Positions 1 to 64,000 of a stretch of 64,000 nucleotides of DNA are shown here, one piece after another. A program made the translations under genes and the position numbers. The stretch's first letter is position 1. The number at the start of each line of letters is the position of its first letter. The stretch covers positions 1 to 64,000 of the forward strand of contig NZ_CAGKLC010000007.1 of the NCBI RefSeq assembly GCF_903469665.1. The letters run 5' to 3'. The notes under the pieces were generated by a model, which was given only the letters and a program-made list of their open reading frames with translations, ran no database searches and was not told where the DNA came from. The DNA is from Flavobacterium sp. UGB4466 (GTDB lineage Bacteria > Bacteroidota > Bacteroidia > Flavobacteriales > Flavobacteriaceae).

Positions 1-287
1 TAGTACCATATTATGTAATTAAAGTTCAAAAAAATATAATTGACTTGTATTTCTCCAAATCAGAAGTAACTAATTTAGAAGAAAAAAATATAGAAATAAG
101 AACTATAAATGAATTAGTTATGGATATTGAAGCAGTAGTTGAGGATAAATTTTTATACAAAAAATTTCCAAAAGAAATACTTAATTCAGTTGTTGAAGAT
201 ATTAGTTTTCAAGATACAGAGTTTGGCTGTTTTACGATGTTTATTGCTTTTTTTAATAATGTGATTATCAAAGAAAATGAAAAGTGA
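1..287 (+). CDS. Hypothetical protein, 5' end outside window
   Basis: The frame is open to base 3 with no stop, so the gene almost certainly begins before the window. A TTG at 45 is the first possible start inside it but is unlikely to be real. The visible part is about 95 residues, acidic, with no signal peptide or membrane segment, and it ends in a hydrophobic patch followed by KENEK. I recognise no family. Its stop overlaps the start of the next small membrane-protein gene by 11 bases, which suggests translational coupling. Its place beside several small exported proteins would fit an accessory or immunity-type locus, but nothing in the sequence proves that. Confidence 0.6.
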   Translation, partial: VPYYVIKVQKNIIDLYFSKSEVTNLEEKNIEIRTINELVMDIEAVVEDKFLYKKFPKEILNSVVEDISFQDTEFGCFTMFIAFFNNVIIKENEK

Positions 288-471
288 TTTTTTAATATTT
301 CTGGCAATTACCGGATTATTGTTAATTCTTCTTTACTTCTTCGAGTACAATTTTAATTTTTGTATTTCCAATACATTTTATCTTGTAAGCTATTTTTTCC
401 CTGTTTTATTAGTGTTTGTATTAGGGTGTGTATATTATTTGATAAAGTTTATAAAAAAGAAGAGAAAGTAA
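277..471 (+). CDS. Small two-helix membrane protein
   Basis: This 64-residue protein is nearly all hydrophobic. Residues about 4-22 and 32-56 form two probable transmembrane helices, followed by a lysine-rich tail (KFIKKKRK) that would stay in the cytoplasm. The start overlaps the end of the preceding gene (ATGAAAAGTGA), so the two are probably co-translated. No family is recognised. The overlap plus the tail make a real gene likelier than chance, but the region is AT-rich and small hydrophobic frames can arise by chance there. Confidence 0.55.
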   Translation: MKSDFLIFLAITGLLLILLYFFEYNFNFCISNTFYLVSYFFPVLLVFVLGCVYYLIKFIKKKRK

Positions 472-490
472 AAAACGTAAATTAAAAAAT

Positions 491-1027
491 ATGAGAGCGC
501 ACTTCATTTTTTTGTTTTTTTCTTTATTAGTTAATGTTGCTATTGGTCAAACAAGCAGCAAAGTTGATAACGAAGATTATGAGGTAATAAACCAAATAAC
601 AAATAGTTTAATAGAGGGTAGAAAACAGTTATATGTAAAGGATAACGATACAGCTGTAGCTCTTTATGAAAAGAGTCTAGTATTTAAAGATCAAAAAAGA
701 TTCTTCACTAAAAAAGCTTTTGAAGAGTATTTTTATACACCGATAGATTCTGTAAAAATAAAAAAGCTAATTAAATCAATGAACTTTGAATATTTAGCCA
801 ATCAAAAGAGAGAAGAAGTAAATTGGAATTTAACTAAATTCAAATATCCTTTTATAAAATATAGTGAATCGACACCTTATGAAGCTATTAGGTTTAGTGT
901 CTCACCTCCAATCTATTCCAAAGACAAAAAAGTGGTTTTTATTTTTTTCAGTAACCCCTGCAATTATGATGGATGGGGTGCTACTACAGTAATAGTTTGT
1001 AAGAAAGTAAGTAATAAATGGGCTTGA
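491..1027 (+). CDS. Exported hypothetical protein, possibly truncated at C-terminus
   Basis: The protein has 178 residues with a clear signal peptide (about 1-19, cleavage near AIG-QT), so it is probably periplasmic or secreted. The C-terminal half carries SVSPPIYSKDKKVVFIFF, a beta-strand pattern I associate with small flavobacterial exported proteins of unknown function that usually continue past a final K-W motif. Here the frame stops one residue after NKW. The next frame stays open for about 20 more codons, so a one-base shift near 1020 could have shortened the protein. No catalytic motif is visible. It stands 19 bases after the membrane-protein gene and is probably co-transcribed with it. 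Confidence 0.65.
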   Translation: MRAHFIFLFFSLLVNVAIGQTSSKVDNEDYEVINQITNSLIEGRKQLYVKDNDTAVALYEKSLVFKDQKRFFTKKAFEEYFYTPIDSVKIKKLIKSMNFEYLANQKREEVNWNLTKFKYPFIKYSESTPYEAIRFSVSPPIYSKDKKVVFIFFSNPCNYDGWGATTVIVCKKVSNKWA

Positions 1028-1081
1028 TATCTGAACTTTCCAATTACTTAAAGTTAATATTTTTAAGTAGCGATAAAGATT

Positions 1082-1291
1082 ATGCAAAATAGATATGCTT
1101 GTACTGATTTTGGTATTGCTGTTGGTAAATTAGGAGGGATTAATCTTCCTTCAACAAAGGCCTCCAGTTTTACTTTTAATGGTACATCTCCAGGGAATTT
1201 AGGCGATGATGTTAGAAATGGTAATTTTCTAAATACGACAAAAACGACAACTAAAAGCAATGCTCCACAGAGAAAAGGATATTGTAATTGA
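1082..1291 (+). CDS. Hypothetical small protein, weakly supported
   Basis: This is a 69-residue frame with an ATG start and a stop in frame upstream at 1064. The composition (Gly, Asn, Thr, Ser-rich, with a stretch KLGGINLPSTKASSFTFNG) looks more like a protein than the opposite-strand frame over the same bases, which reads as a low-complexity hydrophobic string. There is no signal peptide, no membrane segment and no recognised motif. It might be a remnant of a longer gene. It sits 18 bases before the next exported protein, so it could share its transcript. Confidence 0.35.
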   Translation: MQNRYACTDFGIAVGKLGGINLPSTKASSFTFNGTSPGNLGDDVRNGNFLNTTKTTTKSNAPQRKGYCN

Positions 1292-1309
1292 TAATTTAAA
1301 TTATAACAA

Positions 1310-1786
1310 ATGAAATGTCTAAGTTTAGTACTAGTTCTGATTCTTGGTTATTCGGTAGATTCATATGGTCAAGAGAATAATGAAATAAAGCTGATAAGAG
1401 ATTTTTATAAAGCATTATATATTAATGATATTGATCCAGAAGAAATAGTTGCTAGATATATTAAATGTTCTGATGCAGATCAATGTAAAAAAGGTGCATA
1501 TATGGTGATGGACTTTCGTAATCTGGCTAATGAAGAAAAGGGAAATTTCTTTTTATTAAAAAAAGATATAATGGAGAATAATTTTTTTATCTCTTCTTAT
1601 AATTCTTTTCCTGAGACTGATAAAATTAAATTCAAAAATCTAGCAGGAGACAAAAGGAAGGAGATTTATAAAGTTGATCTAAGGAATGGTGCTCCTCAGT
1701 ATTTTTTAATCGAAAAAGATAAAATAGTATCTTTTTTTGGGTTCCAAAAAGCTGGTTCCGAAGATTATACTTTTATAGTTTTTTAG
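1310..1786 (+). CDS. Exported hypothetical protein (paralogue of next gene)
   Basis: The 158-residue protein starts with a signal peptide (about 1-20, ending SVDSYGQ). The mature part opens with IKLIRDFYKALY, a start typical of small exported proteins with an NTF2/DUF3828-like fold; I suggest this only loosely. The end (PQYFLIEKDKIVSFFGF) resembles the end of the following gene (PVEYFYLIDGRILSFDYI), and both have similar length and N-terminal layout, so the two are probably diverged paralogues. No catalytic residues are evident. Function unknown. Confidence 0.65.
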   Translation: MKCLSLVLVLILGYSVDSYGQENNEIKLIRDFYKALYINDIDPEEIVARYIKCSDADQCKKGAYMVMDFRNLANEEKGNFFLLKKDIMENNFFISSYNSFPETDKIKFKNLAGDKRKEIYKVDLRNGAPQYFLIEKDKIVSFFGFQKAGSEDYTFIVF

Positions 1787-1826
1787 TAATGTAATATTGT
1801 AGAAAGAGAATTTCGTCAAAAAAGAA

Positions 1827-1832
1827 AGGAGG
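1827..1832 (+). promoter_or_regulatory. Canonical Shine-Dalgarno AGGAGG
   Basis: AGGAGG lies 7 bases before the ATG at 1840. Full Shine-Dalgarno sequences are unusual in Bacteroidota, and most genes in this window lack one. It supports this start and may mark the patch as foreign. Confidence 0.5.
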
Positions 1833-1839
1833 TTGCTAA

Positions 1840-2301
1840 ATGAAAATTAATAAATGTATGTTTTTAGTTGTCGTATTACTATTAAAAACACCGACTATTG
1901 CATGTCAGAATAAAATAAATGAGACTGACATGGTAACTAATTTTGTGAAATCTGTTTTTTTTGAAGAGAGATCGACGAGATTTATTGCAGATAATTTTAT
2001 CTGTTTTGAAACAGTAAACTCTGATGTAAAGTATTCTTTAGATGACCGAATAGAGATACTTAGTAAACATTTGAAAAAGATAAAAGAAGATAAAAAAGTG
2101 CTCTTAAATTCAGAAGATTTTTATGTGGTAGGCTATAAAGACTATAAGCATGATAAAGTTTTTTTTTCTAGAGATACCGATAAAATTTTTATTTTAATAA
2201 GTAAAAATAAACCAGTTGAATATTTCTATTTAATAGACGGCAGAATACTCTCTTTTGATTATATTCTTAAAGGAGATGAGGGGGGGTTTATAACATATTA
2301 A
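1840..2301 (+). CDS. Exported hypothetical protein, possible lipoprotein
   Basis: The 153-residue protein has a hydrophobic signal (about 6-20) ending in TIAC, which could be a lipobox with the lipid-carrying cysteine at residue 22. The mature region resembles the preceding gene in length, in its early TDMVTNFVKSVFF helix and in its C-terminal strand pattern before an acidic end. I read the pair as a tandem duplication that has diverged. No enzymatic motif is seen. A hairpin terminator follows at 2323, so this is the last gene of the small-gene cluster that begins at the left edge. Confidence 0.65.
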   Translation: MKINKCMFLVVVLLLKTPTIACQNKINETDMVTNFVKSVFFEERSTRFIADNFICFETVNSDVKYSLDDRIEILSKHLKKIKEDKKVLLNSEDFYVVGYKDYKHDKVFFSRDTDKIFILISKNKPVEYFYLIDGRILSFDYILKGDEGGFITY

Positions 2302-2322
2302 ACTCTTATTTATAAGTTTCTT

Positions 2323-2353
2323 AACCTGTTTGTTAATTCGAACAGGTTTTTTG
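2323..2353 (+). terminator. Rho-independent terminator
   Basis: The arms AACCTGTTTG and CGAACAGGTT form a perfect 10-bp stem over a six-base loop, followed by a T run. It closes the cluster of small exported proteins. Confidence 0.8.
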
Positions 2354-2402
2354 GTGAAGAAAAGAACTTTCTAAGTTAATTTATTTATTATAATTTTTTT
2401 CC

Positions 2403-2410
2403 TACATTTG
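2403..2410 (+). promoter_or_regulatory. Promoter -7 box TACATTTG
   Basis: TACATTTG matches the Bacteroidota -7 consensus TAnnTTTG. Transcription would begin a few bases downstream, inside the TTG-started form of the next gene, so it argues for the later start at 2426. No clear TTG -33 box was found at the ideal spacing. Confidence 0.5.
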
Positions 2411-2425
2411 CAAAAATGGATTTGT

Positions 2426-2671
2426 GTGAAGGATATTAAAAAATTTGCCATTGTTCTAATTGTTTTGGGGCTTCCGATGTTGGTCAGTCATTGGCTTTTA
2501 ATGAAAAAGAAAGAAAAGGAAAAAATGGAGAAATTTATTGTTGTTGACAAAGAAAAATTTTGGTTGGAACTGTATCAGCCTACAGCAAGAATTGATTCTT
2601 CATTTAAGAATCAGGTTTATGATTGGGATAATTATATGCCAGGAAAACTTTCGAAAACAAATTTGAAATAA
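2426..2671 (+). CDS. Small single-helix membrane protein
   Basis: About 81 residues. A short N-terminal KDIKK is followed by a helix (IVLIVLGLPMLVSHWLL) and a very basic stretch (MKKKEKEK), then a soluble tail ending in NLK. This looks like a membrane-anchored protein with a short soluble domain. I chose the GTG at 2426 because a TTG at 2408 is part of the promoter box TACATTTG; the TTG form would add six residues. No family is recognised. It stands alone between terminators. Confidence 0.5.
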   Translation: MKDIKKFAIVLIVLGLPMLVSHWLLMKKKEKEKMEKFIVVDKEKFWLELYQPTARIDSSFKNQVYDWDNYMPGKLSKTNLK

Positions 2672-2689
2672 TTGTATTTACCATTAATG

Positions 2690-2730
2690 ATAACTGATTT
2701 ACTGGCTAAAAAGATTAGCAGTAAAGTTAT
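2690..2730. terminator. Hairpin between convergent genes
   Basis: ATAAC..TTTACTG-CTAA pairs with TTAG-CAGTAAAGTTAT around a short loop. It lies between the small membrane protein and the convergent GlxA-type gene and probably ends transcription on one or both strands, although there is no long T run. Confidence 0.4.
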
Positions 2731-2750
2731 AATACAGTAGAAAACAATCA

Positions 2751-3716
2751 TTACTGCACCCTAAACTTCTCCCGATACTCAATAGGTTTCATGCCTACCA
2801 TTTTATAAAAAACTTTCCTAAAGGCTTTAGGGTCATTATAGCCGGTTTTTTCAATAATTTCAGAAATCGAAAGTTGCGTTTGTTCTAGATATTTCTTTGA
2901 ACTTTCGACTCTTATATTTTGCAGGTATTCAATAGGCGGGATGCCGGTAACCTGTTTGAAGCGTCGCGTCATATTTCGGGTGCTGGTAGGAATGTCTTTG
3001 GTGATTTCTTCCAGTTTTTCGATCGTATGGTACTGACTTTCTATTTTTTGCTGCAGCATGGCAACTAAAGCATCATTGTGCAAATGGTTGGGTCTAAAAG
3101 TACTGAAATAACTCTGCTTGTATCGGTTTAGGTCGATCGAAAAAATCTTTGCAATCTGAACTGCAATCTCATTTCCACAATATTTCTGAACCAAAAGAAT
3201 CAACAGGTGAAATGTTGAGGTAGAGCCTCCGCTGGTATACAAACTACCGTCGGCCGTTAAAGTTTCTTCGGGCTTCAATTTTACGAGTGGGAACGCTTTG
3301 GTAAAAGCACTGCAGGCATCGACATGAGTTGTGGCCAACTTTTCGTTAAGCAAACCGGATGCGGCAAACAAAAAGGCACCCGTACAAAAACTGGCCAACT
3401 CGGCACCGGACTGATGGTGCTTTTTGAGCCATGGAATAAAGTTTTTGTTTTTTGTGATCATTTCGCTCATATTATCCGTAGTAAAAGCCGGAATTAGAAT
3501 AAGTTCAAGGATAGTTGCAGAACCTTCAATCGGATTTACTTTATAGCCAAACAAATTTGCTTCTTTGATCTGTTCTGTCAATTGAAATACCATAATCTCA
3601 AAAGGCTTTTCGTCTTCTTTAGCAAGTTTGTTGGCAGTTTCAAAAACTTCTAAAATGGCCGCTATACTTAGTAATTTATAGTCGTGCGGAACAATTAATC
3701 CTACTTTCTTAGTCAT
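2751..3716 (-). CDS. GlxA-type transcriptional regulator (DJ-1/PfpI + AraC HTH)
   Basis: At 321 residues this has the usual size and order of GlxA-family activators. A DJ-1/PfpI-like domain (about 5-190) contains the nucleophile-elbow-like motif ASFCTGAFLFAASG. An AraC/XylS helix-turn-helix domain follows (about 215-318) with the recognisable motifs RNMTRRFKQVTGIPPIEYLQ and GYNDPKAFRKVFYKMVGMKPIEYR. The N-terminal domain normally senses a ligand rather than acting as a protease. The gene is divergent from a run of SRPBCC and VOC genes 170 bases away, so it is likely their regulator; that link is inferred from position. Confidence 0.9.
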   Translation of the reverse strand: MTKKVGLIVPHDYKLLSIAAILEVFETANKLAKEDEKPFEIMVFQLTEQIKEANLFGYKVNPIEGSATILELILIPAFTTDNMSEMITKNKNFIPWLKKHHQSGAELASFCTGAFLFAASGLLNEKLATTHVDACSAFTKAFPLVKLKPEETLTADGSLYTSGGSTSTFHLLILLVQKYCGNEIAVQIAKIFSIDLNRYKQSYFSTFRPNHLHNDALVAMLQQKIESQYHTIEKLEEITKDIPTSTRNMTRRFKQVTGIPPIEYLQNIRVESSKKYLEQTQLSISEIIEKTGYNDPKAFRKVFYKMVGMKPIEYREKFRVQ

Positions 3717-3749
3717 GATTGCATTGGTTTTTGGAAAAATGAGAGGTTA

Positions 3750-3757
3750 CAAAAGTA
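3750..3757 (-). promoter_or_regulatory. Promoter -7 box for GlxA-type gene
   Basis: The minus strand reads TACTTTTG, matching TAnnTTTG, 33 bases upstream of the regulator's ATG. No good TTG element was found at 19-20 bases. Confidence 0.5.
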
Positions 3758-3822
3758 AGTATTTTGTCTTAAATGACCCTAAAAATGACTTTTAATGTAA
3801 CTTAAAGCTAATGCTAAAAAAC

Positions 3823-3830
3823 TAAATTTG
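3823..3830 (+). promoter_or_regulatory. Promoter -7 box for SRPBCC/VOC cluster
   Basis: TAAATTTG matches TAnnTTTG and lies 55 bases before the first SRPBCC gene. With the opposing box at 3750 it defines a divergent promoter region of about 70 bases where the regulator may bind. Confidence 0.6.
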
Positions 3831-3885
3831 CTTTAAATAATTTGTAATTTTATAAAGAAAGATCTTTGATTTTAATAAATAAACA

Positions 3886-4290
3886 ATGATAACCGTACAA
3901 AACACGATTAACGCAGCTGTAAACAAAGTCTGGAAATTTTGGACAGCGCCGGAACATATTGTAAAATGGAGTTTTGGTTCTCCGGACTGGTATACCCCTC
4001 ATGCCGAAAATGATTTGAAGGCTGGAGGTAAATTCAAATATACGATGGCTGCGAAAGACGGAACTGCCACTTTTGATTTTGAAGGAGTTTATATCCGGGT
4101 AGAAACTTTTGTATTAATAGAGTATAAACTATCCGATAACAGAACCGGAAGTGTTCATTTTAAAGAAAGTGATGAAAAAGTAATTCTCACAGAAGTATTT
4201 CAACCTGAAACAGAAAACCCTGAAAACATGCAGCAGCAATGGTGTCAGGCTGTGATTGACTGTTTTAAAGAGTATGTTGAGAATAACTAA
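3886..4290 (+). CDS. SRPBCC / AHSA1-like protein, copy 1
   Basis: The 134 residues form a START/Bet v1-like fold of the AHSA1 type, shown by the opening VQNTINAAVNKVWKFWTAPEHIVKW, the DLKAGGKF turn and a C-terminal helix around QQQWCQAVIDCFKEYV. Proteins of this family bind hydrophobic ligands; many have no known substrate. The next gene starts with nearly the same sequence (MITVQNTINA, TAPEHI.KW, TPHAENDL), so the pair is a tandem duplication. It is first in a cluster of five small ligand-binding proteins, probably one operon under the divergent GlxA-type regulator. Confidence 0.85.
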   Translation: MITVQNTINAAVNKVWKFWTAPEHIVKWSFGSPDWYTPHAENDLKAGGKFKYTMAAKDGTATFDFEGVYIRVETFVLIEYKLSDNRTGSVHFKESDEKVILTEVFQPETENPENMQQQWCQAVIDCFKEYVENN

Positions 4291-4346
4291 ATAAAAAACG
4301 AAACAAGAACCAATTTTAAAAATATAATTTAAAAAAAAGAAACAAA

Positions 4347-4751
4347 ATGATAACAGTACAAAACACGATTAATGCATCAGTAGACAAAGTTTGGGAATTT
4401 TGGACAGCACCGGAACATATTACAAAATGGAATTTTGCTTCTCCGGATTGGCATACACCTCATGCTGAAAATGATCTGAGAGTTGGAGGAAAATTTACAT
4501 CGACTATGGCGGCAAAGGATGGTAGTATGAGTTTTGATTTTGGAGGAGAGTATACTGTAGTAGAGCAGAATAAAGCTATTGAATACATTTTAGAAGATGG
4601 AAGAAAAGTTGAAATTACTTTTAAAGAAACACCGAGCGGAGTTGAGGTAATTGAAAAATTTGATCCCGAAACAGAAAACTCTGAAGAAATGCAGCGTGGA
4701 GGCTGGCAAGCCATCATGGATAATTTTAAAAGTTATACCGAAAGTAATTAG
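4347..4751 (+). CDS. SRPBCC / AHSA1-like protein, copy 2
   Basis: This 134-residue protein is the same length as its upstream neighbour and clearly homologous along its whole length. The first 60 residues are most alike and the middle differs. The AHSA1-type motifs are all present: DKVWEFWTAPEHITKW, DLRVGGKF, and the final helix GGWQAIMDNFKSY. The divergence suggests that the copies bind different ligands or partners, but nothing in the sequence identifies them. The gap to copy 1 is 56 bases without a terminator, so both are probably on one transcript. Confidence 0.85.
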   Translation: MITVQNTINASVDKVWEFWTAPEHITKWNFASPDWHTPHAENDLRVGGKFTSTMAAKDGSMSFDFGGEYTVVEQNKAIEYILEDGRKVEITFKETPSGVEVIEKFDPETENSEEMQRGGWQAIMDNFKSYTESN

Positions 4752-4756
4752 TTTTT

Positions 4757-4790
4757 TTAGGCTCAAAGGTTCAAAGAAGCAAAGTGACAA
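4757..4790 (+). repeat. CAAAGG-type dispersed repeat
   Basis: The spacer holds GGCTCAAAGGTTCAAAG.AGCAAAG followed by GACAAAGGCA, a run of short CAAAG units. Similar units occur at 37120-37170. Confidence 0.4.
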
Positions 4791-4841
4791 AGGCACTGAT
4801 TGACACCACAGAGATAGAATTTAATTTTAAAAAGAGTTACA

Positions 4842-5249
4842 ATGACAAAACAAATTTGGCTGAATTTGCCAGTAAAAGAGGTGGCAAAATCAAAGGCTTT
4901 TTTTTCGGAAATAGGATTCTCTTTTAATGAAGAACACGACACACCAAAGTCAACTTGTATGGTGATTGGAGAAGGAAAATTTGTAGTAATGCTTTTTGAA
5001 GAAAAATTGTTTACCAGTTTTTCTCATAATCAACTAACAGATACTAAAACAAGTACAGAAGTTCTGATCTCGATTGATGCTGAAAGTACTGCTGAAGTAG
5101 ATGAACTGGCAAGGAAAGTTAAACAAGCCGGAGGAACTGTTTTTGCTCCACCGTCAGAAAGCCAGGGATGGATGTACGGCTGCGGTTTTGCAGATTTAGA
5201 CGGTCATCGATGGAATGTTTTATTTATGGATTTTAGTAAACTATCATGA
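4842..5249 (+). CDS. VOC family (glyoxalase/bleomycin-resistance-like) protein
   Basis: The 135 residues have the beta-alpha-beta-beta-beta repeat of the vicinal oxygen chelate superfamily. It opens IWLNLPVKEVAKSKAFFSEIGF and ends GCGFADLDGHRWNVLFMD, which is the usual position of the conserved C-terminal DPDGH-like motif (here DLDGH). Members are metal-dependent lyases, dioxygenases or ligand-binding resistance proteins, and the sequence does not decide among these. The stop overlaps the start of the next SRPBCC gene (ATGA at 5246), showing tight coupling. Confidence 0.85.
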   Translation: MTKQIWLNLPVKEVAKSKAFFSEIGFSFNEEHDTPKSTCMVIGEGKFVVMLFEEKLFTSFSHNQLTDTKTSTEVLISIDAESTAEVDELARKVKQAGGTVFAPPSESQGWMYGCGFADLDGHRWNVLFMDFSKLS

Positions 5250-5689
5250 GTATGGAAACATTAGAATTTAAAATTAGAATTAAAGCCCCGATAGAAAAAG
5301 TTTGGGCAGTTTTATGGGACGAGGAAACGTATAAGAAGTGGACAGGATCTTTTTGCGAAGGTTCATATGCCATAAGTAAATGGAATCAGGGCGATAAAAT
5401 ACATTTCTTGTCTCCAAATGGAGAAGGAATGAACAGTGTCATTGAAACGAAAATTCCAAATGAGTATATGGCTTTTAAACATATAGGCGAAATTAAAGAC
5501 TTTAAAGAATTGCCTCTTGACGAAGAAACCAAAAAATGGACAGGTGCTATGGAAACGTATCGATTGACAGCCGATGACGAATTTACTGATTTGGTAGCTC
5601 AGGTAGATGTAGTCGAAAAATACATCGATTATTTTAAGGAAGCATTTCCAAAGGGACTGGAGACCGCTAAAGAACTCTCAGAAAAATAA
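5246..5689 (+). CDS. SRPBCC / START-like protein
   Basis: A 147-residue protein of the SRPBCC superfamily, with the typical N-terminus FKIRIKAPIEKVWAVLWDEETYKKW, which places the family's first strand and helix. It is more distant from the two AHSA1 copies upstream than they are from each other. The ATG overlaps the stop of the VOC gene by four bases, so its translation is probably coupled to it. Pairing a SRPBCC with a VOC protein hints at a shared small-molecule substrate, but that is inference. Confidence 0.8.
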   Translation: MSMETLEFKIRIKAPIEKVWAVLWDEETYKKWTGSFCEGSYAISKWNQGDKIHFLSPNGEGMNSVIETKIPNEYMAFKHIGEIKDFKELPLDEETKKWTGAMETYRLTADDEFTDLVAQVDVVEKYIDYFKEAFPKGLETAKELSEK

Positions 5690-5720
5690 AAAACAAACAA
5701 CAAACAAAAAAACAAATATC

Positions 5721-6164
5721 ATGGCAACAGCAGTAAACCCTTATTTAATTTTTAACGGAAATTGCGAAGAAGCATTTCTGTTTTATCAATCCGTTTTTGG
5801 AGGAGAATTTCCGTATATCGGAAGATTTAATGAAATGCCGGAAGGCGAGGAAGGATGTGGTGCTCCGGTATCTGAAAAAGATGCTAACCGAATCATGCAC
5901 GTCTCATTGCCAATTGGAAACACCATCCTGATGGGAAGCGACAGCAGTGAGCAATCCGGAGATGTAACCTTTGGAGGCAATTTCTCCATTTCCATAAATG
6001 TGGACAGTGCAGCAGAAGGAGATCGTATTTTTAACGGACTTTCGGCAGGAGGGACTGTTTATATGCCGATGGCAAAAACCTTTTGGGGAGCTTATTTTGG
6101 AATGTTCAAAGATAAGTTTGATGTAAGCTGGATGGTTAACTTTGATGAAAACCAGGCAGGTTAA
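5721..6164 (+). CDS. VOC family protein, PhnB/3-demethylubiquinone-type
   Basis: This 147-residue protein begins VNPYLIFNGNCEEAFLFYQSVFGGEF, the standard opening of PhnB-like VOC proteins, and continues with RIMHVSLPIGNTILMGSD and an ending ...FWGAYFGMFKDKFDVSWMVNF. The family is metal-binding or formerly so, with few assigned activities. It is last in the five-gene SRPBCC/VOC cluster, 31 bases behind the previous gene, and is followed by a strong hairpin. Confidence 0.87.
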   Translation: MATAVNPYLIFNGNCEEAFLFYQSVFGGEFPYIGRFNEMPEGEEGCGAPVSEKDANRIMHVSLPIGNTILMGSDSSEQSGDVTFGGNFSISINVDSAAEGDRIFNGLSAGGTVYMPMAKTFWGAYFGMFKDKFDVSWMVNFDENQAG

Positions 6165-6181
6165 AAACAACTTCTTATATT

Positions 6182-6240
6182 TTATCACTATACAAAAGAT
6201 TTCAGGGATTCACCATTTTAATCCTTGAAATCTGTGATAA
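6182..6240 (+). terminator. Hairpin terminator after SRPBCC/VOC cluster
   Basis: AGATTTCAGGGATT (6197-6210) pairs with AATCCTTGAAATCT (6220-6233), and outer TTATCAC pairs with GTGATAA. An A-rich rather than T-rich stretch follows, so termination is plausible but it could also be a dispersed palindrome. Confidence 0.55.
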
Positions 6241-6415
6241 AAAAACAATTCAGAGATCGAAAAAGTTAGGTTATTCCAATCCCTGAACATTATTGTTAAA
6301 TTACTCCAAAAAGCACAGTATTAGGTGTTTTTTGTTTTTAAAAAACAAGCAATATCCTTTTTTATCAACATTAGATTGCCGATTTTTGTCGCTTCGTAAA
6401 ATCAATAAACATAAA

Positions 6416-7645
6416 ATGGCAACAGAAGATAAAGAGATTATTTTATTAAAAGTTTCAGGACATGATAAAATAGGAGTAACAGCAGGTTTAACCGCTGTAT
6501 TGGCAACTTATGATGCAAATATTTTAGATATTGGTCAGGCTGATATTCATGATACACTTTCTCTGGGAATTTTATTCGAAATTCAGGCAGGTTCCTCTTC
6601 CGGCCCCGTTTTAAAAGATTTATTGTTCAAAGCTTATGAATTAGAAATTAAAGTAAAATTTATTCCAATTTCTATCGAGGATTACGAAAAGTGGGTGAAA
6701 TCACAATCTAAACAACGTTATATTATCAATATTTTGGGCGAAAAACTGGCTGCTTCTCAATTGGCTGCCGTAACCAAAATAATGTCGGCCCAAAATCTGA
6801 ACATTGATTCTATCATAAGATTAACAGGAAGAACTTCTATTGTAGATCTGGAAGAATATCCTCGTTCCTGCATACAATTGTCCGTGACCGGAGAGATCGT
6901 AAATAAGATTGACATGACAGCAAGTTTTATGGAAATTTCCAGAACGTTAAATGTGGATATTTCCTTTCAGGAAGACAATATTTACAGACGAAACAGGCGT
7001 TTAGTTTGCTTCGATATGGATTCGACTTTAATTCAGACCGAAGTAATCGACGAACTGGCTGAGCTGAACGGAGTGGGAGATCAGGTTAGAGCTATCACAG
7101 AATCAGCAATGAATGGCGAGATTGACTTCAACGAAAGTTTCAAACAGCGTATGGCATTGCTCGAAGGATTGAGCGAAGATGTTTTGCAGAATGTAGCCCT
7201 CAATTTACCAATTACAAAAGGAGCGCACCGCTTAATGAAAGCCCTGAAATATTATGGATACAAAACCGCAATTTTGTCCGGAGGATTTACCTATTTTGGT
7301 GAGTATCTTCAAAAAGAATTGGGCATCGATTATGTTCATGCCAATAAATTAGAGATAAAAGACGGTAAACTTACCGGAAAATATATAGGCGATATTGTAG
7401 ACGGTCAAAAGAAGGCCGAATACCTTAAAGCAATCGCCGACAAAGAAGGAATTCACATCAACCAGACCATTGCGGTTGGAGATGGTGCCAATGATTTGCC
7501 AATGATCAATTTAGCAGGTTTGGGAATCGCTTTTCATGCCAAACCCAAAGTAAAAGAAAATGCAGCAACGTCAATTTCAAGTTTGGGTCTTGACGGAGTT
7601 TTGTATTTATTAGGCTACCATGACAGGTATATTGATATGATGTAA
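6416..7645 (+). CDS. serB: Phosphoserine phosphatase SerB with N-terminal ACT domains
   Basis: SerB dephosphorylates O-phosphoserine, the last step of serine synthesis, in the cytoplasm. The protein has 409 residues. An N-terminal ACT-type region (about 1-185, opening IILLKVSGHDKIGVTAGL) precedes a HAD phosphatase domain. The HAD nucleophile motif is FDMDSTLIQTE, with Asp200 and Asp202. Motif II is LSGGFTYF and motif III ends in GDGANDLPMI. I chose the ATG at 6416 because the frame is open further upstream but those 41 residues look like noise and the ACT domain begins here. The gene appears monocistronic. Confidence 0.93.
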   Translation: MATEDKEIILLKVSGHDKIGVTAGLTAVLATYDANILDIGQADIHDTLSLGILFEIQAGSSSGPVLKDLLFKAYELEIKVKFIPISIEDYEKWVKSQSKQRYIINILGEKLAASQLAAVTKIMSAQNLNIDSIIRLTGRTSIVDLEEYPRSCIQLSVTGEIVNKIDMTASFMEISRTLNVDISFQEDNIYRRNRRLVCFDMDSTLIQTEVIDELAELNGVGDQVRAITESAMNGEIDFNESFKQRMALLEGLSEDVLQNVALNLPITKGAHRLMKALKYYGYKTAILSGGFTYFGEYLQKELGIDYVHANKLEIKDGKLTGKYIGDIVDGQKKAEYLKAIADKEGIHINQTIAVGDGANDLPMINLAGLGIAFHAKPKVKENAATSISSLGLDGVLYLLGYHDRYIDMM

Positions 7646-7649
7646 ATCT

Positions 7650-7740
7650 ATTGTCGTGCTGAGCAAAGCCAAAGGCCTTTAATGCCAAAAAGAGCTTTGA
7701 TCTTGCTCATTTTGGTCAGGCTGAGCGAAGTCGAAGCTAT
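7650..7740 (+). repeat. GCTGAGCGAAGTCGAAGC dispersed repeat, two units
   Basis: Two related units lie in tandem: GTCGTGCTGAGCAAAGCCAA at 7652 and GTCAGGCTGAGCGAAGTCGA at about 7714. The same motif makes a full palindrome at 35002-35075. Confidence 0.6.
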
Positions 7741-7763
7741 GGGCATGCCCCACTGAAAAAGTA

Positions 7764-7862
7764 GGTCGGGCTATCCATTGCGCACAAGCGAAGTAATCTT
7801 TTGTGTCCGTCGCGGCGGACACAAAAGGATTTTCTCTTCTATCCCTCATGGGTTGCATTGGA
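7764..7862 (-). repeat. Structured GGGATAG/ATAGCCCG element, copy 1
   Basis: Read on the minus strand this has GAGGGATAG, then ATCCTTTTG, a hairpin, CAAAAGAT, and finally GGATAGCCCGACC. The hairpin is TTTTGTGTCCG (7799-7809) paired with CGGACACAAAA (7816-7826). The same framework with a different, still fully paired stem occurs at 48301-48389. It lies between convergent genes. Confidence 0.65.
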
Positions 7863-7873
7863 ATTACAGTTTC

Positions 7874-8119
7874 TTATTTCTCTCTGGATTTCAATTCAGT
7901 TTTAATGTCTTTTGAAGTCTTAAAAATTAAAAGAAGTAGCGGTAGCAAGGCAATAGGAACAATTTGAACAGCGCTAAATCCTTTTAAAAATACAAGGTAG
8001 ATGTTAGCGATAATTAATAAAAGAAAAATTACGGCAAATGCATACGCGGCTGATTTTGATACTTTTTCGCTTTTACGTAACTCTTCAGTAGTCATTTTAC
8101 TAAATTTTTTGTTGCTCAT
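7874..8119 (-). CDS. Small two-helix membrane protein
   Basis: This 81-residue protein has a basic N-terminus (SNKKFSKMTTEELRKSEKVSK), two transmembrane helices (about 23-45 and 50-67) and a charged tail ending TELKSREK. Similar flavobacterial proteins opening with a K-x-MTTEEL motif are, from memory, often labelled 'redox-active disulfide protein 2' in databases, but no cysteine is present here and I would not transfer that name. Function unknown. It is followed by a structured repeat element and preceded by the archaemetzincin-like gene on the same strand. Confidence 0.7.
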   Translation of the reverse strand: MSNKKFSKMTTEELRKSEKVSKSAAYAFAVIFLLLIIANIYLVFLKGFSAVQIVPIALLPLLLLIFKTSKDIKTELKSREK

Positions 8120-8162
8120 TTTATGTTGGTTTTGGGTTAATTGAATAGCGTATTTTGAGATT

Positions 8163-8759
8163 TTAGGTCGCAGGATGGTTTAGTTTCCACCCCTTTCCTA
8201 TTAAATAGTTTTTACATTTTAAGCAAAAATTGGTTTCTTCATCTAAATGATTTTTTCCTTCAGCATCTCTCATTAAACATGTTTTTACAGGACAATGAGG
8301 CAGACCTTCGGTATGACCTAATTCGTGCAAAACAACTTTGTAAAATTGTACTTCTTTATTTCTTTTGCTGAGCCTAAAATCAGAAACGACGCAGGATTTT
8401 CCCGGATGATACCCCAGTCCCATAACGCCCCAATCCTTGTTTTTACCTTTGGTAACGCTAATGTCGCTGTTGGATAAGCCCACAATTACAGAATCTTTGC
8501 CCACATTCTCTTTGATGGTTTTAATAATAGTGTCGGCACGATACCTGTTTCGGGCTTGGTAAAATGCATTTTTCGGGAAGGGAATATTGGCTCTTAAAAT
8601 AACATTAGGGTTAATCGTTTTGATTTTATTGAAGACACTTTTTGCCTGTTCAATTTTGAAATCTCCTAAAGGTTGAATAACGATTATTTTTTGATGCTGC
8701 TCTTTTGTATTGGTACAAGAAATAAAAATAAAAAGTAGAATCAGAATGGCATTTTTCAT
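8163..8759 (-). CDS. Archaemetzincin-like zinc metalloprotease lipoprotein
   Basis: A 198-residue protein with a lipoprotein signal (MKNAILILLFIFISC, lipid cysteine at 15). The metzincin zinc site is HELGHTEGLPHC (His145, Glu146, His149, His155). After it come Cys156, Cys161 with Met163, and Cys179-x2-Cys182. That order matches the archaemetzincin signature HExxHxxGxxHCx4CxM...CxxC, with 15 rather than 17 residues before the last pair. The family is an aminopeptidase-like zinc protease of uncertain role; export as a lipoprotein is notable. I chose 8759 because its ATG overlaps the upstream stop (ATGA), indicating coupling. A longer frame from 8777 would disrupt the signal peptide. Confidence 0.85.
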   Translation of the reverse strand: MKNAILILLFIFISCTNTKEQHQKIIVIQPLGDFKIEQAKSVFNKIKTINPNVILRANIPFPKNAFYQARNRYRADTIIKTIKENVGKDSVIVGLSNSDISVTKGKNKDWGVMGLGYHPGKSCVVSDFRLSKRNKEVQFYKVVLHELGHTEGLPHCPVKTCLMRDAEGKNHLDEETNFCLKCKNYLIGKGWKLNHPAT

Positions 8760-9361
8760 TTTGTAGATTCTAAGCACGTTAATTCAATATTCTTAATGGC
8801 TCCCAGAGGGGCAACTTTGATGGCATTGTTTTTTGGAGTAAGATAAAAATAGTAAGCACTATTAACATCGATCAAAAAAATGGTTTCTGTTTCTCCTGTG
8901 TTAAAGGTGAGTTTTTGTTCGTATTGCAGTTTATTCGACTTAATTTTTTCTGCGATTTTGTACCCTTCACCAATTCCTAAACCAAGGAAAAAACTTAACA
9001 GTCCAATTCCAATCGAAATTAAAAAAAAATGTTTCAGCTTGCTCTTGATCTCTATGTCTGAGAATTTATTGCCATCCGGTTTGGTGCCGATTATTTTTTT
9101 TGCCCAGCTTTTGTTGCGATGCTTGTAGCATAAGCTGATAAAAAGTATGATAAAAACAGCAAAAACAATTAGACTTAAAATGATAATTGGATTCGCTGTT
9201 AGATCAGCAATGGGGCTGACAAGAATATCCATAATGGTTGAATATTTCAGAATGTTTATTTTCAATTGGAAAAAGAAAACGCATTCTTTTAAAATTCCCA
9301 GCACGACAAGAAACAGATAACCTATTGGAAGTGAATTCTGGATTTTTTCTATTGATTCCAT
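8756..9361 (-). CDS. Hypothetical multi-helix membrane protein
   Basis: The 201-residue protein has about four hydrophobic helices (roughly 14-32, 44-78 and 110-130), separated by a basic loop (CYKHRNKSWAKKI). A C-terminal soluble domain of about 65 residues follows, with a beta-rich pattern (ETIFLIDVNSAYYFYLTP). I recognise no family. Its last codon overlaps the start of the archaemetzincin-like lipoprotein gene by four bases. The two probably work together, the membrane protein perhaps as partner or substrate; that is inferred only from coupling. Confidence 0.65.
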   Translation of the reverse strand: MESIEKIQNSLPIGYLFLVVLGILKECVFFFQLKINILKYSTIMDILVSPIADLTANPIIILSLIVFAVFIILFISLCYKHRNKSWAKKIIGTKPDGNKFSDIEIKSKLKHFFLISIGIGLLSFFLGLGIGEGYKIAEKIKSNKLQYEQKLTFNTGETETIFLIDVNSAYYFYLTPKNNAIKVAPLGAIKNIELTCLESTK

Positions 9362-9425
9362 TCGAATTAACGCGGTTTTTGATTGAGGTTCTTCTTTTAT
9401 AAGTCGTTTTGTTTTGACTAGCCTC

Positions 9426-9510
9426 CTGCTTTAGTTGGAGAAATAAAGATTGAAACAAGTTGAGACTTTAGCCAAATATGTTTAGCAAAGTAGAATTTGG
9501 CTAAAGCCAA
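9426..9510. repeat. CTTTAGCCAAAT inverted repeat
   Basis: CTTTAGCCAAAT (9466-9477) is matched exactly by ATTTGGCTAAAG (9495-9506) with a 17-base loop. A TTTAGTTGGAG unit stands just upstream. This looks like a dispersed palindromic repeat and might also terminate the genes that converge on it. Confidence 0.5.
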
Positions 9511-9582
9511 GTTTAGATATGTTTTGTACCACTATCTAAAGCTTGTGTCAATCGAGATTGGGTAATTCTATTAGCTTTTTAA

Positions 9583-10194
9583 TTACAATAGTCTATTTAT
9601 TTCAAAATTTGATTTATACTCCGCATATTCAGAAGAGTTAATGATTTTCATGTCTTTTAACCAATTAATCCGATTATAAAAATCATGTTCTGAAAAGATA
9701 TTATCAAAATTTGTATATTTTTCCTTAAGATAAATTCTTGTATTTGTTTTAATCTTTTCAATAAACTCTAAAACATTTTTCTCCTGAGGTATATCTCGGT
9801 AGAAAACAAGAGTTGTTTGTCCTCCGGTTAAATATATGTCGTCTTGATGTTGTTTAAAATATGCTATTGAAGCTATTGTCCCCCAGATTATATAATTGAA
9901 TATTAAGGTTCCTTGATTAACTTGAGTAGTGAAAATATATAAAATTGTCAAAGCAATTATAAGAGTAATGCAAACGCAAAAAAAAAGTTTTCCAGGAATA
10001 GTATTATCTGATCTATAGTGTATATCAAATCCCAATTGATCTAGTTTTACTTCGTATTTATCATTTTTCCGAAGTGACTTTACATCTACAATTATTTTGT
10101 TATCCTTCAATATATATTTTCGAGAGTTAATTCCTCTCTTTTGCAATAAATCTACTTCTGTCATAATTTGTTCGTGAAAATTTATGGTAGGCAT
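9583..10194 (-). CDS. Hypothetical membrane protein
   Basis: This 203-residue protein has a soluble N-terminal part of about 65 residues, two adjacent transmembrane helices (about 68-90 and 97-112) and a soluble C-terminal domain ending in NRLL. No family is recognised. It begins two bases after the stop of the GH3-family gene, so the two are almost certainly co-transcribed. Its codon use is AT-rich and the composition is high in Lys, Asn and Ile, more like the accessory genes than the GH3 gene. It could be a later insertion into that operon. Confidence 0.6.
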   Translation of the reverse strand: MPTINFHEQIMTEVDLLQKRGINSRKYILKDNKIIVDVKSLRKNDKYEVKLDQLGFDIHYRSDNTIPGKLFFCVCITLIIALTILYIFTTQVNQGTLIFNYIIWGTIASIAYFKQHQDDIYLTGGQTTLVFYRDIPQEKNVLEFIEKIKTNTRIYLKEKYTNFDNIFSEHDFYNRINWLKDMKIINSSEYAEYKSNFEINRLL

Positions 10195-10196
10195 TT

Positions 10197-11705
10197 TTAC
10201 ATCTCTTTCAGCTGTTCCAAATAATCCCTCTGATTCGAAAGTCTAGGAATTTTATGTTGTCCGCCTAATTTGTCCCGCTCTTTTAGCCAGTCGTAAAACA
10301 GGTTCTCACGTGCCACATTAATCACCAGAGGATTTAAAGTCATATTGTTATGACGTTTGGCTTCGTAATCCGAATTTAAAGTTTGTAGTGTTTCATCCAG
10401 CACTTTTTGGAAAAGCCCCACATCGGCAGGTTTTTTCTTGAACTCAATCATCCATTCGTGGGCCCCTTTTTCCTTGTCCTGCATAAAAATTGGCGCAACG
10501 GTGTAATCGATCACTTCGGTGTGAGTCAGTTGACAGGCTTTGGCAATGGCCTGATCGGTATTTTCGACCATTAATTCTTCGCCGAAAACATTAATATGAT
10601 GTTTCGTTCTGCCTGTTACTCTGATTCTGTATGGATTTAGAGAAGTAAAACGAACCGTATCCCCAATCAAATAACGCCATAAACCGGAATTCGTCGTAAT
10701 GACAATTGCATAGTTCTTATTTAGTTCAACATCAGCCAGACGAATTACTTTTTGATTTGGAGTTCCAAACGTATCCATCGATATGAATTCATAGAAAATG
10801 CCATAATCCAGCATCAGCAATAAATCACTCGAATTGTTTAAATCCTGAATGGCAAAAAAGCCTTCAGAAGCATTGTATATTTCGTAGTACCTGAAATCTT
10901 TGCTTGGTAAAATATTTTTGTATTGCTCTTTATAAGGAGAGAAGCTTACACCTCCATGGAAATAAACTTCCAGATTAGGCCAGAGATCTAAGAGACTTTC
11001 TTTTCCTGTATTTTCTAAAACTTTATTCATTAAAACCAGCATCCATGACGGTACGCCCGCAAAACTGGTTACATTTTCGTTTTTTGTTTCATTTATAATG
11101 GCAGCAATTTTAGATTCCCATTCGCTCATCAGCGAAGTTTTACTGCTCGGAGTACTGCTAAACTCGGCCCAGATTGGCATGTTTTCAATCAGAATAGCGG
11201 ATAAATCTCCAAAGAACGTATTGTTGTTCTCGTAGATCTGAGAACTTCCGCCCAGACGAAGACTTTTACCCAGGAACAATTCCGAATCCTCATTGTTGTT
11301 GAGGTACAAACAAAGCAAATCTTTACTTCCTTTATAATGACAATCCTCGAGAGCTTCATTACTCACAGGAATAAATTTACTTTTGGCATTCGTAGTTCCG
11401 CTCGATTTAGCAAACCATTTTATTGGCGTTTCCCAAAATACATTCTGTTCCCCCTGACGCGTACGTTCAATCAATGGCTGAAGCTCCTCATAAGTAGCAA
11501 TCGGTACTCTTTCAGCAAAAGTCTGATAAGAATTAATCGATTCAAAATCATACTGTTTCCCTATAATAGTATTTTCTGAAGCGGTCAGCAAATTGTGCAA
11601 CAGTTCTTCCTGAACTTCATTCGGATATTTTAGAAAAAGTTCTATTTGATGTATCCTTTGTTTTAGGACCCACGAAGCGAAAGAGTTGATTATTGATAAG
11701 GGCAT
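10197..11705 (-). CDS. GH3 auxin-responsive promoter family protein (acyl-adenylate type)
   Basis: The 502-residue protein matches the length and layout of bacterial GH3-family proteins, a branch of the ANL adenylating enzymes. Visible landmarks are the substrate-binding opening PIATYEELQPLIERTRQGEQNV, the ATP-loop-like KSSGTTNAKSKFIP (about 97-110), a central YNASEGFFAIQ and the hinge-region YLIGDTVRFTSLNPYRIRVTGR. Plant members join amino acids to hormones; the bacterial substrates are unknown. A small membrane-protein gene follows after two bases. The gene is divergent from a DUF2797 gene. Confidence 0.87.
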   Translation of the reverse strand: MPLSIINSFASWVLKQRIHQIELFLKYPNEVQEELLHNLLTASENTIIGKQYDFESINSYQTFAERVPIATYEELQPLIERTRQGEQNVFWETPIKWFAKSSGTTNAKSKFIPVSNEALEDCHYKGSKDLLCLYLNNNEDSELFLGKSLRLGGSSQIYENNNTFFGDLSAILIENMPIWAEFSSTPSSKTSLMSEWESKIAAIINETKNENVTSFAGVPSWMLVLMNKVLENTGKESLLDLWPNLEVYFHGGVSFSPYKEQYKNILPSKDFRYYEIYNASEGFFAIQDLNNSSDLLLMLDYGIFYEFISMDTFGTPNQKVIRLADVELNKNYAIVITTNSGLWRYLIGDTVRFTSLNPYRIRVTGRTKHHINVFGEELMVENTDQAIAKACQLTHTEVIDYTVAPIFMQDKEKGAHEWMIEFKKKPADVGLFQKVLDETLQTLNSDYEAKRHNNMTLNPLVINVARENLFYDWLKERDKLGGQHKIPRLSNQRDYLEQLKEM

Positions 11706-11781
11706 GGGTGAAATTTATATTTTAGATTTCTGATTTTAGATTTTAGATTTTTAGATTCGCGTAAAATCAGGAACCTTAAAA

Positions 11782-11812
11782 TTTGAATATCGAAAGACAA
11801 ATAGTAACTTTG
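11782..11812 (+). promoter_or_regulatory. Bacteroidota promoter TTTG-N19-TAACTTTG
   Basis: TTTG at 11782-11785 and TAACTTTG at 11805-11812 are separated by 19 bases, the consensus spacing. It points to the DUF2797 gene, giving a leader of about 135 bases. Confidence 0.75.
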
Positions 11813-11881
11813 CCGTTGTATCAAAAATAGTGTTTTTTTGTAAAAAATAACATGCTATTTTTATTAAACATTCCGGTTCGG

Positions 11882-11906
11882 CTGAATTTTAACTCTTAAA
11901 ATTCAG
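11882..11906 (+). other. Hairpin in DUF2797 mRNA leader
   Basis: CTGAATTTT (11882-11890) pairs with AAAATTCAG (11898-11906) over a short loop. It lies between the promoter and the start codon. AATCTAA-type octamer repeats follow up to the ATG. Regulation is possible but unproven. Confidence 0.45.
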
Positions 11907-11954
11907 AATTCAGACCGACAAATCTAAAATCTACAATCAGCAATCTAAATTCTA

Positions 11955-12749
11955 ATGACATATCAAGGCGTACTTACAAAAATGCAAACTGAAATGGGGG
12001 CTCCAATTCAGTATTATTTGGTATTTGAAGACAGTTTTTTAAACATGAATCAATTACTGAACAAAGAAATTGAGATTAATTTCGTCGGGTTTGAATGTCT
12101 GAATTGCCACAAGAAGAAAAAGATCTACCGTCAGGGATTTTGTTATGAGTGTTTTTACTCAAGCCCTGCTGTTGGAGATTGGATTATGCGACCGGAACTC
12201 AGTACCGCACACTTAGGAATTGCAGACCGTGATTTGGAGTACGAACAAAAAGTACAGCTTCAGCCTCATGTGGTATATCTGGCTTTGGCAAGTGAGGTAA
12301 AAGTTGGAGTAACGCGTAAAACTCAAGTTCCAACACGCTGGATCGATCAGGGAGCCACGCAGGCTATTGCGATTGTTGAGGTTCCAAACCGATATTTAGC
12401 CGGAATTACTGAGGTGGCATTAAAAGACCATTATACTGATAAAACAAACTGGAGAAAGATGCTTCAAAATACAGGTGAAAGTTTCGACCTGCTGGCTGAA
12501 AAGGCAAAAGTAGAAAGTTTGATTCCGGCAGAAGTACAGGAATATTTTTATACCCAAAAAAATGATCTGTATGAATTGCAGTATCCCGTTTTAAATTATC
12601 CGACTAAAGTAACCAGTCTGAATCTGGATAAAACCCCAACTTTTCAGGGGAAATTAACCGGAATCAAAGGACAATATTTAATCTTTGAGAACGGAACTGT
12701 TTTTAATGTCAGAGGTTCGGAAGGTTATGTGGTTAGTATTGCCGTTTAA
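11955..12749 (+). CDS. DUF2797 family protein
   Basis: The 264 residues fit DUF2797, a cytoplasmic family of unknown activity. A four-cysteine zinc-ribbon-like site is visible (Cys48-x2-Cys51 and Cys63-x2-Cys66, in ECLNCHKKKK and GFCYECFY). Next comes the conserved YLALASEVKVGVTRKTQVPTRWIDQGA, where VGVTR resembles the GIY-YIG-like element noted in such proteins. The gene has its own consensus promoter and a long leader that ends in AATCTAA octamers. A hairpin follows at 12824. Confidence 0.85.
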   Translation: MTYQGVLTKMQTEMGAPIQYYLVFEDSFLNMNQLLNKEIEINFVGFECLNCHKKKKIYRQGFCYECFYSSPAVGDWIMRPELSTAHLGIADRDLEYEQKVQLQPHVVYLALASEVKVGVTRKTQVPTRWIDQGATQAIAIVEVPNRYLAGITEVALKDHYTDKTNWRKMLQNTGESFDLLAEKAKVESLIPAEVQEYFYTQKNDLYELQYPVLNYPTKVTSLNLDKTPTFQGKLTGIKGQYLIFENGTVFNVRGSEGYVVSIAV

Positions 12750-12823
12750 CATTTAAAGAAAGAAAAACACTTTATAAGGAATTGTTTGTTAGTGTTTTAG
12801 TATATTTATAATACTGTTTTAGT

Positions 12824-12864
12824 AAAATTGTAATTTGAATGTTGAAACATTTGATTACAATTTT
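12824..12864. other. Inverted repeat downstream of DUF2797
   Basis: AAAATTGTAAT (12824-12834) is matched exactly by ATTACAATTTT (12854-12864). No T run follows directly. It may be a transcription terminator or a regulatory site for the glycosyltransferase gene at 12992. Confidence 0.4.
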
Positions 12865-12991
12865 ATAATAATTATTTATTAGAAGATTTTAATTTTAAAT
12901 CTAAAGAGAACCTAGTTTAGCAAAAAGCGAAATGAAAGTTTTTTTTTGAATTTCCAAGGACAAATATTTAATTAATAAATGGATTATAAAG

Positions 12992-14071
12992 ATGAGTGTT
13001 TTAAAACGAATAAATGTGGTCAGGCGCAGCGTAATGCACCGTCTCACTAAGAACATCGGAAAGCCAAGGTCAGAGCAGCATATTGTTTTAGTGGATAAAA
13101 CAGAAATTAGGCGGGTCCTGATCTGCAGGCCAAATGCCAGACTCGGAAACTTATTATTGATTACGCCGCTTGTTCAGGAAGTCAACGATATGTTTCCAAA
13201 TTGTAAAGTCGATTTGTTTGTTAAGGGAGCTTTAGCTCTGGTCATTTTTGGAAATTATCAAAACATCAATAAGGTTATTGGTTTGCCTAAAAAACCGTTC
13301 AAAAGCTTATTGGAATATCTGAATGTCTGGATTTCAATAAAAACACAAAAATACGATGTTGCGATCAACGTAGATCAAAACTCTTCTTCAGGACGTTTAG
13401 CAGTCCAATTCTCTAATGCTAAATATAAATTTTACGGAGATTTAAATGATGAATCTCAACTTGTAAAAAAAGACTACGATCATATTGCGAAATATCCCGT
13501 TTATAACTTCCGAAATTATTTAACGAAACTTGGATTAGCAAAAAGCAACAAAATAATAGCCCCGATTGACCTTAAACTATCTTCTGCCGAAATTGCTAAC
13601 GGAAAGAAAATTTTGAATGACTTAGTGCCTGATTCTAAAAGAACCATCTGTATTTTTACGTATGCGACAGGAGCAAAATGCTTGTCGGAAGAGTGGTGGG
13701 AGAACTTTTACGGGCAACTTAAAGAGGAATATAAAGACTATAATATTATCGAGATCCTGCCTGTAGAAAATGTTTCGCAAATTGCATTTCAGGCACCTAC
13801 ATTTTACAGTAAAGATATTCGCGAAATAGGGTCGGTAATTGCCAATACTGATTTGTTTATTGGAGCTGATAGCGGAATCATGCATTTAGCCAGTGCCGTT
13901 CAGACTCCGACGATTGGGCTTTTCTCGGTCTCAAACCTTAAAAAATATGAACCTTACGACAATTGCAGCATCGGAATAGATATTAATTTGCAGACTAAAA
14001 AGGATTATGTAAAAATCATAAACTCCATCCTGAACAATGGAAAACTTAATACTATAGGACAAGCAATTTAA
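12992..14071 (+). CDS. Glycosyltransferase family 9 (heptosyltransferase-like)
   Basis: This 359-residue protein has the layout of ADP-heptose:LPS heptosyltransferases, which add core sugars to lipid A in the cytoplasm. The N-terminal Rossmann half opens with CRPNARLGNLLLITPLVQEVNDMFP (about residues 44-68). The C-terminal half has GADSGIMHLASAVQTPTIGLFS, the nucleotide-sugar binding motif of family 9. The donor could be heptose or another sugar, and the sequence does not decide it. The gene is convergent with AsmA and shares a bidirectional terminator with it. Confidence 0.82.
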   Translation: MSVLKRINVVRRSVMHRLTKNIGKPRSEQHIVLVDKTEIRRVLICRPNARLGNLLLITPLVQEVNDMFPNCKVDLFVKGALALVIFGNYQNINKVIGLPKKPFKSLLEYLNVWISIKTQKYDVAINVDQNSSSGRLAVQFSNAKYKFYGDLNDESQLVKKDYDHIAKYPVYNFRNYLTKLGLAKSNKIIAPIDLKLSSAEIANGKKILNDLVPDSKRTICIFTYATGAKCLSEEWWENFYGQLKEEYKDYNIIEILPVENVSQIAFQAPTFYSKDIREIGSVIANTDLFIGADSGIMHLASAVQTPTIGLFSVSNLKKYEPYDNCSIGIDINLQTKKDYVKIINSILNNGKLNTIGQAI

Positions 14072-14086
14072 AATTATAAGAAACAA

Positions 14087-14117
14087 AAAAAAGGCATCCG
14101 TAGATGCCTTTTTTTGT
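14087..14117. terminator. Bidirectional terminator
   Basis: AAAAAAGGCATC pairs with GATGCCTTTTTT around CGTA. It lies between the convergent glycosyltransferase and AsmA genes. Confidence 0.85.
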
Positions 14118-16712
14118 TTAGTTTTTCTTCTTAAACAAGCCATTGATTAAGTCACTGGCTTTTTTAGTAACCTCTTGAGTTTTTTGCTCTTTTTCGGTAG
14201 CGGCAGCTTTAGTGGTATCTTTAGCTTTAGTGTTTTTATTGATAAAATCGTTAAGAGCCGAAGTTCCTTTTTGAGTCAGTTTGTCTCTTTGCAGATTCGC
14301 AACCTGCGTAGCCAGACTGGTCACAGCACTTTTCATATCCGTTGATACTTTTGGATGCGAAAAATTACCTGTAAGCACAGCATTTATTGGAATGTTTTGC
14401 AGTTTTGCAGCATCTGCAGGAGACATTTTAGCAAGGAAGGCATTGGCTTCATTTCCTAAGTATTTTGCCGGAACATCTAATTTTAAATTATAGTTCATCG
14501 TTTGATCGAAACCATGAGTTCCGCCAATTGTAATTTTAATGTCCTGATATTTGATGTCAAATGGTTTTACGCTCACTTTTCCGTTATCAAATGTTAGAGC
14601 CGCTTTAATATCATTCAGGTTTATTTTATTAGGATCAATAAATTTCAGGTTAGAAGTTAAGGCATTGATAACGGTTGAGTTTTTAGAATTTACAGTAGTT
14701 GAAAGCAGCTGTCCCAAAAGATCTCCCGAGATTGATTTTAGATCCGGAGTCAACTCTTTATCGTCTAAGTTTCCGTTTAATTTTATAGTCGAATTTAATT
14801 TTCCATTGATAATTCCTGCCAAAGGAGCAATTTTTTTCATCATGTCTAATTGCGTAAAAGTCTGCGCAATATCCACCTGATTGAAACCTAAATTCATGTC
14901 AAAAGTTGGCACTTTTGTTTTGGTAGAAACAGCTCCGTTAAGACCAATTGTTCCTCCAAAAATAGAGGTTTTAAAGTTTTCTAAGGTAGCTTTTTCGTCC
15001 TTAACGATTAATCGTCCCGAAACGTCTTTTAGTTTCAGATTGTCGTATAAAACGGTAGTGGCTTTAGCATTTAAAGTACAATTTAAAAACGCCGGAATTT
15101 TCATCGCTTCAGTAGGTTTTGCAGCTGCTTTTTCTGTAGCAGGAGTTCCTGAAGTCATAAAATCATTCACTGCCAGCTGATTTGAACTCATATTAAAGTT
15201 TCCTCTTAGTTCTTGTTTTTTGAACATGAAACCATAGAAATTTTCCAGCACTCCGTTAATGCTTAAATCACTTTTTCCGGTTGTGGCGTCAAATTTTTTC
15301 AGGTTGATGGTACTCGGATTGAACTCGACCAATGCCGTACTGATGTTCATCGATTTATTGTTTTCGTCCGTATATTTAAATCCGGACAAACTCATGGTTC
15401 CGGCATTTTTGATATTCTGGTATTGACTTTTTTCAACAGAAGCCATATCAAATTGTGTAGTCACATCAGCTTTTAAAACACCGGCAAGAGGTTTGTCCAT
15501 TTTAATTGGATAAGCTTTAGAAAGATTCGCCAGATTGATGGTTCCTTTCAAGGCCGCGTTCACGATAGGGTTTTGCGTGATGTTTTTGATATTAGCTTTG
15601 GCGTTAAAAACATCCTGATCGATTCGGAAGGAAAGTTTATCCAAATTAACATAAGTATCGTTCAGGATTCCCGTTTCGTTGATGATTTTCGTGTCAATTA
15701 CAATATTCTGAACCGATTTTGGAAGGTTTGGATATTGAAACGAAGCATTGTTAGAAACAATTGCCACATTAAATTTAGGAACAGTAGTTTCGGTTAATTC
15801 ACCTTTAGCAAAACCGGCTACAGTAAAATCTCCGGTTGTTTTTACACCGTCCAGACTTGAAGCGTAAGCAGAAGGAATCAGTCCTAAGAAATTCGTAAAG
15901 GATGAAGTGGGAGTCTTAAACTTCAGATCATAAATTTGTCCGGCATCCACCATCTGAATAAACCCGTCAAATTCTAAAGGCAATTGATTGATTAAAGCTT
16001 TATTCTCCTTAAAAGTATATTTGCTTTTTTCAAGGTCAATTCCCAATACAGCGTCTAAAGTTAGTTTTACATTTTTCATGTAATTGATCTTATCCATATC
16101 CAATGAAACATTAGCAACAGATTTTGTTGTTAAATCTAATTTTGAATTGGTAAAATCGCCCGTTCCTTCATGGTTCAAACTGTCTATGACCATTTTTATT
16201 TTAGATCCCTGATCGATGTATCTGAAAGTGAAATTTTCGATTTTATAATTTTGAATTTTCAGTGAAAGCGGTTTGCTTTTGTCGTCTTTCACGTCCTTTT
16301 CTTTGTCTTTTAGTGCAATGTCAAAATTACCAACACCGTCTTTGTTGAAAATAATATTCACCAGACCATTGGTAGAGCTGATTCCCTGTATGTTTAAAGG
16401 TTCTTCTTTTCCCTTGAAAAGTTCCTTAATACTCATTTTTAAATTCAGCTCGCCTAATGAAACCAAAGTATCTCCTTCAAATGGAGCTTTATTGATGATC
16501 ACCAGTTTTTCGATTCCCACAGTGGCATTTGGAAAGTTTTTAAACAAACTTAGATCGGCATCTGTAAAACTTACCTTCGCATCAACACTTTTGTTGATCG
16601 CTTCTGAGATTTTAGCTTTTATTTGATCTTTAAAGAAATACGGAATGGCAAATAAGGCCGCTACAAGGACTACAAGAACTATAGCTGTTATTTTTAAAAT
16701 TTTCTTTACCAT
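14118..16712 (-). CDS. AsmA family outer-membrane-biogenesis protein
   Basis: An 864-residue protein with an N-terminal membrane helix (ILKITAIVLVVLVAALFAIPYFF, about 5-27), then a long repeat-rich region. Its opening after the helix, AKISEAINKSVDAKVSFTDADLSLFKNFPNATVGIEKL, is the AsmA start. The C-terminal half has the DUF748/AsmA-like beta-stranded pattern with DMKSAVTSLATQVANLQRDKL. Such proteins bridge the inner and outer membranes and help phospholipid or lipid transport, anchored in the inner membrane with the chain in the periplasm. The tail is very basic (ASDLINGLFKKKN). Confidence 0.88.
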   Translation of the reverse strand: MVKKILKITAIVLVVLVAALFAIPYFFKDQIKAKISEAINKSVDAKVSFTDADLSLFKNFPNATVGIEKLVIINKAPFEGDTLVSLGELNLKMSIKELFKGKEEPLNIQGISSTNGLVNIIFNKDGVGNFDIALKDKEKDVKDDKSKPLSLKIQNYKIENFTFRYIDQGSKIKMVIDSLNHEGTGDFTNSKLDLTTKSVANVSLDMDKINYMKNVKLTLDAVLGIDLEKSKYTFKENKALINQLPLEFDGFIQMVDAGQIYDLKFKTPTSSFTNFLGLIPSAYASSLDGVKTTGDFTVAGFAKGELTETTVPKFNVAIVSNNASFQYPNLPKSVQNIVIDTKIINETGILNDTYVNLDKLSFRIDQDVFNAKANIKNITQNPIVNAALKGTINLANLSKAYPIKMDKPLAGVLKADVTTQFDMASVEKSQYQNIKNAGTMSLSGFKYTDENNKSMNISTALVEFNPSTINLKKFDATTGKSDLSINGVLENFYGFMFKKQELRGNFNMSSNQLAVNDFMTSGTPATEKAAAKPTEAMKIPAFLNCTLNAKATTVLYDNLKLKDVSGRLIVKDEKATLENFKTSIFGGTIGLNGAVSTKTKVPTFDMNLGFNQVDIAQTFTQLDMMKKIAPLAGIINGKLNSTIKLNGNLDDKELTPDLKSISGDLLGQLLSTTVNSKNSTVINALTSNLKFIDPNKINLNDIKAALTFDNGKVSVKPFDIKYQDIKITIGGTHGFDQTMNYNLKLDVPAKYLGNEANAFLAKMSPADAAKLQNIPINAVLTGNFSHPKVSTDMKSAVTSLATQVANLQRDKLTQKGTSALNDFINKNTKAKDTTKAAATEKEQKTQEVTKKASDLINGLFKKKN

Positions 16713-16752
16713 ATAAATAAATTTGAGGGGTTAAATTGCTAACTGATTGTTG

Positions 16753-16760
16753 CAAAAATA
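16753..16760 (-). promoter_or_regulatory. Promoter -7 box for AsmA
   Basis: The minus strand reads TATTTTTG, matching TAnnTTTG, about 40 bases upstream of the AsmA start. Confidence 0.5.
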
Positions 16761-16828
16761 GTTTTTTTTGATGGAGTTCATAAATAAAGTTTTTGTTAAA
16801 CCTAAGAATATACTTCTGTTTGTTCCAA

Positions 16829-16866
16829 ATAAAAATCCGCCTGAATATAAGTTCAAACGGATTTTT
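16829..16866 (-). terminator. Terminator for the SppA/hydrolase operon
   Basis: AAAAATCCG pairs with CGGATTTTT around an 18-base loop, immediately past the hydrolase stop on the minus strand. Confidence 0.65.
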
Positions 16867-16886
16867 AGAGTTTTTATGATTGCCGA

Positions 16887-17834
16887 TTATTTTTTAATGA
16901 AAGAAATAATCTTATTGACCATGATTTCTGAGAGGGGCAGATTCTCATTTTTATAACTTTCCAGATTGGCCTGATGATCTCCGTCGATGATTTTCATGAC
17001 GTGATTCATTTTATCAACGATCAGGAGTTCGGCATTTTTATTGGCCTTCGATAAGAGTTCAGCATCTTTTACGGTCACTTGTAAATCCTGATTTCCCTGA
17101 ACGATCAAAATAGGAACATTTAGTTTTTTGATTTCGTTTTGCGGATTGTATTTGAACCAGGAAATTAAATAAGGCTGAATGCTTGGTCTGAAAAGAGCAT
17201 TAAGCATTGGGTCTACTTTCTTTACCGTGAATCCGCTTTTCAGACTATCAATAATCGGGAAGGTTAATTCCTCTACTTGTTTGTTTGATTTAGAAGCAAT
17301 TTGCGATTTGATCAATTGGTCGGCAGATTCTCCTGCACCTGCAATTGAGATAAACTTATTGGCTTTGGCTCCGGCAATCATTCCAATCAGAGAACCTTCG
17401 CTGTGACCAATTACAACTACTTCAGAGAAGCGTCTGTCTTGTTTTAACAGATTGATCCAGCTTTTGGCATCTTCGGTGTAATTCTCAAATACAAGAGTTT
17501 GTTCGGAGATAGCAGCCGGTTTACTTTCTGCAATTCCTCTTTTGTCGTATCGTAATGATGCAATTCCGTTTTTTGCCAGTGCTTCCGCCAGCATTTTCAG
17601 AGAATTGTTTTTCATCATCGGATTATTGCCGTTACGATCCGTAGGCCCCGAACCTGAAATGAGTAAAGCTACCGGGTATCTTTTTTCTAAATTCGGAGTG
17701 GTCAACGTACCAAAAAGCTGATCGATGTTAATTTTTAAAACAATAGGAGTTTCTGTAAAAGCAACTTCAGTTTTATTCTGAGCATTCACAAAACTCAGCA
17801 ACAGAATAGCAGCGAGGACAAATAAATTCTTCAT
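16887..17834 (-). CDS. Exported alpha/beta hydrolase (serine aminopeptidase S33-like)
   Basis: The 315-residue protein has a signal peptide (MKNLFVLAAILLLSFVNAQ) and the alpha/beta-hydrolase fold. An oxyanion region LLISGSGPTDRNGNNP opens the domain. The nucleophile elbow is VIGHSEGSLIG (GxSxG, Ser around 144), and DKMNHVMKIIDG is the likely histidine region near residue 275. This matches exported serine aminopeptidases of flavobacteria, which act in the periplasm; the substrate is unknown. The start follows the SppA stop by 14 bases, so the two share a transcript. Confidence 0.87.
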   Translation of the reverse strand: MKNLFVLAAILLLSFVNAQNKTEVAFTETPIVLKINIDQLFGTLTTPNLEKRYPVALLISGSGPTDRNGNNPMMKNNSLKMLAEALAKNGIASLRYDKRGIAESKPAAISEQTLVFENYTEDAKSWINLLKQDRRFSEVVVIGHSEGSLIGMIAGAKANKFISIAGAGESADQLIKSQIASKSNKQVEELTFPIIDSLKSGFTVKKVDPMLNALFRPSIQPYLISWFKYNPQNEIKKLNVPILIVQGNQDLQVTVKDAELLSKANKNAELLIVDKMNHVMKIIDGDHQANLESYKNENLPLSEIMVNKIISFIKK

Positions 17835-17847
17835 TTTTAAAAGGAAA

Positions 17848-19605
17848 CTATTTAATGTTTATTCCAAATGGAAGCATGGCCTGAACTCCTTTTTGTTTTT
17901 GAAGTCTTTTAACCTGCTCAATAAGCATATAATTTTCTTCGCCAATTTCTTCCTTGATAAATGCTTCTTTTGATTGCGCAAATGGCAGATTGGAAAGAAG
18001 GTCATTGAATGTTTTCTGGTATTCAGGATAGTTTTGTGTGCTGTACGTTTTGATTTTTGCAATTTTTGCAGCTTCAGCAATAGCGTCATTCAAACCTCCA
18101 ATCTGATCTACTAATCCAATTTTTAAAGCTTCGCTTCCTGACCAGACTCTTCCTTGTGCGATCGAATCCACCTGTGCAAAAGTCATTTTTCGGCCTTCCG
18201 CAACATGTGTTACAAAGGTTTTGTAAATATGCTCAACTCCTTCTAAAGTAAAGGCTTTAAATTTTTCGTCAACAGGTACAAACGGACTGTAATTTGCAGA
18301 GTTTTCATGTGTTTTTACCTGCTCTGTGTTGATTCCTAATTTGTGGGCTAAGGGAGTGAAGTTAGGCAGTACTCCAAAAACACCTATAGAACCTGTAATC
18401 GTATTGCTTTCTGCAAAAATTTTGTTGGCGTTGCAGGCAATGTAGTAACCGCCCGATGCGGCATAATTCCCCATAGAAACCACAACCGGTTTTACTTTTT
18501 TGGTTATCTCGATTTCTCTCCAGATCAGGTCAGAAGTCAAAGCACTTCCTCCCGGACTGTCTATTCTTAGCACGATTGCTTTTACGTCTTCATTTTTGCG
18601 TGCCTCCTGTAAAGAACGTCGCATAGAACCTTCACCAATTACGGTAACATCTCCTTCGCCGCCTTGTATTTCACCCTGTGCATAAATAATAGCAATTTGG
18701 TCAGTAGCAGTATTGGTCAGGGCAGTTGTAATGTTGTTTTGAGTATAATCTAAAATCGAAATTTTATTGTAATCGTCATCACCCGTTACTTTTAGCGCTT
18801 TTTTGATCGCGTTATGGTACACATCTTCATAGGCAATAACATCTATCAGATTTTGTGCTTTTGCCATTTCCGGAGTTCTGGCCAGTAATCCATTGGCGAT
18901 TTCATTTAGTTTCGGTAGCGGAATATTTCTGCTTTTTGAAATATCAGTCGTAACCGTAGTCCAGATGGAGTTTAAAAGAGCAGTAACCTGTTCTCTGTTG
19001 GCATCACTCATTTTATTTTCCAGAAAAGGTTCAACAGCACTTTTGTATTTTCCGTGACGAATCACTTCCATGTGAATGCCCGATTTTTCCTGAAAATCTT
19101 TGAAGAACATCACCTCAGACGAAAGACCTTTGAAATCTAAATCTCCGGCAGGATTCAAATAAATAGTATTGGCTACAGAATTCAGATAATATTCTTTTTG
19201 CGAGTACGTATTGGCATATGCCCATACAAACTTTCCTGATTTTTTGAAACTTTCAAGTGCATTTCTCAAATCTTTGTATTGTGCCAGACCTAAAGAAGAC
19301 TCATCATTTAAAATAGAGATTCCTTTAATGTTATCATCGGTTTTCGCCGCTTCAATAGCATTGATTACATCTGTTAAGCCGATGCCTTTTTTATCCGAAA
19401 AAACAGTTACCCACGGGTCTTTGTATTTTCCGGCATAATCGTTTTGAATTTGTTTTAAATTTAATTCAATAACAGAATCACTTTTCACGGAAACAGCATC
19501 GTCTCCTCCAAAAATTGCTCCAATAAGAATGACCCCAAAAAAGAAGAGGATAATAAATACAAAAATACCAATAACAGTGGCAATTACATTTCCTAAAAAC
19601 TTCAT
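17848..19605 (-). CDS. sppA: Signal peptide peptidase SppA, 67 kDa type
   Basis: SppA cleaves remnant signal peptides in the membrane. At 585 residues this is the long form with two tandem S49-like domains. An N-terminal membrane helix (about 4-31) anchors it. The general base lysine is Lys188 in HGKYKSAVEPF of the first domain and the nucleophile is Ser384 in GNYAASGGYYIAC of the second, the split Ser-Lys arrangement of the E. coli enzyme. It precedes an exported alpha/beta hydrolase in the same operon, consistent with a role in peptide turnover at the cell envelope. Confidence 0.95.
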   Translation of the reverse strand: MKFLGNVIATVIGIFVFIILFFFGVILIGAIFGGDDAVSVKSDSVIELNLKQIQNDYAGKYKDPWVTVFSDKKGIGLTDVINAIEAAKTDDNIKGISILNDESSLGLAQYKDLRNALESFKKSGKFVWAYANTYSQKEYYLNSVANTIYLNPAGDLDFKGLSSEVMFFKDFQEKSGIHMEVIRHGKYKSAVEPFLENKMSDANREQVTALLNSIWTTVTTDISKSRNIPLPKLNEIANGLLARTPEMAKAQNLIDVIAYEDVYHNAIKKALKVTGDDDYNKISILDYTQNNITTALTNTATDQIAIIYAQGEIQGGEGDVTVIGEGSMRRSLQEARKNEDVKAIVLRIDSPGGSALTSDLIWREIEITKKVKPVVVSMGNYAASGGYYIACNANKIFAESNTITGSIGVFGVLPNFTPLAHKLGINTEQVKTHENSANYSPFVPVDEKFKAFTLEGVEHIYKTFVTHVAEGRKMTFAQVDSIAQGRVWSGSEALKIGLVDQIGGLNDAIAEAAKIAKIKTYSTQNYPEYQKTFNDLLSNLPFAQSKEAFIKEEIGEENYMLIEQVKRLQKQKGVQAMLPFGINIK

Positions 19606-19648
19606 AAGTATATTTTTTTAATAAGTATCTAAAAAGGTTGGTTTGTTA

Positions 19649-19656
19649 CAAAAGTA
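19649..19656 (-). promoter_or_regulatory. Promoter -7 box for sppA operon
   Basis: The minus strand reads TACTTTTG, matching TAnnTTTG, 43 bases from the sppA start. Confidence 0.5.
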
Positions 19657-19780
19657 ATCTAAAAACAAATTAATTCGAATATCAGATCGGATGAAATGGT
19701 TGTAGCCTCTGCATTTTTAGTGCATTAAACTAAAGATAAGATATTTTGTAAGATAAATATAGTTTGAGTCCGGAATAATT

Positions 19781-19788
19781 TATATTTG
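19781..19788 (+). promoter_or_regulatory. Promoter -7 box upstream of CarboxypepD_reg-like gene
   Basis: TATATTTG matches TAnnTTTG 20 bases before the ATG. A TTTG at 19763 is too close (14 bases) to be an ideal -33 box. Confidence 0.5.
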
Positions 19789-19808
19789 AGGAAACCAAAT
19801 ACTTAAAT

Positions 19809-20996
19809 ATGAAAGATAAAGTAATTCTGTGGAGTTTTTTTCTCTTTGGCTTTTATGCCGGGGCTCAAAAAATCCAAACTAAAAAAGTGGTAGTCGATAA
19901 ATTGACAAAGCTTCCTCTGGAAAAAGTAAATATTTACAATCAAAAGGACAATTCACTAACGAATGAGGAAGGTGTTTTTTCTTTTATTTCCGATCAGGAT
20001 GAATTGAATTTTAGTTTGATTGGATATGAAAATCTGAAACTCAGCTTTGCCGAAATAAACAAACAGGATACGATCTTTTTGCAAAGTAAAACCATTGAAC
20101 TTGATGAAGTAGTAGTGGGAGAAGAAATGGCTATAATGAAAAAAGTATATGCCAAAATGAAAGAGAATTACATATTCGAACCTTACAATGAAAACTTCTT
20201 CTTGCGATGTGTCTTGAAACGAAATGATGAATTAGAAAGATTACAGGATATTTATGGTAAAGTATCGAGAAAAAGCATCTTTAAAACCAAAACACAACCT
20301 GACAATAAATGTGAAGTTGAGATTTTGAATATGAGGAAAGTTGGGATAAAAGATAAGGCTGATTTTGTGTATTTCGAATTTCAGAGTTTCGAAAAATTAT
20401 TTGATATAAATGCTATGATCTCTATCAAAACGGAAGATTTCGAACTTACTAAGGAAAAAAATGTAGCAGGTGATTTTTTTAAAATTAGTTTTATCAAAAA
20501 GTCAGAAAATACAATTGAACAAAAAACCAGTGGCTATTTTATAATTAATAAGAATGACTATGCTATTGTAGAAACCTATTTTGATCTTTATGATAATGGA
20601 GAAAAAGTACCATTTCAAAAAAAGGACAAAGTAGAATATCGAACCACGAGTTTTAAAACCACTTCAAATTATAAGAAGAGTGCCAGCACCAATAAATATT
20701 ATTTGAATAACGCAAAATCGGATGTTAGGGTAGAATTACTTGTAAGTGAAAAAAATATAAAAGCTTTTTATGATTACAGTACCAATTTTTTTGTAACCAA
20801 TAGTTTTATTGCTGAAAAAGCAAAGTCGAATTTGTCGATGGATAAGGATATTTTTAAAGTGAAATTTCCTTACTCAGAACAATTTTGGAAAAGCCAGAAC
20901 CAACTACCTTTAACAAGCAATTTAAGTGCATTTTTGAAGAGGGTTTCAGAAAACAAAGAGAACAAGAAAGAGTTTGAAATAGTTGGAAACTTCTAA
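19809..20996 (+). CDS. CarboxypepD_reg-like exported protein
   Basis: The 395-residue protein has a signal peptide (about 1-19, ending FYAGAQ). A carboxypeptidase-regulatory-like domain follows (about 20-95) with the family signatures VDKLTKLPLEKVNIYN, TNEEGVFSF and IELDEVVV, as in the plug side of SusC-like and related outer-membrane proteins. The rest (about 100-395) is a long domain of unknown function with no TonB barrel visible. It probably sits in the periplasm or on the outer membrane. It is a monocistronic gene between two promoters. Confidence 0.85.
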   Translation: MKDKVILWSFFLFGFYAGAQKIQTKKVVVDKLTKLPLEKVNIYNQKDNSLTNEEGVFSFISDQDELNFSLIGYENLKLSFAEINKQDTIFLQSKTIELDEVVVGEEMAIMKKVYAKMKENYIFEPYNENFFLRCVLKRNDELERLQDIYGKVSRKSIFKTKTQPDNKCEVEILNMRKVGIKDKADFVYFEFQSFEKLFDINAMISIKTEDFELTKEKNVAGDFFKISFIKKSENTIEQKTSGYFIINKNDYAIVETYFDLYDNGEKVPFQKKDKVEYRTTSFKTTSNYKKSASTNKYYLNNAKSDVRVELLVSEKNIKAFYDYSTNFFVTNSFIAEKAKSNLSMDKDIFKVKFPYSEQFWKSQNQLPLTSNLSAFLKRVSENKENKKEFEIVGNF

Positions 20997-21054
20997 GTCT
21001 TGAATCAAATAATGTAGTTAATTCTAAAATAGTTTTAGTTAATTTGCATTAATT

Positions 21055-22191
21055 ATGAAGTCACAGCATCAAATCGTTTTATCAATAGGCAGCAATCAGG
21101 GAAACAGGTTAACAAACATCGAAACGTGTATCGATTTGATACATAAAGAAGTGGGGACTGTAATCAGGGTTTCAAAACTGTATGAAACTCCTGCCTGGGG
21201 GTTTGAAAGTGATGCTTTTTATAATTGCGCATTGGTTTTGCATACCTATTTATCGGCGCAAAAAGTATTAAGTCAGGTTCTAAAAGTAGAAAAAAAATTA
21301 GGCCGAATCAGATCTGAGCAACAAGGGTATCAGTCCCGAATTATCGACATTGATCTGATTACTTACGATGATGAAACTATCGAGTCCGAAAAATTGCAGA
21401 TTCCACATCCGTTAATGCAAAACAGAAAGTTTGTTTTGCTTCCTATGCAGGATTTAGGTTTAGACTGGGAACATCCTGTTTTTCAAAAATCCATTACAGA
21501 ATTAATTGCAATCTCGCCTGACGATAGTGTTTGTGAAGTAGTTCAGGAATTGAAAAATCCGATACGCGAAATTGCATTGGAGAACTTCAACTACATTGCT
21601 TTCGAAGGAAATATCGGGGCAGGGAAAACCACTTTGGTGCAAAAAATAGCGGAGGATTTTAATGCAAAAATGGTTTTAGAACGTTTTGCTGACAATCCTT
21701 TTTTGCCAAAATTTTACAAAGATCAGAACAGGTATGCTTTTCCGTTGGAAATGTCTTTTCTGGCAGACCGTTATCAGCAGTTATCAGATGATCTGGCACA
21801 ATTTGATTTGTTTAAAGATTTTATTGTAGCCGATTATCATATCTTTAAATCCTTGATTTTTGCTAAAATTACCCTTGCCGAAGACGAGTATCGATTGTAT
21901 CGAAATTTGTTTGATATTATCTATAAAGAAATGCCAAAACCTGATTTGTATGTTTATTTGTATCAGAATTCTGAAAGGCTGCTGCAAAACATCAAAAAAC
22001 GCGGACGCAACTATGAGCAGAATATTGAGGCGGGTTATCTTGATAAAATTAATAATGGCTATTTAGAATATATTAAATCCCAAACTGATTTAAACGTGCT
22101 GATTATTGATGTTTCCGATCGTGATTTCGTGAAAAACCATAAAGATTACCTTTTTATCTTGGACGAAATCCAGAAGAAGATTTTTAATTAG
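21055..22191 (+). CDS. folK: FolK-deoxynucleoside kinase fusion
   Basis: The 378-residue protein joins two enzymes. The N-terminal half (about 5-165) is 6-hydroxymethyl-7,8-dihydropterin pyrophosphokinase, which makes the pterin diphosphate for folate synthesis. It shows SIGSNQGNR, IDIDLITYDD (Asp98, Asp100) and HPLMQNRKFVLLPM. The C-terminal half (about 178-378) is a deoxynucleoside kinase for salvage, with the P-loop GNIGAGKTT (185-193), DRYQQLSDD and the LID segment KRGRNYEQNIEAGYL. Both sets of key residues look intact. The architecture occurs in other Bacteroidota, to my knowledge. It links folate synthesis and nucleotide salvage in one chain. Confidence 0.92.
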   Translation: MKSQHQIVLSIGSNQGNRLTNIETCIDLIHKEVGTVIRVSKLYETPAWGFESDAFYNCALVLHTYLSAQKVLSQVLKVEKKLGRIRSEQQGYQSRIIDIDLITYDDETIESEKLQIPHPLMQNRKFVLLPMQDLGLDWEHPVFQKSITELIAISPDDSVCEVVQELKNPIREIALENFNYIAFEGNIGAGKTTLVQKIAEDFNAKMVLERFADNPFLPKFYKDQNRYAFPLEMSFLADRYQQLSDDLAQFDLFKDFIVADYHIFKSLIFAKITLAEDEYRLYRNLFDIIYKEMPKPDLYVYLYQNSERLLQNIKKRGRNYEQNIEAGYLDKINNGYLEYIKSQTDLNVLIIDVSDRDFVKNHKDYLFILDEIQKKIFN

Positions 22192-22232
22192 ATAATTAGA
22201 TAATTAGACAATTATCACATTATCTAATTATC
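22191..22232. repeat. Perfect 14-bp inverted repeat between convergent genes
   Basis: GATAATTAGATAAT (22191-22204) is matched exactly by ATTATCTAATTATC (22219-22232). It lies in the gap between folK-dNK and the convergent methyltransferase, where a bidirectional terminator would be expected. The sequence GATAATTAGACAATT recurs at 62893-62935. Confidence 0.65.
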
Positions 22233-22247
22233 AAATTGCCACATTGC

Positions 22248-22784
22248 CTATTTTGGCCAGTTTAATTTCTGAAATAAATCCCAAACCACAATTCCGGCGC
22301 TTACCGCAATATTTAAAGAGTGTTTGGTGCCTAATTGCGGGATTTCAATACAGCCGTCGCAAAGAGCAACTGCTTCCTGAGCAACTCCGTAAACCTCATT
22401 GCCAAAAACCAATGCATACTTCTGATTTTTCTCCGTTTTAAAATCCTGAAGGAAAATAGAACTTTCAACTTGTTCGATGGCAAGCGTCAGGATATTTTCT
22501 TTTTTAAGATTTTCGATTACTTCCAATATATTTTCGTGATGTTCCCAGGCCACAGTCTCAGTAGCGCCAAGAGCCGTTTTGTGGATTTCTTTATTGGGTG
22601 GAGTGGCGGTAATACCGCACAGGATTATTTTTTCAATTAAAAAAGCATCAGCGGTCCTGAACACAGATCCAATATTGTGCAGACTGCGGATATCATCTAA
22701 GACTAAAATTAAAGGAGTTTTGTCTGATTTTTTAAAATCCTCTATCGATTTACGGTCCAGTTCGCTATTTTCAAGTTTTCTCAT
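22248..22784 (-). CDS. SpoU-family (TrmH) RNA 2'-O-methyltransferase
   Basis: The 178 residues match short SPOUT enzymes. The first motif is LILVLDDIRSLHNIGSVFRTADAF (about residues 24-47), the next is ALVFGNEVYGV (about 126-136), and the last is IPQLGTKHSLNIAVSAGIVVWDL, the knot motif that holds S-adenosylmethionine. Whether it methylates tRNA or rRNA is not decided by sequence; it resembles TrmH/TrmL-like enzymes. It is convergent with folK-dNK and lies downstream of DUF1573 with a terminator between. Confidence 0.88.
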   Translation of the reverse strand: MRKLENSELDRKSIEDFKKSDKTPLILVLDDIRSLHNIGSVFRTADAFLIEKIILCGITATPPNKEIHKTALGATETVAWEHHENILEVIENLKKENILTLAIEQVESSIFLQDFKTEKNQKYALVFGNEVYGVAQEAVALCDGCIEIPQLGTKHSLNIAVSAGIVVWDLFQKLNWPK

Positions 22785-22803
22785 AGGTTTATTCAGGTCA
22801 TAA

Positions 22804-22833
22804 AAAAAGCTTCCAAAGTTAAGGAAGCTTTTT
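22804..22833 (-). terminator. Terminator after DUF1573 gene
   Basis: AAAAAGCTTCC pairs with GGAAGCTTTTT over eight bases. On the minus strand it follows the DUF1573 gene and gives a T run. Confidence 0.8.
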
Positions 22834-22858
22834 GAATTATTCTATTTTACTTTTCAGA

Positions 22859-23281
22859 TTAGCTTTTTACCGGATCTGGTAAAACAGTACCTTTAATAGT
22901 AAGCACTTTTGTTGGTTGTCCTTCAGCATTAGAAGTTACAGTTACAGTTTTTGTAAAAGCACCAACTCTGTCAGTAGCATATTTTACACCAATAATACCT
23001 TTAGCACCAGGAGCGATTGGCTCTTTTGGAGTTGTTGGTACTGTACAACCGCAAGATCCGGTTGTGTTTGTGATGATAAGAGGTTTAGTTCCATTGTTTA
23101 CAAAAACAAACTCACGTTTCCCATCTGCATTATGAGCAATAGTTCCATAATCAATGGTTTCTGTTTCGAAAGCCATTCCTGCACCTTCAACTTTGGCAAT
23201 TTTACCTTTTTTAGTGCTTTGAGCATTAGAAGCTGTAATTCCAACTACAGCTAACATAGCGATTAAAATTATTTTTTTCAT
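22859..23281 (-). CDS. DUF1573 domain exported protein
   Basis: The 140-residue protein has a signal peptide (about 1-20, ending GITASNAQ) and a DUF1573 domain (about 35-135). That domain has an immunoglobulin-like beta sandwich with the visible core FETETIDYGTIAHNADGKREFVFVNNGTKPLIIT and GSCGCTVP. The family is exported and common in Bacteroidota, with no defined role. It is monocistronic, with its own -7 box and terminator. Confidence 0.93.
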   Translation of the reverse strand: MKKIILIAMLAVVGITASNAQSTKKGKIAKVEGAGMAFETETIDYGTIAHNADGKREFVFVNNGTKPLIITNTTGSCGCTVPTTPKEPIAPGAKGIIGVKYATDRVGAFTKTVTVTSNAEGQPTKVLTIKGTVLPDPVKS

Positions 23282-23308
23282 CTTTTTTAGAGTCTTTTTT
23301 AATTAACA

Positions 23309-23316
23309 CAAATCTA
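23309..23316 (-). promoter_or_regulatory. Promoter -7 box for DUF1573 gene
   Basis: The minus strand reads TAGATTTG, matching TAnnTTTG, 28 bases from the DUF1573 start. Confidence 0.5.
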
Positions 23317-23439
23317 TGTAAAATTCTTATATCTCAACTTAAAAAAAGCTTAAAATATTTTAATTTTTGCACCACCTAGATATTCCTCCAAAATGTCATA
23401 AATTCGCTGTCTTAATTTTTTCATTTAAAATACAATAAT

Positions 23440-26046
23440 TTGGCAGCGAAAGAGAAAGTGGTTAAAGAGACACCTTTAATGAAACAATACAATGAAATCA
23501 AGAGAAAATATCCTGATGCCTGTTTGCTTTTTAGAGTAGGAGACTTTTATGAAACCTTTGGAGAAGATGCTATTAGAGCCTCAAAAATTCTGGGAATAAC
23601 ATTAACCAAAAGAGGCGCCGGTTCTGATACAGAAACTGCTTTGGCCGGTTTTCCGCATCACTCTGTCAATACCTATTTGCCAAAATTAGTCAAAGCCGGA
23701 CTTCGTGTGGCTATCTGTGATCAGCTAGAGGACCCAAAAATGACTAAAACGATTGTGAAACGCGGGGTAACTGAATTAGTAACTCCCGGAGTTTCTTTAA
23801 ACGATGAAGTTTTACAATCCAAATCAAATAACTTTTTAGCATCGGTTTATTTTGCTAACAAAAATATCGGAGTTTCCTTTCTGGATGTTTCTACAGGAGA
23901 GTTTTTAACGGCTCAGGGAAATGCAGAGTACATCGACAAATTGCTGCAAAACTTCAATCCGAGTGAGGTTTTGGTTCCGAAACAAAATAAAAGTGACTTT
24001 AAGGATGCTTTTGGAGATGATTTTCATAGCTTTTATTTAGAAGACTGGATTTATAAGGAAGATTATGCTTTGGAAACGCTGACGAAACATTTTCAGACGG
24101 TTTCCTTAAAAGGTTTTGGAGTAGAAGAGTTAAAAGAAGGAATTATTGCTTCCGGAGCAATTTTGTATTACCTGTCGGAAACGCAGCATAATCGTGTGCA
24201 GCACATCACGGCGATTCAGCGTATTGCCGAAGATGCTTATGTCTGGATGGATCGTTTTACCATCAGGAATTTGGAATTGTACCACAGCTACAATCCAAAT
24301 GCGGTAACCCTTTTGGATGTGATTGACAGAACGCTTTCGCCAATGGGAGGACGTTTGTTGAAGCGTTGGCTGGCTTTGCCTTTGAAAGACAGTGCCAGGA
24401 TAAAAAGTCGTCATGATGTAGTTTCTTATTTAAAAAACAATTCGGAAGTTTTACAAAGTATTCAGTATCAGATCAAGCAAATTTCAGATTTAGAACGTTT
24501 GATTTCTAAAATAGCAACGGGAAAAGTTTCGCCACGTGAGATTGTATATCTGAAAGAATCGTTGGATGCAATTATTCCAATTAAAACCCTGGCACTTGAA
24601 AGTCCGCAGGAAGCGGTGAAGGTGATCGGAGACAGTCTGCATGCCTGTGATTTGTTAAGAGAAAAAATTAAAAATACTTTAAATCAGGATGCGCCTGTTG
24701 CGGTGGCTAAAGGAAATGCTATTGCAAAAGGAATCAGTGAGGAATTGGACGATTTGCGTGCTATTTCTACTTCCGGAAAAGAATATCTGGAGGGAATTGA
24801 AAAAAGAGAATCGGAGCGTACCGGAATCTCTTCGCTTAAGATCTCGTTTAATAATGTTTTTGGTTACTATATTGAAGTTAGAAACACGCACAAAGATAAA
24901 GTTCCTGAAGAGTGGATTCGCAAGCAGACATTGGTTAATGCAGAGCGATATATTACTGAGGAATTAAAAGAATATGAAACTAAAATTCTGGGAGCAGAAG
25001 AGAAGATTTACAAGATAGAAACAGAGCTTTTTGAGCAATTGGTGATCTGGATTGGAACTTATATCAAGCCGGTACAGATGAATGCTAATTTGGTGGCGCA
25101 GCTGGACTGTTTGTGTTCGTTTACACAATTGGCTATAGAAAATCAATATGTGTGTCCCGAAATTGATGAAACGTTTGAGTTAGAGATCAAAAACGGACGT
25201 CATCCTGTTATTGAAAAGCAATTGCCGGTTGGAACGCCTTATATTGCTAATGATGTTTATTTAGACAGAGAGACGCAGCAGTTGATTATGATTACCGGTC
25301 CTAACATGTCGGGTAAGTCTGCTATTTTGAGACAAACGGCTTTAATTGTATTGTTGGCTCAAATGGGAAGTTTTGTTCCTGCTGATAGTGTGAGAATGGG
25401 GATTGTAGATAAGATTTTTACCAGAGTAGGTGCTTCGGATAATATTTCGATGGGAGAGTCTACTTTTATGGTAGAGATGAATGAGACCGCTTCTATTTTG
25501 AATAATATCTCAGATCGCAGTTTGGTGCTTCTGGATGAAATTGGAAGAGGAACCAGCACATATGACGGGATTTCGATTGCCTGGGCGATTGCCGAATTTT
25601 TACACGAACACCCGGGAAGACCTAAAACCTTGTTTGCAACGCATTATCATGAATTGAATGAAATGACAGAATCGTTGCCAAGAATTCAGAATTATAATGT
25701 TGCGGTAAAAGAGTTAAAAGACAATGTGCTTTTCATTCGTAAACTGGTAAAAGGAGGAAGTGCTCATAGTTTTGGAATTCATGTAGCAAAAATGGCCGGA
25801 ATGCCTCAGATTGTAATTTTGAAGGCGCAAAAGATGTTGAAAAAACTGGAGAAAAACCACTCAAGTGAAGCGTTAAATGGTGTGAAGTCTGAGAATGATG
25901 AAATGCAGATGAGCTTCTTTAATTTAGATGATCCTTTGCTGGAAGAGATAAAAGAAGAAATTCTGGGGCTTGATATTAATGCGATCACACCAGTTGAAGC
26001 GTTGATGAAACTTAATGAGATTAAAAGAATGTTGGTACGAAAATAA
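23440..26046 (+). CDS. mutS: DNA mismatch repair protein MutS
   Basis: MutS binds mismatched DNA and starts repair with MutL. The 868-residue protein has all expected parts: the mismatch-contacting loop [11 protein letters not shown] (the Phe-x-Glu motif, about residues 28-38), connector and lever domains, and the ATPase. Its P-loop is [14 protein letters not shown] at about 619-632, with [12 protein letters not shown] and FATHYHEL further on. The second glycine of the usual GPNMGGKS is Ser here. The TTG start at 23440 is chosen because [17 protein letters not shown] leads directly into the first domain. An ATG at 23479 would remove 13 residues. Confidence 0.95.
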
Positions 26047-26113
26047 ATTTCATATTTAAAGTTTAGGTTATCAGAAAGTTATAAAATAAGTGGATTTTTT
26101 TTTCGAAAAACGC

Positions 26114-26143
26114 TTGTGTAATTGAATAAATGTCCTAAATTTG
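26114..26143 (+). promoter_or_regulatory. tRNA operon promoter TTG-N19-TAAATTTG
   Basis: TTG at 26114-26116 and TAAATTTG at 26136-26143 are separated by 19 bases, the ideal Bacteroidota spacing, 55 bases before tRNA-Gly. Confidence 0.85.
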
Positions 26144-26197
26144 CACTCGCAATACAGAACAAATCAAGTGTTGCAGTTCTTAATTAGAATTTGAAAT

Positions 26198-26270
26198 GCG
26201 AAAATAGCTCAGTTGGTAGAGCGCGACCTTGCCAAGGTCGAGGTCGCGGGTTCGAGCCCCGTTTTTCGCT
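26198..26270 (+). tRNA. tRNA-Gly (GCC)
   Basis: 73 bases with a complete cloverleaf. The acceptor GCGAAAA pairs with TTTTCGC. The anticodon loop TTGCCAA on stem CGACC/GGTCG reads GCC. The T arm is GCGGGTTCGAGCCCCGT. The CCA end is not encoded. It is first in a two-tRNA transcript. Confidence 0.95.
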
Positions 26271-26284
26271 CTATATCATCTAAT

Positions 26285-26370
26285 GCTCGGATGGTGAAAT
26301 TGGTAGACACGCTGGACTTAAAATCCAGTGAACAGCAATGTTCGTGCGGGTTCAAGTCCCGCTCTGAGTA
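26285..26370 (+). tRNA. tRNA-Leu (UAA)
   Basis: 86 bases with a long variable arm (AACAGCAATGTT). The acceptor GCTCGGA pairs with TCTGAGT, with two G-T pairs. The anticodon loop CTTAAAA on stem CTGGA/TCCAG reads TAA, so it decodes UUA and UUG. The T arm is GCGGGTTCAAGTCCCGC. CCA is not encoded. It follows tRNA-Gly by 14 bases with no promoter between. Confidence 0.95.
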
Positions 26371-26372
26371 CT

Positions 26373-26402
26373 AAAGCCTCTTCTTTTGAAGAGGCTTTTT
26401 TT
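26373..26402 (+). terminator. tRNA operon terminator
   Basis: AAAGCCTCTTC pairs with GAAGAGGCTTT, followed by a T run. It ends the tRNA-Gly/tRNA-Leu transcript. Confidence 0.9.
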
Positions 26403-26456
26403 ATGGTGTAAATCCAGGAGTTCTAAAATAAATCTGCGAAGCAGATTTGTTTTAGA

Positions 26457-26536
26457 GAATCTAAGAATCTAAGAATCTAAGAATCTAAGATCAAAAATCA
26501 ACAATCTAAAATCAACAATCTAAAATCTAAAATAAT
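26457..26536 (+). repeat. AATCTAAG octamer repeat tract
   Basis: Four tandem AATCTAAG units are followed by AATCAAC and AATCTAAA variants right up to the next ATG. It is one member of the octamer family also at 11920-11950 and 37202-37500. Confidence 0.75.
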
Positions 26537-26539
26537 AAT

Positions 26540-26920
26540 ATGGGTGCCTTTGTAATTAGTAAGCGTTTTAATGATGAATATAAATTCGTATTTACTTCGA
26601 GAAAGGGCAAGGTGATATTTACGAGTCTTAGTTATGAATTGAGGTTTGAGTGCGAAGAGGATATCGAGAAGTTTAAGGTAAATATAGAGATGGCTCGGTT
26701 TTTAAAATTTAAAGGGGCTGGGGGAAGGTATTTTTTTAAATTGATGTTGGGAGAGCTTCATTTCGCTACAAGTCGAAAATATACGACGGAATTGCTTTTG
26801 CAGAAAGGAATCAAGGAAATTGTGACTTATGCTTCGAGAGCTGAGATTTTGGATTTTTCCTCAAGTGAATCTATTTTTGAAGATGAAGTTGTGGGTGAGG
26901 AAGTAGAAGTAGAGGATTAG
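26540..26920 (+). CDS. DUF1508 (YegP-like) protein
   Basis: The 126-residue protein begins MGAFVISKRFNDEYKFVFTSRKGKVIFTS, the layout of DUF1508 proteins (FVI...Y.F.F.S..GKVI..S), whose strands form a small dimeric domain. A second, weaker unit may run from about 60 to 105 (GGRYFFKLMLGELHFATSRKYTTE). The C-terminus is acidic (FEDEVVGEEVEVED). The role is unknown. It is preceded by an octamer repeat tract instead of a recognised promoter and followed at 26999 by a 64-base T run. Confidence 0.7.
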   Translation: MGAFVISKRFNDEYKFVFTSRKGKVIFTSLSYELRFECEEDIEKFKVNIEMARFLKFKGAGGRYFFKLMLGELHFATSRKYTTELLLQKGIKEIVTYASRAEILDFSSSESIFEDEVVGEEVEVED

Positions 26921-26996
26921 GAAATAAAAGAGTGTCTTTTGTTTTCTGTGAGTTTTGGTAATTGTATGAGAGCCTGGTGAGTTTTGAAGACTTATC

Positions 26997-27066
<70 letters not shown>

Positions 27067-27118
27067 CGTGTGTTATGGTTAGGGAAGGTGTTGTGGTTTT
27101 GTTGGGTATAGGGCATAA

Positions 27119-27148
27119 AAAAAGCTATCTACAGAGAGATAGCTTTTT
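27119..27148 (-). terminator. Terminator for repeat lipoprotein
   Basis: AAAAAGCTATCT pairs with AGATAGCTTTTT over a six-base loop, downstream of the minus-strand lipoprotein gene. Confidence 0.8.
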
Positions 27149-27169
27149 ATTTTTTTGAGTAATTTAGAA

Positions 27170-27394
27170 TTACTTTTTAGCAGGAGCAGCAGCTTCTTCA
27201 ACTTTTGCAGCAGCAGAGTCAACTTTTGCAGCAGCAGAATCAACAGTTGCAGCAGCAGAATCAACTACAGCAGCAGCAGAATCAACAGCAACAGCAGTAG
27301 AATCTACAGCTTCAGTAGCTGCAGCGTCAGCTTTTTTACAAGATACAACAGTTAAAACAGCAACAACAGCTAAACTTAAAAATACTTTTTTCAT
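27170..27394 (-). CDS. Small lipoprotein with VDSAAAx heptapeptide repeats
   Basis: The 74-residue protein has a lipoprotein signal (MKKVFLSLAVVAVLTVVSC, lipid Cys19). After KKADAAATEA come about six seven-residue repeats of the form VDSAAAx (VDSTAVA, VDSAAAV, VDSAAAT, VDSAAAK twice, then VEEAAAP). The Val every seven residues would allow a helical, coiled-coil-like rod, as in small structural lipoproteins, but that is inference. The DNA is a near-perfect 21-base tandem repeat, so length could vary between strains. It has a -7 box at 27432 and a terminator at 27119. Confidence 0.85.
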   Translation of the reverse strand: MKKVFLSLAVVAVLTVVSCKKADAAATEAVDSTAVAVDSAAAVVDSAAATVDSAAAKVDSAAAKVEEAAAPAKK

Positions 27395-27431
27395 CTTACT
27401 TTATTATAAAAGGTTAATTATTAATTCGTGG

Positions 27432-27439
27432 CAAAGATA
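27432..27439 (-). promoter_or_regulatory. Promoter -7 box for repeat lipoprotein
   Basis: The minus strand reads TATCTTTG, matching TAnnTTTG, 38 bases from the lipoprotein start. Confidence 0.55.
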
Positions 27440-27670
27440 TAAATTTTTTAATATGTAAAATATTTTTTTATTTTTTTTTTAAAATATTTTCATTGCTCAC
27501 GATTATCTTATTTATCAAATAATGTGCCAAATTAATAAAAATATGTTAAATTACGGTATGTTTTGTCTAAATTATTTTTTATTGAAGATTCAATAAGAGA
27601 ATTGGGGGTTTTTATCCTCTTGGTTGCAGTTTGTTTTATCTTTTTTAGAATATTAGGTGGTGCTGAAAAA

Positions 27671-27698
27671 AAACAAAAGAGCTTAAATGAGCCCTTTT
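27671..27698 (-). terminator. Hairpin downstream of kdtA
   Basis: ACAAAAG.GCT pairs with AGC.CTTTTGT with one mismatch. It lies 45 bases past the kdtA stop. The bases from 27440 to 27743 otherwise hold only AT-rich DNA and one promoter box; I see no convincing gene there. Confidence 0.45.
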
Positions 27699-27743
27699 GT
27701 GAGTAATGTTGTTTCTGAATCACGTACGATTCGTATAAAAAGG

Positions 27744-28973
27744 TTACGCGACGATATTCATGATGCTGTTTGTAGCTCCTTTATTGTTCTGAATATACGA
27801 TTTGCAAATTTGACTCTTTTCTTCTAAAAACGCTTTGTCCTGAAGCAAACGATCAAGATTTTGCTTTAATTCCTGATTGTTCGAGATTACAAGGCATCCC
27901 TTGAGGGCTACCAGTTCAATTGCTTCGGCGAAATTCGAGTAGTTGGGACCAATTACAATTGGAATTCCAAAAGTAGCCGGTTCTAATATATTGTGGATTC
28001 CGGGATTTCCAAATCCGCCGCCAACATAAGCAATTGTCCCGTAACTGTAAATTTTAGTCAGCAATCCAATAGTATCTATAATAAAGACATTGTAATTAGA
28101 TAAGTCGGCATTTTCTTTTTCGGAGAATAATATTGTTGATTTAGTAATTTGCGCTTTCAGGCTTGCGATCTGATCACTCTTAATGTTGTGAGGTGCAATG
28201 ATGAATTTTACATCTTCGGATGCCTGGTTGATGTATTCTGCTACTAATGCTTCATCTTTAGGCCAAGAGCTGCCTATAATGATGGTTGGGGTATTGTTTT
28301 TGAATTTTTCGATAAAATCCAAAGTATTGTCTCTTTCTAAAATAGCATTTACACGATCAAAACGAGTGTCTCCTGAAACAATCACATTGTCAAAGCCGAT
28401 ACTCTTTATTTTTTCTTTTGAATTTTCGTTTTGAACAAAAAAGTAAGTGAATGCTTTTAATGCTTTTCTGTAAAAACCGCCGTACCATTTAAAAAACATC
28501 TGATTGTCTCTGAAAATTCCGGAAATTAAATAGGTCGGTATTTGACTTTTCTCTAATTCATTTAAGTAATTCAGCCAAAATTCATATTTTATGAAAAATG
28601 CCAACTCAGGGTGAGCTAGCTTTAAGAATTTCTTGGCATTGCTTTTAGTGTCCAATGGAAGGTACAGCGTAACAGCTGCAACAGTATTGTTTTTGCGTAC
28701 TTCATAACCTGAAGGAGAGAAAAAAGTAACGATGATTTTGTGGGAAGGATATTTTTCTTTGATTTTTTCGATTACTGGCAGGCCTTGTTCGTATTCGCCA
28801 AGCGAGGCCGAATGAAACCAGATGGTTTTATCTGAAGGCCTTATCTTTTCTTCAAGAATCGTGAAAACATTTTTACGACCTTCGACAAAAAGCTTAATTT
28901 TCGGACTAAAAAGTGCTACAATTTTCAGAAAAAAGCCAGCAATAGAAATAACTAAATTATAGAGAAAAAGCAT
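27744..28973 (-). CDS. kdtA: 3-deoxy-D-manno-octulosonic acid transferase
   Basis: KdtA (WaaA) transfers Kdo to lipid A at the inner membrane. The 409-residue protein has an N-terminal membrane-associated helix (MLFLYNLVISIAGFFLKIVALF), then the glycosyltransferase motifs IWFHSASLGEYEQGLPVIEKIKEKYP and VIVTFFSPSGYEVRK. The second half has GDTRFDRVNAIL, PTIIIGSSWPKDE and YVGGGFGNPGIHNILEPATFGIPIVIGP, the Kdo-transferase signature. Length agrees with the family. It is apparently monocistronic and is divergent from the DegT-galE operon. Confidence 0.94.
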   Translation of the reverse strand: MLFLYNLVISIAGFFLKIVALFSPKIKLFVEGRKNVFTILEEKIRPSDKTIWFHSASLGEYEQGLPVIEKIKEKYPSHKIIVTFFSPSGYEVRKNNTVAAVTLYLPLDTKSNAKKFLKLAHPELAFFIKYEFWLNYLNELEKSQIPTYLISGIFRDNQMFFKWYGGFYRKALKAFTYFFVQNENSKEKIKSIGFDNVIVSGDTRFDRVNAILERDNTLDFIEKFKNNTPTIIIGSSWPKDEALVAEYINQASEDVKFIIAPHNIKSDQIASLKAQITKSTILFSEKENADLSNYNVFIIDTIGLLTKIYSYGTIAYVGGGFGNPGIHNILEPATFGIPIVIGPNYSNFAEAIELVALKGCLVISNNQELKQNLDRLLQDKAFLEEKSQICKSYIQNNKGATNSIMNIVA

Positions 28974-29018
28974 CTGTTTGTTTTTGTGGCTAAATTACGG
29001 TTCTTTCGATTATTTTCA

Positions 29019-29049
29019 TTGGTTTGAAGGTATTAAATAACTATTTTTG
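29019..29049 (+). promoter_or_regulatory. Promoter TTG-N20-TATTTTTG for DegT-galE
   Basis: TTG at 29019-29021 and TATTTTTG at 29042-29049 are separated by 20 bases, 60 bases before the DegT-family ATG. Confidence 0.7.
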
Positions 29050-29108
29050 TTCCTCCTTTTAGAGACGCTGAATGAAATGCAAGTCTTTAATTTTAAAATA
29101 TATTGAAA

Positions 29109-30242
29109 ATGAAAAAAATTCAAATGGTTGACCTAAAAAGTCAATACGAAAAAATAAAAACTACAGTTGATGCCTCTATTCAGGAGGTTTTGGATACCAA
29201 TACTTACATAAACGGTCCTTTAGTACACCAGTTTCAAAAAAATCTGGAAGATTATCTGGGGGCAAAACATGTGATTCCATGTGCAAACGGAACCGATGCT
29301 TTGCAAATTGCCATGATGGGATTGGATTTGAAACCGGGCGATGAGGTAATTACTGCCGATTTTACTTTTGCAGCTACGGTTGAGGTAATTGCTTTGTTAC
29401 AATTAACGCCGGTTTTAGTGGATGTTGATGTCGTAAATATGAACATCGATATTGAAGCGCTAAAAAAAGCGATTACACCAAAAACAAAAGCAATTGTTCC
29501 GGTACATTTATTTGGACGTGCAGCAAATATGGATGCTATTATGGAAATTGCTGCCGAACATAATTTATATGTAATTGAAGACAATGCACAGGCAATTGGA
29601 GCAGATTATATTTCTAAATCAGGAGCAAAAAGCAAAGTAGGGGTAATTGGTCATGTAGCGGCAACTTCATTTTTTCCGTCTAAAAACTTAGGCTGTTATG
29701 GAGATGGAGGAGCAATTTTTACCAACGACGATAAATTAGCGCATATCATTCGCGGGATCGTAAATCACGGAATGTATGAGCGTTACCACCATGATGTTGT
29801 AGGAGTGAATTCACGTTTGGATAGTATTCAGGCCGGAGTTCTAAATGCAAAATTGCCATTATTGGATGAGTACAATGCAGCACGTCGTTTAGCGGCAACA
29901 AAATACAATGCAGCTTTTGCCGGAAATACACATATTATTACGCCGGAATTTGATGCAAGTCAAAATGATCATGTTTTTCATCAATATGTATTGAGAATTA
30001 TTGATGCAGATCGTAATGCTTTGATGCAGCATTTATTGGATAAAGGAATTCCGTGTGCGATTTATTACCCGATTCCGTTGCATTCACAAAAAGCTTATGC
30101 TGATTCTCGTTACAAAGAAGAGCAGTTTCCAGTGACCAACCAATTGGTAAAAGAAGTAATTGCTTTGCCAATGCATACAGAACTGGATGATGAGCAAATC
30201 AAATTTATAACCGATTCTGTTTTGGAATTTTTGAATAAATAA
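29109..30242 (+). CDS. DegT/DnrJ/EryC1/StrS aminotransferase (sugar aminotransferase)
   Basis: This 377-residue PLP enzyme belongs to the sugar aminotransferase family. The start region is KKIQMVDLKSQYEKIK. GTDALQIAMMGLDLKPGDEVITADFTFAATVEVIALL is the family's cofactor-binding part, and SFFPSKNLGCYGDGGAIFTND carries the PLP-binding lysine. VNHGMYERYHHDVVGVNSRLDSIQAGVL contains the usual substrate-binding residues. It probably aminates a nucleotide-linked keto sugar for envelope or glycoprotein glycans; the exact sugar is not decided. I used the ATG at 29109. It forms an operon with galE, 43 bases downstream. Confidence 0.9.
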   Translation: MKKIQMVDLKSQYEKIKTTVDASIQEVLDTNTYINGPLVHQFQKNLEDYLGAKHVIPCANGTDALQIAMMGLDLKPGDEVITADFTFAATVEVIALLQLTPVLVDVDVVNMNIDIEALKKAITPKTKAIVPVHLFGRAANMDAIMEIAAEHNLYVIEDNAQAIGADYISKSGAKSKVGVIGHVAATSFFPSKNLGCYGDGGAIFTNDDKLAHIIRGIVNHGMYERYHHDVVGVNSRLDSIQAGVLNAKLPLLDEYNAARRLAATKYNAAFAGNTHIITPEFDASQNDHVFHQYVLRIIDADRNALMQHLLDKGIPCAIYYPIPLHSQKAYADSRYKEEQFPVTNQLVKEVIALPMHTELDDEQIKFITDSVLEFLNK

Positions 30243-30285
30243 TAAAGATTAAACCAAATAAACAACAGCACAAAATAACCGCAAA

Positions 30286-31299
30286 ATGAAAGTATTAGTA
30301 ACAGGAGGATTAGGATTTATTGGTTCTCACACCGTTGTAGAATTGCAAAATGAAGGTTTTGAAGTAGTCATTATTGATAACCTTTCGAATTCTACAGAAG
30401 ACGTTTTAAAAGGGATTACGACCATTACAGGAAAAACACCTTTGTTCGAAAAATTGGATTTAAGAGAAAAAGCGTCGGTGCGGGAGTTTTTTAAAAAGCA
30501 TAACGATGTTACCGGAGTAATTCATTTTGCAGCTTCAAAGGCAGTTGGTGAAAGTGTTGAAAATCCATTGTTGTATTACGAAAACAACATTGCTTCATTA
30601 GTGTATTTATTGCAGGAATTGCAGCAAAAACCTGAAGCGAGTTTTATTTTTAGCTCGTCTTGTACCGTTTATGGTCAGGCTGAAAAAATGCCAATTACTG
30701 AAGATGCTCCGGTACAGGTGGCGATTTCGCCTTACGGAAACACGAAACAGATAGGTGAAGAAATTATTACTGATACAGCTAAAGTAACCAATATCAGTGC
30801 AATTTTATTGCGTTATTTTAACCCGGTTGGAGCTCATGCAACGACTGAGATTGGCGAATTACCAATTGGTGTTCCTCAAAATTTAGTACCTTTCATTACA
30901 CAAACTGGCGTAGGATTGCGTCAGGAATTATCGGTTTTTGGAGATGATTATCCAACTCCTGATGGTACAGCAGTTCGTGATTATATTCACGTAGTAGATT
31001 TGGCAAAAGCGCACGTAATTGCCTTACAACGTTTGTTGGCTAAAAAGAATTTACAAAAAGTTGAAACTTTCAATCTAGGAACCGGAAAAGGAAGCTCGGT
31101 TTTAGAAGTAATTCACAGTTTCGAAAAAGTAAGCGATAAAAAATTACCTTATAAGATTATGCCACGTCGTGAAGGTGATATTACAGAAGCTTACGCAAAT
31201 ACAGATAAAGCAAATAATGTTTTAGGCTGGAAAGCCCAATTAAGTTTAGACGAAGCCATGGCAAGTGCCTGGAAATGGGAACAGAAAGTTCGTTCTTAA
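30286..31299 (+). CDS. galE: UDP-glucose 4-epimerase
   Basis: GalE interconverts UDP-glucose and UDP-galactose using bound NAD. The 337-residue protein shows the NAD site VTGGLGFIGSH (5-15), the SSSCTVYG loop with the catalytic-type Ser124, and Tyr150-x3-Lys154 in SPYGNTKQIGE. YFNPVGAH and the C-terminal GWKAQ follow. Length fits GalE. It follows the DegT-type aminotransferase in the same operon, suggesting joint supply of sugars for surface glycans. A strong terminator lies at 31329. Confidence 0.93.
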   Translation: MKVLVTGGLGFIGSHTVVELQNEGFEVVIIDNLSNSTEDVLKGITTITGKTPLFEKLDLREKASVREFFKKHNDVTGVIHFAASKAVGESVENPLLYYENNIASLVYLLQELQQKPEASFIFSSSCTVYGQAEKMPITEDAPVQVAISPYGNTKQIGEEIITDTAKVTNISAILLRYFNPVGAHATTEIGELPIGVPQNLVPFITQTGVGLRQELSVFGDDYPTPDGTAVRDYIHVVDLAKAHVIALQRLLAKKNLQKVETFNLGTGKGSSVLEVIHSFEKVSDKKLPYKIMPRREGDITEAYANTDKANNVLGWKAQLSLDEAMASAWKWEQKVRS

Positions 31300-31328
31300 T
31301 TTTTTTCAGACGAAAATAAAAACATAAG

Positions 31329-31366
31329 AAAAATCCCAAATAAACTAAAAATTATTTGGGATTTTT
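31329..31366 (+). terminator. Terminator after galE; duplicated with next module
   Basis: AAAAATCCCAAATAA pairs with TTATTTGGGATTTTT. A near-identical hairpin at 31950-31989 precedes the second copy of the two-gene module, so the terminator is part of the duplicated unit. Confidence 0.8.
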
Positions 31367-31389
31367 ATTTATTGGTTTACTTTATTTTG

Positions 31390-31397
31390 TAAATTTG
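31390..31397 (+). promoter_or_regulatory. Promoter -7 box, module copy 1
   Basis: TAAATTTG lies 21 bases before the first ATG. The surrounding sequence TAAATTTGTAAGAATAAA is repeated before copy 2 (32013), so each copy carries its own promoter. Confidence 0.6.
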
Positions 31398-31418
31398 TAA
31401 GAATAAAATGTAGGAATT

Positions 31419-31616
31419 ATGAAAAAGAAAAATGAAAAACCCAGAGTTAGTAAGGTGGAAGAGCCTGCTGTAGAATATGAAGTTCAAAAATCTAACTTTA
31501 AAGGAATAGACCGAAAAACTTTTGATTTTGATACCGAGTTTGCAAAAGGATTAACGCCGGAAGAATTTAAAGCCGAAATTTTTAAAAGAATAGAGGCTTA
31601 TTCGTGGAAAAAATAA
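31419..31616 (+). CDS. Antitoxin-like protein, copy 1
   Basis: The 65-residue protein is charged, with no membrane segment or clear helix-turn-helix. The core (EPAVEYEVQKSNFKGIDRKTFDFDTEFAKGLTPEEFKAEI) is almost the same as in the second copy at 32042. Its size, its place before a slightly larger gene and the 13-base overlap with that gene fit the antitoxin of a type II toxin-antitoxin pair. It could also be a chaperone or adaptor of unrelated function. The last helix, ending in WKK, may bind the partner. Confidence 0.55.
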   Translation: MKKKNEKPRVSKVEEPAVEYEVQKSNFKGIDRKTFDFDTEFAKGLTPEEFKAEIFKRIEAYSWKK

Positions 31617-31921
31617 TATTTGAAAAAGAAGTTCTTAATTCCTTTGAAGATTTAGTTTTTGCACTTTTTAAAGAGGAGTATTTTGGTTATCTGGAGTCCT
31701 CTCAGAATTATGTAGGCAAAATAGTTGATTTTGTTATTTCAGGTATTTCAAGTTTTCCACATAAGAAAACACCAAAATCACTTCATTATTTAGGTTCGTA
31801 CTATGTTTTTTATAAAGCCAATGGCAGGACAACCTGGTATATCTTCTTTGATAAAAAAGATCAAAATTATTTGATTACAGGAATTATAAATAATTATTGT
31901 GCAGAAGCAAAAGAGCTGTAA
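31604..31921 (+). CDS. RelE/ParE-like toxin candidate, copy 1
   Basis: This 105-residue protein starts at a GTG inside the antitoxin-like gene (overlap 13 bases). Two helices (about 9-24 and 30-48) precede three beta-strand-like runs, YYVFYKANG, TTWYIFFDKKD and YLITGIINNYC. This order resembles the RelE/ParE fold, and the ending K..NRTTWYIFF...YLI resembles some Bacteroidota toxins of that class as I recall them, but no family was confirmed. The last 53 residues differ from copy 2 at only about ten positions, while the first half differs more. Confidence 0.5.
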   Translation: MEKIIFEKEVLNSFEDLVFALFKEEYFGYLESSQNYVGKIVDFVISGISSFPHKKTPKSLHYLGSYYVFYKANGRTTWYIFFDKKDQNYLITGIINNYCAEAKEL

Positions 31922-31949
31922 AAACAAATCCTTTTGAAAAGTAAGCGAT

Positions 31950-31989
31950 AAAAATCCCAAATGATCTATTTAGATTATTTGGGATTTTT
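31950..31989 (+). terminator. Terminator between module copies
   Basis: AAAAATCCCAAAT pairs with ATTTGGGATTTTT. It closes copy 1 and mirrors the galE terminator at 31329. Confidence 0.75.
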
Positions 31990-32012
31990 ATTTTTGGCTT
32001 AATTTATTTTTA

Positions 32013-32020
32013 TAAATTTG
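32013..32020 (+). promoter_or_regulatory. Promoter -7 box, module copy 2
   Basis: TAAATTTG lies 21 bases before the antitoxin-like ATG, in sequence matching the box at 31390. Confidence 0.6.
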
Positions 32021-32041
32021 TAAGAATAAATTGTAGGAATT

Positions 32042-32236
32042 ATGAAAAAGAAAAAAGAAGAAGCTAGAGCTAGCAAGGTGGAAGAGCCTGCTGTAGAATA
32101 TGAAGTTCAAAAATCTAACTTTAAAGGAATCGATCGGGAAACTTTTGATTTTGATGCCGAGTTTGCAAAAGGATTAACGCTGGAAGAAGCAAAAGCAGAA
32201 TCAATCAGAAGGATTAGAGAATGGTGGGGAAAATAG
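32042..32236 (+). CDS. Antitoxin-like protein, copy 2
   Basis: The 64-residue protein repeats copy 1 at residues about 11-50 (SKVEEPAVEYEVQKSNFKGIDR) with few changes; the last helix differs (RIREWWGK against RIEAYSWKK). Because the partner protein also differs mainly in its N-terminal half, the two copies may have become specific to their own partners, which is typical of duplicated toxin-antitoxin loci. That remains inference. The gene has its own promoter and overlaps the next gene by 16 bases. Confidence 0.55.
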   Translation: MKKKKEEARASKVEEPAVEYEVQKSNFKGIDRETFDFDAEFAKGLTLEEAKAESIRRIREWWGK

Positions 32237-32547
32237 AAGTTGTTTTTACACTCTCGGTGATTGTGTATCTTGATGATTTAGTTATGACATTGTATAAAAA
32301 TGAATACTTTGGTTTTATAGCATCTGCAGAACAATATGTTTCTAATATTTATCGAGCAGTTCCCGAAAGAATAAAAAATTGTTCCCATAAGAAAGCTTCA
32401 AAATCACTTCAATATTTAGGTTCAAACTATGTTTTTTACAAACCGAATGTCAGGACAACCTGGTATATCTTCTTTGATGAAAAAGATCAAAATTACCTCA
32501 TTGCAAGAATTATAAATAATTATTGTGCAGAAGCAAAAGGGTTATAA
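32221..32547 (+). CDS. RelE/ParE-like toxin candidate, copy 2
   Basis: This 108-residue protein starts at ATG 32221 inside the upstream small gene. The C-terminal half, with NYVFYKPN and TTWYIFFDEKDQNYLIARIINNYCAEAK, is about 80% identical to copy 1, while the first half has changed more. The same helix-helix-strand order is visible. It is followed at 32551 by a bidirectional terminator facing fabD. Possible alternatives to a toxin are a regulatory or structural protein. A classical catalytic Arg/His set for RelE cannot be assigned by eye. Confidence 0.5.
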   Translation: MVGKIEVVFTLSVIVYLDDLVMTLYKNEYFGFIASAEQYVSNIYRAVPERIKNCSHKKASKSLQYLGSNYVFYKPNVRTTWYIFFDEKDQNYLIARIINNYCAEAKGL

Positions 32548-32550
32548 AAA

Positions 32551-32592
32551 AAAAATCCTCATAAACAATCTTGTTCATGAGGATTTTTTTTT
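32551..32592. terminator. Bidirectional terminator between module and fabD
   Basis: AAAAATCCTCAT pairs with ATGAGGATTTTT, and T runs follow on both strands. It separates the convergent copy 2 and fabD. Confidence 0.85.
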
Positions 32593-32635
32593 ATGTAGTG
32601 AGTAACTGAAAACTGTTACTGAGACTGAATACTAA

Positions 32636-33511
32636 TTATGCATTCGCAGTAACCGCTTCTTTGTCAATTTTGTTGATCAAACCTGCTAACACTTTACCCG
32701 GACCCACTTCAGTGAATAAAGTAGCGCCGTCAGCGATCATTTGCTGAACAGATTGTGTCCATTTTACCGGAGCAGTCAATTGTATGATTAAGTTCTTTTT
32801 GATTTCGTTTGCATCCGAAACAGCATTTGCGGTTACGTTTTGGTAAACCGGACAAACAGGAGTTGAGAATGTAGTGGCTTCAATTGCAGCAGCTAATTCC
32901 TCTCTTGCTGGTTCCATCATCGGAGAGTGGAATGCTCCTCCAACAGGTAAAATTAAAGCACGTTTTGCACCGGCAGCTTTCATAGCTTCACAAGCTTTTT
33001 CAACAGCCGAAGTTTCTCCTGAAATTACCAATTGTCCAGGACAGTTGTAATTTGCCGCAACAACTATTCCGTCAATAGAAGCGCAAACTTCTTCTACAGT
33101 ATTATCAGCTAAACCTAAAACCGCAGCCATTGTTGATGGGGTGATTTCACAAGCTTTTTGCATAGCTAAAGCACGTTGAGAAACTAATTTAAGACCGTCT
33201 TCAAAAGACAAAGTTCCGTTGGCAACCAAGGCTGAAAATTCTCCTAAAGAATGTCCTGCAACCATTTCTGGTTTAAAATCGTCTCCTAAAGTTTTAGCTA
33301 AAATAACAGAGTGTAAAAATACTGCAGGCTGTGTAACTTTAGTTTCTTTTAGTTCTTCGGCAGTACCTTCGAACATGATATCTGTAATTCTAAAACCTAA
33401 AATTTCATTAGCTTTTTCGAATAATTCTTTGGCTAAAGCCGATGTTTCATATAAGTCCTTGCCCATTCCTGTAAATTGTGCGCCCTGACCCGGAAATACG
33501 TATGCTTTCAT
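32636..33511 (-). CDS. fabD: Malonyl-CoA:ACP transacylase
   Basis: FabD loads malonate onto acyl carrier protein in fatty-acid synthesis. The 291-residue protein opens with YVFPGQGAQFTGMGKDLY, carries the catalytic elbow GHSLGEFSA (Ser88), and has the second catalytic site GGAFHSPMMEPA (His about 197). All match the family. Its promoter box lies at 33568. The downstream DUF983 gene has its own box, so it is apparently expressed separately. Confidence 0.95.
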   Translation of the reverse strand: MKAYVFPGQGAQFTGMGKDLYETSALAKELFEKANEILGFRITDIMFEGTAEELKETKVTQPAVFLHSVILAKTLGDDFKPEMVAGHSLGEFSALVANGTLSFEDGLKLVSQRALAMQKACEITPSTMAAVLGLADNTVEEVCASIDGIVVAANYNCPGQLVISGETSAVEKACEAMKAAGAKRALILPVGGAFHSPMMEPAREELAAAIEATTFSTPVCPVYQNVTANAVSDANEIKKNLIIQLTAPVKWTQSVQQMIADGATLFTEVGPGKVLAGLINKIDKEAVTANA

Positions 33512-33567
33512 TTGTCTAATTTAAAGATTGAATTTTTTTGAATTGAAAATTAGTTTCAATTGAAAGG

Positions 33568-33575
33568 CAAAAGTA
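33568..33575 (-). promoter_or_regulatory. Promoter -7 box for fabD
   Basis: The minus strand reads TACTTTTG, matching TAnnTTTG, 57 bases from the fabD start. Confidence 0.5.
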
Positions 33576-33583
33576 GCATTTTT

Positions 33584-33946
33584 TTACTTCGTATAATCCT
33601 TAAACATGTAAATCCATGCTAATCTCGAAAATCGAAGATTGAAAGAAGTGAGTAGGGTAATGACGACAGCGATAATTGGAATAATCCTTAAATCGAAATT
33701 CTTTTCGAAGAAAAATTGTGCAATACAGTATGTTGCAATTCCCTGAGCGACTGTTAATCCGTAGTTTACATACATAGCACCAAAGAAATAACCAGGCTCT
33801 TTTTGAAACTTATAATTACAGTGACTGCAAAATTCGTTCATCTTTGGAAGGCCAAAAGTGAAAAAAATATTTTTATCTGTAAAAACCTTTCCTTTATGAC
33901 AAATAGGACATTCGTTGCTTAAAATATGAGTTAATGCACTTGACAT
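33584..33946 (-). CDS. DUF983 membrane protein
   Basis: This 120-residue protein has an N-terminal zinc-ribbon-like pattern (Cys13-x2-Cys16 in ECPICHKG and Cys40-x2-Cys43 in FCSHCNYKF), then two membrane helices (about 55-75 and 85-105). This is the DUF983 layout. The function is unknown. It lies upstream of fabD on the same strand with 72 bases between and has its own promoter box. Confidence 0.93.
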   Translation of the reverse strand: MSSALTHILSNECPICHKGKVFTDKNIFFTFGLPKMNEFCSHCNYKFQKEPGYFFGAMYVNYGLTVAQGIATYCIAQFFFEKNFDLRIIPIIAVVITLLTSFNLRFSRLAWIYMFKDYTK

Positions 33947-33969
33947 GATCTTGTTGTTTTTTATTTATA

Positions 33970-33977
33970 CAAAGGTA
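33970..33977 (-). promoter_or_regulatory. Promoter -7 box for DUF983 gene
   Basis: The minus strand reads TACCTTTG, matching TAnnTTTG, 24 bases from the start. Confidence 0.55.
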
Positions 33978-33994
33978 ATTCAGAACAGGATTAA

Positions 33995-34120
33995 AGTCTT
34001 TTTTATATCTTCGCTACTTATAGCACAATAAAGACATTTATTGTAAAATCGCCTGCCTTAAACGAATTTGTAAACGAAAAAGAGGATTGGGCAATCGCAT
34101 ATGTGACCAATAAAAAATAA
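33995..34120 (+). other. Short open frame without a start codon, possible gene remnant
   Basis: The plus-strand frame reads about 41 residues ending EDWAIAYVTNKK before TAA. It is protein-like, but it has no ATG, GTG or TTG near its beginning and no upstream open frame. It may be the end of a decayed gene, or a leader before the AraC gene. Confidence 0.3.
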
Positions 34121-34131
34121 ATTCTACAGAT

Positions 34132-34992
34132 ATGAAAAAATACCCGGTTTACAGTGTTCAGAATTTTAGCTGTAATGATATTCATCGTGATTTTTATGTC
34201 AATACCTTCAAAGAGCATTTAAAAAGTCACAGTTTTGTAGAAGAACCACACCGGCATGATTCGTATTTGATGGTGTTTTTTACGAAAGGTTCGGGACAGC
34301 ACGAAATTGATTTTGATCAGTTTGAAATTAAAAAGGGAAGCCTGTTTGTGCTACAGCCGGGACAAATGCATCATTGGAGCTTATCCGAAGATATTGAGGG
34401 TTTTGTGATTATTTTTTCACAGGAGTTGTATAATTTATATTTCGGACAGAAGAATATTAACGAATATAATTTTTACCATTCGATTCACAATCGGCCGGAA
34501 ATGGTTTTTGAAGAAAAAGGAATCACTAAAATCCGACCTTATTTTGATTTATTAATTCAGGAAAGTATTCAGGAGGGGCGATATCAACTGGATAAAATGT
34601 TGAATTTGCTGGATTGTATTCATATTGAAATAGCCCGCAAATACAACGAAACCTATTCACATCAGGCGCATTCGTATAATATTAAAATTGACAAGTTCGA
34701 AATGCTTTTGGAGCACTATTTCAAACAAGAAAAATTACCGTCTTTTTATGCCGAAAAGTTAAGTATTACTTTAAAACATTTGAACCGCATCTGCAATGAA
34801 ATTTTGCAAAAAACGGCCACAGAAGTGATTACGGATCGTGTGATTTTGGAGATAAAAAGAATGTTGATTGACAAGCATTTAGCGGTTAACGAAGTAGCGT
34901 TTAAAGTAGGCTACGAAGATTATTCGTATTTCTCCAGATTCTTTAAAAAACAAACGGGATTATCGCCAACGGAATTTAGGAATAAGAAGTAA
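34132..34992 (+). CDS. AraC-family transcriptional regulator
   Basis: The 286-residue protein has an N-terminal cupin-like arm (about 25-110), shown by HRHDSYLMVFFTKGSGQHEIDFDQF and FVLQPGQMHHW. A C-terminal AraC HTH domain follows (about 185-285) with motifs SITLKHLNRICNEI and VGYEDYSYFSRFFKKQTGLSPTEFRNK. The cupin arm probably binds a small ligand. The target is not clear, since the next genes are convergent; it may control a distant operon. Confidence 0.9.
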   Translation: MKKYPVYSVQNFSCNDIHRDFYVNTFKEHLKSHSFVEEPHRHDSYLMVFFTKGSGQHEIDFDQFEIKKGSLFVLQPGQMHHWSLSEDIEGFVIIFSQELYNLYFGQKNINEYNFYHSIHNRPEMVFEEKGITKIRPYFDLLIQESIQEGRYQLDKMLNLLDCIHIEIARKYNETYSHQAHSYNIKIDKFEMLLEHYFKQEKLPSFYAEKLSITLKHLNRICNEILQKTATEVITDRVILEIKRMLIDKHLAVNEVAFKVGYEDYSYFSRFFKKQTGLSPTEFRNKK

Positions 34993-35001
34993 AAAAGAGT
35001 T

Positions 35002-35075
35002 GGGCTTCGGCTTCGCTCAGCCCGGCACTTGAGCTTTAAAGTTATCAAATGTCCGGCTGAGTGAAGTCGAAGCCC
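35002..35075. repeat. GGCTTCGGCTTCGCTCAGCC palindrome
   Basis: GGGCTTCGGCTTCGCTCAGCCCGG (35002-35025) is matched by its complement at 35053-35075 with two mismatches, over a 27-base loop. It lies between the convergent AraC and YceI genes and belongs to the same family as the units at 7650-7740. Confidence 0.75.
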
Positions 35076-35110
35076 TTTTAGCCACCAATTAAATTTAATT
35101 TAAAATCGGA

Positions 35111-35644
35111 TTACGCTTGTTTTGCAAACTGTAATTCAATGTTTAATTTTACTTCTTCTCCAACCAGAACACCACCGGTTTCAAGAGCTGAGTTCCAGTT
35201 TAGACCCCAATCTTTACGGTTTATTTTTCCTTCGATATTTAATCCGACTTTTGTATTTCCCCACGGATCAGTCATAGTTCCACTAAATTCTACCGGAAAA
35301 GTTACTGATTTTGAGATACCTTTGATGTTTAGATCTCCGGTTAATTCATAGCTCCCTTCATTTATTTTTTTGAAAGAAGAACCTTTGAAAGTTAGTTTTG
35401 GATGATTCTCAGCATCAAAGAAATCGCCACTTCTTAAGTGATTGTCTCTGTCTGTATTTGCAGTGTCAATAGAAGTAATGTCTCCTGAAAATTCGATTGC
35501 AGCATTCTCGAAATTGTCTCCGTCTGTATTGATTGTTGCATCGTAAGTACCAAATTTACCTGAAACATTTGTAAACATCATATGTTTAACTTTAAAACCA
35601 ATTTCTGAATGTGTTGGGTCTATTGACCATTTTGTAGTTGCCAT
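35111..35644 (-). CDS. YceI-family lipid-binding protein
   Basis: This 177-residue protein has the YceI beta-barrel layout: KWSIDPTHSEIGFKVKHMMFTNVSGKF at the start, TDRDNHLRSGDFFDAENHPKLTF in the middle and LNIEGKINRKDWGLNWN near the end. YceI proteins bind isoprenoid-like lipids in the periplasm. Here no signal peptide is visible, so it may act in the cytoplasm. I chose the ATG at 35644 because MATTKWSIDPTHS is the family start and the 14 residues upstream look unrelated. Confidence 0.92.
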   Translation of the reverse strand: MATTKWSIDPTHSEIGFKVKHMMFTNVSGKFGTYDATINTDGDNFENAAIEFSGDITSIDTANTDRDNHLRSGDFFDAENHPKLTFKGSSFKKINEGSYELTGDLNIKGISKSVTFPVEFSGTMTDPWGNTKVGLNIEGKINRKDWGLNWNSALETGGVLVGEEVKLNIELQFAKQA

Positions 35645-35683
35645 AATTTTATCTTTTAAATAATTAATTTCATTTTGATAGGA

Positions 35684-35691
35684 CAAAGTTA
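35684..35691 (-). promoter_or_regulatory. Promoter -7 box for YceI gene
   Basis: The minus strand reads TAACTTTG, matching TAnnTTTG, 40 bases from the YceI ATG. Confidence 0.55.
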
Positions 35692-35738
35692 CGGTGGTAG
35701 TGAGCGTAAGGGACTTAACCTAGATTAAGAAATAAAAA

Positions 35739-35764
35739 ATGCGATGACTTTTGGAGTATCGCAT
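35739..35764 (-). terminator. Hairpin upstream of YceI
   Basis: ATGCGAT pairs with ATCGCAT over a 12-base loop. On the minus strand it lies past the YjdI gene and could end its transcript. Confidence 0.4.
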
Positions 35765-35893
35765 CTTTTATTGTTGCTCTGAGAGTCCCCCGGTTAGAGG
35801 GAAGAGTCTTAGTTTTTTGCTACGCATTAAATGATTTTCATGGATTAATATATTTCAATTCAGAAAAAATTTCTTTCATCTGTGGCAAGAAAA

Positions 35894-36124
35894 TTAGCTT
35901 TTGTCATTCATGTAAAAGCTTAATGCTCCTGACGGGCATTTGTGAATGGTTGAAATAATTTTTTCTGTTGTAGAGCGTTCAGGAATGATCCATGGTTTTT
36001 CTTTTGGGTGAAAAACATCGGGATTGTTTTTTACACAATTGGCAGAATGAATGCATTTCCGGGACTGCCATACAATGGTTACTTCTCCATTGCTATATTC
36101 TTTCGTAAGGTCATTTGGATTCAT
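35894..36124 (-). CDS. YjdI-family (4Fe-4S) mono-cluster protein
   Basis: A 76-residue protein of the YjdI type. The visible residues are Cys24-x5-Cys30 in CIHSANC, the DVFHPKEKPWI segment and Cys63 in CPSGALSF. These match the ferredoxin-like domain of the family, with the fourth ligand possibly outside the visible cysteines. Its partner is unknown. It lies between YceI and pirin on the same strand. Confidence 0.85.
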   Translation of the reverse strand: MNPNDLTKEYSNGEVTIVWQSRKCIHSANCVKNNPDVFHPKEKPWIIPERSTTEKIISTIHKCPSGALSFYMNDKS

Positions 36125-36227
36125 GATTGAAAATTTTTGCGGTTAATTTTAGTTTTAAATTCAGACCAATTTTCTATTAATAAATTTAATACTTCTTTTT
36201 GGTTTTTTTGTGCTTTGAGAAAAAAAA

Positions 36228-36270
36228 AGAAACGATAACGTACTGTGATTCAGTATAATTATCGCTTCTT
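36228..36270 (-). terminator. Terminator for pirin gene
   Basis: AAGAAACGATAA pairs with TTATCGCTTCTT, with a second stem TACTG/CAGTA inside. T-rich sequence follows on the minus strand. Confidence 0.7.
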
Positions 36271-36298
36271 TTGAAATGTATGTGAAGTGTCTTACAAA

Positions 36299-37015
36299 TT
36301 AATAATTCATAGGAACTTCCATTAGCAGGAATTCGGCCTCAGTGTTGGCTTTGATGTTTAAAGTTTCAAAATCAGAGATTCCCATAGCATCACGAGTGTT
36401 CAATTCCTGACCGTTTATCGTTACATTTCCTTTTAAGATAAAAACGTAGACTCCGTTTCCTTCTTTTTTTAATTTATAGGTTGTAGCGATGCCGGAATCG
36501 AAATTCCCCATATGAAACCAGGCGTCCTGATGGATCCAAACTCCTTCATCATCAGCATTTGGAGATAAAACCTGAGACAGTTTGTTGTGTCTGTCGGCAA
36601 CATCTAAAGTGATTTGTTGGTAACGCGGCGTTACATTTCTTTGGTTAGGAAACAACCAGATTTGTAACAGCTTCGTTTGCTGATCGGCATTTGGGTTAAA
36701 CTCACTATGTTGGATTCCGGTTCCGGCACTCATCACCTGAATGTCACCATTTTTAATGATTTCGGTATTCCCCATACTGTCTTTGTGTGCTAAATCACCT
36801 TCTAACGGAATGGTAATGATTTCCATATTATCGTGAGGATGAGTTCCAAAACCCATTCCGCCCGCAATAGTATCGTCATTTAGAACTCGAAGCGCTCCAA
36901 ACTGAATTCTTTCCGGATTGTACCAGCTCGCAAAGCTAAAACTGTGATAGGCATTAAGCCATCCGTGATTTGCGTTTCCTCTTGTTTCTGCTTTGTGTAT
37001 TACTATATTTTCCAT
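36299..37015 (-). CDS. Pirin family protein
   Basis: The 238-residue protein has two cupin domains. The metal-binding N-terminal motif is FGTHPHDNMEIITIPLEGDLAHKDSMGN, with His59 and His61 and the HxH/Glu arrangement of pirins. The C-terminal cupin has QDAWFHMGNF and LKGNVTINGQEL. Pirin proteins act as iron-binding oxidoreductases or quercetinases; the YhaK-like bacterial ones respond to oxidation. It is monocistronic, with a promoter box at 37047 and a terminator at 36228. Confidence 0.92.
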   Translation of the reverse strand: MENIVIHKAETRGNANHGWLNAYHSFSFASWYNPERIQFGALRVLNDDTIAGGMGFGTHPHDNMEIITIPLEGDLAHKDSMGNTEIIKNGDIQVMSAGTGIQHSEFNPNADQQTKLLQIWLFPNQRNVTPRYQQITLDVADRHNKLSQVLSPNADDEGVWIHQDAWFHMGNFDSGIATTYKLKKEGNGVYVFILKGNVTINGQELNTRDAMGISDFETLNIKANTEAEFLLMEVPMNY

Positions 37016-37046
37016 GATGATAATTGTTTTGTTATTTTTTATAGTA

Positions 37047-37054
37047 CAAATTTA
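37047..37054 (-). promoter_or_regulatory. Promoter -7 box for pirin gene
   Basis: The minus strand reads TAAATTTG, matching TAnnTTTG, 32 bases from the pirin start. Confidence 0.6.
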
Positions 37055-37119
37055 CGATCAACATGCCTGAAAAGCACTTAATGTAGATTAAGAAAAAGGG
37101 GCTGAGGTTCTGAGTTGCT

Positions 37120-37170
37120 GAGGTTTTTAGGTGCAAAGGCTCAGAGTTGCAAAGGTACAGAGGCTTTTGC
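37120..37170 (+). repeat. CAAAGG-type dispersed repeat
   Basis: AGGTGCAAAGGCTCAGAGTTGCAAAGGTACAGAGG-like units recur every 9-16 bases. A related run lies at 4757-4790. Confidence 0.5.
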
Positions 37171-37201
37171 AGCGATTGAGATGGGCTGGATTTCATGTTT
37201 A

Positions 37202-37500
37202 CGATCTAAGCAATCTAATAATCCAATAATCCAGCAATCCAAAGATCTAAGAAGTCTAACAATCTAAACAGTCTAATAATCCAATAATCCAGCAATCCAG
37301 CAATCCAATAATCCAGCAATCCAATAATCCAGCAATCCAATAATCCAGCAATCCAATAATCTAACAATCCAAAGATCTAAGAAGTCTAACAATCTAAACA
37401 GTCTAATAATTCAATAATCCAGCAATCCAATAATCTAATAATCTAATAATCCAAAGATCTAAGAAGTCTAACGATCTAAGAAGTCTAACAATCTAAAAAA
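37202..37500. repeat. AATCCANN/AATCTANN octamer tandem tract
   Basis: About 300 bases are made of degenerate 8-base units (AATCCAAT, AATCCAGC, AATCTAAC, AAGTCTAAC). The whole gap between the pirin and RamB-like genes holds no gene. The units do not share a spacer size or repeat-spacer order, so it is not a CRISPR array. Confidence 0.85.
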
Positions 37501-37502
37501 GA

Positions 37503-38984
37503 CTAGCTGTATTGCGCAATAAACTGTTGCACAACAGTATCCGTATTCTCGTGGCGTTTTTTCTTTTCCAATGCGATAGGCGGAGCGGCTCTTTCAAGGC
37601 AGTCTTTTACGTCGCAGGTTTCGCAGGTGACCCCTACAATTCGTTTGACAAGCGGTTTTCCTTCAATGAACTTGAATTTCTTTTTCATGGTTGGATTGAT
37701 TAAAATACCAACCGAAATACTTCTTATGTTGTCTTTGATGAAAGGATCTTTTGTGGCTGATGAAAAAACCAGGTATTCATTTCCACTATGGACATAACTT
37801 GAGGTCTGAGCATCAAAAAAATGTGGTTTGTTCTGTTTGATTGCTTCGTCTATGGTTTTTACCGAAACCCATCTTCTGCAATAGTGCTCGTTGGTTTCGT
37901 TTGCATGTGGTTCCTGCTGATTGGTGATGTGCAGTTCTTTCTTGATTTGATAAACGTCAGAACCAATTTTATGTGACATTCTTAAAAAGAATAAGTTCTT
38001 CAGATGGAAATCTTTAGGGAGTAAATTAGTTAATCTTTGATAAAAAGATTCCGGCGAAACTTCAAAACTTTCGATCAGCGTTACAAATTCTTCCGGATTT
38101 GGCTTTTCGTTATTTAAAAAGTCATTGATTTTACCTACGATCAATTGTCTCGGTAATAATAAAGCGCCTGCAAAGTAAGAAGCATAGAAATTATGCAATA
38201 CCTGGTCAAAGTTTTCAAACTTGATCCAGCTGAACGTCAGTAAGCGATCGGATAGATTGAGGTAATTGTAAGCAATTTCTTTGGCCAGAATGAAAGCTTT
38301 CTGCGGATCGTCGATTTCTGTTGAAAGTAAGAGGGTTTTGCTTTTTGGGACATAGATAGAGCGCAGATCTTCTAAGGCTTCCTGATCCGTGAAGGCAATT
38401 TCTTTGATAGTGTAGTCAAATTCCTCTTTTAGAATGGCTTCGAGTTCCTTAATAGTGATTTTTGAATCTAAATTAATCTGAAAGGACTTAGAAAAAGCAA
38501 TTACTTTATCTTCCAGATCTTCAAAATAATTACTGTGTGCTTCCTGATACGATCGTAAGGCGGCGAGGAAAAAACTCTCCCTGCTCAGATTGTAATGCTG
38601 GGCAATTTCAATAATGGTGCTGATAAACGCATTGACTTTGGCGGGGGCATTGGCAATAATGTCGATTAGGTCCGCTTCCTGAATGCCAAAAAGCTCCAGA
38701 GGAATCTCTTTTAAAATTCCTGATTTTAAGATTTCTCCAATCGGAGCGAGGTTGTTGTCCAGTTTTAAAGAAACCATTTGGTCGTACGTAACATCCAAAT
38801 GTTCGCATAAAAGCAAAATTTTATCTGTTTTTGGATATTTCTTTCCTTTTTCAATCTCGTTCAAATACGATTTTGAAAGATTGGTCAGTTTAGCCAAACC
38901 AAAAAGAGAGAGGTTTTTCTGAGTGCGAACCTGCTTGAGTTTTAGCCCAAAAATCAGCTTTATATAGTCTTTTTCGATATCCAT
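37503..38984 (-). CDS. RamB-like regulator of the glyoxylate shunt (XRE HTH + short-chain fatty acyl domain)
   Basis: The 493-residue protein has an XRE-type helix-turn-helix at about 12-66 (LKQVRTQKNLSLFGLAKLTNLSKSYLNEIEKGKKYP). A large middle follows that resembles the ImmA/IrrE-like region without the zinc motif HExxH, then a C-terminal short-chain fatty acyl regulator domain with GVTCETCDVKDC. The order matches RamB of Corynebacterium, which represses aceA and aceB. It is divergent from aceB, which supports the same job here. The region between them has a perfect dyad. I used the ATG at 38984; a longer frame from 39020 is possible. Confidence 0.85.
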   Translation of the reverse strand: MDIEKDYIKLIFGLKLKQVRTQKNLSLFGLAKLTNLSKSYLNEIEKGKKYPKTDKILLLCEHLDVTYDQMVSLKLDNNLAPIGEILKSGILKEIPLELFGIQEADLIDIIANAPAKVNAFISTIIEIAQHYNLSRESFFLAALRSYQEAHSNYFEDLEDKVIAFSKSFQINLDSKITIKELEAILKEEFDYTIKEIAFTDQEALEDLRSIYVPKSKTLLLSTEIDDPQKAFILAKEIAYNYLNLSDRLLTFSWIKFENFDQVLHNFYASYFAGALLLPRQLIVGKINDFLNNEKPNPEEFVTLIESFEVSPESFYQRLTNLLPKDFHLKNLFFLRMSHKIGSDVYQIKKELHITNQQEPHANETNEHYCRRWVSVKTIDEAIKQNKPHFFDAQTSSYVHSGNEYLVFSSATKDPFIKDNIRSISVGILINPTMKKKFKFIEGKPLVKRIVGVTCETCDVKDCLERAAPPIALEKKKRHENTDTVVQQFIAQYS

Positions 38985-39018
38985 AATATCAAATGTAAGT
39001 AATCTAAAAATAATCGCC

Positions 39019-39074
39019 AAAAAAGTTTTTTGTAAATTTAGCGAACGTTCGCTTGTTTTGTAAAAAACTTTTTT
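39019..39074. promoter_or_regulatory. 56-bp dyad operator between RamB-like gene and aceB
   Basis: A perfect 14-bp palindrome AGCGAACGTTCGCT (39040-39053) is centred at 39046.5. The flanks AAAAAAGTTTTTT (39019-39031) and AAAAAACTTTTTT (39062-39074) are exact complements about the same centre. In all 23 of 28 base pairs are symmetric. It is the only strong dyad in the region and the best candidate for the regulator's binding site. A -7-like TAATATTG at 39076-39083 sits just beside it. Confidence 0.75.
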
Positions 39075-39181
39075 CTAATATTGTGGTGTAGAAAATATTA
39101 ACGGTCAGATTGTTATAGGAGAAAAGATCTTTTATTAGCAAAAAATGACGAATAATGGAGAACTAATCAAAAGCAACAACG

Positions 39182-40783
39182 ATGAAAAACCAATTAGAGA
39201 TTACCGAGACGGCTATGGAGTTTTTGGCCGAAAAGAAGCTTTCTTATCCAAAGATCTGGACAGAAGAGGCAATTGTTTTTATAACCGAACTGCATCGAAA
39301 ATTCGATTCACAACGAAAATTATTGTTACTGCAACGCGAACAAAAACAAACCGCTTTTGATCAGGGCGTCATGCCGTCTTTTCCTTCCGAAACAAAAACC
39401 GTCAGAGAAAGTAATTGGGTGGCAGGAGAAACTCCAAAAGATTTACAGGATCGTAGAGTTGAGATTACGGGACCGGTTGATCGCAAAATGATTATCAATG
39501 CGTTGAATTCAGGAGCGAAAACTTTTATGGCAGATTTTGAAGACAGTACTTCTCCGACCTGGCAAAATTTAATGGACGGACAAGTGAATTTGATTGATGC
39601 GGTTAACAAGACGATTTCTTATACCGATTTGATTAAGCATAAATCGTATCACCTGAATGAAAAGATTGCGACATTAATCGTGCGTCCACGTGGATTGCAT
39701 TTACCAGAAAAACATCTTTCGATTGATGGAAATGCGGTTTCAGGTTCTTTGGTAGACTTTGGTTTGTATGTTTTTCATAATCATAAGAGACTTTTAGAAA
39801 ATAACTCAGGACCTTATTTTTATATTCCAAAATTGGAACATTATCTGGAAGCGCGCTGGTGGAATACTGTAATTGATTTTACCGAAGATTATTTGAAGTT
39901 AGAAAGAGGAACGATAAAGGTTACTGTTTTAATTGAAACTATAACAGCAAGTTTTCAGCTGGACGAAATTATTTTTGAATTGAAGGATCATATTGTTGGA
40001 TTGAACTGCGGGCGTTGGGATTATATTTTCTCTTACATTAAAAAATTCCGCAAGCATTCAAAGTTTATTGTTCCGGACCGCGATCAGGTCAATATGACTT
40101 CGCCTTTTATGAACGCTTACTCGAATCTGGTAATTCAAAGGTGTCATAAACGAGGTATTCATGCTATCGGAGGGATGGCTGCTCAAATTCCGATTAAAAA
40201 TAATGAGGAGGCAAATGCAATTGCTTTCGCAAAGGTAAAAACCGATAAAGAACGTGAAGTAAAGAATGGTCACGATGGAACGTGGGTAGCGCATCCGGAT
40301 TTGGTTGCTCTGGCTAAAAATGTTTTCGATGCCGGAATGCCAACTCCCAATCAAATTCATGTTAAAAAAGAATATCGCAAAATAACAGAAGCCGATTTGA
40401 TAGAGCCGCCAATTGGAATTATAACAGAAAATGGGGTTCGCAAAAACATTAATGTTGGGGTTTTGTATTTGGCTTCATGGCTAAACGGACAAGGTGCCGC
40501 AGCCTTGCACAATCTGATGGAGGATGCTGCTACGGCCGAGATTTCAAGATCGCAATTGTGGCAGTGGCTTCAGAATAAGGTGACTTTGGATAACGGACAA
40601 ATACTGAATCTGGCGTATTATCATGAGTTGGCTTTAGAGGAATTCAAAAAAATTAAAGACGAGCTGGGAGAGGAAAATTACGAAAACCGTCAATTCCCGT
40701 TAGCGGAGAAAGTTTTGGAAAGACTGGTTGTAAATCCCGATTTCGTTGATTTTTTAACCCTTCCATGTTACAAATATTTATAA
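39182..40783 (+). CDS. aceB: Malate synthase A
   Basis: AceB joins glyoxylate and acetyl-CoA to malate, the second glyoxylate-shunt step. The 533-residue length and the motifs MADFEDSTSPTWQNLMDGQ, TLIVRPRGLHLPEKH, GLNCGRWDYIFSYIKKF (with the family Arg) and RNVTMTSPFM-like DQVNMTSPFMNAYSNLVI fit the A-type enzyme. The ATG at 39182 is preceded by a 128-base leader from the operator. AceA follows 120 bases later and the two are probably one operon under the RamB-like regulator. Confidence 0.96.
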   Translation: MKNQLEITETAMEFLAEKKLSYPKIWTEEAIVFITELHRKFDSQRKLLLLQREQKQTAFDQGVMPSFPSETKTVRESNWVAGETPKDLQDRRVEITGPVDRKMIINALNSGAKTFMADFEDSTSPTWQNLMDGQVNLIDAVNKTISYTDLIKHKSYHLNEKIATLIVRPRGLHLPEKHLSIDGNAVSGSLVDFGLYVFHNHKRLLENNSGPYFYIPKLEHYLEARWWNTVIDFTEDYLKLERGTIKVTVLIETITASFQLDEIIFELKDHIVGLNCGRWDYIFSYIKKFRKHSKFIVPDRDQVNMTSPFMNAYSNLVIQRCHKRGIHAIGGMAAQIPIKNNEEANAIAFAKVKTDKEREVKNGHDGTWVAHPDLVALAKNVFDAGMPTPNQIHVKKEYRKITEADLIEPPIGIITENGVRKNINVGVLYLASWLNGQGAAALHNLMEDAATAEISRSQLWQWLQNKVTLDNGQILNLAYYHELALEEFKKIKDELGEENYENRQFPLAEKVLERLVVNPDFVDFLTLPCYKYL

Positions 40784-40837
40784 AAAACGTTGCGCTGATC
40801 ATTAAAAATCGGCGTGAAAAATAAACCTTTTACAAGT

Positions 40838-40870
40838 CACAGTCAGAACTGTGAACTGCGACTGCAAACT
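40838..40870 (+). repeat. ACTG-spaced repeat in aceB-aceA spacer
   Basis: CACAGTCAGAACTGTGAACTGCGACTGCAAACT contains repeated ACTG units at intervals of 7-9 bases. A similar run lies at 32605-32636 between fabD and the module. Confidence 0.4.
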
Positions 40871-40903
40871 ATTTACTTACTAACCAACTTAACTTATATT
40901 TTT

Positions 40904-42184
40904 ATGAAAACAACAGAAGACAGAATTCAGGAATTGATTAACGATTGGATCACAAACCCAAGATGGAAAGGTGTTGAACGTCCGTATACTGCTACTGAGG
41001 TGGTGACGCTTCAGGGCTCTTATCATATTGAGCATTCTATTGCTAAAATGGGGGCGGAGAAATTATGGAGAAAGTTAAAAAGTCAGGATTATGTTGCTGG
41101 TTTAGGTGCTTTAACAGGAAATCAGGCGATTCAGGAAGTCGATGCTGGTTTAGAAGCGATTTATTTGAGTGGCTGGCAAGTGGCTGCCGATGCAAATCTG
41201 GCAGGAGAAATGTATCCTGACCAATCGCTTTATCCGGTGAATAGCGTGCCGATGGTGGTAAAAAAAATTAATAGTGCCTTGTTGAGAGCTGATCAGATTC
41301 AGGTGGTAAACCAGGTTGAAGATAAAAAAGATTATTTGGTTCCGATTGTAGCCGATGCAGAAGCCGGTTTTGGCGGAAATTTAAACGCTTTCGAATTGAT
41401 GAAATCGATGATTGAAGCGGGTGCTTCTGGTGTTCATTTTGAAGATCAGTTGAGTTCTGCTAAAAAATGCGGACATTTAGGCGGAAAAGTTTTGGTGCCT
41501 ACTCAGGAAGCGATTAACAAATTGATCGCAGCTCGTTTGGCTGCTGATGTTATGGGCGTTTCGACATTAATTGTAGCCAGAACAGATGCGGATGCAGCTA
41601 ATTTGCTAACCAGTGATGCTGATCCGAGAGATGCAAAATTTATTACCGGAGAAAAGACCAATGAGGGTTTTTTCTATGTAAACAGCGGAATCGATCAGGG
41701 AATTGCAAGAGGATTAAGTTATGCGCCTTATGCTGATTTGATTTGGATGGAAACCAGTAATCCTGATTTGGTTTATGCGAAGAAGTTTGCGGATGCAATG
41801 AAAAAAGAGTTTCCGGGTAAAATGCTGGCATATAATTGTTCTCCGTCTTTCAACTGGGCTGCTAAATTATCAGTAGCAGAAATGGAAACTTTCAGAGAAG
41901 ATCTGGCGGCTATGGGGTATAAATTTCAGTTCATTACCTTGGCAGGATTCCATGCTTTAAATACCAGTATGTTCGAATTGTCTAAAGCCTATAAAGAACG
42001 TGGTATGGCAGGATATTCTGAATTGCAGGAAAGAGAATTTGCTTTGCAACAAAACGGATTCAGAGCAGTAAAACATCAGGCTTTTGTTGGGACTTCTTAT
42101 TTTGATGCGGTTCAAAATACGGTAACGATAGGAAGGTCTTCCACTACAGCAATGAAACATTCAACAGAGGTTGAGCAGTTTTAA
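40904..42184 (+). CDS. aceA: Isocitrate lyase
   Basis: AceA splits isocitrate into glyoxylate and succinate, opening the glyoxylate shunt. The 426-residue protein shows [22 protein letters not shown] at the start and the catalytic KKCGH motif (Cys189) in [14 protein letters not shown], then [14 protein letters not shown]. Length fits ICL. I used the ATG at 40904, where the family begins, over an upstream frame of 30 unrelated residues. It follows aceB and is regulated presumably by the RamB-like protein. A long inverted repeat follows at 42197. Confidence 0.96.
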
Positions 42185-42196
42185 TTCTTTGTTTTT

Positions 42197-42287
42197 ACCA
42201 TTAAGATATTAAGAAAGTTAAGCTTTATGTTCTTAAAAAAATAAGAAAGATTAAGTCTAGCTTAATGTATCTTAATATCTTAATGGT
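42197..42287. terminator. Long inverted repeat between aceA and Crp gene
   Basis: ACCATTAAGATATTAAGA (42197-42214) is matched exactly by TCTTAATATCTTAATGGT (42270-42287), with TTAAGCT/AGCTTAA inside. It lies between convergent genes, so it is probably a bidirectional terminator and also a dispersed-repeat unit. Confidence 0.6.
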
Positions 42288-42293
42288 TTAATT

Positions 42294-42869
42294 TTACTTT
42301 TTTAAAAGCCTGGCTTTCATTTTGCTGAAAAATTCAGGTGTTACACCAATAAAAGAAGCAATTTGCTTTTGAGGGACTTTATGAACCAATGTGCCGTATT
42401 TAGCACAAAATTTTTCAAAGCGTTCTTCTGCCGTCAGACTTAAATTATCCATTAAGCGTTGTTGGTTGGCAACCAGAGAATTTTCAATTAAAATTCTGAA
42501 AAAACGTTCTAATTTAGGAATGTCGAGATACAATTGCTCCTGATTTTCTTTGGATAAAGAAACGACTTCTGCCTCTTCTAAAACTTCTATAAAAAGTTCT
42601 CCCGGTTTCTGTGAAAAATAGCTGTACATGTCACTCATCCACCAGCCCTGACAAGCAAATGCCAGAACATGCTCGACAATATTATCATTGATGTTGAAGC
42701 TTCTTAGAATTCCCGAATTTACAAAATACGAATGGGTGCAAACTTCGCCGGCATTCAGTAAAATGGTTTTTGTCTTGTAAAAATGGGTTTCCGTTTTGGA
42801 TAAAAAATGAGCCTGCTCTTCAGGAGTCAATGAAATGTGTTTGGCTATATTTTCAAGAATTAATGCCAT
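42294..42869 (-). CDS. Crp/Fnr-family transcriptional regulator
   Basis: The 191-residue protein has a cyclic-nucleotide-binding-like domain (about 10-120), shown by EVCTHSYFVNSGILRSF, and a C-terminal winged-helix region with KQIASFIGVTPEFFSKMKARLLKK. It is short and lacks a clear cyclic-nucleotide Arg-Glu pair and Fnr cysteines, so its ligand is unknown. The start overlaps the stop of the DUF6370 gene by one base. It is the last gene of the purT operon. Confidence 0.85.
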   Translation of the reverse strand: MALILENIAKHISLTPEEQAHFLSKTETHFYKTKTILLNAGEVCTHSYFVNSGILRSFNINDNIVEHVLAFACQGWWMSDMYSYFSQKPGELFIEVLEEAEVVSLSKENQEQLYLDIPKLERFFRILIENSLVANQQRLMDNLSLTAEERFEKFCAKYGTLVHKVPQKQIASFIGVTPEFFSKMKARLLKK

Positions 42870-43186
42870 TATTTTTCTTTTATCAGCTTGAAAGAGTTTG
42901 CTTTAAAGCGATCATTCTCTATTTTTCCGACAACTGAAGCTTTGCGAACAGCATTACAGAAACCATCTTCGGCATGTGCATCACCATGTTCGTCAATTGT
43001 TGTTCCGTCTACAAAATAAGTCTTGCCGTCAATGCGAACGGCTAAATCACAGCTTTTGCCTTTCATTCCAAATTGACATTCGCCACAAGCGGTTTCTACG
43101 ATTACAGGTTTTTCATTTGTTTTCTTATCCTGAGCCTGAGTTGAAATTCCGGCAAGCAGGAACAGTGCAAATAATGCGTTTTTCAT
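42869..43186 (-). CDS. DUF6370 exported protein
   Basis: This 105-residue protein has a signal peptide (about 1-19, ending STQAQ). The mature part holds Cys33, Cys36 and Cys46 in VETACGECQFGMKGKSCDLAV and Cys77 in GFCNAVRKA, with KTYFVDGTTIDEHGDAHAEDG between. This matches, from memory, DUF6370 proteins of flavobacteria. Four cysteines and several histidines suggest metal binding or disulfides. It starts three bases after purT and overlaps the Crp gene. Confidence 0.8.
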   Translation of the reverse strand: MKNALFALFLLAGISTQAQDKKTNEKPVIVETACGECQFGMKGKSCDLAVRIDGKTYFVDGTTIDEHGDAHAEDGFCNAVRKASVVGKIENDRFKANSFKLIKEK

Positions 43187-43189
43187 TTT

Positions 43190-44350
43190 TTAAGAGTTTA
43201 CGGTTATTAGTTTTGAAGTTGTTTTGGCACGTTCTGTGATTTCGTCGATTGGCGTTGTGAGAGAGTCATGACTTAAAACAACTCCCATTCGGCGGTAAGG
43301 TCTTGAAGTTGGCTTTCCGAAAATTCTGAAATCAGTTTTAGGTAAAGCGGCTACTTTTTCAATTCCGGTAAAAGTTGGATTTGTCGAGTCTTGTGAGGCC
43401 AGAATCACGGCACTTGCACCGGCTTTTTCAAGAGTAATTTCGAAGATTGGCAAGCTTAAAATAGCTCGTAAATGCAATTCGAATTCATTAAAATTTTGTG
43501 TTCCGGCAAGAGTTACCATTCCGGTATCGTGTGGGCGTGGGGAGAGTTCTGAGAAATAAACACCCTCGTTGGTTAAGAAAAATTCAACACCAAAAAGGCC
43601 TGCTCCTCCCAGGGCTTCGGTAATTTTTTCGGCCATGTCCTGCGCTTCGTATAGATCGGCATCAGAAATTTTTGCAGGCTGCCAGCTCTCCTGGTAATCA
43701 CCGCGTTCCTGGCGGTGTCCGATTGGAGCGCAAAAAAGTGTTGGATTGTTATTTTGAGTAATGGTTAAAAGTGTAATCTCAGAATTGAAATCTACAAAAG
43801 CTTCCACGATAACTTCGATGACATCACCACGTGAGCCTGCAACGGCATATTGCCAGGCTTTTTCAATATCGCCTTCCGTTTTGATTGTAGATTGTCCTTT
43901 TCCGGAAGAAGACATTAAAGGTTTTACTACGCAGGGAATTCCAACTTCCTGAACGGCTTTTTGAAGTTCTTCTGCCGAAGTTGCATATTGGTATTTTGCG
44001 GTTTTTAATCCCAGTTCTTTTGATGCCAGGTCCCGAATCGCTTTTCGATTCATGGTAAAGTTGGCTGCTTTCGCAGATGGAACAACGGTAATGCCTTGTT
44101 TTTCGTAATCGTAAAAACGTTCTGTTCGGATAGCTTCTATTTCAGGAACGATAAAGTCGGGCTGGTGTTTGGCTACGATTCGGTCCAGTGCTTCGCCGTC
44201 GAGCATGTTGATGACTTCAAAGCTGTGTGCTACCTGCATAGCAGGAGCATTTTCGTAATTATCGACAGCAATTACAGTTTGTCCGATTCGTTGAGCGGCA
44301 ATGACAAATTCTTTGCCCAGTTCACCCGAACCAAGGAGTAGTATTTTCAT
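43190..44350 (-). CDS. purT: Formate-dependent GAR transformylase
   Basis: PurT formylates glycinamide ribonucleotide from formate and ATP in purine synthesis. The 386-residue ATP-grasp enzyme shows [27 protein letters not shown] at the start, [17 protein letters not shown] in the ATP-binding part and [43 protein letters not shown] near the end. These are the family signatures. It begins an operon with an exported DUF6370 protein and a Crp-type regulator. Confidence 0.96.
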
Positions 44351-44397
44351 TTTGGATTAATTGTGTTGTTGGAGAAGTAAAAGTAGCGAAAAAAGAG

Positions 44398-44732
44398 TTT
44401 AACCGCAAAGTTCGCAAAGAATTACGCAAAGAGCGCTAAGTTTTTGTCTTTTAGATAAAGCAACCGTGTAGTTTGTCATTTCGATCCAAGGGAAAAATCA
44501 CACTCGTAATTTGATAAAGATTGACGACAATTGGGTTTGAGTTTCTTGTGTGATTTCTCCTTATGTCTAAATGATAAAACGGAGAAATAACGGGGTGAAT
44601 TTAACCATAAAATCCGCAGGGAATTACGCTAAGAACGCAAAGCTTTTGATATTCAGTAAAAAGAAAAGGTTCGCAAAGATTAATGAATCTTTGCGAACCT
44701 TAGTGTATATCTTTGCGTTCTTTGCGGTTAAA
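44398..44732. repeat. CGCAAAG repeat island, three copies
   Basis: Copy A (44398-44440) reads TTTAACCGCAAAGTTCGCA..., copy B (44600-44643) TTTAACCATAAAATCCGCAG.... Copy C (44699-44732) is the reverse complement (CTTTGCGTTCTTTGCGGTTA). A perfect 16-bp hairpin lies at 44666-44701. The remaining bases between A and B hold no gene. Confidence 0.75.
44666..44701. terminator. Perfect 16-bp hairpin
   Basis: AAGGTTCGCAAAGATT (44666-44681) is matched by AATCTTTGCGAACCTT (44686-44701) with loop AATG. It lies downstream of the U32 gene on the minus strand. No T run follows, so it may be the repeat's own structure rather than a terminator. Confidence 0.5.
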
Positions 44733-44735
44733 ATT

Positions 44736-46610
44736 CTAATGAAAATGATCTTCTTCTATTTCGAATTCTGCATCTTTTTCCCAGATTTCCATTTCACAAG
44801 GTTTGCAGTTGAATTTCAGTTTGTATTCTAATTCGCCTTGTTTTAAAACCAGGGGTTCTTTTACCTTAACACCTGCGATATCTTTTTGGTGTATCGGACA
44901 TTTTTTCAATTCGTATTTGATGCAATATTTAGTGGTCATCACACGTGATTTTCCCGGATCCCATTGTAGTTCGAATGCTTTTTCAATTTCGGTAACACCA
45001 TGGCGCTCGTAGAATTTACGGGCCGTTTTGTTGGAAACATTATACATGAAATCCAATTTAGTTTCCGGATACGGATGAGATGTTTTAACGAGTTGGTGTT
45101 CTTCACGTTTGTAATTGGCCAGACGAATTTCAGTCAACTGATCGTAAACAGTTCTTCTCATTTCATTGATTTTTGAAATAGGAAGGAACCAGTTTTGAGA
45201 AAACATAATATTGATTTCATCGGCGGTGTAAGGCGTAAAACCTGTTTTAGCCAATTGAGTTTTAATGTTTTCTTCGATAGATTCACCCGTTTTAGTTTGC
45301 TCTTTCGCATGTTCCAAGCTAACAGTGCTTACATTACCGTCTTCATCAGTAGCGATTAATTCGAAACCTGTTGCGGTTTCTGTAAGTAATAAAGTAGTGC
45401 TCAATTTACGAACAGCACTATCCTCTCTCTCAACAATTTTGATGAAAGCGGCATCGTTGTTACGGTAAATAAAAGTTCCGTCTTTTACTTCTTTTAAAAC
45501 GTTTGGATAAATTTTCCCGTTTTCGGCTTTGTTTACATAGATTCCGTCAGCTTCATTGTTTTCGTTGATGAAACAAAGTCCGTCACCGTTGTTTAGTAAT
45601 TCGCCGTTTTCGATTTCGTAAGCGTTTCCAACTGTTCGGATTAATTTACCGATATATTGGCCTTTTGATTTTGGGCTTTCCCAGGAACCAATGGAACTGT
45701 GTCTTTCGTTTACGAAATAATCCGTATAACCACGGTTGAAAGTTCTGCTTAAAGAAGAATCAAAAGTATAGGTACATGTTCCTGAAGAGGCTTTCATGTA
45801 CTTATCACTTCCTACGCCTTCTAAATAGCTGTCTAGTTTTTGACGTAAATAAGAAACGTTGTTTTTAACGTAAACCACATCTTTTAAACGGCCTTCGATT
45901 TTGAAAGAAACGATTCCGGCTTCAATTAGATTCGGAATCTGATCTGAAATGTCTAAATCTTTGATCGAAAGCAAGTGACTGTTTCTGATTAGGGTTTCTC
46001 CGTTTCCGTCAATTAAGTTGTAGGGTAAACGGCAGTTTTGTGCGCAGGAACCGCGATTGGCACTGCGTTCTCCGTTGGCTACACTCATGTAACAGTTTCC
46101 GCTAAAGGATACACATAATGCACCGGTTACGAAAAATTCTAATTCAACATCAGCTTCGTCGTATATCGTTTTAATTTGATGTAAGTTCAATTCGCGGGCT
46201 AAAACCACACGTTTGATTCCAGCATCTTTAAGGAATTTAATTTTATCGGCATCACGATTATTGGCTTGTGTACTGGCATGAAGTACGATAGGAGGTAAGT
46301 CCATTTCCATGATCGCCATGTCCTGAATAATCAGGGCATCAACACCAATGTCGTACAATTCCCAAATCATTTTGCGACAGGTTTCGAGTTCGTTATCGTA
46401 CAAAATGGTATTCATAACTACAAAAACCTGTGCATTAAAAAGGTGTGCATATTGTACCAATGCTGCTACATCTTCGATAGAATTGTTGGCATTTGAGCGT
46501 GCTCCAAATTGCGGTGCACCAATATAAACAGCATCGGCACCACTGTTTATGGCGGCCATTCCTCCAATTAAATCCCTGGCAGGAGCTAATATTTCAATCT
46601 TCTTCTTCAT
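44736..46610 (-). CDS. U32-family peptidase (RlhA/TrhP-like)
   Basis: The 624-residue protein belongs to peptidase family U32. Its members in E. coli (RlhA, TrhP) hydroxylate RNA using prephenate and an iron-sulfur cluster rather than cleaving peptides. Visible motifs are ILAPARDLIGGMAAINSGADAVYIGAPQFGAR at the start and EFFVTGALCVSFSGNCYMS...GERSANRGSCAQNCRLPY with the cysteine group of the family (about 155-200). The C-terminal part has KCPIHQKDIAGVKVKEPL and a Cys pair (CKPCE). Length suggests the RlhA group. It is monocistronic. Confidence 0.9.
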   Translation of the reverse strand: MKKKIEILAPARDLIGGMAAINSGADAVYIGAPQFGARSNANNSIEDVAALVQYAHLFNAQVFVVMNTILYDNELETCRKMIWELYDIGVDALIIQDMAIMEMDLPPIVLHASTQANNRDADKIKFLKDAGIKRVVLARELNLHQIKTIYDEADVELEFFVTGALCVSFSGNCYMSVANGERSANRGSCAQNCRLPYNLIDGNGETLIRNSHLLSIKDLDISDQIPNLIEAGIVSFKIEGRLKDVVYVKNNVSYLRQKLDSYLEGVGSDKYMKASSGTCTYTFDSSLSRTFNRGYTDYFVNERHSSIGSWESPKSKGQYIGKLIRTVGNAYEIENGELLNNGDGLCFINENNEADGIYVNKAENGKIYPNVLKEVKDGTFIYRNNDAAFIKIVEREDSAVRKLSTTLLLTETATGFELIATDEDGNVSTVSLEHAKEQTKTGESIEENIKTQLAKTGFTPYTADEINIMFSQNWFLPISKINEMRRTVYDQLTEIRLANYKREEHQLVKTSHPYPETKLDFMYNVSNKTARKFYERHGVTEIEKAFELQWDPGKSRVMTTKYCIKYELKKCPIHQKDIAGVKVKEPLVLKQGELEYKLKFNCKPCEMEIWEKDAEFEIEEDHFH

Positions 46611-46860
46611 TTTAAGTACTTTAGGCTTTTGTGGTATTCACGCAAAAAAGTTTGCAAAGTTCTTATAAATATTTCGAGTTTGCTAATGCTGAGGTGTTTT
46701 TTTTGGAATTGTTAACTTATATGGAATGATGATGATTAAGGTTGTTGTTTTTATTTGTTTTCAGATGATTTTAATCTGTTCATTACTTGTTTGGAACTAA
46801 AAAAAATCACCGGATGGTTTTTAATAAGTAACCTTTTGAACTAAGATACTTTTTGATTTA

Positions 46861-47454
46861 TTAATCTAAAGGGAAAGTATATCCTAAGCCTAATATCGCA
46901 GACGATTGCTTAGCTGCTGGGTGAAAGTATCCCGAAATTGCAATTTCAAAATTATTTTTTCGGCCAATGGCTAATCCAAGACTAAAGGGAATGTGTAATA
47001 ACATGTCGCTTTTGTTGAAATTAACCCCTGGTGTAAAGGTTTCAAATTTACCTATCGAAGTACCAATTCCCCCTTCAATAAAAGGGGCTACCCAAGGAAT
47101 TGGTGCACACAGACGTACTTTTGTTCCGACTAAAAAAGCATTGGTTGTTACTTTGTATTGCGGTTGATTTTGTAAATTCTGATTTTTATCAACTGATGTA
47201 AATATAGCTCCTGCATATGGACGTATACTAAACCATGATTTTACTCCAATGATATATTCTCCCTGTAAATAAAAACCTCCTCCCATAACATCGACTTCCT
47301 CTTGATTACCATAGTTTTCAATATAATAAGAGCTGCTTGAGGCAAAGCCTATAGAACCTTTAATGGCATTACCTGTTGCTTGGGATTTTGCCTCATTGTT
47401 AAAAAATAAACTAAGGATTGTAATTAAGAAAGAATTGCGTAATGTTAGATTCAT
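46861..47454 (-). CDS. Outer-membrane beta-barrel protein
   Basis: The 197-residue protein has a signal peptide (about 1-24) and a beta-barrel pattern: alternating strands through the length, aromatic girdle residues (YYIENYG, FSIRPYAGAIF) and a C-terminal strand ending YTFPLD, typical of small OmpW/opacity-like porins. The function is unknown. It stands alone. The 240 bases before it (46620-46860) contain only AT-rich DNA. Confidence 0.75.
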   Translation of the reverse strand: MNLTLRNSFLITILSLFFNNEAKSQATGNAIKGSIGFASSSSYYIENYGNQEEVDVMGGGFYLQGEYIIGVKSWFSIRPYAGAIFTSVDKNQNLQNQPQYKVTTNAFLVGTKVRLCAPIPWVAPFIEGGIGTSIGKFETFTPGVNFNKSDMLLHIPFSLGLAIGRKNNFEIAISGYFHPAAKQSSAILGLGYTFPLD

Positions 47455-47652
47455 AAAATATTTTTTGGTTGGCGCGAAAATAATAAAATATTTTTAAATT
47501 CTGATAAACCAAGAACTACTTGGTTTACTGACTAAGTGGTTTTCTTTCTCGAAAGGGAAGTTTCAAATATTAAGATAATTTTTTTGCTTTAATTGTAGTC
47601 AAAGTACTTTTGCTAGTAGTTAGTTATAAGTACTTAATTAGTTTTATCTTTT

Positions 47653-48153
47653 TTAATGCCCATAGCTAATGACTCGGGTAATTTTCCAGCCTATAGGGGT
47701 GTTTTTCCAGATATGAGTAAATTTATAGGTACCACAGTTGATGAGCTCTCCCTTTTCAAGTCGGCAGAATTTATGCAATCCGGTTTGTATGGCTCCATAA
47801 TCTTTAATGGGGTAAACTTCAATGCTTCCTTCTACCAGAACTCTTCTTGTGTATCCGTAATTGGTGAAAATTCGTCGGAAGTTTTCCATTGTTTTTGTAT
47901 AGTCGTCTAGTCCTCCCGTATCATGAAAGAATTCAAGGTCTTCTGCGAATAAAGTTTTTAATTTTTCTAAATCACCTTTGTTAGCAGCTTCAAAAACAAC
48001 TCCGTCCATTTTTACAATGGTATCAAATAGTTCTTTAGATATCGGTGTATAGGGTTTTGATTCGGTTATGGTTATTTTTTTGGTTACAGTACAGGATGTT
48101 ATGAACATTCCTATTGTGAGCAATAATACGATTGTAGCAATTATATTTTTCAT
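47653..48153 (-). CDS. DUF4440/SnoaL-like lipoprotein
   Basis: The 166-residue protein has a lipoprotein signal ending MFITSC (lipid cysteine about 21). The soluble part (about 40-165) is an NTF2-like fold, visible as FEAANKGDLEKLKTLFAEDLEFFHDTGGLDDYTKTMENFRRIF with KFTHIWKNTPIGWKITRVISYGH at the end, the DUF4440 layout. Such proteins bind small molecules or act as isomerases. I used the ATG at 48153, because the 14 residues upstream do not look like part of the lipoprotein signal. Confidence 0.82.
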   Translation of the reverse strand: MKNIIATIVLLLTIGMFITSCTVTKKITITESKPYTPISKELFDTIVKMDGVVFEAANKGDLEKLKTLFAEDLEFFHDTGGLDDYTKTMENFRRIFTNYGYTRRVLVEGSIEVYPIKDYGAIQTGLHKFCRLEKGELINCGTYKFTHIWKNTPIGWKITRVISYGH

Positions 48154-48300
48154 GTTTATTGTTTTTAAGGAGAACCTTGTAAAAAACAGATTCAATAATT
48201 TTTTTATTGATTTGTTAAAAATACTAATAAAATGATTTAAAAATATGGGGTTGTTAGGGGAGTGCTAAAATGTAATTTGTTCTGCTGCAGCTTATTTTTT

Positions 48301-48389
48301 GGGTTAGGGATAGGAGCGATATCCTTTTGCTTTTTTCTTTAAAAAGCAAAAGATACAGCGAATAGCCCGGTTCGCCGCGGCGAAATCCC
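48301..48389 (+). repeat. Structured GGGATAG/ATAGCCCG element, copy 2
   Basis: Here GGGTTAGGGATAGGAGCGAT leads into ATCCTTTTGC, a hairpin (CTTTTGCTTTTT 48324-48335 with AAAAAGCAAAAG 48341-48352), then AGATACAGCGAATAGCCCGG. Framework bases match copy 1 at 7764-7862. The stem sequence differs but stays fully paired. Confidence 0.65.
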
Positions 48390-48475
48390 CCGTAAATTCT
48401 AAAAATATACTTTCTGTAACCTTTAGCAGATAGAAGTCGTCAAAGCTTTTATCAATCAGACTAAATAATCACAAA

Positions 48476-49534
48476 ATGAAAGCCTTCTTAAAATCGTTTA
48501 TTGTTCTGTTTCTAATTATCTGTTCGGGACTGTCGGCTCAGAGTTTAGAAACCCAAATAGATAATTTAATTGCCTCAAAGTTTCAACCTGAAAATCCCGG
48601 GGCTGTTTTTCTGGCGGTTAAGAAAGGAAAAGTAGTGTATCGAAAAGCTTTTGGAATGGCCAATTTAGAAATGAATGTTCAAATGAAACCCGAGTCTGTT
48701 TTTGAAATCGGATCCATGACCAAACAATTTACGGCAGTTGCTGTTTTGATGCTGGCAGAGCAGGGGAAGCTTAAACTTGATGATGAAATCACGAAGTTTA
48801 TTCCAGATTATCCAACAAGTGGGAATAAGATTACGGTACATCATTTACTAACGCATACTTCAGGAATTAAAGATTTTACGAGTATGAAAGCTATAAAAGA
48901 TATTGCCAGACAAGATTTGTCTCCAAAAGAACTGGTAGATTTTTTTAAAAATGAACCCATCGATTTTAAGCCGGGTGAAAAATATAAATATTGTAATTCG
49001 GGATATGTGCTTTTGGGGTATATCATTGAAATGGTTTCCGGACAGACTTATGAAGCCTTTATAACACAGCATATTTTTAAGAAAACCAGAATGGAAAATA
49101 CCTATTACGCGAGCCATGATAAAATGATTAAAAACAGGGTTTCGGGTTATCGAGAGAGGGATGGTTTTATTAATGCCAATTATATCAGCTTCTCTATTCC
49201 GTATGCTTCGGGTTCGATACTATCAAATGTTGATGATCTGTTGAAATGGCAATATGCAATAAATGCGAATACCTTATTAAATCCCGCTTCTACAAAGAAA
49301 GCATTTGTAAATTATAAGCTAAATGATGGAACAAATATTGATTATGGATATGGCTGGCATTTAGAAAAAGTAAAGGATAAAATTGTTCGCGAGCATGGGG
49401 GAAGTATTTTTGGCTTTAAATCGATGGGGGTTTATGAACCGACAGAACAGGTTTATGTAGTAGGATTAAGTAATTGCGATTGTAATTCGCCGACTGGAAT
49501 TACAAAAGAGATTGCTTCGCTTTTAATCGATTAG
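48476..49534 (+). CDS. Exported serine hydrolase (beta-lactamase/class C-like)
   Basis: The 352-residue protein has a signal peptide (about 1-21, ending GLSAQ). The serine-active motif is FEIGSMTKQFTAVAVLML (Ser-x-x-Lys), followed by KYCNSGYVLLGYIIE with the YxN-type tyrosine (Tyr-Cys-Asn), and late HGGSIFGFKSMGVYE. This is the penicillin-binding-protein-like class C beta-lactamase fold. It may act as an esterase, peptidase or beta-lactamase; the substrate is not decided by sequence. It ends in a strong terminator. Confidence 0.9.
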   Translation: MKAFLKSFIVLFLIICSGLSAQSLETQIDNLIASKFQPENPGAVFLAVKKGKVVYRKAFGMANLEMNVQMKPESVFEIGSMTKQFTAVAVLMLAEQGKLKLDDEITKFIPDYPTSGNKITVHHLLTHTSGIKDFTSMKAIKDIARQDLSPKELVDFFKNEPIDFKPGEKYKYCNSGYVLLGYIIEMVSGQTYEAFITQHIFKKTRMENTYYASHDKMIKNRVSGYRERDGFINANYISFSIPYASGSILSNVDDLLKWQYAINANTLLNPASTKKAFVNYKLNDGTNIDYGYGWHLEKVKDKIVREHGGSIFGFKSMGVYEPTEQVYVVGLSNCDCNSPTGITKEIASLLID

Positions 49535-49539
49535 ATAAA

Positions 49540-49571
49540 AAAAGGGTGTTTTCGAAAGAAAACACCCTTTT
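49540..49571 (+). terminator. Terminator after serine hydrolase
   Basis: AAAAGGGTGTTTTC pairs with GAAAACACCCTTTT over four bases, ending in a T run. It also faces the convergent aminotransferase gene. Confidence 0.9.
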
Positions 49572-49590
49572 GGTTATTGTTTGTAAGTCG

Positions 49591-50781
49591 TTACACAGTC
49601 AAAGCTTCTTTGATTCTGCGTAATGCTTCTTTTAAGATATCGTCGCTTGTAGCATAAGAGAAACGGATACAATTTGGGTTTCCAAAGGCATCACCAGTTA
49701 CCGTTGCTACGTTGGCCTCTCCTAAAAGATACATCGAAAGATCGTTTGCATCTTTAATTTCAGTTCCTCTTAATGTTTTTCCGAAGAAAGAAGAAACGTC
49801 AGGGAAAACATAAAAAGCTCCTTCCGGAACGTTGATTTTTACACCAGGAATTTCTTTAAGTAATCCAACAACTAAATCTCTGCGAGTATGGAAAGCCTGA
49901 ACCATGTGGTTTAATACACTCGGATCGGCTTCTACAGCTGTAATTGTGGCACGTTGTGCTACAGAATTTGCTCCGGAAGTTACTTGTCCCTGGATTTTTA
50001 CACACGCTTTTGCGATGAATTCAGGAGCTCCGATATAACCAATTCTGTATCCTGTCATAGCAAATGCTTTTGCAACTCCGTTTACAGTGATCGTTTTTTC
50101 TAACATTCCCGGAATTGATCCGATGCTGCAGAAAGTCCCTGAGAAATTGATGTGCTCATAAATTTCGTCTGAAACTACATAAATATTTGGATGTTTTTCC
50201 AACACTTTTGCAAGCGCTGTCAATTCTTCTCTGCTGTATACAGATCCGGATGGGTTGCAAGGAGAAGAGAACCACATCATTTTTGTTTTTGGTGTGATGG
50301 CAGCTTCTAATTGCTCAGGCGTCATTTTGAAATCCGTATCTACAGAAGTAGGAACTTCAACCGGAACTCCGCCTGAAAGTTTTACGATTTCAAAGTAAGA
50401 AACCCAGTAAGGTGCCGGTAAAATAACCTCGTCACCATCGTTTAACATTACTTGGGCAATATTGTATAAAGATTGTTTTGCACCTGTAGAAACCACAATT
50501 TGAGATGGTTTGTATTCTAATGCATTGTCTCTTTTAAATTTTTTGCAGATTGCTTCTCTCAATTCTAAATAACCTTCTACCGGAGAATAAGTACTGTAGT
50601 TTTCGTCTACTGCTTTTTTAACTGCTTCTTTAATGAAATCCGGCGTATTGAAATCCGGTTCTCCTAAACTTAAACTGATAATGTCTTTTCCCTGTGCTTT
50701 TAATTCGCGTGCTAAAGCAGCCATTGCTAAAGTTTGTGATGTCGCTAAGTTGTTGATTCTGTCTGAAAGAATATGATTCAT
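49591..50781 (-). CDS. Pyridoxal-phosphate aminotransferase (aspartate type)
   Basis: The 396-residue class I aminotransferase shows SLGEPDFNTPDFI, the PLP motif VNGVAKAFAMTGYRIGY with the lysine, and NPSGSVYSREEL. These match aspartate/aromatic aminotransferases of the AspC/AspB group; the exact keto acid partner is not decided. I used the ATG at 50781 (MNHILSDRINNLATSQT) as the family start; an upstream frame adds ten unrelated residues. The desaturase gene upstream lies 70 bases away on the same strand. Confidence 0.9.
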   Translation of the reverse strand: MNHILSDRINNLATSQTLAMAALARELKAQGKDIISLSLGEPDFNTPDFIKEAVKKAVDENYSTYSPVEGYLELREAICKKFKRDNALEYKPSQIVVSTGAKQSLYNIAQVMLNDGDEVILPAPYWVSYFEIVKLSGGVPVEVPTSVDTDFKMTPEQLEAAITPKTKMMWFSSPCNPSGSVYSREELTALAKVLEKHPNIYVVSDEIYEHINFSGTFCSIGSIPGMLEKTITVNGVAKAFAMTGYRIGYIGAPEFIAKACVKIQGQVTSGANSVAQRATITAVEADPSVLNHMVQAFHTRRDLVVGLLKEIPGVKINVPEGAFYVFPDVSSFFGKTLRGTEIKDANDLSMYLLGEANVATVTGDAFGNPNCIRFSYATSDDILKEALRRIKEALTV

Positions 50782-50850
50782 TATAAAATTTTTGAATGTC
50801 TTTAATTTCAACTTTAATTAAAGACGGTTAATGATTAATAGTTTCTTATT

Positions 50851-51945
50851 TTATGCTAGCTCGGGTTTTATTCCAAGATCTCTTAAGTGTCTGTAATGTG
50901 CTAATACAGCTCCTCTCATCGTTTTGAATTCATGATAAGGCAAGTTGCATTCGATGGCAGTTTGTTTTACAATTTCGGCAATTTTTCCGTAGTGGATATG
51001 ACTGATATTTGGAAAAATGTGGTGTTCAATTTGATGGTTTAAACCTCCTGTGAACCAGTTGATTATTTTGTTTTTTGGTGCAAAATTAGCAGTGGTATAC
51101 AATTGGTGAATGGCCCAGGTGTTTTCCATTTCCCCTTCTTCATTCGGAACCGGATTTGAAGTTTCTTCTACTACGTGTGCCAATTGAAAAACGATACTTA
51201 AAATTAATCCGGCAGTATAATGCATAACGAAAAATCCGATCACAACTTTCCACCATATTACACCTAAAATCATTGGTAAAGCCATCCAGATTAAAACATA
51301 GATGATTTTTGTGATTACAAGAACGGTCCATAATTTAGTTGGACTTTGTGGTGCTCCGTAGGATAATTTTCTTTTCAGGTAATTTTTCATTTGCTTGAAA
51401 TCGGTTGTTAGAGCCCAATTAAAAGTCAAAAGTCCGTATAAGAAAAAAGAATAGTAATGTTGGAATTTGTGAAAACGGTGCCATTCTGCATTTTGGGTAA
51501 AACGAATGATTCTTCCGGCATCAAGATCTTCATCATGACCGTGAATGTTCGTATAGGTATGGTGAAGTACATTATGTTGTACCTGCCAGTTGTGAACGTT
51601 TCCGGCTAATACGTAAATACTTCCCCCCATGATTTTGTTGATCCATGATTTAGAAGAGTACGACCCGTGATTTCCATCATGCATGACATTCATACCAATT
51701 CCGGCCATACCAACTCCCATAAGGATATTTAGGAGTAATTGTGCCCAGAAAGGCATGTTAAGCGTTAATATTAAGAAGTATGGTGTTAAGAAAACAGCGA
51801 AAAGAATAATGGCTTTTAAATGCAGCTTCCAGTTTCCTGTTTTCTGAATATTGTTCTCTTTGAAGTAATTGTTTACTCGTGAGTTAAGCGTTCTGAAGAA
51901 CTTCAGATTGTCTTGCTTCGCAAATGTAGGCGCAGTGTTATTCAT
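50851..51945 (-). CDS. Membrane fatty acid desaturase (front-end type)
   Basis: The 364-residue protein has several membrane helices and the three histidine boxes of membrane desaturases: HDGNHGSY, HNVLHHTYTN and HQIEHHIFP, the last with the Q-x-x-HH of front-end enzymes. There is no cytochrome b5 domain. It would insert a double bond into an acyl-CoA or acyl-lipid and adjust membrane fluidity, perhaps at low temperature. A promoter box lies upstream at 51965-51997. Confidence 0.9.
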   Translation of the reverse strand: MNNTAPTFAKQDNLKFFRTLNSRVNNYFKENNIQKTGNWKLHLKAIILFAVFLTPYFLILTLNMPFWAQLLLNILMGVGMAGIGMNVMHDGNHGSYSSKSWINKIMGGSIYVLAGNVHNWQVQHNVLHHTYTNIHGHDEDLDAGRIIRFTQNAEWHRFHKFQHYYSFFLYGLLTFNWALTTDFKQMKNYLKRKLSYGAPQSPTKLWTVLVITKIIYVLIWMALPMILGVIWWKVVIGFFVMHYTAGLILSIVFQLAHVVEETSNPVPNEEGEMENTWAIHQLYTTANFAPKNKIINWFTGGLNHQIEHHIFPNISHIHYGKIAEIVKQTAIECNLPYHEFKTMRGAVLAHYRHLRDLGIKPELA

Positions 51946-51964
51946 AATTAATTTAAATAGGTTT

Positions 51965-51997
51965 CAAAGGTAATTATTATAAATTTTCAATTTGCAA
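51965..51997 (-). promoter_or_regulatory. Promoter for desaturase gene
   Basis: The minus strand reads TTG, 22 bases, then TACCTTTG, matching TAnnTTTG and a slightly wide spacing. It lies 20 bases from the desaturase ATG. Confidence 0.55.
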
Positions 51998-52028
51998 AAT
52001 TGAGTTAAATATTTCAATCGTAAAGTAC

Positions 52029-52036
52029 TACTTTTG
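52029..52036 (+). promoter_or_regulatory. Promoter -7 box for rsmG
   Basis: TACTTTTG matches TAnnTTTG 18 bases before the rsmG start. No TTG at good spacing was found. Confidence 0.5.
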
Positions 52037-52053
52037 TTAAAAAAATTAGAGCA

Positions 52054-52683
52054 ATGGATGAGATATTGAAATATTTTCCGGATTTGACTGAACTTCAAAT
52101 CCAGCAATTTCAAAAGTTAGACTTTTTATACCACGATTGGAATGAAAAAATCAATGTTATTTCAAGAAAAGATATTGATGCTTTATATACAAAACACATT
52201 TTGCACTCGCTTGGAATTGCTAAAATTATGAAGTTTGAACCGGGGGCAACGGTTTTGGATGTGGGTACCGGAGGTGGGTTTCCCGGAATTCCGTTGGCCA
52301 TTCTTTTTCCTGAAACCCGTTTTTATCTGATCGATGTGATAGCAAAAAAAATTAAGGTGGTTCAGGGAGTTGTAGATGCGTTAGAATTGAAAAATGTTAA
52401 AGCAGAACAAAAGCGTGCTGAATTGGTGAAAGGTGATTTTGATTTTATTGTAAGTCGCGCAGTAACCAATATGCCGGATTTTGTTTCTTGGGTAAAAGGT
52501 AAAATAAAGAAGCAGCATAAGCACACTTTGAAAAATGGAATTCTATATTTAAAGGGAGGAGACTTAACAGAAGAATTGGCAGCTTTTCCAAAAGCTACTT
52601 TATATGATTTGTCGACTATTTTTGAAGACGAGTTCTTTGAAACTAAAAAGGTAGTCCATTTGCCTTTAAAGTTCACTGTTTAG
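52054..52683 (+). CDS. rsmG: 16S rRNA m7G527 methyltransferase
   Basis: RsmG (GidB) methylates G527 of 16S rRNA. The 209-residue protein has the SAM-binding motif ATVLDVGTGGGFPGIPLAILFPE (about 65-88) and the family opening FPDLTELQIQQFQKLDFLYHDWNEKINVISRKD. It is divergent from the desaturase, with a terminator at 52696 that also faces the hypothetical gene. Confidence 0.95.
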   Translation: MDEILKYFPDLTELQIQQFQKLDFLYHDWNEKINVISRKDIDALYTKHILHSLGIAKIMKFEPGATVLDVGTGGGFPGIPLAILFPETRFYLIDVIAKKIKVVQGVVDALELKNVKAEQKRAELVKGDFDFIVSRAVTNMPDFVSWVKGKIKKQHKHTLKNGILYLKGGDLTEELAAFPKATLYDLSTIFEDEFFETKKVVHLPLKFTV

Positions 52684-52695
52684 AAGCTATAAAAT

Positions 52696-52740
52696 AAAAC
52701 CCAATAATGCTTGTCTGTTTTCAGAGCATTATTGGGTTTT
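52696..52740 (+). terminator. Terminator after rsmG
   Basis: AAAACCCAATAATGCT pairs exactly with AGCATTATTGGGTTTT around a 13-base loop. It also faces the convergent hypothetical gene. Confidence 0.85.
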
Positions 52741-52769
52741 GCATTTAAAATAGTATTAGTAAATCATAA

Positions 52770-53501
52770 TTAGGAAACTTTTTGTGATAGTTGCAGGAAC
52801 GGATTACTTTTTTGATCTGAATTTTGGATGTATTTATTCACCGCTTTTTCTGATGCCATGATGGTATAGCGAAATTTAGGATTAAAGAAAAAATCTCGGC
52901 AGATTACTGATTCGTTATGGGAATCGTATACCTTTTCATCCGTTTCATCAAGATCTTCATTTGTATACGGACACGGATACAGATAAGTTAATTGTATAAG
53001 AATATTGTTGAACCAATTGTCAAATTTTTTTCTCTTAGGCGTTATATGACGGGCAAGCAGTACCAGTCCTGTAATTTCATTTTGTAAAAAGTAAGACCCT
53101 TTTCTATATCTTACATCGATCATTCTCACGGTCATATGTGCCACCCATAATGGCCCATCTATAGGCCCTGAAGCCGGAATGTCAAAATTAGGGTCAAATA
53201 ATAAAGGACTTGATAACTCCGGATCTTTAATTGAACACCAAAGTGCTTCGATGCGTTTTTCGGTATCAGTGATACTTGTATTATGGCCTATAAAACGCCA
53301 GTAGATCCATTCCAGTAAAGCAGCGCTAAGTCCTACCGTTGCTTTATGATTAATATTTAACAATGCAGTTTCGAGTTCTTTGTATTCATCCAGAGGATCT
53401 AAGAACTTTTCCATCTTCTTTTTATTCCATTTGAAATCAATTGGATGCCCAATGTGTTTTGAGTTTAGAATAATCTGCGGAGCATTTTTCAAGCTTTTCA
53501 T
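52770..53501 (-). CDS. Hypothetical soluble protein
   Basis: The 243-residue protein has no signal peptide or membrane segment. The body is helical with many aromatic residues (ALLEWIYWRFIGH, DGPLWVAHMTVRMIDVRY, LIQLTYLYPCPYTNEDLDETDEKVYD). I recognise no family or catalytic motif. The acidic stretch with four cysteines or so might bind a metal, but this is weak. A promoter box lies at 53625 and it is convergent with rsmG. Confidence 0.65.
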   Translation of the reverse strand: MKSLKNAPQIILNSKHIGHPIDFKWNKKKMEKFLDPLDEYKELETALLNINHKATVGLSAALLEWIYWRFIGHNTSITDTEKRIEALWCSIKDPELSSPLLFDPNFDIPASGPIDGPLWVAHMTVRMIDVRYRKGSYFLQNEITGLVLLARHITPKRKKFDNWFNNILIQLTYLYPCPYTNEDLDETDEKVYDSHNESVICRDFFFNPKFRYTIMASEKAVNKYIQNSDQKSNPFLQLSQKVS

Positions 53502-53624
53502 AAGTCAATTGTTGATTTTTTAGTTGATTCCTTTGTTGAAACTGGATTGTATAGTAATTGTTTATGAAGTTTATTTCTCGTTTTTTTGAGGTTAAAATTT
53601 ATGTTTTTTCTTGGGGTTATACTG

Positions 53625-53632
53625 CAAATTTA
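53625..53632 (-). promoter_or_regulatory. Promoter -7 box for hypothetical gene
   Basis: The minus strand reads TAAATTTG, matching TAnnTTTG. It is 124 bases upstream of the start. The rest of the 53502-53969 gap shows no gene and no clear repeat. Confidence 0.45.
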
Positions 53633-53969
53633 TATTGGTTTTTTCTCTTTTAATGTAACGATAGGATATATAAATAACATGATAAGACAAAGTTGTAATT
53701 TGGAATGATTCTAAATATGAATGAAGGAAGAAACGTATTTTCGTCATTAATCATTGATTGTTTTTGTAGGTAAAAACATCTATTTTTATAAGGTTTTAAA
53801 AGACAGATACAACTAGGGTTGATTTAAGATCCGGTTTTAGTCTGTTTTATGTGTTAATTCAGGAAAGAACGTCATTCGTCCGCAGTTATCTTTCGCTTAT
53901 GTACTTTTATTTGCTCAATCTCCGTTAGTGGAATATCTTTACTACAGCATAACAGTTTTTGACTTGAGA

Positions 53970-55028
53970 ATGATGGTAAAATTATCTGCATATTGGAAAA
54001 TTCAGCTCATTGGATGGATGGTAACCTCCTTGTATTGGGGGATTTCAGCTTTTTTTGGAAGCAGTTTTATGTGGACAATTGGGATAGCTGATTTTGTGTT
54101 AGATGTGTTTATCGGTATTTCATTAACGCATCTTTACAGAAATTTTGCTTTGATAAGAGGTTGGAATAAGTTCAGTCTGAAAAAATTGGTTCCAAGAATA
54201 GTGTTGAGTGTTCTTATACTTTCTGTGTTGTACATGCTTTTGATTGTGGGGAAACTTTACCTTGTTCGGCTATTTGTTTTAAAAAGCACATCAATTTCAT
54301 TTATTTCGTTTTTACAATCCACGCAGTTGCAGGTTTTTATTACAGGTACCAGACTAATGTCTATTTGGGTGCTGGCCTATCATCTGTATCATTATTCAAG
54401 ATTAGAGATTGAAACCGTAAAAGAAAATGCCAGATTGTCTATTATATTAAAAGAAGCACAATTGAATAATCTGAGTACACAGCTTAATCCGCATTTCTTT
54501 TTTAATTCACTGAACAGTATTAAGTTTTTGGTGTTAGAAGATCCGCATTCAGCGCGACGGGCGATTGACCTTTTATCTGATCTGCTTCGGAATTCTTTAA
54601 ACAATAATATAGGAAATTTAGTAGCCTTAAACGATGAAATCAGTCTGGTTAGGGATTATTTGGAGCTGGAAAAAATTCGATTTGAAGAACGTCTACAGGT
54701 GGAAATTGAAGTAGATCAAAAGCTGTCTGATCATTTAGTTTTACCTTTAAGTATTCAGACACTGGTGGAGAATGCGATAAAACATGGAATTGAAAAAAGA
54801 AAAGAAGGAGGAGCTGTTACCGTAAAAATAGAGCAGGCGGGCAATTTTATAAAAATCAGTGTTCAAAATTCGGGGAAGCTTCATAAAGAGATTAAAGATT
54901 TTTCAGGTATTGGATTGGGTAATCTGAAAGAGAGATTGCTGTTGCAATACAAAGGAAGAGCTTCTTTTGAAATTAAAGAAATGCAAGACGAAACTGTTTT
55001 GGCAACTATTTTATTCCCATCAGAATGA
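53970..55028 (+). CDS. LytS-type sensor histidine kinase, system 1
   Basis: The kinase has about 352 residues. Several N-terminal membrane helices (about 10-150) form the sensor. The HisKA-like region (PF06580) carries the histidine in LSTQLNPHFFFNSLNSIKFLVLE, then LVENAIKHGI as the N box and ISVQNSGKLHKE with GIGLGNLKERL for ATP binding. It is a LytS/YpdA-type kinase. Its stop overlaps the ATG of the LytTR regulator (ATGA at 55025), so the two are translated together. I used ATG 53970; GTG 53928 would add 14 residues. Confidence 0.88.
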   Translation: MMVKLSAYWKIQLIGWMVTSLYWGISAFFGSSFMWTIGIADFVLDVFIGISLTHLYRNFALIRGWNKFSLKKLVPRIVLSVLILSVLYMLLIVGKLYLVRLFVLKSTSISFISFLQSTQLQVFITGTRLMSIWVLAYHLYHYSRLEIETVKENARLSIILKEAQLNNLSTQLNPHFFFNSLNSIKFLVLEDPHSARRAIDLLSDLLRNSLNNNIGNLVALNDEISLVRDYLELEKIRFEERLQVEIEVDQKLSDHLVLPLSIQTLVENAIKHGIEKRKEGGAVTVKIEQAGNFIKISVQNSGKLHKEIKDFSGIGLGNLKERLLLQYKGRASFEIKEMQDETVLATILFPSE

Positions 55029-55744
55029 GAAAGATAAAAGTTATAATAGTAGACGATGAACGTTTGTCCAGAGAAGAACTAAAAAGGGCACTAAAACCGC
55101 ATGAAGATTTTGTTCTTGTAGGAGAAGCAGGAAATGCTGATGAAGCCAAAAGTCTGATTGAAGCCAAAATGCCGGATCTGATCTTTTTGGACATTCAGAT
55201 GCCTGAAAAATCCGGTTTCGATTTACTGGAATCTCTCGATAATGCACCGGCAGTACTTTTTACAACAGCTTATAATGAATATGCTGTGCGGGCTTTTGAA
55301 GTAAATGCTTTAGATTATTTAATGAAACCGATTAGGGAAGAACGTTTTGCAAAAGCAATCGATAAAATAAGAAATACTTTATCCGGAAAGTATTCTTTGG
55401 GAGATGTTGCAGTAAAAGACCGTAAGATTTTCATTAAAGATGGAGAGAAAAGATTCTTTATTCAGTTGGATGAAATTTATCGGATCGAATCTCTTGAAAA
55501 TTACACCAGACTTTTTTTTCAGGATAAAAAAGCTCTTCAAAGACGTTCCCTCCGCCAATGGGAAGAAATGCTGGATGCGAATGTTTTTTTTAGAATAAAC
55601 AGAACCGAAATTATCAACCTTAATCACATTCGGGAAGTTAACAGAACCGTTAGCGGCAAACTGGAAGTAAAGTTAAAAACGGGAGAACTCTTAGAAGTTT
55701 CAAACCGTCAGGCCGTGAAATTTAAAAATCTTAATGGGATTTAA
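55025..55744 (+). CDS. LytTR response regulator, system 1
   Basis: The 239-residue regulator has a receiver domain with the phosphoacceptor Asp56 in DLIFLDIQMP and the later VLFTTAYNEYAVRAFEVNALDYLMKPI. The DNA-binding LytTR domain follows (about 135-235) with YRIESLENYTRLFFQDKKALQRRSLRQWEEML and INRTEIINLNHIREVNRT. It is a LytR/AlgR-type regulator, transcribed with its kinase. The target genes are not visible here. Confidence 0.93.
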   Translation: MRKIKVIIVDDERLSREELKRALKPHEDFVLVGEAGNADEAKSLIEAKMPDLIFLDIQMPEKSGFDLLESLDNAPAVLFTTAYNEYAVRAFEVNALDYLMKPIREERFAKAIDKIRNTLSGKYSLGDVAVKDRKIFIKDGEKRFFIQLDEIYRIESLENYTRLFFQDKKALQRRSLRQWEEMLDANVFFRINRTEIINLNHIREVNRTVSGKLEVKLKTGELLEVSNRQAVKFKNLNGI

Positions 55745-55773
55745 CTTAAAAAAACTGTTGGATGTAATTATTT

Positions 55774-55879
55774 TTTAACACATAGAAACATAAAAGTAAC
55801 ATTCTCAAAAAAGGCGTTTCACTTATTTAAAACACACAGAGGTAGCCTATGTGTAAGAAACATGTTTTTATGTGTTAAA
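55774..55879. repeat. TTTAACACATA inverted-repeat element (about 106 bp)
   Basis: TTTAACACATAGAAACAT (55774-55791) is matched by ATGTTTTTATGTGTTAAA (55862-55879) with one mismatch. The ends and size suggest a small palindromic or MITE-like repeat. A shorter GAACGG/CCGTTC stem follows near 55908-55935. The rest of the gap up to 56120 holds no gene. Confidence 0.6.
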
Positions 55880-56120
55880 TGATTTAATTTATTAATTACA
55901 CCGAACGGGTTTAAAAAGAGATGTCCGTTCTTTTTAAATCGCTTTAACAAAAAGAAGAAGTCATAAAAAATCAGGCCGTTTTTAAATTTATTAAAAACAG
56001 TCGGACGCAGTGTGTTGTATTTGGAATAAAGCTCCGGAAAATAAATTCAGATACCGCATGATTACTTCTTTTTTCAATCATTTTAAAATTTTAATAAAAC
56101 CATTTAAACAAAATAACACA

Positions 56121-57869
56121 ATGAAATTAATTCTAAGTTTTGTATTTTTTGTCTGTTCGGTAATCCAGACATTTTCGCAGCAGACTATGGCGACGAGATC
56201 AAAAGATCAGGAAAGCGCTTATGACATTCAGGATAGTGTGATGATTAAAACCAGAGACGGTGCTTTAATATCAGCAATCGTTGTTTGGAAAAAGGGAGAT
56301 TTAACTCCCAAGCCGGTTATCTATCAGCATACCATTTATGCCAGAGAAAAAGGCAGAGATCTCAAATCTTTAAAAACAGCGGCAGATAAGGATTATATAG
56401 GAGTCATGTCGTATTCACGCGGGAAACGATTTAGTCCTGACGAAATAATGCCTTATGAAAACGAGACTAATGATACTTATGATGTTATCGACTGGATTAG
56501 TAAACAGGAGTGGTGCAACGGAAGCGTCGGGATGTATGGCGGAAGTTATAACGGGTTTACGCAATGGGCAGCGTGTAAAAAAATGCATCCTGCACTTAAA
56601 ACGATAGTTCCGTATGTTGCTTCCAGACCGGGAATGGGTTTGCCTATGGAAAATAACGTTTTTATAAATCCTAATTACGAATGGACGTTTTATGTTGGAA
56701 ATAACAAATATCTGGATACGGTTGCGGGAAATGACAGACAGCGCTTCAGGAATATGCAGTTTAAGTGGTGGGAAACCGGTGTGGCTTACAAAAAAATGGA
56801 TAGCATTGACGGTAGTCCGAACCAGTCCTTTCAAAAGTGGATCAAACACCCGTCATTTGACGAATACTGGCAGAAAATGGCACCGTACGAAAAAGATTTT
56901 GCGCAGATCAATATTCCGGTTTTAGCCATTGACGGTTACTATAATGATTCTCAAAATTCAGGGTTGTATTATTTGAGAGAATTGGAGAAATACAATCCTA
57001 AAGCTAACACTTATTTAATCATTGGTCCGTATGGTCATTTTGGTGCGCAAGTAGGAGGTGATGCTGTTCTGAACGGTTACAAAGTAGATGAGGTGGCTCT
57101 AATCAATACCTATAAAATAACCTATCAATGGTTTGATTATATTTTGAAAGGCAAACCCAAACCGGCAATCTTAAAAGACAGAGTCAATTATGAGGTAATG
57201 GGGGCTAATGAATGGAGAAGCGCTCCGTCTATTGCTAAAATGAGTAATAGTGTGTTAACGTTGTATCTTGCTAATGATCCGGTAGAGAAAGGAAAATTTT
57301 ACTCGTTGAATGCCACAAAACCGGTTAAGAAAAGTTATTTGCCGCAGGAAGTTGATTTTGCAGACCGACAAACCATTAATAACGATTATTATCCCGATCC
57401 TATTATTGATAACGAAGTAGACACGTCCAATGGTTATGTTTTTATAAGCGAACCTTTTAGTCAGCCGATAGTGGTAAATGGGGCATTTTTTGGGGAGATA
57501 AAAGCGAGTATCAATAAAAAAGATATGGATATTGGAGTTACCTTGTTTGAAGTAACGCCAGATGGGAAATATTTTGAGCTGTCTTATTTTATAGGCAGGG
57601 CAAGTTATGCGAAGGATATTACAAAAAGAAATTTGCTTCAGCCCAATAAAATAGAAAGTATTCCTTTTTCAAATACTCGTGTGGTGAGCAAACAACTGAG
57701 TAAAGGAAGTAGATTGTTGATTACTTTGAATGTAAACAAAAACTCATTTTCGGAATTGAATTATGGAACGGGGAAGGAGGTCAGCAGCGAGACTATTAAA
57801 GATGCTAAAGTGCCTCTGAAAATCAAATGGTACAATGATAGTTTTGTAAAAATTCCGGTTTGGAAATAA
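56121..57869 (+). CDS. CocE/NonD-family hydrolase (X-Pro dipeptidyl-peptidase-like)
   Basis: The 582-residue protein has a signal peptide (about 1-20) and the S15/CocE alpha/beta-hydrolase layout. The nucleophile elbow is GSVGMYGGSYNGFTQWAACKKMHP, the acid region is LAIDGYYNDSQNS, and the histidine is in IIGPYGHFGAQ. The C-terminal beta-jelly-roll (about 360-580) is typical of the family. It may act on peptides, glutaryl amides or ester substrates in the periplasm. I used the ATG at 56121, because the frame upstream has an unrelated start. It lies between two LytTR systems on opposite strands. Confidence 0.9.
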   Translation: MKLILSFVFFVCSVIQTFSQQTMATRSKDQESAYDIQDSVMIKTRDGALISAIVVWKKGDLTPKPVIYQHTIYAREKGRDLKSLKTAADKDYIGVMSYSRGKRFSPDEIMPYENETNDTYDVIDWISKQEWCNGSVGMYGGSYNGFTQWAACKKMHPALKTIVPYVASRPGMGLPMENNVFINPNYEWTFYVGNNKYLDTVAGNDRQRFRNMQFKWWETGVAYKKMDSIDGSPNQSFQKWIKHPSFDEYWQKMAPYEKDFAQINIPVLAIDGYYNDSQNSGLYYLRELEKYNPKANTYLIIGPYGHFGAQVGGDAVLNGYKVDEVALINTYKITYQWFDYILKGKPKPAILKDRVNYEVMGANEWRSAPSIAKMSNSVLTLYLANDPVEKGKFYSLNATKPVKKSYLPQEVDFADRQTINNDYYPDPIIDNEVDTSNGYVFISEPFSQPIVVNGAFFGEIKASINKKDMDIGVTLFEVTPDGKYFELSYFIGRASYAKDITKRNLLQPNKIESIPFSNTRVVSKQLSKGSRLLITLNVNKNSFSELNYGTGKEVSSETIKDAKVPLKIKWYNDSFVKIPVWK

Positions 57870-57880
57870 AACTAAAAATT

Positions 57881-57910
57881 CCAATCTTATTCATTTTAAG
57901 ATTGGTTTTT
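57881..57910 (+). terminator. Terminator after CocE/NonD gene
   Basis: CCAATCTTA pairs with TAAGATTGG over seven bases, followed by T7. It also meets the convergent LytTR gene. Confidence 0.85.
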
Positions 57911-58615
57911 TTATTTCAGTAAAGCGGTATCTAAATGATGTAACCAGTTTTCTTTATAGCTATTTCCTATTGGTATTTCGACCGTATTTATTTCAACTTC
58001 ATTCTTAGAATAAGCGGTTAGTTTTTTGATCTGAATGATATAAGAGCGGTGAACACGGACAAAATTAGCATCTAATTGTTTCTCAAAAACAGAAATATTC
58101 TGCTTAATATGATGTGATTTTCCGTTTTCGAGATGAATGGTAATATAATCTTTTAGGCTTTCAACAAATAAGATATCATCAAATATAATTTTAATATTTC
58201 TGCTTCCGCTGGTTACAAAAATATGATTTTCAGAGTCTGATTTTGTTTCCTTTTTCAAAGGCTGTACTTGTTTGAATTTTTCTATCGAGACAAAAAAACG
58301 GTCAAAAGTTATAGGTTTTAAGAGATAATCAATGACATTAAGTTCATAACCTTCTATGGCATATTCCCGATAAGCAGTCGTGAAAATTACCTTAGGCGGA
58401 TTTTTTAATTTCTTTAAAAATTCATTGCCTTTTAAGAGTGGCATTTCTATATCCAGAAAAATTAAATCGACTGTGTTTGTTTCTAAAAAAGTATAAGCTT
58501 TAAGTGCATTTTCGAAAGAATCGATAAGTTCGAAATTTTCAAAATTCACTAAATGAGAAGCAATTAATTCTCTTGCCAAAGGTTCGTCGTCAATGATGAT
58601 GCATTTGTATTTCAT
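57911..58615 (-). CDS. LytTR response regulator, system 2
   Basis: The 234-residue regulator has a receiver domain with Asp55 in VDLIFLDIEMP and the later VIFTTAYREYAIEGYELNVIDYLLKPI. The LytTR domain (about 130-230) has FVESLKDYITIHLENGKSHHIKQNISVFEKQL and VRVHRSYIIQIKKLTAYSKNEVEI. It is a paralogue of system 1 with clear differences. Its kinase gene lies 103 bases upstream on the same strand. Confidence 0.93.
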   Translation of the reverse strand: MKYKCIIIDDEPLARELIASHLVNFENFELIDSFENALKAYTFLETNTVDLIFLDIEMPLLKGNEFLKKLKNPPKVIFTTAYREYAIEGYELNVIDYLLKPITFDRFFVSIEKFKQVQPLKKETKSDSENHIFVTSGSRNIKIIFDDILFVESLKDYITIHLENGKSHHIKQNISVFEKQLDANFVRVHRSYIIQIKKLTAYSKNEVEINTVEIPIGNSYKENWLHHLDTALLK

Positions 58616-58718
58616 TCAAAAAAAGAATATTTTTTAGAAAATCTAAGTTAAGGGTTTTGAGTCAGTTTTGGTTATAGCTCTAAAAAATCTTAGGAGTTTT
58701 CATTTTGTGATCTTAAAA

Positions 58719-59771
58719 TTAAATGTTGAGGTAAAGTTTAACGGCATAAGTAATTTCCGTTTCTTCAATTTCTAATTGATGTTTTTGGGGATATAATAAA
58801 TCCAATTGTTTTCGAACATTTTCTAAGCCAATTTTAGATTTATCCGAGATTTTATTAAAATCGTTTTTAGGTTTTGTGTTGTCAATGCTAAAAATGATTT
58901 GTTGTTTGTTGCTTTCTAAATGCAAAAAAATCATTGCTTTTTCGGTTTCGTTAATTACCCCATGTTTAAAGGCGTTTTCGATAAAAGTTAATAGAATTAG
59001 AGGAGATATCTTGTTGCTTACTTCGATGTTTTTAGTAAATGAAATAGTCAATCTGTTTTCGCTGTAGCGTAATTTTTCCAGACCAATATAATTTTCAATT
59101 AACGCAATTTCTTTTTCGATCGATACATAATCTTCGTTGCAGCGATAGAGAACAAAATCTAAAATTTCAGATAATTTTGCAATAACTTCCGGTGCTTTAT
59201 CATCTTTTTTTAGTGTTAAAGTATATAGATTATTTAATGTATTGAAAAGGAAATGTGGATTCAGTTGATTTTTTAGAATCTTCAGTTCCATTGATTTTTT
59301 CTCTTCTTCTAATTTTAAAAGCCGTTGTTGTTTACGGTTAAAACTTATAAAACCTAAAATAATAACAGGATAGGTAAGGAACGAGAATTCTCTTAGCATC
59401 AATTTAACCGAAGTTAATCTTTCGATAACGGTCATTTTATGCCCAAGCCAATCATCAAAGAAACCTGGGAATTTTGGTTCGAGATAATAAAATTTTAAAA
59501 TCATTAAAAGGGCAAAAATGAAATAGAGCCAGCCCAATGCGGAAATTGTAAAAAGTAAATATTTCTTTTTATTTAGTGTGTGGGGAATAATCCAATAAAT
59601 CAGACCATACCCAACAGCTGCCTGTGCTCCAATTTTCCAGGAATATATAAATAGAAAAGCATAAGAATTTTCGTTGTCAGATTTATTCGAAAAATAAAAA
59701 AATAAAAAGAAAATCCAGTAGAAACAATGAAGAGCTGCTCTTTTTAAATCAATTTGTTTGATGAAATTCAT
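58719..59771 (-). CDS. LytS-type sensor histidine kinase, system 2
   Basis: The 350-residue kinase has four or more N-terminal membrane helices (about 12-150). The phosphoacceptor is in LKNQLNPHFLFNTLNNLYTLTL, with LTFIENAFKHGVIN and later ISDKSKIGLENVRKQL. It is a paralogue of the system 1 kinase. I chose ATG 59771 (MNFIKQIDLKRAALHC), since the ten residues above look unrelated. The signal it detects is unknown. Confidence 0.88.
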   Translation of the reverse strand: MNFIKQIDLKRAALHCFYWIFFLFFYFSNKSDNENSYAFLFIYSWKIGAQAAVGYGLIYWIIPHTLNKKKYLLFTISALGWLYFIFALLMILKFYYLEPKFPGFFDDWLGHKMTVIERLTSVKLMLREFSFLTYPVIILGFISFNRKQQRLLKLEEEKKSMELKILKNQLNPHFLFNTLNNLYTLTLKKDDKAPEVIAKLSEILDFVLYRCNEDYVSIEKEIALIENYIGLEKLRYSENRLTISFTKNIEVSNKISPLILLTFIENAFKHGVINETEKAMIFLHLESNKQQIIFSIDNTKPKNDFNKISDKSKIGLENVRKQLDLLYPQKHQLEIEETEITYAVKLYLNI

Positions 59772-60069
59772 AGGATATTTTAAATAGGAGCAAGATAACA
59801 AAATATAGAAATAAGCTTTGTTTAGGACTATAAATAATAAGATTTTGCCTTCAATAATAGCAGTTCGGCATACGAATACAACAGAATTGAATTATTCATT
59901 ATTTGATTGCTAAAACTACCTTTTCAGTTGCGCCTGTAATGATCAGAAGTTCTTCCAATTATATTCGCTTAAAAATAATTAGGATCAAATTTATCCTTGT
60001 ATTGATTCTATTTCTGAGTGACATGCTGAAGTAAAATCGCCTTAAAATAATAAACGGACCTAAAACGAA

Positions 60070-61152
60070 ATGAAAAAAATGATTAAACACACAATTGGTA
60101 TTCTGATTTTAATAAGTTCTTTAAACTTATTTTCGCAAGAAAAAAAACAAGAAATTAAATACAACGAGGCTTCCAGAGCAATCAGGCCTACTTTGTTTGC
60201 AGACTTAGGCGAAACTTGCCAAACTCCGGACGGGATGGCTCTTGATAAGAAAGGAAATTTATTTCTTTCGATTACAAATGCAATTTCATTTGAAAAGTAC
60301 GGCAGTAAAATTTTAACTTTCGATAAAAATGATAAACCGATAACCTGGTTCGACAAATTACCATTGCATCCTGTTACACAAAAAGTACATCCGATGGGAA
60401 TGGAGTTTGGCCCTGATGGGAATCTATATATTATGGACAATCAGTTTTTTGCTGGAAAAGAGAATTTCTCGAGATTAATTAGAATTATAGTAAAAGACGG
60501 AAAACCAATAAATGCTGAGGTTTTGGCCGAAGGATTTAATTTTGGAGAAGCCATAAGATGGTTTAAAAACCGAATTTATATTACAGATGCTTTGTTTGAA
60601 AACAGAAGAGAAAGCGGAATTTATAGTTTTTCGTTAGAGGAATTAAATAAGAAAAAGATTGTCCTGGATTCATCAAATAAGAAAAATTATCGGATTGCAA
60701 CTTTTATCTTAAAACCTGAAGTTACCAAGAGAACAATTGGGATTGATGGAATTGCTTTCGATAAAAAGGGAAATCTATATGCAGGAAATTTTGGTGATGG
60801 AGTAATTACTAAAATAGAATTCTACAGCGATGGAAAAGTAAAATCTAAAAAAGTTGTTTTTGATTCGGATAAATTAAAATGTTGCGATGGTTTTTTTTAT
60901 GATAAAAAGCGAAACTCTATTTTCATTGCCAATTATGAAAACAATAGTGTACACGAATTAAATTTAGATACAAATACTATTTCTTTAATTTGGGAAAATG
61001 ATAATGCTGACGGTTCTGACGGGCAATTGGATAATCCTTGTGAGACTATTGTTTATAAAGGAAAACTGTTAGTTGTGAACTATGATACTTTTGAAGGAGA
61101 AAAAAACAAAGAAGCAGATCGTTTTCATACTATTTCCAGTTTTAAATTATAA
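60070..61152 (+). CDS. SMP-30/gluconolactonase-like beta-propeller protein
   Basis: The 360-residue protein has a signal peptide (about 1-22, ending LNLFSQ). It shows repeated beta-propeller blade patterns such as TPDGMALDKKGNLFLSI, HPMGMEFGPDGNLYIMDN and IGIDGIAFDKKGNLYAGNFGDG, each with the family's D-x-x-G-N-L-Y. A metal-binding Asp/Asn set probably sits in these blades. The substrate, whether lactone or other ester, is not decided. It ends in a strong bidirectional terminator facing pruA. Confidence 0.85.
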   Translation: MKKMIKHTIGILILISSLNLFSQEKKQEIKYNEASRAIRPTLFADLGETCQTPDGMALDKKGNLFLSITNAISFEKYGSKILTFDKNDKPITWFDKLPLHPVTQKVHPMGMEFGPDGNLYIMDNQFFAGKENFSRLIRIIVKDGKPINAEVLAEGFNFGEAIRWFKNRIYITDALFENRRESGIYSFSLEELNKKKIVLDSSNKKNYRIATFILKPEVTKRTIGIDGIAFDKKGNLYAGNFGDGVITKIEFYSDGKVKSKKVVFDSDKLKCCDGFFYDKKRNSIFIANYENNSVHELNLDTNTISLIWENDNADGSDGQLDNPCETIVYKGKLLVVNYDTFEGEKNKEADRFHTISSFKL

Positions 61153-61191
61153 ATCCTGTTCAGAAATAAAAAACAATAGTTTAAACAAAGC

Positions 61192-61226
61192 AAAAGCCAA
61201 ATCTAAATTTTTAGATTTGGCTTTTT
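61192..61226. terminator. Bidirectional terminator before pruA
   Basis: AAAAGCCAAATCTA pairs exactly with TAGATTTGGCTTTT over a six-base loop, with T runs on both strands. It separates the SMP-30-like gene from convergent pruA. Confidence 0.9.
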
Positions 61227-61265
61227 GGTATTGACTTTAAGACTTTTGACTTTCCAGCTTTAAGA

Positions 61266-62891
61266 CTATCCTAAGAAAGGATATCTGTAATCTTCAGGAG
61301 TTACAAAGGTTTCTTTGATGGTTCTAGGAGATGCCCAACGCAATAAGTTCAATGCAGAACCTGCTTTATCGTTAGTTCCTGAAGCTCTTGCTCCACCAAA
61401 AGGTTGCATTCCTACAACAGCTCCTGTTGGTTTATCGTTGATGTAGAAGTTACCTGCAGCATTTTGTAATTTTACTGTAGCTACTTCAATTGCATAACGA
61501 TCCTGGCTAAATACCGCTCCTGTTAAAGCGTACTCAGAAGTAGTATCTACTAATTCTAAAGTTTCTTCCCATTTAGCATCTTCGTAAACATAAATAGTGA
61601 TTACAGGTCCGAATAATTCGGTTTCCATTGTAGTATATTTTGGGTTTGTAGTTACGATAACTGTTGGCTCAATAAAGTAACCAACTGATTTATCGTAGTT
61701 TCCACCAACGATGATTTCAGCATCAGCGTCTTTTTTAGCCTGGTCGATGAAGCTCGCCAATTTATCAAAAGAACCTTCGTGGATAACCGCTGTAATAAAG
61801 TTTCCGAAATCTTCCGGAGAACCCATTTTCATTGATTTTACATCGGCAACTAATTGTTCTTTAACTGCTGGCCATAAACTTTGTGGAATATAAGCTCTTG
61901 AAGCTGCAGAACATTTTTGTCCCTGAAATTCAAATGCACCACGGGCAATTCCTGTAGCCACTTGTTTTACGTTAGCGCTTGGGTGTGCAATGATAAAATC
62001 TTTACCACCAGTTTCTCCAACGATTCTTGGGTAAGTTTTGTAGTGGTGAATGTTAGCACCAATTTTAGCCCAGATGTCTTTAAATACATGAGTTGATCCT
62101 GTAAAGTGAACTCCTGCAAAATCACGGCTTGCTAAAACAGTATCTGTAATCATTAAGGCATCACCAAAAACAACATTGATTACTCCATCAGGAACACCTG
62201 CTTCTTTGAAAATATCGATAATGATTTTTGCAGAGAAAACCTGACTGTCGCTTGGTTTCCAAACCACAACATTACCCATCATAGCAGCACTTGCAGGAAG
62301 ATTAGCAGCGATAGCAGTAAAGTTGAAAGGAGTAATCGCGTAAACGAAACCTTCAAGAGGTCTGTATTCTAAACGGTTCCACGTAGAAGAATCTGATTTT
62401 GGCTGATCTCCGTAAATCTGAGTCATGAATTCTACATTGTAACGTAAAAAGTCGATTAGCTCACAAGCAGCATCAATTTCTGCCTGATGAATATTTTTAG
62501 ACTGACCGATCATTGTTGCTGCATTAATGCGGGCTCTGTATGGTCCTGCAATAAGCTCAGCAGCTTTTAAGAAAATAGCAGCACGTTGTTCCCATGCCAT
62601 ATTTGCCCATGCTTTTCTTGATTCAAGAGCGTTGGCAATCGCTTTTTCGATATGTTGTTTTTCAGCTAAATGGTAGGTTCCTACGATATGTTTGTGATCG
62701 TGAGGAGCTGATATTGTTCTTGTATTTCCAGTTCTGATTTCTTCGCTTCCGATGTATAACGGCACGTCGATTTTAGAGTTCCATAAAGTAGTGTAAGCTG
62801 CCTGAACTGCTGCTTTTTCTGGTGAATTAGGTGCGTATCCTTTTACCGGTTCGTTTACCGCTTTTGGTACGTGAAAGAATCCTTTTAGCAT
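61266..62891 (-). CDS. pruA: L-glutamate gamma-semialdehyde dehydrogenase
   Basis: PruA oxidises glutamate semialdehyde to glutamate, the last step of proline breakdown. The 541-residue ALDH has FEFQGQKCSAASRAY with the catalytic cysteine, IVGETGGKDFIIA with the glutamate region, and ELFGPVITIYVYED near the end. Length matches the family. I used the ATG at 62891 (MLKGFFHVPKAVNEPVK), the usual beginning. It appears monocistronic here, without a PRODH partner in the window. Confidence 0.95.
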   Translation of the reverse strand: MLKGFFHVPKAVNEPVKGYAPNSPEKAAVQAAYTTLWNSKIDVPLYIGSEEIRTGNTRTISAPHDHKHIVGTYHLAEKQHIEKAIANALESRKAWANMAWEQRAAIFLKAAELIAGPYRARINAATMIGQSKNIHQAEIDAACELIDFLRYNVEFMTQIYGDQPKSDSSTWNRLEYRPLEGFVYAITPFNFTAIAANLPASAAMMGNVVVWKPSDSQVFSAKIIIDIFKEAGVPDGVINVVFGDALMITDTVLASRDFAGVHFTGSTHVFKDIWAKIGANIHHYKTYPRIVGETGGKDFIIAHPSANVKQVATGIARGAFEFQGQKCSAASRAYIPQSLWPAVKEQLVADVKSMKMGSPEDFGNFITAVIHEGSFDKLASFIDQAKKDADAEIIVGGNYDKSVGYFIEPTVIVTTNPKYTTMETELFGPVITIYVYEDAKWEETLELVDTTSEYALTGAVFSQDRYAIEVATVKLQNAAGNFYINDKPTGAVVGMQPFGGARASGTNDKAGSALNLLRWASPRTIKETFVTPEDYRYPFLG

Positions 62892-62892
62892 G

Positions 62893-62935
62893 TTATTTAA
62901 AATTAGATAATTAGACAATTTAAGAATTAGACGAT
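62893..62935 (-). repeat. ATTAGATAATTAGACAATT repeat near pruA start
   Basis: The sequence AATTAGATAATTAGACAATTT recurs from 22191-22232 and precedes pruA on the minus strand. It is short and AT-rich, so chance cannot be excluded. Confidence 0.4.
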
Positions 62936-62964
62936 TTGATTGTTACGAATAATCTAACGCTGCA

Positions 62965-62972
62965 CAAAAGTA
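62965..62972 (-). promoter_or_regulatory. Promoter -7 box for pruA
   Basis: The minus strand reads TACTTTTG, matching TAnnTTTG, 74 bases upstream of pruA. A TTG stands 23 bases further upstream, a wide spacing. Confidence 0.5.
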
Positions 62973-63045
62973 CAAAGGATAAATTAATAATTTGACAAAT
63001 TTGTGATTAAGATAACGATAAAAAAGGGAGTTTTAAACCTAATTT

Positions 63046-63432
63046 TTAGTTTAAAGCAAAAGGAGCACACATTCTGAAAGTTGGAACAATTACTTTGAAT
63101 GTTTTGGTAGTGGTAAAGTTGATCATATTAAAATGACCTTTCATTGCACCATAAGGAGATGACAATAAACAGCCTGAACTATAAGTGTGATTTTCGCCGG
63201 GTTTTAAAACCGGTTTTTTCCCAATAACACCTTCACCGTCAACAATCTCAAGGTCGTTCAAAGAGTCAAAAATTTCCCAGTGACGAGAAGTTAACTGAAC
63301 AGAATCTTTGCTGTGATTTTCGATTGTAACGACATAGCTAAAAGCAAAGTGAATCTTATAGTTCTTGAAGTAAGTGCCTTCAAAACTAGTCAAAACAGAT
63401 ATTTTTATGCCTCTTGTTATCTGAGAAACCAT
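63046..63432 (-). CDS. apaG: ApaG family protein
   Basis: The 128-residue protein has the ApaG domain over nearly all its length. It opens ITRGIKISVLTSFEGTYFKNYKIHFAFSYVVTIENHSKDSVQLTSRHWEIFDS and has VVDGEGVIGKKPVLKPGENHTYSSGCLLSSPYGAMKGHF in the second half, with the family's GEGVIGKKPVL and YSSGC. ApaG has a fibronectin-like fold and is linked to ion and DNA-protection functions in E. coli, with no defined activity. A -7 box lies at 63466. Confidence 0.95.
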   Translation of the reverse strand: MVSQITRGIKISVLTSFEGTYFKNYKIHFAFSYVVTIENHSKDSVQLTSRHWEIFDSLNDLEIVDGEGVIGKKPVLKPGENHTYSSGCLLSSPYGAMKGHFNMINFTTTKTFKVIVPTFRMCAPFALN

Positions 63433-63465
63433 ACTAAAGTAGTATATATGTGTGCGTTATAGGTG

Positions 63466-63473
63466 CAAAGCTA
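63466..63473 (-). promoter_or_regulatory. Promoter -7 box for apaG
   Basis: The minus strand reads TAGCTTTG, matching TAnnTTTG, 34 bases from the apaG start. Confidence 0.55.
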
Positions 63474-63511
63474 CGAAAAAAAATCTTTCTGCCTAAATCC
63501 TTAACAATGTT

Positions 63512-64000
63512 TTAATTTATGATGTTTATCGAGCTTGCATTTCCTTTGCCAATCACTCTCTGGTATCGATCTGTACTTTCTCTGTAATACACCAGGATGG
63601 TGTATTCATTTTCAGTCTGATAAAAGTTACCGTCTATGGCATTTTCATAATCAATCACTCCTTTTTTATCGGCAACCGTGTATTGAAAAGCGGTAAAACC
63701 CTGTTTGATCATTACGGCTTTTTCAAATATACCTTTATCGGAATTGTAATCCATTTTGTATTCCGGAGACAGGCTGTAATTGTTGAACATCCCGCTGATG
63801 TAAATGTCCTTATTCGAGGCTCTGAAAGTTGGGGCCGACAGACTGAAATATACCCAGGCATAGTCAGCTTCGATTTCATTGTTGGAAGCATTGATATTCT
63901 TCACTACGAAATTTCCGTTTACATCCTGATTGTTCGAGTAAATCTGATTGGCTCTTGCCAGATTGGTAAACAAATAAGAGTTATAAATGTCGCCGCTGCT
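63512..64000 (-). CDS. DUF5103 family protein, C-terminal part only
   Basis: The frame is open to the right edge of the window (at least 162 residues are inside), so the true start lies outside. The visible sequence (ARANQIYSNNQDVNGNFVVKNI... KDIYISGMFNNYSLSPEYKMDY... GFTAFQYTVADKKGVIDY... ENEYTILVYYRE) matches the C-terminal half of DUF5103 proteins, an exported beta-rich family of Bacteroidota. The N-terminal signal peptide would be outside. Confidence 0.85.
   Translation of the reverse strand, partial: SSGDIYNSYLFTNLARANQIYSNNQDVNGNFVVKNINASNNEIEADYAWVYFSLSAPTFRASNKDIYISGMFNNYSLSPEYKMDYNSDKGIFEKAVMIKQGFTAFQYTVADKKGVIDYENAIDGNFYQTENEYTILVYYRESTDRYQRVIGKGNASSINIIN

Follow-up and report, generated by a model that had tools for sequence, protein, structure and literature searches.

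A putative operator of an ScfR/IsaR-type regulator in the divergent glyoxylate-shunt promoter region of Flavobacterium

RamB of Paracoccus denitrificans Pd1222, a class 2 member of the ScfR family, is needed for expression of the glyoxylate cycle (PMC10370305). The protein is reported to possess an Fe-S cluster and to bind CoA esters (PMC10370305). It forms a tetramer which converts to dimers upon exposure to CoA esters, and in the authors' proposal the tetramer is the repressor and the dimer the activator (PMC10370305). Negative autoregulation is reported for RamB of Corynebacterium glutamicum (PMC4448153). Other papers cited in the analysis are PMC10655711, PMC9723704 and PMC6847099. In the literature searched, no paper was found on how Bacteroidota control the glyoxylate shunt or describing the operator considered below, and the portion of a Flavobacterium pangenome paper that was available notes both enzymes of the shunt in some genomes without mention of their regulation.

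The locus compared with these systems lies in the window, the whole stretch of 64,000 nucleotides of Flavobacterium DNA that was analyzed. As in class 2 RamB, the regulator gene (37503–38984, minus strand; 493 aa) is divergent from aceB (39182–40783, plus strand), encoding a malate synthase of 533 aa (Pfam PF01274, PF20659, PF20656), and aceA (40904–42184, plus strand), encoding isocitrate lyase (PF00463). A gene for a cNMP-binding-domain regulator (42297–42869, minus strand) adjoins aceA. The earlier note described a 56-bp dyad between the regulator gene and aceB, and a repeat search confirmed this description: positions 39019–39046 and 39047–39074 constitute an inverted pair of 28 nt with 23 of 28 positions complementary (82%) and a gap of 0, which places the center at 39046.5. 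The middle of the dyad is a perfect 14-bp palindrome, AGCGAACGTTCGCT (39040–39053), in which two GCGAA half-sites are inverted about N2. The A/T-rich outer arms include perfect 13-bp segments, AAAAAAGTTTTTT at 39019–39031 and AAAAAACTTTTTT at 39062–39074. In the list of open frames the regulator starts with a TTG at 39020 (505 aa); the conserved start is an ATG at 38984 (493 aa) and the dyad is therefore not coding. Six perfect 14-bp palindromes occur in the window. Thus, the length of the palindrome is no argument, conservation is the deciding evidence and it was on conservation that a chance palindrome was rejected. Outside the core, 16 of 21 positions are symmetric, which was matched in ~1 in 10,000 shuffles of both flanks. 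The core GCGAACGTTCGC has one exact match across the 5.34-Mb genome, and a genomic repeat was rejected for this reason. A second exact GCGAA-N2-TTCGC in the same genome (contig C1) and another site with one mismatch (C17) are both within open frames.

The probable -7 element of aceB, TAATATTG (39076–39083, plus strand), is the -7-like box that the earlier note placed beside the dyad. Its assignment was based on the offset of TAnnNTTG in relatives and on the published position of the flavobacterial -7 box, which covers -12 to -5 in the F. johnsoniae and F. psychrophilum papers. With the box so positioned, the start site of aceB is predicted at 39088 and the core center is at -41.5 from it, and at -41.5 or -40.5 across the family. 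The TAnnNTTG sequence begins 28 or 29 bases to the right of the core center in each of 52 Flavobacterium loci, and at offset 29 in 27 of 34 loci from other Flavobacteriaceae; outside the family only 6 of 31 loci have a box within range. The predicted geometry of the aceB promoter is a trait of the family Flavobacteriaceae. A probable -33 element of aceB, TTG (39053–39055, plus strand), shares its first base with the last base of the core and recurs in relatives: it abuts the core in 48 of 52 Flavobacterium loci, in 27 of 34 loci of other Flavobacteriaceae and in 19 of 31 loci outside the family. The -33 motifs of F. johnsoniae are reported to be generally weak. Where TTG is absent, the distance from the core to the -7 box is 28 in all four Flavobacterium loci concerned and 29 in three of seven family loci and in two of four named loci (17 of the 24 named loci, L129–L152, were used); the rest have a distance of 25–27 or no box. 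As the spacing is kept in only some loci without TTG, the fixed distance is independent of the promoter only in part.

The regulator promoter runs the opposite way out of the same intergenic gap. The -7 element, TACATTTG (38990–38997, minus strand), was recognized from TAnnTTTG sequences which 47 of 55 Flavobacterium loci have 4–5 nt ahead of the ATG (a gap of 4 nt in 31 and of 5 nt in 16) and ends 5 nt ahead of the ATG in the window. A possible -33 TTG, 20 nt from this box, at 39018–39020 (minus strand) was noted in the window sequence alone. The predicted start site, 38985, is one base ahead of the ATG, and the short gap between the -7 element and the ATG predicts a regulator mRNA that is leaderless or has a one-base leader. 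Leaderless transcripts reportedly comprise 5.5% of the mRNAs examined in F. psychrophilum. A simple scan labels 39040–39053 as terminator-like, and the element could be viewed as a transcribed hairpin, an intrinsic terminator or a repeat element. However, transcription from either predicted start site would run away from the dyad and should leave it out of both mRNAs, each of the five Rfam matches in the region scored far under its gathering threshold, and the core occupies one exact place in the genome. This reading is barely credible, and a terminator or RNA hairpin was rejected on the position of the dyad and the sub-gathering Rfam matches.

The earlier note took the dyad to be a regulatory site in the divergent glyoxylate-shunt promoter region, a view which absence of the dyad upstream of aceB from related genomes would have contradicted. 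The core is present upstream of aceB in relatives, in support of this view. Among 150 Flavobacterium genomes sampled, the regulator was found in 56, where the copy of G046 is truncated by a contig end, and these 56 are also the genomes with aceB. The aceB gene is divergent in 53 of these 56 genomes, and GCG[AT]ACGTTCGC is located between the genes in all 53; aceB is elsewhere in the other three (G131, G019 and G147). The centered Flavobacterium set consisted of 52 loci and did not include L035, L045 and L047, in which aceB is not beside the regulator. The pattern AGCGNACGTTCGC occurs in 57 of the 150 genomes, 54 of which possess the regulator, and the three Flavobacterium hits with the motif only are within long open frames. 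Genomes G019 and G147 have the regulator without AGCGNACGTTCGC, yet variants are present upstream of the regulator. The motif-only sites of G034, G084, G148 and G320, and the second site of G057, are in long open frames and are therefore probably due to chance.

The sequence CG[AT]ACGTTCGC also was found upstream of each of eight unlinked or second aceB genes detected in the Flavobacterium genomes searched, namely those of G131, G019, G147 and F. gillisiae (L217) and second copies in G142, G113, G036 and G047. The presence of the site at aceB genes away from an intact regulator fits the expectation for control in trans. In G019, a broken second copy of the regulator (L062; G019:C26:226058-226399) adjoins aceB and the intact copy is on another contig. 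The second, unlinked aceB genes of G142, G113, G036 and G047 (L064–L067) are downstream of a helicase-like gene, which by eye is probably RecG. They have ACGAACGTTCGC upstream and, by eye, another GCGAA-like half-site ~36 bp farther up.

Conservation extends to other Flavobacteriaceae. Among 249 genomes representing 235 genera, 36 have the motif AGCGAACGTTCGC, 37 the regulator and 35 both, a co-occurrence with a Fisher P of ~4e-39 when relatedness is ignored. The 34 shared genomes fetched besides that of the window each possess a divergent aceB with the core in between; these loci were chosen for having both motif and regulator, the unselected figure being 35 of 37. The exceptions are G320 with a motif site inside an open frame, G162 with a fragment of the regulator and no aceB match, and G187 with an intact regulator, no aceB match and a variant site. 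A divergent aceB and the core also were present in 78 of the best 80 loci of a named scan, which is biased to close relatives by this choice, with regulator identity down to 58–63%. The genera include Tenacibaculum, Maribacter, Aquimarina, Kordia, Xanthomarina, Mangrovimonas, Oceanihabitans and Psychroserpens. No aceB match was found in the genomes of L153 (G187) and L142 (Xanthomarina spongicola), though the regulator is present, and both loci have only the variant site GCGAACGTTCG, just ahead of the regulator start. Therefore, aceB is not the target in every genome. In several marine genera (L129, L131, L136, L139, L143, L144, L146 and L148–L152), the aceA-like match close to the locus is only 28–31% identical to aceA of the window, suggesting that the type of isocitrate lyase may differ while the operator stays.

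In a sample of 296 genomes from the phylum, the regulator was found in 56 and aceB in 44. Upstream DNA was available for 37 of the 40 regulators outside the family (without G399, G450 and G621), and identity to the window regulator was 36–51% in the 14 that were measured. When all 5-mer inverted pairs with gaps of 0–12 were compared, GCGAA-N2-TTCGC was the commonest, occurring in 31 of 37 upstream regions; base-shuffled sequence yields 0.0015 exact sites per kb. The centered set outside the family comprised 31 of 35 loci, L210 and L215 being omitted from this set and counted in the 37. The six regulators without the exact palindrome within 400 bp are those of L210, L215, L218, L230, L234 and L240, among which L230 has a palindrome with one mismatch and L234 and L240 the everted form TTCGC-N5-GCGAA. 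This second arrangement of half-sites is located closer to the regulator start in 12 of 37 loci (L213, L214, L221, L226 and L233–L240).

The neighbor of the regulator outside the family is aceB in many loci, but the palindrome persists when the neighbor is aceA (four loci; G447, G633, G404 and G443) or an AMP-binding acyl-CoA ligase (six loci; G539, G506, G440, G535, G405 and G466); adenylate kinase is the neighbor in G569 and G624. The regulator and palindrome of L219, L220, L223, L225, L227 and L228 face the gene for the acyl-CoA ligase, not the glyoxylate shunt. As controls, the DNA upstream of eight aceB genes was inspected, five from genomes with the regulator elsewhere and three from genomes without a regulator match (G450 and G558 were left out). 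None of the eight has the palindrome, even when one mismatch is allowed. The absence from all five unlinked genes implies that the regulator does not reach aceB via the palindrome in these genomes. Across the phylum sample, the sequences indicate that the palindrome accompanies the regulator, not aceB. These patterns bear on whether the palindrome is a site for another DNA-binding protein and merely neighbors the ScfR gene. The cNMP-binding-domain regulator is an example, its gene being next to aceA in the window. That the palindrome stays with the ScfR gene despite changes of neighbor (31 of 37), and is missing from the eight aceB genes outside the family that are away from or without this gene, makes a role for another protein very improbable.

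The earlier note treated the 56-bp dyad as one unit, which does not hold beyond Flavobacterium where the core alone is conserved. Within Flavobacterium the outer arms are conserved and their symmetry averages 11.9 of 21 positions in the 52 loci versus 8.3 in shuffles, as might be anticipated if the whole dyad, rather than the 14-bp core, were the functional unit, through bending of the DNA or an additional pair of binding sites. However, outer symmetry is at shuffle level in other Flavobacteriaceae (6.9 vs. 7.5 in shuffles) and in the remainder of the phylum sample (7.0 vs. 6.4), and the value of 16 in the window is the highest among the 52 Flavobacterium loci. It is improbable, therefore, that the entire dyad is the functional unit. 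The 13-bp outer arms are an elaboration in Flavobacterium that is most pronounced in the window genome. The sequence TTTGTAAA is on both flanks of the core in the window; conservation in Flavobacterium is limited to the right-hand TTTTGTA. Further half-sites accompany the core in other groups. In the 34 loci of other Flavobacteriaceae, where 0.026 GCRAA per position is expected, GCRAA occurs in 28 cases at -40 to -42 and in 18 cases at -23/-24, the core copy being at -6. The 31 centered loci outside the family again have GCRAA at -23/-24 (12 cases) and TTYGC at +18 to +20 (8 cases). The extra GCRAA half-sites are mostly lost in Flavobacterium (three at -41 and none at -23), which has the A/T-rich outer arms instead. 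The pitch of 17–18 bp suggests that the half-sites may form a lattice for a higher oligomer.

The regulator has an XRE-type HTH (residues 16–68; HTH_3 in Pfam, E = 5e-11) that is present in 16 of 16 aligned members, an IrrE-like domain and a candidate ScfR C-terminal domain. The match to the ScfRs domain (PF09856) is borderline, with 23.9–24.0 bits compared to a gathering score of 24 and E ≤ 0.001 in 15 of 16 members. Cysteines C369, C454, C457 and C462 are invariant in the 16 sequences, and C369 and C454-X2-C457-X4-C462 also are found in all of another 16 homologues, including 14 from outside the family. The four cysteines are candidate 4Fe4S ligands which match the ligand set described for PrpR (PMC6765138), C369 probably being equivalent to Cys363 of PrpR from the order of the motif. 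They are located in low-confidence parts of the predicted model, which has a mean pLDDT of 70.5 and is low in parts of 77–134, at 355–369 and at 451–477. The top fold matches to this model were four PrpR entries (Foldseek E of 1e-9 to 2.5e-7), with Z of 18.7–19.0 and rmsd of 3.5–4.0 over 258–280 residues by alignment in VIA-align 2. PrpR was not found in the PDB by sequence, even with a profile of the 16 members, and only the fold search detects it. The model thereby predicts that the regulator has a DIII-GAF fold like that of PrpR. Prediction of the ligand from the residue equal to Phe155 of PrpR was dropped as the model is weak there. In the HTH (residues 26–49), 16 homologues (two from the family and 14 from outside) are 70% identical to the window protein versus 42% outside the HTH, and the recognition region SYLNEIEKGKKYPK is nearly constant among the homologues compared, as recognition of an invariable DNA word would demand. 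The window protein is a member of the ScfR/IsaR family of acyl-CoA regulators and is not a RamB equivalog: NCBIfam NF038139 gave 61.2 bits against a cut-off of 700 (E = 7e-17, residues 13–289 only). Thus, the designation RamB-like of the earlier note is apt for membership of the RamB/PrpR family, but not for RamB in the strict sense in view of this score and of a core that is not of the TTTGCAAA type.

The dyad core very probably is the switch on which the neighboring regulator sits. With a probability of approximately four in five, the element is read as a putative operator of the divergent ScfR/IsaR-type regulator, which would bind the core, use a CoA ester as the signal for switching aceBA and regulate its own gene. 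This reading follows from the conservation of the site, its co-occurrence with the regulator and its following the regulator rather than aceB across the phylum sample. It also draws on the candidate Fe-S ligands, on the predicted fold and on the sites that Flavobacterium keeps upstream of unlinked aceB genes. A dimer of the XRE-type HTH would grip both GCGAA half-sites of the core. As the site is at -41.5 and overlaps the aceB -33 element, the bound regulator could activate or block: through contact with RNA polymerase it may switch aceBA on, or by covering -33 it may keep aceBA off. By analogy with PrpR and Paracoccus RamB, a CoA ester would decide between the two states. Further GCGAA half-sites toward the regulator promoter in related genera make autoregulation likely.

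A center at -41.5 is the usual position of class II activators. The location of the center at -41.5 or -40.5 in most family loci speaks against a plain repressor at the same site, which would cover the aceB -33 element on a good carbon source and leave when acyl-CoA rises, like corynebacterial RamB. Moreover, expression depends on RamB in Paracoccus, where the genes are in the same order (PMC10370305). Repression is compatible with the one base that the core has in common with the -33 TTG, and with the mainly repressive function of C. glutamicum RamB on targets that include aceA, aceB and its own gene (PMC4448153); mycobacterial RamB also is reported to repress icl1. Plain repression is considered unlikely, if still a serious contender. 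The repression of aceA and aceB suggested in the earlier note is not supported in that form, as the -41.5 center and the Paracoccus activator of the same gene pair suggest odds of about two to one in favor of activation or a two-state switch, as opposed to plain repression. A broader scheme is entertained tentatively and judged less likely than not. The regulators would represent a phylum-wide Bacteroidota branch of IsaR with its own operator code, GCGAA-N2-TTCGC, that is placed at -41.5 in Flavobacteriaceae with a half-site lattice of 17–18 bp extending into the leaderless promoter of the regulator. A change from tetramer to dimer induced by the CoA ester would shift autorepression to class II activation and back, and in other families the module would have been shifted between control of the glyoxylate shunt and of fatty-acid activation.

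The predicted ScfR/IsaR operator is well supported: as far as the literature searched shows, the DNA word and the phylum are new, and the kind is ordinary. The outcome is a named protein, an exact putative operator, promoter positions and a prediction that can be tested with a short fragment and a gene deletion. The ScfR/IsaR family, described mainly in Actinobacteria and Proteobacteria, is thereby indicated in the acetate metabolism of another phylum, with a different DNA word in Bacteroidota and with fatty-acid metabolism perhaps served as well.

Among known systems, C. glutamicum RamB is of the same protein family and pathway, but recognizes 13-bp motifs at several targets (PMC4448153), in contrast to the single exact place of the window core in its own genome. 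The Paracoccus regulator is alike in being reversed directly upstream of the genes for malate synthase and isocitrate lyase (PMC10370305). The operator reported for Paracoccus consists of two near-identical boxes separated by an 18-bp spacer, whereas the window has one conserved 14-bp palindrome with extra GCRAA at a pitch of ~17–18 bp, and the 80-bp fragment listed in that report lacks a GCGAA-N2-TTCGC palindrome (PMC10370305). PrpR of Mycobacterium tuberculosis, the IsaR prototype, controls the methylcitrate cycle, unlike the aceBA setting here, and has its two 8-mers in direct orientation 1 bp apart, compared to the inverted GCGAA-N2-TTCGC of the window (PMC6765138, PMC3420887). No TTTGCAAA-like site of the RamB/PrpR type was found in the window promoter, where the core is AGCGAACGTTCGCT. 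PrpR provides the closest fold, is ~17–18% identical to the window regulator in the fold alignment and likewise has C-X2-C-X4-C and a cysteine in the GAF domain, and its footprint, TTTGCAAA plus TTTGCgAA, is near to the TTTGCGAA half-sites of marine Flavobacteriaceae (PMC6765138, PMC3420887).
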